Assembly: GCA_024278215.1 (NCBI GenBank)
Contig: JAJRTR010000130.1
Coordinates: 1 to 20,436, forward strand
DNA length: 20,436 bases
Origin: a bacterium
Lineage (GTDB): Bacteria > UBP15 > UBA6099 > JAJRTR01
Reading direction: 5' to 3'
The translations under genes and the position numbers were made by a program. Below, piece after piece: positions 1 to 20,436 of this stretch. Each line of letters begins with the position of its first letter. Position 1 is the first letter of the stretch. Below the pieces are notes generated by a model. That model made no database searches. It had not been told where the DNA came from and saw only the letters and a list, made by a program, of their open reading frames with translations.

Positions 1-15
1 ACATATATAACAACT

Positions 16-33
16 GAACATAAGGATATGTTC
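16..33 (-). terminator. Weak hairpin downstream of the histidine kinase gene
   Basis: A perfect 7-bp inverted repeat, GAACATA/TATGTTC, with a 4-nt loop lies about 50 nt past the kinase stop codon. On the minus strand it is followed by an AT-rich stretch with several T residues but no clean T-run. The stem is AT-rich, so it would be a weak terminator at best. Nothing else is visible in positions 1-81. Confidence 0.3.
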
Positions 34-81
34 CCGGTTGAAGAAAATTTATACGGTAACACGGCCCTGGAAATGAGGCCA

Positions 82-3000
82 TCAATCGTAAATCAATTCG
101 TTAACTGTTTTGCACAGTTCTCTTGTACCGAAGGGTTTCTGGAGGAACTTCTTTATGCCGTCCTGCTTCATCCTGCGGGCCTGGGCATCCACGCTGTAAC
201 CGGAAACCACTGCAACTTTTACGTCGGGGGTAACCTTTTTCAACTCCCTGTATACAGCTCTGCCGTTCATCTCCGACATTTCAAAGTCGAGGAGAACCGC
301 GTCGATAACCCCGTGCATTTTTCTGAACATTTCAACTGCTCTCCGACCGCTGTTGCAGGGTAGAATGCGGAAACCGGCATTCTCGAGGGCTTCGCCCGTC
401 ATGTCGATTACATCTTTGTCGTCGTCGATCAGCATGATCAATTCACCGTTTCCGGTGGTGTCGCTGTTCGCCGGGTCCGAATCCCGTGATTCCGCCGGAA
501 CATCGGCAATAGGCAGATATATCTCGAAAGTGGTGCCCTCTCCAACATGGCTCGTCACTTCGATATGCCCGCCGTGATTGCGGATGATGCCGAGCGTCAC
601 GGAGAGTCCGAGGCCCGTACCTTTTCCCCTTTCCTTGGTCGTGAAAAAAGGCTCGAAGATGTTTTTCATGATGTCTTCCGGTATACCGTCGCCAGTGTCC
701 GTGATGCTGATTCTGCAATATGCGCCGGGCCGGGCGAACGGCTTGTCGCGGCAATGGTCGTTGTCGATTGTCACCTGTTCGCAGGCGATCTTTATCGTGC
801 CGCCGTCGGGCATGGCATCGAGCGCGTTGAGACATATATTGAGCAGAGCCTGGTGCATCTGGTTGGCATCGGCTTTTATTCCGGGCATATCGCCAATGTA
901 GTCTACCCTGATTGCCGCCTGTCGTTTCGATACACGCTCGAGAATATCAATGAGGTCCTCGAGTAGCATCTCGACGGCAATAACCTGTACGTCGAGTTTT
1001 TCTTTGCGTGCGAAAGTGAGAAGTTTGGTTGTAAGGTCCCTTGCGCGGTCCGCCGATCTCAGTATCCTGGCGATTCGTTTTCTGTTGGGGTCGTCTTCGC
1101 CGATTTTCTTTATCGCCATTTCCGCCGTTCCCATCACAACCGCGAGTATGTTGTTGAACTCGTGGGCCATGCCGCCTGCAAGTGTGCCGATCGCCTCCAT
1201 CTTCTGCGACTGGATAAGCTGCTGCATCAGCTTTTCTTTTTCTTTTTCATATTTTTTCCTGGCTGTTATGTCATGGGCGATCCCCTCGACAGCGACGACA
1301 GTGCCGTTTTCATCAAAAACCGGCACTTCCGATACTTCCAGCATGATTATTGATCCGTCTTTGTGGTACATCTCTATCTCATAAGGCGGCTGCTTCTTGC
1401 CCGCGATACTCAGATCGGTATATTTATACACATTCTCGTTTACCGGACTGTCCGTCATGTAGGTAGTGTAATGCGACATGAATTCTTCAACAGTATAGCC
1501 GAGTATCCTGGTCAGCGATGGACTTAAATAAGTAAGCACCCCTTTTGTATCGTGCGAATAGAAAAAGTATTCCTGTTCGAGATTTTCGATCAGGCGACGG
1601 TATTTTCCCTCGCTTGTCCTGAGCAGTTCCTCTGCCATCTTGCGGCTTGTGATGTCGGTGGCTATGCCGAGCACATAGACAGTGGCCCCCGCGGCGTCTT
1701 TGATAGGTGTCAGGTTGGTGATAAACCACCTGCGCTCGCCCATAATCACGCTCTTAGACTCGATCGCCGGCATCGGCACGCCCGATTCGAAGACCTTGCG
1801 TATGCTCGAAAGTTGCTTATCGGCGATTTTAGCAGGGAAGTAATCGTGCAGTTTTTTGCCGAACATGTCCACCGCTTTTGTGCCGAACATGCGCGCGGCG
1901 ACCTTGTTGACAAAGACATATTCTCCCCACTGGTTCACCATGAATATGGGATCGGGGATTGCCTCGACGAGGCCCTTCTGCAACTCCTCGGTTTCCTTCA
2001 GTTGCTCGATAGCAAGTTTGCGGTCTGTTATATCTCTTATAAAGTCGAGACTCGCCGGTTTCCCCCTGTAGTTTATCAGGTTCACGTTTAATTCGACACT
2101 GACGATGTCGCCGCTCTTATGCAGAAGTTCGGCCTCGAAACACATTTTTTCTTCAGCCCCGGATATGTGTCTCTCGTATATTCTCGACATCCTTTCCTTC
2201 TCATATTCCGGGAAGAATTCAAGAAATTCTCTTCCGTGCATCTCTTCGGGCGTATAGCCGTTTATTTCTGTGAAACGCCTGCTGCAGTATGCCAGTTTCC
2301 AATCCTGTGTGATGCAGATGGCGTCGTTCGCATTCTCGACAAGCGTACGGTACTTTTCTTCCGACTCCCTGAGCGCTTTTTCCGTATGCTCTCTCTGTTT
2401 AATATCTCTTTCGAGCCGCTGTCTGATAGCCTCGAGGTCTTTTGTTCTTTCTCTGACCTTTTCCTCGAGGAGGTTCTTTGCTCTTCTTACTTTATCCTCC
2501 GCGTTTTTCCTTTTCGTGATGTCGCGGAAGATCACCTGGAGAGCATATACTGCACCTTTCTTCATAAGTCTCGACGCATATATCTCGACCCACAGGTCGT
2601 CCCCGCTCACTGTGTTGAGTTTTACCTCGAGGACACCGAGGTTTTTTCCTTTTACCATTTCTATGAAAAGGTCCAGATAATTGGGAAGAACCTCTTCATT
2701 GAACAGGTCGATGTCGGCGAAGTGCTTTCCGATGACATCCTCCCTGCTGTAACCGACCAGTTCCTTTGACAAATAATTGACATCCTGGACAAAACCATCC
2801 ATGCCCACAATAGCAACCACTTCCGGCGACGACTCGAACAGCAGTCGGTATCGCTCCTCGCTTTCTATCAACGATTCCTCGGCCTGTTTCCGTTTTGTGA
2901 TATCCCTCATGCTCGTAATGAAGCCGATAACATTGCCGTCTGCGTCCCTGATGTTGGAAACTATGTTTTCCGTATAAAATATATCTCCATTCCTGTTTCG

Positions 3001-3306
3001 CCATTTCCATTCCTGAGTTTCTTCAGGGAAATAGCCCGTTTCCTTATAGGCTTTCCAGAAATTGTCGAATTCTTTTCTGCTTTCGGCATGAAGCAATTTC
3101 AGGGGAAGAGAAGTATCTTTAATAATTTCCTCCGGCGTGTAGCCGAAAATATCGTAACATGCCGGGCTTGCAAACTCGATATTTCTATCGGCGCTTATCC
3201 TGATTATAGCCTCACGAGACCGTTGCAGTAGCGCGCTGATTACATGCTCGTCCACGCCTGATATATTCAGATCGCCGTTGTCTTTATCCAATATGTTGTC
3301 GCTCAT
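82..3306 (-). CDS. Hybrid sensor histidine kinase with five PAS domains and a C-terminal receiver
   Basis: Sensor kinase that should autophosphorylate on His and pass the phosphate to its own Asp. Numbered from the ATG at 3306 (1074 aa), PAS/PAC units lie at about 21-140, 150-268, 316-430, 440-556 and 568-685, most ending in a D-I-T-x-R-K-type motif. A charged helical linker lies at about 268-315. The H-box (AHEFNN) has His715. It is followed by an N-box ([14 protein letters not shown]), a DTGDGI G1 box, an FEPFFTT F-box and a GTGLGL G2 box. The receiver follows, with acidic DDD, acceptor Asp1007 (LLDFEM) and a conserved KPF Lys. No signal peptide or membrane segment is visible, so it is probably cytoplasmic. 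A GTG at 3375 would add 23 residues; I prefer the ATG because the extra residues match no domain, but neither start has a good ribosome site. The signal cannot be told from sequence. It diverges from a lone receiver gene, a possible partner. Confidence 0.93.
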
Positions 3307-3388
3307 GATTTGACTTTTTGTATCATCCGTGAAGTGAATTTTGTGTTCGATGTTCGTGATGTGCCTGTACAGCACCCCTTAATAATAT

Positions 3389-3417
3389 ACAATAAGCATT
3401 TACAAAAGCTTTGTCAA
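3389..3417 (-). promoter_or_regulatory. Sigma-70-type promoter for the histidine kinase
   Basis: On the minus strand a perfect -35 TTGACA (3417 down to 3412), a 17-nt spacer and a -10 TATTGT (3394 down to 3389) stand upstream of the kinase. Transcription would begin near 3382, giving a leader of about 75 nt to the ATG at 3306. If the GTG at 3375 were used, the leader would be only about 7 nt, which also argues for the ATG. Confidence 0.55.
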
Positions 3418-3592
3418 AATCCAGCGCAGTTGTTTTATCGCATTGACAGTTGGAGAATTTTATATACACTTTGCGGCTCATGTACAGAGGGGATTGCCCG
3501 CCGACACAATTGTCGACTTTATCATTACCATGCTGGTCCAGTTGCAGATTACACAACTGCCGCGATTTCACTACATAAAATTCGGGTTTATT

Positions 3593-3620
3593 ATGACATT
3601 CAGTTTTTGGTCGGTATGAT
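3593..3620 (+). promoter_or_regulatory. Candidate promoter for the stand-alone receiver gene
   Basis: ATGACA (5 of 6 matches to the -35 consensus), a 16-nt spacer and TATGAT (5 of 6 to the -10) lie in the right orientation. The implied leader to 3818 is about 190 nt. A TATAAT at 3638-3643 just downstream has no matching -35. Found by eye only. Confidence 0.35.
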
Positions 3621-3817
3621 AACATTGAATTATGATGTATAATGATACTCGTATAGCAGTACATTACGCAAGAATATCAAAACTATTCCATTCATACGAA
3701 AACAGATCGGTCGGCAAGGGGCATTTCGTGACATCTCCCTTTCTGTCCCCATGGAACCGCCGTGCGCGTTGCATCAACAACCTGGTCGATAAATGCATAT
3801 ATCAGGGCTGAAACAAC

Positions 3818-4246
3818 ATGCTGCAAATGAAAGAACTATGCGAAATGAACGAAAAGCCCCGGCACATAAAATATGGTACAGCGCTGATTATTGACGGTGA
3901 TGTAAACTCACAGAAACAACTTCGTGAATACCTGACCGAGCACTTCAATATATTCACGGCACATGACGGCCACCTGGGCATCGAGATGGCTGTAGACCAC
4001 CGTCCAGACGTAATAATACTGGACTTTCATACGCCTTTCCTTGACGGGCTCTCCACGCTTATGCTTCTTAAGGATTTTCCGGAAACTAAATATATTCCGG
4101 TGATGATGATAGGGGCGGATGTGAAGAAAACAAATATTGTCGCGGCCATAAAATCCGGCGCTTCCGACATAATGCTCAAACCGATAAGAAATGACGCTAT
4201 ACTGAAAAAAACAATCGCCCTGATAGAGAAATCACAGGAGCGTTAG
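3818..4246 (+). CDS. Stand-alone receiver-domain (CheY-like) protein with atypical active site
   Basis: A 142-aa protein that is almost entirely one response-regulator receiver domain, with no output domain. The acceptor Asp69 lies in ILDFHTPFLDG and the conserved Lys121 in LKP. Two usual active-site residues are changed: the acidic pair reads D26-G27-D28, so the second acid is Gly, and the switch Thr/Ser position 30 residues after the acceptor is Gly99 (MMIGAD). The family uses this Thr/Ser to read out phosphorylation, so signalling may be altered. The ATG at 3818 has AGGG about 10 nt upstream; an ATG at 3845 would remove nine N-terminal residues. It is divergent from the five-PAS hybrid kinase and may accept phosphate from it or act as a phosphate sink, which is inference. 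It ends just before the long palindromic repeat. Confidence 0.85.
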   Translation: MLQMKELCEMNEKPRHIKYGTALIIDGDVNSQKQLREYLTEHFNIFTAHDGHLGIEMAVDHRPDVIILDFHTPFLDGLSTLMLLKDFPETKYIPVMMIGADVKKTNIVAAIKSGASDIMLKPIRNDAILKKTIALIEKSQER

Positions 4247-4254
4247 ACCCAATA

Positions 4255-4413
4255 CCGTTCAGTTAGCACTACAACGCAAGATTTGTAAATACAACAGGCA
4301 GAGAGTTACACAGGCGAGACGCCTATGCTACTAAAAAGATGTTTTTTTATAAAAGTAGCACAGGCGTCTCGCCTGTGAAAATCGAAAGTTGCGTTGTAGT
4401 GTTAACTGAACGG
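4255..4413. repeat. 159 bp imperfect palindrome with 25-bp terminal inverted repeats (MITE- or REP-like)
   Basis: The outer arms 4255-4279 and 4389-4413 match in inverted orientation at 24 of 25 positions, starting CCGTTCAGTTA. Inside are two inverted 24-bp modules, 4309-4332 and 4354-4377, differing at one base. Each is itself a hairpin (CACAGGCG-3 nt-CGCCTGTG in the right copy). The central 21 bp is A/T-rich with a T7 run. The left half carries about 18 extra bases between arm and module. No coding capacity and no clear target-site duplication are visible. Lying between two convergent genes, its RNA would fold on either strand, so it could also act as a bidirectional terminator. GC-rich modules of this kind are scattered in genomes of PVC and some other bacteria as far as I recall; that link is from memory. 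Confidence 0.8.
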
Positions 4414-4421
4414 CATGTCGG

Positions 4422-6191
4422 CTAGTGATTAAATTTCCTCACGCCGGTGAATATCATAGCAATGCCGTGTTCGTCGGCGGCGGCGATGACCTCGTCGTCG
4501 CGCACAGAGCCGCCCGGCTCGATGACCAGCTTGACGCCTGTGGCGGCGGCGTTGTCGAGTCCGTCGCGGAACGGAAAGAATGCCTCGGATGCAAGGGCGA
4601 CATTATCGCCCGCGAGCTGTGTTGCCACATATGCAGCTTCTTTCGCGAGATATTCTTTCAAGTCTGATTCCGAAGCGCCGGAGATGTATTCTTCGCGTGT
4701 GCCGTCGATGCCCGCCGAGGCGAAATATTCGAGACGCAGATTATCCGCCGCCTTTTGTCCCGCGAGGGCGACAGCGTCCCTGCGGTTCGGCTGCCCGCAG
4801 CCCATGCCGAGCGTTTGATATTTGCCGGGCGCGTATTCGCGGCAGATCGAGATCGCATTTGATTTTACGTGTTTGAGATGCCGGAGAGTGAAATCGACGA
4901 GTCCCGAGCGCGCGGCGGGCGGTTTCTTCGCGGTGACGACACCCACACGCAGTTTCTTACCGCTGTTCGCGCAAGTCATTTCGGTCGCGTCGGCTGTGAG
5001 TCCGTCCACATCGTCGCAGAGATAGTATTTGTCGTCATTTTCCTGTTCGAGCAGGCCGCCTGCGACTGCCCGCAGCTTTGTCGTTTCGGGCGCGTCGGCC
5101 GGAATATCGCCGTATTCGAGAAGCCGCAAACCAGCTTTTTTCTTACCGAGCCCCTGTATATATTCGAGCGCGTCCTTTTCTATTTTCGGTGCGATAATGA
5201 CTTCGACGAACCTGTTTTCGACGAGTCTGGCGACTGCTATATTCATCGGTCGCGTGAGAGCGATAACGCTACCGAACGCGCTGACCGGGTCGCCCTGCCA
5301 GGCCTTCTCGAACGCCTCCTCGAGTGTTTCGCCGACTGCGTAGCCGCACGGGTTCGAGTGCTTGATTACCGACACGGCGATTTTGTCTTTGAACTCGAGC
5401 GCGGATGCAAGGGCCGCTTCGGCGTCCACATAATTGTTGTAGCCCATCGGGCCGCCGTGCACCTGTTTCGCATTGGGGACATTGGGTGCGCGGAGGTCTT
5501 CGCGGCGGTAGAGCCAGCCTTTCTGATGCCAGTTTTCAGCGTAACGGCCAAGTTGCTCGCCGTCGACATATTTCAGTCTTTTTTCCAGCTTGTTTTTGAA
5601 TGTTTTGCTGAAGTAAGCGCTGATGGAGGAGTCGTAATCGGCAGTGCGCTCGAAAGCGGTCGCCGCGAGAAGTTTTCGTGTTTCCAGCGATAGGTCGCCG
5701 TCGTTTTGCTCCATCTCCTGCATGATCGGCCCATACATTGCCGGGTCGACAACGATCGCGACGCCCTGGAAGTTTTTAGCTGCCGCGCGCACCATACACG
5801 GGCCGCCGATGTCGATGTTGTCGACTGCTTTTCCGACCGTTACGTCCGGTGCGGCGACTGTTTTCTCGAATGGATAGAGATTGCACACTACCATGTCGAT
5901 TTTCGGGATGCCGAGTTCGCGCGCCTGGGCGACATGCCGCTCGTCGTCGCGCCTGTACAGAAGCGCGCTCTCGTAGTTGAAACTTATGGTTTTCATGCGG
6001 CCGCTGAAGTAGTCGCCTTTTTCGTTTCCGGTGATCTCCTGTATTTGAGTTATCCCGATTCCGGCTTCCGACAGTTTCTTTCCCGTGCCGCCTGTGGAAA
6101 TAATCTTCACGCCTTTCGAAGCGAGGAATTTCGCGAATTCCACAACGCCTGTTTTGTCACTTACGCTTATTACCGCTGTTTCGATTTTCAT
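4422..6191 (-). CDS. purH: Bifunctional AICAR transformylase / IMP cyclohydrolase (divergent PurH)
   Basis: Performs the last two steps of de novo purine synthesis: formylation of AICAR with 10-formyl-tetrahydrofolate, then ring closure to IMP. The N-terminal cyclohydrolase domain has STGGT (32-36), GRMKT (64-68, Arg65 and Lys67), NLYPF (Tyr106), DIGG (Asp127) and RAAAKN (Lys139). The transformylase domain has KHSNPCG (Lys277-His278), [23 protein letters not shown] and PGGSVRDDE. These are the known catalytic positions, so both activities should remain. At 589 aa it is longer than the usual ~510-530. The common KTLHPxIHGG segment reads [12 protein letters not shown], and RYGENPHQ reads RYAENWHQ, so it belongs to a divergent branch. 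The ATG at 6191 is chosen because GGAGGG lies 10 nt upstream; an ATG at 6209 would place that site inside the gene. It is downstream of the PLP-enzyme gene but separated by 98 bp containing repeats. Confidence 0.95.
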
Positions 6192-6201
6192 TGTGTTATG
6201 T

Positions 6202-6207
6202 CCCTCC
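6202..6207 (-). promoter_or_regulatory. Ribosome binding site fixing the purH start
   Basis: GGAGGG on the minus strand lies 10 nt before the ATG at 6191. It overlaps the codons that would follow the alternative upstream ATG at 6209, which argues for the inner start. Confidence 0.7.
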
Positions 6208-6232
6208 ATATATTTACAGAAATATATTACTC

Positions 6233-6289
6233 AACTTGTGCGAACTTAGATATTCTGCGCATGTTTCAAAAACACACAAGTTAGATATT
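6233..6289. repeat. Paired inverted and direct repeats upstream of purH
   Basis: AACTTGTG at 6233-6240 and CACAAGTT at 6275-6282 are perfect inverted copies separated by 34 bp. TTAGATATT is directly repeated at 6246-6254 and 6281-6289, one copy following each arm on the plus strand. They fill the gap between the end of the PLP-enzyme gene and purH. They could be an operator pair for a DNA-binding regulator, or a long-looped terminator of the upstream gene. No regulator is identified. Confidence 0.45.
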
Positions 6290-7501
6290 TTACATGAAAC
6301 ATTGTCCGTCGCCCCGGTAGGTAGGCACACGGTCAACTATATGGTTGTCCTTTATAAGCAATAATTCATTGAATCTTTCGCATAATTCGCCGGCCTTGGC
6401 GTGACGGAATATCACAGGTTGGCCGACCGCTGGTTTGTTGCCGCGCTTGAAAACGACAGGAGTCTGTACCTCGCCCGCGCCTTCGACCGCCAGCAGTTCG
6501 CCGCCGCGCGGCAGATATGGAACGGGAAGCTTGTCCGCGCCGATTTCGCCCGATGCGATGTAGCCGCCGCCTGCGCATGTGACGGTGTCGGCGGTCGGCG
6601 CGCGCACTGCCTGAAGCGCGAAAAACGCCGCGGGTGTCAGCTTTATGTTCGAGAAATAGTCGAAAATATGCGGGCAAAAGAACCCCGATCCGGCGGTGAC
6701 TTCGGTGCAACTGTCGTCGCGGCTCGTGGAATCGACGCTGCCTGTGCCGCCGCCGTTGACAATGCGCAAAACGAGTCCGTTTTCCGCCAGATACTTTACT
6801 ACACCGGCCCGCCTTCGTGCGACATCCGGCCTGGAGAGTTCGCGCAGCATCTTCTTTATCGGGTTGAGTCCTTTAGTGAAAGGGTTTCTGTCGGTGAGTC
6901 CGGCTATCTGGGCCTCGTAACCCATAATGCCGATGACTTTCACACCGCCCACCCTGTCCGCCAGTCGGGCGAGCCGCAGTACGGCTTCTCCGCTACGGAT
7001 AGGCGAGCGCCTGACGCCGAAGACGAGAGTGTCGCCAAGCGGGCGGTAACCCATGTCGACTTCGATCACCGCCTGAAGCTCGCCGCCGGCCGAGCGGCCC
7101 GCCGCGCCCATCGCACGTATGTGGTCCTCGCAGTCGGCGATCATCGACACGTCCGCGCCTTTCGACGTAAGTTCAGCGAGCAGTTTCATATCCGGCGCCT
7201 GCACGCTCGGATAAGCTATCAGAATATCGTCCAGCCCGTTTTCATACAGAAATGCGGCTTCTTCGACAGTGTATCCCATGATGCCTTTGACTGCGGCGCC
7301 GCCTTTCTCCAGCAGCCTTTTCAGGAGGGCGATGCAGCGGATGGATTTCGAAGCGATCCGCAGCGTTTTCGCCGAACCTTCCAGCTTTTTCAGGATGACG
7401 CCGAGGTTCGCATCGAAAGCGTCGAGGTTCACAAACGCCGCAGGCAGCCTTTCGCCGCCGAGGAATTCGAGACAGTCGTTGTATGTCGGACTTCTTTTCA
7501 T
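6290..7501 (-). CDS. PLP-dependent alanine-racemase / D-threonine-aldolase-like enzyme
   Basis: A 403-aa protein of the alanine racemase N-terminal (TIM-barrel, fold type III PLP) superfamily. The likely PLP lysine is Lys52 in RIASKSIRC. GIMGYT (about 74-79), EVDMGYRPLG and a glycine-rich VNGGGTGS loop expected to hold the PLP phosphate follow. The C-terminus carries HAKAGELCERFN (His367, Cys374), which I associate with proteins labelled amino acid deaminase/aldolase rather than with the classical racemase, whose catalytic Tyr-bearing C-terminal domain is not apparent. A D-amino acid or beta-hydroxy-amino acid aldolase/dehydratase role is likely; the substrate is unknown. No ribosome site is seen before the ATG at 7501. 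It diverges from glpA across 172 bp and lies upstream of purH on the same strand, with a 98-bp gap. Confidence 0.82.
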   Translation of the reverse strand: MKRSPTYNDCLEFLGGERLPAAFVNLDAFDANLGVILKKLEGSAKTLRIASKSIRCIALLKRLLEKGGAAVKGIMGYTVEEAAFLYENGLDDILIAYPSVQAPDMKLLAELTSKGADVSMIADCEDHIRAMGAAGRSAGGELQAVIEVDMGYRPLGDTLVFGVRRSPIRSGEAVLRLARLADRVGGVKVIGIMGYEAQIAGLTDRNPFTKGLNPIKKMLRELSRPDVARRRAGVVKYLAENGLVLRIVNGGGTGSVDSTSRDDSCTEVTAGSGFFCPHIFDYFSNIKLTPAAFFALQAVRAPTADTVTCAGGGYIASGEIGADKLPVPYLPRGGELLAVEGAGEVQTPVVFKRGNKPAVGQPVIFRHAKAGELCERFNELLLIKDNHIVDRVPTYRGDGQCFM

Positions 7502-7575
7502 TTTCGCGTTACAGTTTCGGGGCCGATAAGGTCGACAAACAGTTCCCTTATATTTCGCGCCGTTTTGCAGATGTT

Positions 7576-7581
7576 ATTATA
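7576..7581 (-). promoter_or_regulatory. Candidate -10 box for the PLP-enzyme gene
   Basis: A perfect TATAAT on the minus strand, about 75 nt upstream of the ATG at 7501. No convincing -35 lies 16-18 nt further up. Found by eye only. Confidence 0.3.
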
Positions 7582-7643
7582 CACGCATATAGCGCGGTGG
7601 TTCCACAGTAGGCGTATCGAAATTGCCGGAACTCGAATTCGCA

Positions 7644-7661
7644 TATAATAATTGGTATAAT
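7644..7661 (+). promoter_or_regulatory. Candidate -10 boxes for the glpABC run
   Basis: Two perfect TATAAT hexamers, 7644-7649 and 7656-7661, stand just upstream of the glpA ATG at 7674. The first has TTGCCG 15 nt upstream (7623-7628); the second has no clear -35. If the second is used, transcription would start only a few bases before the ATG, giving a nearly leaderless message. That fits the lack of a visible ribosome site. Confidence 0.35.
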
Positions 7662-7673
7662 TCCATATATATT

Positions 7674-9344
7674 ATGACAGGCACAAATGATTACGATGTG
7701 ATAGTAGTGGGTGGCGGCGTAGTGGGCACGGGCGTCGCGCGAGACTGCGCCATGCGCGGGTTCAGCGTGCTGCTTGTCGAGAAAAAGGACTTCGCAGGCG
7801 GCACATCGGGCGCGAACATGGGCATGATACACGGCGGCCTGCGCTACCTGCTCTTCGATGTCGAGACGACGAAACTTTCCTGCATCGACAGCGGCTACAT
7901 ACAGAATATCGCACCGCATCTGCTGTTTAGAATACCATTTATAACTCCCGTGATGAAGGGCGACAGCCACAATATCGAGCTGGTCGAAACATTCATGGAG
8001 GCTTATGATGTGTTCCAGCACTACAAGGGCGGCAAGCGGCACACGCGCCTGAGTGTCGAGGAAGCGAGGCATGTCGAGCCGGGCCTGTCGGAGGAGATCA
8101 CGGGCGCTGTTACTTTCGACGAATGGGGGATCAACCCGTTCAGGCTGTGCGTATGCAACGCGCTGTCGGCGAGTGAACACGGTGCGGAAGTGAGGAACCA
8201 CACGATTGTCACGGGATTTCTGCGCGACGCAGGCGCGGTGGTCGGCGTCAGTATGCGCGACACATTCAGCGGCGAAGAGTCGGAAGCGCAAGCGCGTATA
8301 GTCGTCAACGCGTGCGGTCCGTGGGCGCAAAAGGCGGCGGGTGCGGCGGGTGCCGAAGTTAAGTTGCGGCCCGGCAAGGGAATAAATGTTTTCTTTGACC
8401 GCCGCATCTCGAACTTCGCTGTCGCCGCCGAAGCTGTGGACGGCAGGCAGGTGGTCATCATGCCGCATGAAAACACTACTATGATGGGCTGCACCGACGA
8501 TGATTTCTACGGCGACCTCGATCACCTCGAAGCAACTCACGACGAGATAGAATATCTGCTCGAGGCGGTCGAAAGAGTTTTTCCTTCCATCAGAAAACAC
8601 AGGATGATCCGCGTCATGTCGGGTGTGCGTCCCACGCTGTTCGAGTGGCGCAAGATAGAGGACAAGCTGACGCGCGAGCATGAACTTTTCGATCATGAGG
8701 AGCGCGAGGGGATAAAAGGATTCATCACAATTGTCGGCGGCAAGCTCGCGACGTTCAGGATAATGGCCGAAGAAACGACGGACCTCATCTGCAAGAAACT
8801 CGGCTCCGGCGCCGAGTGCAGAACGCATCTGGAACCGTTGCCCGGCGGGGACGATACGGTCGATATCGAGAGTATCGCCGCCGAGTACGGTATGCCGCTT
8901 TATGTGGTGAAACGACTGGCGTTCAGGCACGGCACACGATGCCGGAATGTGCTCGACATCACAAAAGAGGACAGGCGCGCGGCGTCCATCGTGTGCAGAT
9001 GCGATCCCGTGACGGAAGCGGAAATACGCTATGTGATCAGGCACGAATGGGCGCGGACACTCGACGATGTGAGGCGCAGGACACACCTTGGCTGCGGGCC
9101 GTGCCAGGGCGCGCGCTGCAACTTCAGGGCGGCGGCGATTCTCGGAGATGAATTAAAGCTCGATCCGCCGGAAATATGGAGCGCCGGGGCGGCTTATCTC
9201 CAGCAGCGCTGGAAGGGTAAATATCCCATACTGCGGGGCGATCAGCTCGCCCAGGAAGAGATCAACCAGGCGATTTATTTCGCCGTCGGCAATTATGATG
9301 AGATATGCGATATGACAGACAGGGACAAATTCGCGAATGTCTGA
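7674..9344 (+). CDS. glpA: Anaerobic glycerol-3-phosphate dehydrogenase subunit A
   Basis: FAD-containing catalytic subunit that oxidises sn-glycerol-3-phosphate to dihydroxyacetone phosphate and feeds electrons through GlpB/GlpC to the quinone pool. The N-terminal Rossmann motif VVGGGVVGTG (residues 11-20) binds FAD, followed by the family's GGTSGANMGMIHGGLRYL segment and the VRPT motif. The C-terminal BFD-like [2Fe-2S] domain has Cys441-x-Cys443 and Cys474-x2-Cys477 (plus Cys482), as in GlpA and unlike aerobic GlpD. The length of 556 aa is close to the usual ~540. The frame is open from a TTG at 7623, but the ATG at 7674 fits the family start, just before the FAD motif. No Shine-Dalgarno sequence is visible. 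It overlaps glpB by 8 bp, indicating co-translation. Confidence 0.95.
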   Translation: MTGTNDYDVIVVGGGVVGTGVARDCAMRGFSVLLVEKKDFAGGTSGANMGMIHGGLRYLLFDVETTKLSCIDSGYIQNIAPHLLFRIPFITPVMKGDSHNIELVETFMEAYDVFQHYKGGKRHTRLSVEEARHVEPGLSEEITGAVTFDEWGINPFRLCVCNALSASEHGAEVRNHTIVTGFLRDAGAVVGVSMRDTFSGEESEAQARIVVNACGPWAQKAAGAAGAEVKLRPGKGINVFFDRRISNFAVAAEAVDGRQVVIMPHENTTMMGCTDDDFYGDLDHLEATHDEIEYLLEAVERVFPSIRKHRMIRVMSGVRPTLFEWRKIEDKLTREHELFDHEEREGIKGFITIVGGKLATFRIMAEETTDLICKKLGSGAECRTHLEPLPGGDDTVDIESIAAEYGMPLYVVKRLAFRHGTRCRNVLDITKEDRRAASIVCRCDPVTEAEIRYVIRHEWARTLDDVRRRTHLGCGPCQGARCNFRAAAILGDELKLDPPEIWSAGAAYLQQRWKGKYPILRGDQLAQEEINQAIYFAVGNYDEICDMTDRDKFANV

Positions 9345-10704
9345 TATGGAATATTCGACATTGGTAATTGGCGGCGGCATCGCCGGTTACACAGCCGCGC
9401 TGAGCGCGCGCGAAGCAGGCGGGGAAGTCGCGATTGTCGCGGGCAGGCCCGGCGCGTCTTCAATGTCGTCCGGCATCTTCCACACCGATGCCGACCCCGG
9501 CAGGGTCCGCGACATCGCCCTGCCGGAAAAGAACTCTTTCACGGAGAATATGAACCTTATTTCCATCGCCGAACCTTATCATCCATATTCGATCCTGGCG
9601 GGTGCACACTCGCCTCAGGAAATGCTTCGGGCGATAGATTGCTTTCTTAAATACCTTGCGGAAGCAGGTCTTGAAACAGGCGGCGCGGCAGATCGCTATA
9701 TGCTTCTGATGAACAATCTCGGTACGATGAACAGGGCGCGTTTCGCGCTGAAGAGTATCGCCGACGGCGATGTTGCCAGTCCGGGAAAGATGAAACTCGC
9801 AATTATCGGAATAAAAGGATTCGCGGATTACGATCCGGGTTTTATCGCGGCTTCCGGCGACGCGCTGGCCCGCAGAATTTCCGGAGAAGGCTTCGCGAAG
9901 ATCGACGCCTTCGAGGTTGCTGTAAAGGGATATGAAAACTCCGATAACATGACGACCACGCAGGTCGCGGAGGCACTGGACGAGCACGAAATTACAGGTG
10001 CGTTTGCCGAAACTGTGAAACGAAATATCGCGGGCGGCGAATACACGCATACCGCGTTCCCGGCGGTTCTCGGACTGAAACATCACAGGGAAGTTATCAG
10101 CGGCCTTGCGGAATATCTCGGAATCGCGGTATTCGAGATCGCCACTCTACAGCCCTCTGTACCGGGCATAAGAATAATGAATGCGCTGCGTTCGCTTGCG
10201 ACACGAAAAGGAATAACCGTAATTAAGGGAACCGCCGAAGCGGTCGACACTGGCGACGATGTGATTGCCGCGACGATAAGCGGCGGTTCGTCAGTGTACG
10301 GCACCCCGCAGAAAAGCAGAATTGCGGCGGGTAAAGTTATTGTCGCAACCGGCAGGTTTATCGGCGGCGGTATCGAACACGGCAATGCCGGAGATGACAT
10401 CAAAGGCGGCGGCGCGGGGCTCGTGGAAACACTCACCGGCATCATCCCGATATGTTATAAGGGGCACCCGGTGAAGGGCGGCACTATGATGAACTTTGTC
10501 ACACCTACAGTAGCGGAACCGCAACCTGTGTTCTCGTGCGGCGTCATGGTCGACGCGAAGCTGCGACCGCTGGACGCGAACGGAACGCCGGTGCATGAGA
10601 ACCTCAGATGCGCCGGCTCGATTATAGGCGGCTACGATCCCTGCCGCGGCAAATGCGGCACGGGTGCCGCCGCCGTCACTGGATACTTTGCGGGTATGGA
10701 ATAG
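9337..10704 (+). CDS. glpB: Anaerobic glycerol-3-phosphate dehydrogenase subunit B
   Basis: Flavoprotein subunit of the GlpABC complex, passing electrons between GlpA and the Fe-S subunit GlpC. An N-terminal dinucleotide-binding motif (VIGGGIAGYTAAL, residues 10-22) and the MSSGIFH segment typical of GlpB are present. The C-terminus carries GSIIGGYDPCRGKCGTGAA, matching the family's closing flavin-binding segment. At 455 aa it is slightly longer than the ~420 of enterobacterial GlpB. Its ATG lies inside the end of glpA. A second in-frame ATG at 9346 would remove three residues. It ends 3 bp before glpC. Confidence 0.93.
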   Translation: MSDMEYSTLVIGGGIAGYTAALSAREAGGEVAIVAGRPGASSMSSGIFHTDADPGRVRDIALPEKNSFTENMNLISIAEPYHPYSILAGAHSPQEMLRAIDCFLKYLAEAGLETGGAADRYMLLMNNLGTMNRARFALKSIADGDVASPGKMKLAIIGIKGFADYDPGFIAASGDALARRISGEGFAKIDAFEVAVKGYENSDNMTTTQVAEALDEHEITGAFAETVKRNIAGGEYTHTAFPAVLGLKHHREVISGLAEYLGIAVFEIATLQPSVPGIRIMNALRSLATRKGITVIKGTAEAVDTGDDVIAATISGGSSVYGTPQKSRIAAGKVIVATGRFIGGGIEHGNAGDDIKGGGAGLVETLTGIIPICYKGHPVKGGTMMNFVTPTVAEPQPVFSCGVMVDAKLRPLDANGTPVHENLRCAGSIIGGYDPCRGKCGTGAAAVTGYFAGME

Positions 10705-10707
10705 AAC

Positions 10708-11964
10708 ATGAGACTCGACAGCAAATCGCTGGAAGCGATAGGCAACCTGGCATACAGATTCTGGGCGCATGTATTCCGGCGCGCAGTGCGCAAGCCCGGC
10801 CAGGGTGAAGAACTCGCCGCTTTCAGAAAAAATTATCTCCCGGACAAACTCGAACCGCTGACCGGGTCCGAACGCGCGCTGCTGCTTGACAGCCAGAGGT
10901 GCGTCAACTGCGGAACATGCACGAGCGTGTGCCCGGTCGTGGACAGCGCGCGCGACGGTTTCTACCGTGGACCCGGCAGCATCACGGCGGCCCTGACTCG
11001 CTCCTTCCCCGACTTCGGCGCAGCCCGCGACGCTGTCTATAACTGCACCCAGTGCGCACGATGCGCCATCGAGTGTCCGCGCGGGATCGACATCCCAGGC
11101 CTGATACTTGCCGCGCGCCACAAGACTGTCCAGGTCGCCGACATCGGCATGATGAAGTCATACAATACCATTGTTGAAAAGCTTGCCGTTTCCGGTAACA
11201 TCTACGGAAAACCCTGCGACCGTTTCTCTTCATATATCAAGCCCCGTGCGGACGTCGTGTTCTTTGCAGGCTGCGTTGGGCGCAACGAAACTGTCTCCGA
11301 CACGATCCTGACAATCGGGCTGCTCGAAGCGTTGAAAGTAGATTTTACGATGATCGAAGAATACTGCTGCGGCGGTTTTCACAGGTCTATCGGCATCGAC
11401 CTGAAAACGAATGAAGGCGTGCGGAAAAACATCGATGCGATAATCGCGACAGGTGCAAAGAAAGTCGTAACAGGCTGTCCGCACGGGTTCGAAGTGATGA
11501 AAAGCTGCGAACCTTACGGTACGGAATTCAAGGAGAATAATATCACGGTTGAACACATAACCGAATTCCTGCGCGGTCTCGAGTTCGAGGCTGCGGCAGA
11601 GGACGGCTTGAGAGCCGCATATCACGACCCTTGCTTTCTCGGACGCAGGAACGGCGTCTATGACATACCGCGCGAGCTTATAAAAAAGGCAGGCGTGGAA
11701 ATCGTGGAATTGCCGGACACAAGAGAAGAATCGCTGTGCTGCGGATCGAAAATCGGTACGTTCGTGCTCGACAGCGGCGTGTCGGACGCTATTGCTGAAA
11801 AGAGAATGAAGCAGGTGCGCGAAAGCGGCGTTGGACTCCTCCTGACGGCCTGTCCCGGATGTCTTTCCGTATTCGAAAACACTGAGCACGATGGGATCGA
11901 GATCGAGAGTGTGGCCGGTTTTCTCGCGAAGCGGTGTTCCGATAAAAATAAAGTTGAGTGGTGA
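10708..11964 (+). CDS. glpC: Anaerobic glycerol-3-phosphate dehydrogenase Fe-S subunit C
   Basis: Membrane-associated electron-transfer subunit that connects GlpAB to the quinone pool. Two [4Fe-4S] motifs are visible: CVNCGTCTSVC (Cys65, 68, 71, 75) and CTQCARCAIEC (Cys113, 116, 119, 123). Two cysteine-rich CCG domains follow, the first with GCVGR (Cys189) and YCCGGF (Cys220-221), the second with HDPCFLGRR and LCCGSK. These are shared by GlpC, GlcF and HdrB/D. Length is 418 aa, against ~396 in E. coli. The order A-B-C with 8-bp overlap and 3-bp gap supports the assignment over the related GlcF. Confidence 0.92.
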   Translation: MRLDSKSLEAIGNLAYRFWAHVFRRAVRKPGQGEELAAFRKNYLPDKLEPLTGSERALLLDSQRCVNCGTCTSVCPVVDSARDGFYRGPGSITAALTRSFPDFGAARDAVYNCTQCARCAIECPRGIDIPGLILAARHKTVQVADIGMMKSYNTIVEKLAVSGNIYGKPCDRFSSYIKPRADVVFFAGCVGRNETVSDTILTIGLLEALKVDFTMIEEYCCGGFHRSIGIDLKTNEGVRKNIDAIIATGAKKVVTGCPHGFEVMKSCEPYGTEFKENNITVEHITEFLRGLEFEAAAEDGLRAAYHDPCFLGRRNGVYDIPRELIKKAGVEIVELPDTREESLCCGSKIGTFVLDSGVSDAIAEKRMKQVRESGVGLLLTACPGCLSVFENTEHDGIEIESVAGFLAKRCSDKNKVEW

Positions 11965-11966
11965 AT

Positions 11967-13520
11967 ATGAGAATAATAAAAGTATCAAGACTCGACAAAA
12001 CGATAATTGCGGAACTGGCGGCTATTGTCGGCGAAGCGAATGTCAGTGTGTCGGATGTCGACCGGATGGCATACTCGCGCGACCTCTGGCCGCAGACACA
12101 TATCTGGATGATGGACAATAAAGTGCCTTACCCGCCGGACGCCATAGCCTGGGTGGAAAACGAAGAACAGGTCGTCGAGGTTCTCATGCTGGCGAACAGA
12201 CTGCACTTCCCCGTTATCCCTTTCTCGGCGGGCTCGGGAGTTTGCGGCGGCACACTTCCACACACGGGTGGAGTTGTGCTGGACCTGAAGAAACTCAATA
12301 AAATTATAGCGATAAACGACAAGACACTTACCGTTACAGCCGAGACGGGCATCATCGGACAGCACCTCGAGATGGAACTGAACAGGAAGGGCTATACGAT
12401 GGGGCATTTCCCATCGTCGATTTACTGCTCGACGCTGGGCGGCTACATCGCGGCACGTAGTGCGGGGCAGTTGTCGGCGAAATATGGAAAGATCGAAGAT
12501 ATGGTGCTCAGTCTTCGCGCGGTGATGGCGCAGGGCGAAATCATCGAGACAGTCGTCACCCCGCGTTCCGCAGCGGGGCCCGACTGGGCACAGGTGCTGC
12601 TCGGCTCGGAGGGCACCCTCGGCATAATAACTAAAGCGGTAATGAAAATATATCCTTATCCCGCGTGCAGGTCGTACCGCGCTTTCATGTTCTCAGGTGT
12701 GCACGACGCGCTGGAATCCATAAGGCGGATAATGCGCGCGGGGATAGCGCCGGCGGCAATCAGGCTCTACGATGAACTCGACACGATACTGATCGGTTCG
12801 AAAAAAGAAGATTCGGTCGAAGCGCCCGTGAAATACGAACCGGATGACGAAAGTATGGTAAAGAAAATTATGCATGGCATGTTCGATTCCGTGCAGAATA
12901 TCATGCTGGGCAGACCGGGTATCGCAGGCAAGCTGGCGGAAAAAGTAAAAGGGAAATGCCTGCTTGTGCTGATGTTCGAGGGCGAGCGGGACATGACGGA
13001 AACGGAACTGCGCATGTCGACGAAAATATGCCTTGCCAACGATGCGTCCGACGAGGGAGAAGACCCCGCGCGTCGATGGTGGGACAACCGGTATAATGTT
13101 TCCTACAATCAGTCGCGCGTGTTCGACCGCGGTTCCTTTGTCGATACCATCGAAGTCGCCACAACATGGGATAAAGTCGAGGACCTCTATCACGACATAC
13201 GCCGCGCTGTGTCGAAAAAAGCGTTTATCATGGCGCATTTCTCTCACGCGTATCCGCACGGATGCTCGATCTATTTCTCGTTCATCGGACGCGGCAAAAC
13301 CGAGGAAGAGGCACTGCGCGTATATCGCGATATATGGGACACGGCAATGGACGAGTGCATCAGGATGGGCGCGACGGTCACGCACCACCACGGCGTCGGC
13401 CTCCACAAGGCGAAATACTTCATGCGCGAACTCGGCACGCTCGGTAAAATATTCAACGACCTTAAAAAGGTTGTCGACCCGAATAATATATTGAACCCCG
13501 GAAAGATGGGGCTGGAGTAG
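11967..13520 (+). CDS. FAD-binding oxidase resembling alkyl-dihydroxyacetonephosphate synthase
   Basis: A 517-aa VAO/PCMH flavoprotein. The FAD domain (about 55-230) has PFSAGSGVCGGT, a GIIGQHLE segment, GYTMGHFPSS, STLGGYIAARSAG and LLGSEGTLGIIT. These match alkyl-DHAP synthase (AGPS) more closely than glycolate or lactate oxidases. The cap domain has AIRLYD (Arg266), then SHAYPHGCSIYF with Tyr429, and THHHGVG with His473-475; these align by eye with the Arg, catalytic Tyr and His triad of human AGPS. AGPS swaps the acyl chain of acyl-DHAP for a fatty alcohol, making the first ether bond of ether lipids. The gene follows glpC by 2 bp. The ATG at 11967 is preferred over GTG codons at 11958 and 11961. 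Against the AGPS role, a Fe-S partner gene follows, as in hydroxy-acid dehydrogenases, whereas AGPS is redox-neutral. The family is certain, the substrate is not. Confidence 0.85.
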   Translation: MRIIKVSRLDKTIIAELAAIVGEANVSVSDVDRMAYSRDLWPQTHIWMMDNKVPYPPDAIAWVENEEQVVEVLMLANRLHFPVIPFSAGSGVCGGTLPHTGGVVLDLKKLNKIIAINDKTLTVTAETGIIGQHLEMELNRKGYTMGHFPSSIYCSTLGGYIAARSAGQLSAKYGKIEDMVLSLRAVMAQGEIIETVVTPRSAAGPDWAQVLLGSEGTLGIITKAVMKIYPYPACRSYRAFMFSGVHDALESIRRIMRAGIAPAAIRLYDELDTILIGSKKEDSVEAPVKYEPDDESMVKKIMHGMFDSVQNIMLGRPGIAGKLAEKVKGKCLLVLMFEGERDMTETELRMSTKICLANDASDEGEDPARRWWDNRYNVSYNQSRVFDRGSFVDTIEVATTWDKVEDLYHDIRRAVSKKAFIMAHFSHAYPHGCSIYFSFIGRGKTEEEALRVYRDIWDTAMDECIRMGATVTHHHGVGLHKAKYFMRELGTLGKIFNDLKKVVDPNNILNPGKMGLE

Positions 13521-13558
13521 TTGTACCGGGCACGCGCCGACAACAACACGTTCTGAAA

Positions 13559-13564
13559 AGAGGG
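13559..13564 (+). promoter_or_regulatory. Ribosome binding site for a TTG start
   Basis: AGAGGG lies 6 nt before the TTG at 13571. No ATG occurs in frame before the first Fe-S motif, so this site supports the TTG as the true start of the Fe-S protein. Confidence 0.6.
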
Positions 13565-13570
13565 ATCGCT

Positions 13571-14697
13571 TTGCTGACAAAATATAAGAAAGAAATCACA
13601 TACTGCACCTTCTGCCCCAAGTTGTGCCGTTTTGCCTGCACCGTCACCAACGCGGAAATGCGCGAGACGGTGACCCCCACGACCAAGATGAACTTGCTGC
13701 ATCTTGTGCGCGAGGGTGCCATCGACTTCACTGCCGACGTCGCTGAAATCGCATATCACTGCACGGGCTGCCGGCTTTGCAGGGCATATTGCAAACACAG
13801 AACGGATGTCGCCGAAACGATGATCGCCGCACGCGAGGAAGCCGTCAAATTCGGCGTTTGTCCCGATTCGGTGAAGGTATTTATCGCAAAATATCGCAAG
13901 TTCTCGAATCCGTACGGCGAAGACCTTTCCAGCACGCTTGCATCGCTCAAGCAGGAGCGCAGGATAAACAAGACTGCGCAGATGATCTATTTCCCGGGCG
14001 CGGTCACGTTGCAACACTATCCCGGTGTCGCCTCGGACATGATAAGTCTCCTGGAGATGTGTGGGACCGACTTCGCAGTGCTCGGCGGCGACAACCTCTG
14101 CTGTGGCACGCCCGCACTGCTCGCGGGCGATGTGAAAACATTCGCAAAAACGGCGAAATCGATAGCGGAAATCCTTAACTCCTATGAAACCGTGATTTGC
14201 GGCGATCCTCGGCCATCGAAATTATTAAAACCTACTACCCCCGTGCAGGCGCGAAAGTTACGGCGAAACTCGAGCACACCACCGAATGGCTCGCACGGCA
14301 GGCGGCGGAGAAACGCATCACATTCGGTCCTAAATCAGATCAGAGAATTATATATCACGACCCGTGCTACCTCTCTAAATACCTGAATGTTATCGAACCG
14401 CCGCGCTACCTTCTGCAACAGATGTTCTACCCGGACAACATACTCGAATTCAGCTGGAACCGCGACAAAAACTATTGTTGCGGCGGCGGCGGCCTCGTGC
14501 CGGTGACAGCGCCGGAAGTGGCTGCCGGGATCACACGTGAGCGGCTCAAAGAATTCTACGAATACGCGCCGGACGCGCTCGTGACAGCCTGCCCGACCTG
14601 CGAGCGGATGTTCGAGCGCGCCGACAACACAATTGCCGTTCTGGATATTGTTACACTTGTCAGGCAGCAACTTAATGAAAATATTATGGGTTCATAA
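13571..14697 (+). pseudogene. Second CCG-domain Fe-S oxidoreductase (GlcF/GlpC-like), split by a frameshift
   Basis: Two overlapping reading frames make one protein of about 375 aa. The first frame (13571-14386, TTG start) holds two [4Fe-4S] motifs, CTFCPKLCRFAC (Cys12, 15, 19, 23) and CTGCRLCRAYC (Cys64, 67, 70, 74). It continues into a first CCG domain with DNLCCGTP (Cys177-178), in which the usual GCxT cysteine is Ala (FPGAVT). After residue ~213 the frame must change between 14204 and 14212, consistent with one lost base. The other frame (open 14197-14697) continues with HDPCYLSKY, NYCCGGGG and TACPTCERM. The flanking sequence in each frame reads as normal protein, so the lesion is recent or a sequencing error. 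There is no slippery heptamer at the switch. It is probably the electron-transfer partner of the FAD enzyme 50 bp upstream. If the base is restored, this is an intact gene. Confidence 0.8.
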
Positions 14698-14723
14698 CCC
14701 GCATTGGTGAAATATGTGGGTTA
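14695..14723. terminator. Bidirectional hairpin holding both stop codons of convergent genes
   Basis: TAACCCGCAT at 14695-14704 pairs with ATGTGGGTTA at 14714-14723 around a 9-nt loop. In plus-strand RNA all ten pairs form, with one G-U; in minus-strand RNA one C-A mismatch remains. The outer TAA of each arm is the stop codon of the Fe-S gene (plus) and of kdsA (minus). No strong T-run follows on either side, so termination strength is uncertain. Confidence 0.6.
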
Positions 14724-15554
14724 AGTAATCATGGCGTTTTCTTTGATAAACGTATCTATCATTTTCGCGTTTTTGAGAATGTGCGAAAGATTTTTTATGG
14801 GGATCATGTTTGCGCCGTCGGAGAGTGCATTGTCGGGGTACTCGTGGGTTTCGAGGAAGACGGCGTCTACGCCCACGGCGAGGCTCGCCCGAAGGAGCGT
14901 GTCGACGAATTCGCGCTGGCCGCCGCTGGATGTGCCCGCGCCGCCGGGCAGTTGCACACTGTGCGTGGCGTCGAAGCATACCGGGTATCCGAACTGGCGG
15001 ATGATAGGCAGGGATTTGAAATCCACTACGAGATTGTTGTATCCGAAGGTGACTCCGCGTTCCGTGACCACTATTTTCCTGTTGCCTGTGCTTGTGACTT
15101 TGTCTATCACGTTGCGGATGTCCCACGGTGCGAGGAACTGCCCTTTTTTAATGTTCACGGTTTTACCCGTCTCGGCTATCGCCAGCACAAGGTCCGTCTG
15201 CCTGCATAGAAACGCCGGAATCTGCATGATGTCCAGCACGGATTCAGCATACTTCGCTTCCTCTGCCGTATGCACATCCGACAGGACAGGTGTGTCGAGT
15301 TCCTCTTTTATCTTCTTGAGGATTTTCAATCCTTTTTTTATGCCGGGACCGCGGTAAGAATTTATTGAAGACCTGTTTGCCTTGTCGTAGGAGGATTTAA
15401 AGACGAGAGGAATATCGAGTTCCGCCGTTATCGACCTGAGTTCCTCGGCCACTTTCATGCAGGCTTTTTCATCTTCGATAACGCATGGTCCGGCAAAGAG
15501 CACGAAAGGTGCGCCGCCGCCGATAGGGATTCCGTTTATGTCGAATGTTTTCAT
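14721..15554 (-). CDS. kdsA: 3-deoxy-8-phosphooctulonate synthase (metal-dependent class)
   Basis: Condenses phosphoenolpyruvate with arabinose-5-phosphate to Kdo-8-phosphate, the precursor of Kdo in the LPS inner core; cytoplasmic. The 277-aa protein is full length for the family. It shows FKSSYDKANRSS, SYRGPG, DATHSVQLPGG and FLETHEYPDNALSDGANM. Cys24 in AGPCVIE replaces the Asn of the E. coli enzyme. With His198, Glu235 and Asp246 it forms the metal site of the class II, Aquifex-type enzyme, so a divalent metal is expected. GGAG lies 8 nt before the ATG at 15554. It is last in the minus-strand LPS run, 86 bp after lpxK, and its stop codon lies in the palindrome shared with the convergent glp run. 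Confidence 0.96.
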   Translation of the reverse strand: MKTFDINGIPIGGGAPFVLFAGPCVIEDEKACMKVAEELRSITAELDIPLVFKSSYDKANRSSINSYRGPGIKKGLKILKKIKEELDTPVLSDVHTAEEAKYAESVLDIMQIPAFLCRQTDLVLAIAETGKTVNIKKGQFLAPWDIRNVIDKVTSTGNRKIVVTERGVTFGYNNLVVDFKSLPIIRQFGYPVCFDATHSVQLPGGAGTSSGGQREFVDTLLRASLAVGVDAVFLETHEYPDNALSDGANMIPIKNLSHILKNAKMIDTFIKENAMIT

Positions 15555-15640
15555 TCAGGCTCCGTCTCATAATGACATTTCTTTTGCAGAGTTGCAAGAT
15601 ATTATATCACGTAAAATTGTGTATGCCACCTGCAATTATT

Positions 15641-16741
15641 TCAATCACAAATATCCAGTATTTCCTCTACATGGCCGGCGCCGCTGAGAATCTCGATTTT
15701 TACTGTGATCACCCGCCACTCACAGGCGGGACTGAAGAAGCCGGGTATGCGCACAGCGTCTTTTTCTGTTGTCACGATAACGTCGGCCCTCGATTTTACC
15801 GCCCTGTCTTCCACATCACGGAGGTCTTTTTCTCCGAAAGGATGATGGTCTGTAAAGCGGAACAAAAGCGGTACGTTGCCCGTGAGTTCTCCCACAAGTT
15901 TTTCGAACGGTTCGGGGGATCCTATGCCGCTGACGCACAGGGCTTTCCGGCCTTTCAGGTCTTCTATCGGCAACATGATGCTTTCTTCGCCGAGTTTCGG
16001 CGCGCCCACGGGGGCGTATCTCGACTGGATTACGGGGATGTCCGGGAAGTCTTTCGCAAGGCGAGCCTGCAATGAATCGCGGATGTCGTCGGGCATGGCG
16101 TCCGCTTTGGCGATCCAGAAATGTGTTGCCCGGTGGAGACTCTCCAGCGGCTCACGCAACATGCCGGCCGGCAGGAGTTTTTCGAAACCTAGCGGCGACA
16201 GCGGATCGAAGACGACGATATTCACATCGCGGTGCAGCGTGACGAACTGGAAGCCGTCGTCGAGCAGAACGACATCGCAGCCATGTTCTTCGGTGAGTGT
16301 TTCGGCTGCTTTGCAGCGGTCGACATTGACGGCGACCACAGTGTTTTGCGTACCGCGAAGATAGAGCAGTGGTTCGTCTCCGCACTGGTGCCAGTCGATG
16401 TTTTTTCGTTGCGTGTCCAGCACTTCGATGCCACCGCCCTCGCGACCATAGCCGCGGGTGGCGATGCCGACTTTTCTGCCGCGTTCTTCGAGCAGTTCGG
16501 CCAGCCGTCTGCAAACAGGTGTTTTCCCGGTTCCGCCCAGTGTGATGTTACCGATACTGATGACCGGCACGTCGAGCGTGTCTTTCTGGCGCGCGTCGAG
16601 TTTTCTCATGCGCGCCTGAACGCCGCGCCTGTATATTCGTGACATGTTTTCCAGCGCGAAACGCGCGGCGACGGCGGCAGGGTCTCTGCGTTCGCCGGAT
16701 ATGATGTTATAAAGGGCTGAACCTTTTCTTCTATCGACCAT
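15641..16741 (-). CDS. lpxK: Tetraacyldisaccharide 4'-kinase
   Basis: Phosphorylates the 4' position of the lipid A disaccharide at the inner face of the cytoplasmic membrane, using ATP. The P-loop GNITLGGTGKTP spans residues 64-75, with GYGRE and CGDEP (120-123) next, then LLDDGFQ (159-165), LPAGMLREP and a late DHHPF motif with TTEKDAVR. All are LpxK signatures. Length is 366 aa, about 40 longer than E. coli LpxK, with a charged N-terminus and no clear transmembrane helix, so membrane contact may be peripheral. The ATG at 16741 follows the waaA stop by 5 bp, and no ribosome site is visible, so it probably depends on translation of waaA. Confidence 0.95.
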   Translation of the reverse strand: MVDRRKGSALYNIISGERRDPAAVAARFALENMSRIYRRGVQARMRKLDARQKDTLDVPVISIGNITLGGTGKTPVCRRLAELLEERGRKVGIATRGYGREGGGIEVLDTQRKNIDWHQCGDEPLLYLRGTQNTVVAVNVDRCKAAETLTEEHGCDVVLLDDGFQFVTLHRDVNIVVFDPLSPLGFEKLLPAGMLREPLESLHRATHFWIAKADAMPDDIRDSLQARLAKDFPDIPVIQSRYAPVGAPKLGEESIMLPIEDLKGRKALCVSGIGSPEPFEKLVGELTGNVPLLFRFTDHHPFGEKDLRDVEDRAVKSRADVIVTTEKDAVRIPGFFSPACEWRVITVKIEILSGAGHVEEILDICD

Positions 16742-16746
16742 GTCTG

Positions 16747-18018
16747 TCAGACAAGTTCCCTGTACAGTTTGTAAGCGAGTTCGCTTGCGCCGGCGTTGCT
16801 TTTTACAACCTCAAGTGCCGAGTCGTCCATCTTATTCCTTAAATCTTCACGGTCTAAATATTCTATCAGAGTCCGGGCCAGTTCGTCGCCGTCACGGACG
16901 CATCTGCCGCCGCCGCCGGCCTCGAGTGCGGCAACGCCCGCTTTAAAATTCGCCATGTTGGGGCCATAGAAAGCGGCTTTTCCGCACGCCGCAGGCTCGA
17001 GGATATTGTGTCCGCCCCGCTCGATGAGGCTGCCGCCGACAAAGCACGCCGCAGCTATCGAGTAAAGATACCGCAGTTCTCCTATCGTGTCCCAGACGAC
17101 AATATCGCCGGTGCACGGATTCCGCGGGCTGCATTCAGAGCGCAGATCGACTTTTCGACCGTCGGCGCGGCACAGCTCGAGCACATCCGGCGATCTCTCG
17201 ATGTGGCGCGGCGCGATCACCATTCTTAACGCGGGAAATTTCTCTTTCAGTTTCCGCAGCACATCGAGCATAATCTCTTCCTCGCCCGGATGTGTGCTGC
17301 CCGCGACAACAAAGGGCGCACCGTCTGCACATACTGTCCTGCGAAGTTCGTCGATCTTATCGTTTTCGAGTTCCGTCATCATGCCGTCGAATTTCATGTT
17401 GCCCACAATATGTACCTTCGACGGTTCGGCGCCCAGTTTTTTCATGCGTTCGGCGTCCGTTGCGGATTGCACGCCGATGGTGTTCATAAGTGAAAACACA
17501 TAGCGATACAGTCCGCTGATCGTGTTGCCCGTGGAAGCCATGCGATCCGACACGCGACCATTCAGAAGCAGCACGGGCGCACCGCTTTTTCGGCACTGCG
17601 CAACGATGTTCGGCCAGATTTCCGTTTCCATAAGTATAAGAACGCGCGGCCTGAAAGCGCGGACGGCGCGTGCGATAACCCATGGAAAATCGAAAGGGAA
17701 GTAAGCGGAAATGATTTTATCGCCGAAAGTATTTTGCAGTACTTCCATGCCGCCTTTTGTCGTTGTGGTGACGACGACAGGCGTGCCGGGCTCGCGCTCG
17801 AGCAGCAAGCGGATAAGTGGTGTCGCGCCGACTGCTTCGCCGACAGAAACAGCATGAACCCATGTTGCTCCGCCCGCCGGTTTCCTCTTGTAAAAAGCAA
17901 ATCTTTCCCTCATCGTGCCTGTGTATTTGCGGTTGTTTATCGCGGCGACGGCGAAAAACACAAGCAGCAGTGGATATGCCGCTATCAGTATGACGTTGTA
18001 AATCAGGTGATAAATCAA
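16747..18018 (-). CDS. waaA: 3-deoxy-D-manno-octulosonic acid (Kdo) transferase
   Basis: GT-B glycosyltransferase that moves Kdo from CMP-Kdo to the lipid A precursor. The N-terminus has a hydrophobic anchor at about residues 5-27. HAVSVGE follows, with Glu61 as the likely catalytic base, then ETEIWPN, NGRVSDR, GNMKFD, AGSTHPGEEE, APRHIER and a C-terminal GGSLIERGGHNILEPAACGKAAFYGPNM-type nucleotide-sugar site (about 315-342), all diagnostic. The length of 423 aa matches E. coli WaaA. The start is a TTG at 18018; an in-frame stop at 18037-18039 leaves no upstream ATG, and the next ATG would cut off the anchor. Whether it adds one, two or more Kdo residues cannot be read from sequence. Confidence 0.96.
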   Translation of the reverse strand: MIYHLIYNVILIAAYPLLLVFFAVAAINNRKYTGTMRERFAFYKRKPAGGATWVHAVSVGEAVGATPLIRLLLEREPGTPVVVTTTTKGGMEVLQNTFGDKIISAYFPFDFPWVIARAVRAFRPRVLILMETEIWPNIVAQCRKSGAPVLLLNGRVSDRMASTGNTISGLYRYVFSLMNTIGVQSATDAERMKKLGAEPSKVHIVGNMKFDGMMTELENDKIDELRRTVCADGAPFVVAGSTHPGEEEIMLDVLRKLKEKFPALRMVIAPRHIERSPDVLELCRADGRKVDLRSECSPRNPCTGDIVVWDTIGELRYLYSIAAACFVGGSLIERGGHNILEPAACGKAAFYGPNMANFKAGVAALEAGGGGRCVRDGDELARTLIEYLDREDLRNKMDDSALEVVKSNAGASELAYKLYRELV

Positions 18019-18061
18019 ATTTGCCGCCAGTAAACATTAGAGCTGATTGCAGAGCTGTGTT

Positions 18062-18550
18062 TCAACTTTCAATGTGTCCGTTTCCGTTGCGGGATGTTTT
18101 TTGAGCCGCTTGCATGACACGCTTGAACGACGGCACGACCTTGAAGCTGTACCCGCAGTGGTCGAGCAACTCGCCGCCTGAATACAGCAGGTCCGGGTCG
18201 GGATATTCCCTGCATATATCCGGCCTGTTCTCATGGTCGCCGCATTTGCCGTCTTCCGTGATCATGCTGCATTTAAAAATCAGCAGTCCGCCGTCTGTTT
18301 TCCCGATAAGTTCGAAACGGTCATAATCGGGATAATCCTTCAACATTGCACGAAAATCTTTTTCTTTTCTTATCCAGCGGTCGCCGTAAGAAAGATTCAG
18401 GTGAAGACAGCAGCGGCCGCACATATCGCATTGCCCGGCTACTACCACCTCGCGGCCCCTCGCCTTGTGCCACAGCCACTTCGCCAGTCCCGCGGGAGTG
18501 TACCGAAGCACTTTGAGTATCCCGGCTTTATTGTCGGCCATATTGCTCAT
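18062..18550 (-). CDS. YkgJ-type cysteine-cluster protein
   Basis: A 162-aa protein with the cysteine pattern of the YkgJ / UPF0153 family, predicted to bind zinc or an Fe-S cluster. CDMCGRCCLH gives Cys41, 44, 47 and 48. It is followed by FKCSM, GKCGDHENRPDICREYP and HCGYSF. The exact function of the family is not established. Its ATG overlaps the stop of the upstream M20 peptidase gene as ATGA (4-bp overlap), so it is probably translationally coupled. It sits 43 bp upstream of waaA in the same direction. An ATG at 18541 is an alternative start. Confidence 0.85.
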   Translation of the reverse strand: MSNMADNKAGILKVLRYTPAGLAKWLWHKARGREVVVAGQCDMCGRCCLHLNLSYGDRWIRKEKDFRAMLKDYPDYDRFELIGKTDGGLLIFKCSMITEDGKCGDHENRPDICREYPDPDLLYSGGELLDHCGYSFKVVPSFKRVMQAAQKTSRNGNGHIES

Positions 18551-19896
18551 GCACAGAAATCTCTGAGAAAATCGTAAAGAACTTTCACCCCGAAATCAAT
18601 CCCGTCAATCGGAATCTTTTCGTCGATGCCGTGTATGCCGTCGAGGTAATCCTTCAGCTCGAGCCTCTCGGATTTCAGAGGCTGGAAACCATAAGCGACA
18701 ATGCCTTTCTTGCGGAAAAACCTGTTGTCTGTAGCACCCGGCATAAGGAAAGGACTGATGACACAGCCCGGATCATGTTTTTTGAGAGTTTTGCAGATAG
18801 CCCTGTAAAGTTCAGTGTTTACGGGACTCTCCGTGGGGTCCGTCACCGGGAGATCGAAAGGCACGATCTCGTCGACGTCGATCATTTTTGCGATCATGTC
18901 TCTGAATTCGCCGGATGTCTGGCCCGGCAGAATCCGGCAGTCGATCACTGCTTCGCATTTCTCCGGAATGATGTTTTCCTTGTAGCCCGCGCTGATCTTT
19001 GTCGGCGACACCGTGTCGTGTGTGAGTGCGAACAGCATCTCCGCCACACGTTCGTCGAACGATTTGACCAGCTTCAATATCGCGTCGGAAAACAGAGGGT
19101 TGAAAACCTGTGATATGACGATATCTTTAGGGAAACCAAGTACACCGGCCATTTTATTGATAACCTGCCTGGCGATCTTTGTTTTTCTTATCGGAAGAGG
19201 TTTCGATATTTCCCGCAATGCTTTCGACATGCGAACTATCGAGTTGTCTTTTCTCGGCACCGAGCCGTGGCCGGGTTCGCCGCGTGTGATTAGGCGAATC
19301 CAGTTGACGCCTTTTTCGGCGTTCTGGACGGTATACAGGTGTTTGCCGTCGATCACGGCGCAGTAGCCGCCTCCCTCGTTGAGCGCGTATTCGCAGTCTA
19401 TGAGATCGAATCGATTCTCGACAAGGTAGTGCATGCCGTAGAAGCCGGACTGCTCTTCGTCGGCACATGCGCAATAGATGACATCGCGCGAGAGTGGTTC
19501 GCCGCGACGTTTTAGTCCGACGAAAGCGGCGAGAAACATAGCGGCGGTATGTTTCATGTCCATCGCGCCCCGGCCCCAAATACAGCCGTCCTTCACAACT
19601 CCCTCGAACGGCGGCACAGACCAGTCGTCGGCATTTGCAGGCACAACATCAAGGTGGCTGCCCAGAAGCAGCGCGCCTTTTTCTCCGTTGCCTTTCAAAC
19701 GCGCTATTATACTGCCGCGGGTTGGTTCGGACTCGATGATCGTGCTTTCGATGCCCTCTTTGTCGAGTACGTTCCCTATATATTCGCAGGCCGCCGTTTC
19801 GTTGCCGGGTGGATTTGATGTGTCGATTCTAATGAGGTCGATAAGGTATTTCTGCGCTTCAGCCGACAGTCTCTTTACGTCACTTCCTTCAAGCAT
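18547..19896 (-). CDS. M20-family metallopeptidase / deacylase
   Basis: A 449-aa zinc hydrolase of the M20 family (ArgE/DapE/carboxypeptidase G2/aminoacylase group). GSHLDVVPA (His81, Asp83), WGRGAMDMK (Asp113), ADEEQSG (Glu147-Glu148: general base and metal ligand), a NEGGG acidic ligand (Glu174) and a C-terminal GIHGIDEKIP His supply the di-zinc site. The lid domain contains GEPGHGSVP. The overall pattern resembles the carboxypeptidase-S/aminoacylase branch more than DapE. The substrate is probably an N-acyl amino acid or small peptide, not resolvable here. CGGAG lies just before the ATG at 19896. It heads the minus-strand run that continues through the YkgJ gene into waaA-lpxK-kdsA. Confidence 0.9.
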   Translation of the reverse strand: MLEGSDVKRLSAEAQKYLIDLIRIDTSNPPGNETAACEYIGNVLDKEGIESTIIESEPTRGSIIARLKGNGEKGALLLGSHLDVVPANADDWSVPPFEGVVKDGCIWGRGAMDMKHTAAMFLAAFVGLKRRGEPLSRDVIYCACADEEQSGFYGMHYLVENRFDLIDCEYALNEGGGYCAVIDGKHLYTVQNAEKGVNWIRLITRGEPGHGSVPRKDNSIVRMSKALREISKPLPIRKTKIARQVINKMAGVLGFPKDIVISQVFNPLFSDAILKLVKSFDERVAEMLFALTHDTVSPTKISAGYKENIIPEKCEAVIDCRILPGQTSGEFRDMIAKMIDVDEIVPFDLPVTDPTESPVNTELYRAICKTLKKHDPGCVISPFLMPGATDNRFFRKKGIVAYGFQPLKSERLELKDYLDGIHGIDEKIPIDGIDFGVKVLYDFLRDFCA

Positions 19897-20012
19897 ATCT
19901 CCGCTCCGTGTTCCATTGACGGTAACTACTCGTTGTGATGCTCTCGTGTTTCATATTACAAGCAAATGTTTCCACGGCCACCACAGATATCGAGCACACA
20001 GACGCCGCGCAA

Positions 20013-20018
20013 ATTATA
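20013..20018 (-). promoter_or_regulatory. Candidate -10 box for the M20-LPS gene run
   Basis: A perfect TATAAT on the minus strand about 115 nt upstream of the M20 ATG, in the 191-bp divergent gap. No convincing -35 is present. A second option, TAATAT at 19953-19958, is equally unsupported. No other structure is recognisable in 19897-20087. Confidence 0.25.
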
Positions 20019-20087
20019 ACACTTTATATCCGATGCCGCACACCTTACTTTACACCGGCGTGCCGGACGCATACAATGTTTTCTGCT

Positions 20088-20436
20088 ATGAAGGATACTT
20101 TCCCGTTGCACATCGTGTATGTGAATCCGCAGATACCGCAGAACACAGGAAGCACGGCGCGTCTCTGTGCGGCAACTGCCGTTCCGCTTCATCTCGTGGG
20201 CGAACTCGGTTTTCGCGTCGATGAGAAATCCGTGCGCAGGGCGGGCCTGGACTACTGGCCATTCATGAAACTATACCGGCACGCCGACATGCGGGAGCTG
20301 TGGACGCAGGCGGGCGGCGCGCGCTTCCACTACTTTTCAAAGACTGCCGACAGACCATATTACGAGGCGCGGTTCGAGTACGGCGACTACCTTGTTTTCG
20401 GCGCGGAGACCACAGGCCTGCCGAAGGAAATTCTCG
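20088..20436 (+). CDS. trmL: tRNA (cytidine/uridine-34-2'-O)-methyltransferase, 5' part (TrmL-like SPOUT)
   Basis: The frame is open to the right edge of the window, so only the first 116 codons are seen. The N-terminal VNPQIPQNTGSTARLCAAT matches the EPEIPPNTGN motif of TrmL/SpoU-class SPOUT methyltransferases. LHLVGELGFRVDEKSVRRAG, a DYW segment and FGAETTGLPKEI follow, the last being the conserved S-adenosylmethionine-binding knot motif. TrmL methylates the wobble ribose of certain leucine tRNAs. The ATG at 20088 is chosen by family length; an in-frame ATG at 20076 would add four residues, and neither has a visible ribosome site. It diverges from the M20 gene. Confidence 0.9.
   Translation, partial: MKDTFPLHIVYVNPQIPQNTGSTARLCAATAVPLHLVGELGFRVDEKSVRRAGLDYWPFMKLYRHADMRELWTQAGGARFHYFSKTADRPYYEARFEYGDYLVFGAETTGLPKEIL

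What the first reader, a model, noticed from the sequence alone, without database searches (positions are those of the whole stretch)
7674..14697. GlpABC joined to an alkyl-DHAP-synthase-like enzyme and a second CCG Fe-S protein
Five plus-strand genes with gaps of 2-50 bp or overlaps combine a G3P:quinone dehydrogenase, which makes DHAP, with an enzyme resembling the ether-bond-forming alkyl-DHAP synthase and an extra GlcF/GlpC-type Fe-S subunit. The cluster could be a route from G3P to bacterial ether lipids, or a second flavin dehydrogenase feeding the same electron path. No DHAP acyltransferase or fatty acyl reductase gene is in the window, which leaves the ether-lipid reading incomplete.
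Basis: partly seen in the sequence, partly recalled or inferred. Interest (0 to 1): 0.75.

Follow-up and report, generated by a model that had tools for sequence, protein, structure and literature searches.

The report
AGPS-like dehydrogenase cassette beside GlpABC
Next to genes for oxidising glycerol phosphate sits an enzyme that looks like the ether-lipid-forming enzyme AGPS but lacks one of its catalytic residues and usually travels with an iron-sulfur partner; it is probably an uncharacterised electron-donating dehydrogenase, shared by bacteria and Asgard archaea, that is easily mistaken for an ether-lipid synthase.

Summary
The cluster is real. Plus-strand genes GlpA, GlpB, GlpC-like, an AGPS-like flavoprotein and a CCG Fe-S gene lie at 7674-14697. 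The fifth gene is frameshifted near 14,211; intact copies exist in two genomes of the same order. The same order GlpA-GlpB-GlpC-AGPSlike-CCG occurs in two Jordarchaeum (Asgard) genomes. More widely, the AGPS-like gene is followed by a CCG gene in 49 of 80 related loci, often with a GlcE-like gene and a kinase (YegS lipid kinase or FGGY). The flavoprotein keeps AGPS residues R419, Y578 and HHH, but the third catalytic arginine (R515 in guinea pig, R447 in Dictyostelium) is Gln385. It falls outside a supported clade of Arg-bearing AGPS, and far from the 2-hydroxyacid dehydrogenases (GEHG motif). The host shows no strong fatty-acyl reductase and no PlsA/Ger. Synthesis of ether lipids is therefore unlikely; a flavin dehydrogenase passing electrons to Fe-S/quinone, with a glycerol-phosphate-type substrate, fits best. 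An oxidative role on alkyl- or acyl-glycerol phosphates is open and would be new. The whole order also lacks GpsA, which leaves open a reverse, G3P-making role. Substrate and electron transfer are inferred, not shown.

The parts
7674..9344 (+). GlpA-type sn-glycerol-3-phosphate dehydrogenase, catalytic FAD subunit (DAO + DAO_C + BFD [2Fe-2S])
   Evidence: the GGLRYL, SGVRP, TRE and GGKL motifs of E. coli GlpD (2qcu) are conserved by alignment; only GlpA/GlpD-type gene found in G000
9337..10704 (+). GlpB-type FAD subunit
   Evidence: (TIGR03378 149 bits, cut-off 174)
10708..11964 (+). GlpC-like dicluster ferredoxin/CCG Fe-S subunit, divergent
   Evidence: (TIGR03379 56 bits, cut-off 280; LdhH 131 bits)
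11958..13520 (+). AGPS-like FAD enzyme (FAD_binding_4 + FAD-oxidase_C); start GTG 11958 or ATG 11967
12762..12764 (+). codon of Arg269 (= AGPS Arg419 guinea pig / Arg352 Dictyostelium), kept
13110..13112 (+). codon of Gln385, at the place of the AGPS catalytic Arg515 / Arg447
13272..13274 (+). codon of Tyr439 (= AGPS Tyr578 / Tyr508), kept
13383..13391 (+). codons of His476-His478 (AGPS HHH motif; GEH in 2-hydroxyacid dehydrogenases)
13571..14697 (+). GlcF/GlpC-type CCG Fe-S protein gene, frameshifted near 14,211 (ORFs 13571-14386 and 14197-14697)
   Evidence: intact homologues in L033 and L034

Best explanation
The cassette is a respiratory-type, catabolic unit. GlpABC oxidises sn-glycerol-3-phosphate (or a phosphorylated glycerol derivative) at C2. 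The AGPS-like flavoprotein is the catalytic subunit of a second, GlcD(E)F-like dehydrogenase whose flavin hands electrons to the CCG Fe-S protein and on to quinone; it is not an ether-lipid synthase. Its substrate is most likely also a phosphorylated glycerol/DHAP-type molecule, because the AGPS substrate-site residues Arg269, Tyr439 and HHH are kept and because a lipid or FGGY kinase, and often a G3P dehydrogenase, sit beside it in many lineages. Shown by sequence: homology, active-site make-up, clade, gene order and its recurrence. Inferred: electron transfer from the flavoprotein to the CCG protein, the substrate, and the direction of reaction.
For: Arg515/Arg447 replaced by Gln385 while the other AGPS residues are kept; Arg-bearing AGPS form a separate clade (SH-aLRT 99) that excludes the window; CCG gene immediately downstream on the same strand in 49 of 80 loci, with 8 more ending too soon to tell; a GlcE-like FAD gene between the two in at least 12 Myxococcota-type loci, giving the GlcD-GlcE-GlcF layout; identical GlpA-B-C-AGPSlike-CCG order with an FGGY kinase in Jordarchaeum L092 and L099, partial versions in L039, L054, L060 and L119; AGPSlike-CCG-YegS kinase in two genomes of the same order and widely elsewhere; GlpA keeps the G3P-site motifs; no strong fatty-acyl reductase and no DUF2229 PlsA/Ger in the genome.
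Against: No biochemistry exists for this clade. The fold and most catalytic residues are those of AGPS, so a synthase with altered residues is not excluded. Some relatives (Sorangium-type Polyangiaceae loci) show no CCG gene nearby, so the partner is not universal. In the window itself the CCG gene is frameshifted and its first CCG domain has lost Cys ligands, so this copy may be decaying or mis-sequenced. Sharing an operon with GlpABC does not prove a shared substrate class.
Confidence: 0.6

Rival explanations
1. True AGPS: the flavoprotein makes alkyl-DHAP for bacterial ether lipids, with DHAP supplied by GlpABC.
For: Best PDB matches by sequence and fold are AGPS; R419, Y578 and HHH kept; a 60-aa helical insert at the place of the AGPS gating region; lipid-kinase neighbours in relatives; seven PF01553 acyltransferases in the genome.
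Against: Catalytic Arg515/Arg447 is Gln; outside the Arg-bearing AGPS clade; no strong fatty-acyl reductase; no FAR/GNPAT beside it as in the M. xanthus MXAN_1676 operon (PMC9131029); the Fe-S partner has no role in a redox-neutral reaction.
Confidence: 0.1
2. An independent dehydrogenase for a different small substrate (a 2-hydroxyacid, or sn-glycerol-1-phosphate), placed beside GlpABC only for common regulation or a common electron path.
For: GlcDEF-like layout; GlcD is the best NCBIfam model, 211 bits; Asgard, Thermoplasmatota and Bacillota members lack the 50-90-aa insert and have small-substrate FGGY kinases in several cases.
Against: The GEHG signature of 2-hydroxyacid dehydrogenases is absent and the branch between the two groups is long; lipid kinases are the commonest kinase neighbour.
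Confidence: 0.3
3. Reductive, biosynthetic direction: in an order that lacks GpsA, GlpABC (and perhaps the AGPS-like/CCG pair, as an acyl-DHAP reductase) supplies sn-G3P or lysophosphatidate for membrane lipids.
For: No GpsA-type match above cross-hit level in any of 7 genomes of the order, against strong matches in all 14 other genomes searched; window GlpA is the only GlpA/GlpD-type gene in G000.
Against: G000 has a full glycerol kinase (717 bits), which can supply G3P from glycerol; other members of the order have GlpD, or no GlpA/GlpD match, instead of GlpABC; reducing DHAP with menaquinol is uphill (general knowledge).
Confidence: 0.1

Closest known systems
Alkyl-DHAP synthase, AGPS (EC 2.5.1.26; PDB 4bby, 2uuu)
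   Same: Fold, FAD domain, Arg419, Tyr578 and HHH motif, and a helical insert at the gating region
   Different: Arg515/Arg447 is Gln; separate clade; linked CCG Fe-S partner; no strong FAR in the genome
Glycolate oxidase GlcDEF and D-lactate dehydrogenases with a CCG partner
   Same: Layout of a FAD-oxidase subunit, in many relatives a GlcE-like subunit, and a GlcF-like CCG subunit
   Different: Catalytic motif HHHG instead of GEHG, Arg/Tyr instead of Glu/His; separated by a long branch
E. coli anaerobic G3P dehydrogenase GlpABC
   Same: Gene order and domain content of A and B; G3P-site motifs kept
   Different: 33%, 27% and 23% identity; below equivalog cut-offs; GlpC-like subunit highly divergent; extra AGPS-like and CCG genes
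E. coli YgcU (uncharacterised)
   Same: HHH-type AGPS-like FAD protein, with a putative sugar kinase (ygcE), Fe-S (ygcO) and flavoprotein (ygcQR) genes near it
   Different: Distant (long branch), no GlpABC or CCG gene

Membership tests
AGPS (alkyl-DHAP synthase) | Arg419/Arg352 and Tyr578/Tyr508 | tested here: met
   Arg269 and Tyr439
AGPS (alkyl-DHAP synthase) | Arg515/Arg447, important for catalysis by mutagenesis (PMC3509576) | tested here: not met
   Gln385; Gln, Met, Leu, Ala, Ser, Thr and others across the clade
AGPS (alkyl-DHAP synthase) | HHH motif | tested here: met
   His476-478
AGPS (alkyl-DHAP synthase) | Groups with eukaryotic AGPS | tested here: not met
   Arg-bearing clade of 8 rows, SH-aLRT 99, excludes the window
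AGPS (alkyl-DHAP synthase) | Fatty-acyl reductase and DHAP acyltransferase supply | tested here: inconclusive
   PF07993 best 61 bits, probably SDR cross-hits; seven PF01553 acyltransferases of unknown specificity
AGPS (alkyl-DHAP synthase) | Alkyl-DHAP synthase activity, alkyl ethers in the host | not testable with these tools
   needs biochemistry or lipid analysis
GlcD-type 2-hydroxyacid dehydrogenase | GEHG motif and Glu/His active-site columns | tested here: not met
   HHHG, Arg, Tyr
GlcD-type 2-hydroxyacid dehydrogenase | Clade membership | tested here: not met
   GEHG group separate, SH-aLRT 100
GlcD-type 2-hydroxyacid dehydrogenase | CCG (GlcF-like) partner encoded next to it | tested here: met
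   (frameshifted in the window)
GlpABC | Equivalog scores of GlpA, GlpB, GlpC | tested here: not met
   442/553, 149/174, 56/280 bits
GlpABC | G3P-binding motifs in the catalytic subunit | tested here: met
   alignment to 2qcu; residue roles from general knowledge
GlpABC | A-B-C operon order with DAO, FAD_binding_2 and dicluster Fe-S subunits | tested here: met

The most novel reading that the evidence does not exclude
The cassette is an oxygen-independent pathway for breaking down glycerol ether lipids: a kinase (YegS or FGGY) phosphorylates an alkylglycerol, GlpABC/GlpD oxidises its C2 to an alkyl-DHAP, and the AGPS-like/CCG enzyme works in the AGPS direction reversed or oxidatively at C1 to release the alkyl chain and a triose phosphate. 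It would be shared by sediment bacteria, Thermoplasmatota and Asgard archaea.
Probability: 0.15. Interest if true: 0.85.

Novelty: new variant of a known kind. Interest (0 to 1): 0.58.

Why it matters
Published surveys count homologues of M. xanthus Agps (at least 30% identity, E below 1e-30) as potential for ether-lipid synthesis and even report archaeal hits (PMC11868695). This clade can reach that level (34% identity to Dictyostelium AGPS for L054) yet lacks a catalytic residue and comes with an electron-transfer partner, so such inferences may be wrong for many lineages. If the enzyme acts on ether glycerolipids, it would offer a candidate for anaerobic ether cleavage; the only enzyme described as cleaving alkylglycerol ethers, AGMO, is a monooxygenase (PMC7911779, PMC3617469). 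The recurrence in Asgard archaea also touches the question of what their GlpABC and glycerol-kinase-like genes do (PMC6737245).

Tried and rejected
Rejected: membership of the flavoprotein in GlcD/D-lactate dehydrogenases (motif and tree). Rejected: a clean five-gene reading of the window (frameshift). Considered and not supported: a programmed frameshift, since no slippery heptamer was seen by eye at 14,190-14,240 and relatives are unshifted. Considered: insert length as a marker of lipid substrate; it does not track the lipid kinase, because Bacillota/Desulfovibrio members with YegS lack the insert. The AF2 model (8 sequences, mean pLDDT 75) has low confidence at the active-site loops 152-172 and 384-388, so no geometry was argued from it.
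Full report
Observation. The window holds GlpA (7674-9344), GlpB (9337-10704), a GlpC-like protein (10708-11964), an AGPS-like FAD protein (11958 or 11967-13520) and a CCG Fe-S gene (13571-14697), all on the plus strand with gaps of -8, +3, -7 and +50 bp. The fifth is two overlapping ORFs in different frames. Aligned piecewise to the intact 375-aa protein of G005 (L034), they match its adjoining halves at 49% and 48% identity, so one base is missing near 14,211; the first CCG domain has also lost Cys ligands (CPSC to DPxA, and an earlier C to A). The Glp subunits score below NCBI equivalog cut-offs, but GlpA keeps the G3P-site motifs of E. coli GlpD.

What the flavoprotein is. By sequence its best PDB match is Dictyostelium AGPS (224 bits) and then guinea pig AGPS, ahead of D-lactate dehydrogenase (133 bits); a Foldseek search of an AF2 model also ranks AGPS first. 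In AGPS, R352, Y508 and R447 (Dictyostelium numbers) are important for catalysis (PMC3509576, Fig. 5 legend). At these columns the window has Arg269, Tyr439 and Gln385; the HHH motif is kept. 2-Hydroxyacid dehydrogenases have Glu, His and GEH there. Across the window's clade the third position is Gln, Met, Leu, Ala, Ser, Thr and others, and Arg only in the true AGPS group. In a tree of 84 proteins the Arg-bearing AGPS (eukaryotic plus some bacterial) form one supported group (99) that excludes the window; the GEHG dehydrogenases are separated (100) by a branch of 1.4 changes per column; window, L034 and L053 group with support 100. The tree is a quick one with long branches, so finer placements are unsure.

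Surroundings elsewhere. A scan of 84,980 species genomes with an alignment of close relatives gave 80 loci. A CCG gene follows on the same strand in 49; 8 more end too soon to tell; a GlcE-like FAD gene lies in the cluster in 12, a YegS-type lipid kinase in 21, an FGGY kinase in 8 and GlpA or GlpB in 12. The order GlpA-GlpB-GlpC-AGPSlike-CCG of the window is found in two Jordarchaeum genomes, with an FGGY kinase in front; partial versions are in another Jordarchaeia genome (L060), a Helarchaeota genome (L119), a deltaproteobacterial/myxococcotal genome (L054) and G050 (L039). Lokiarchaeota have AGPSlike-CCG-FGGY; Thermoplasmatota have AGPSlike-CCG-GlpA-oxidoreductase-119 aa-GlpK; Bacillota and Desulfovibrio have AGPSlike-CCG-YegS. 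In the window's own order G002 and G005 have AGPSlike-CCG-YegS. Window GlpA is 45% identical to Jordarchaeum GlpA but 33% to E. coli GlpA, and up to 56% to L054 GlpA.

Host genome. G000 (95% complete) has this AGPS-like gene and one GlcD-type gene, one strong YegS kinase shared by its order but not the second, AGPS-linked one of G002 and G005, no other GlpA/GlpD, no strong fatty-acyl reductase, no DUF2229 PlsA/Ger, seven PF01553 acyltransferases and a full GlpK (717 bits). None of seven genomes of the order has a GpsA-type match above cross-hit level, whereas all 14 other genomes searched do.

Mechanism. AGPS is redox-neutral and uses oxidised FAD (PMC3509576), so a dedicated Fe-S partner points to electron transfer instead. 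The repeated GlcD-GlcE-GlcF-like layout supports a flavin dehydrogenase passing electrons through the CCG protein to quinone; GlpABC does the same for G3P. The kept AGPS substrate residues and the kinase and G3P-dehydrogenase neighbours suggest a phosphorylated glycerol/DHAP-type substrate. Electron transfer, substrate and direction are inferences. A real AGPS (probability about 0.1), an unrelated small-substrate dehydrogenase (0.3) and a reductive lipid-backbone role in an order without GpsA (0.1) remain open.

Literature. In 7 searches of the held library no paper was found that describes this cassette; subscription papers are mostly missing. M. xanthus MXAN_1676, about 42% identical to human AGPS, lies in an operon with a FAR/GNPAT-like gene (PMC9131029), unlike the cassette here.

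Noticed in passing
G000-G006 (whole order of the window): No GpsA (NAD-dependent G3P dehydrogenase) match above cross-hit level in any of seven genomes, while all 14 other genomes searched have a strong one; how the order makes its G3P is unclear.
   Followed up: partly
L156 (G001 C9) and L157 (G004 C35): In the same order, an operon with GlpD, an Arg-bearing AGPS-like enzyme, an XylB-like FGGY kinase and, in L156 where it was typed, a glycyl radical enzyme nearest to the glycerol dehydratase/sulfopropanediol dehydratase families.
   Followed up: partly
window 14,200-14,215: One-base frameshift in the CCG gene and loss of Cys ligands in its first CCG domain; real decay or assembly error not distinguished.
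   Followed up: partly
L035 7572-10561 (G041): Two tandem AGPS-like genes followed by CCG and YegS.
   Followed up: no
L102, L106, L108, L114, L115, L116, L118, L129 (Lokiarchaeota): A conserved gene of about 492 aa (317 aa as called in L129) lies just upstream of AGPSlike-CCG; the L106 copy has no Pfam or NCBIfam match.
   Followed up: partly
L194, L195 (Archangium): AGPS-like proteins next to GlpD with HQH in place of HHH.
   Followed up: no
L133 9965-11419 (E. coli ygcU): E. coli YgcU belongs to the HHH AGPS-like group and lies in an uncharacterised cluster with flavoprotein, Fe-S and sugar-kinase genes.
   Followed up: partly
window 14721-18018, minus strand: KdsA, LpxK and KdtA-like genes (named by eye from the translations) point to an LPS-bearing host.
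   Followed up: no
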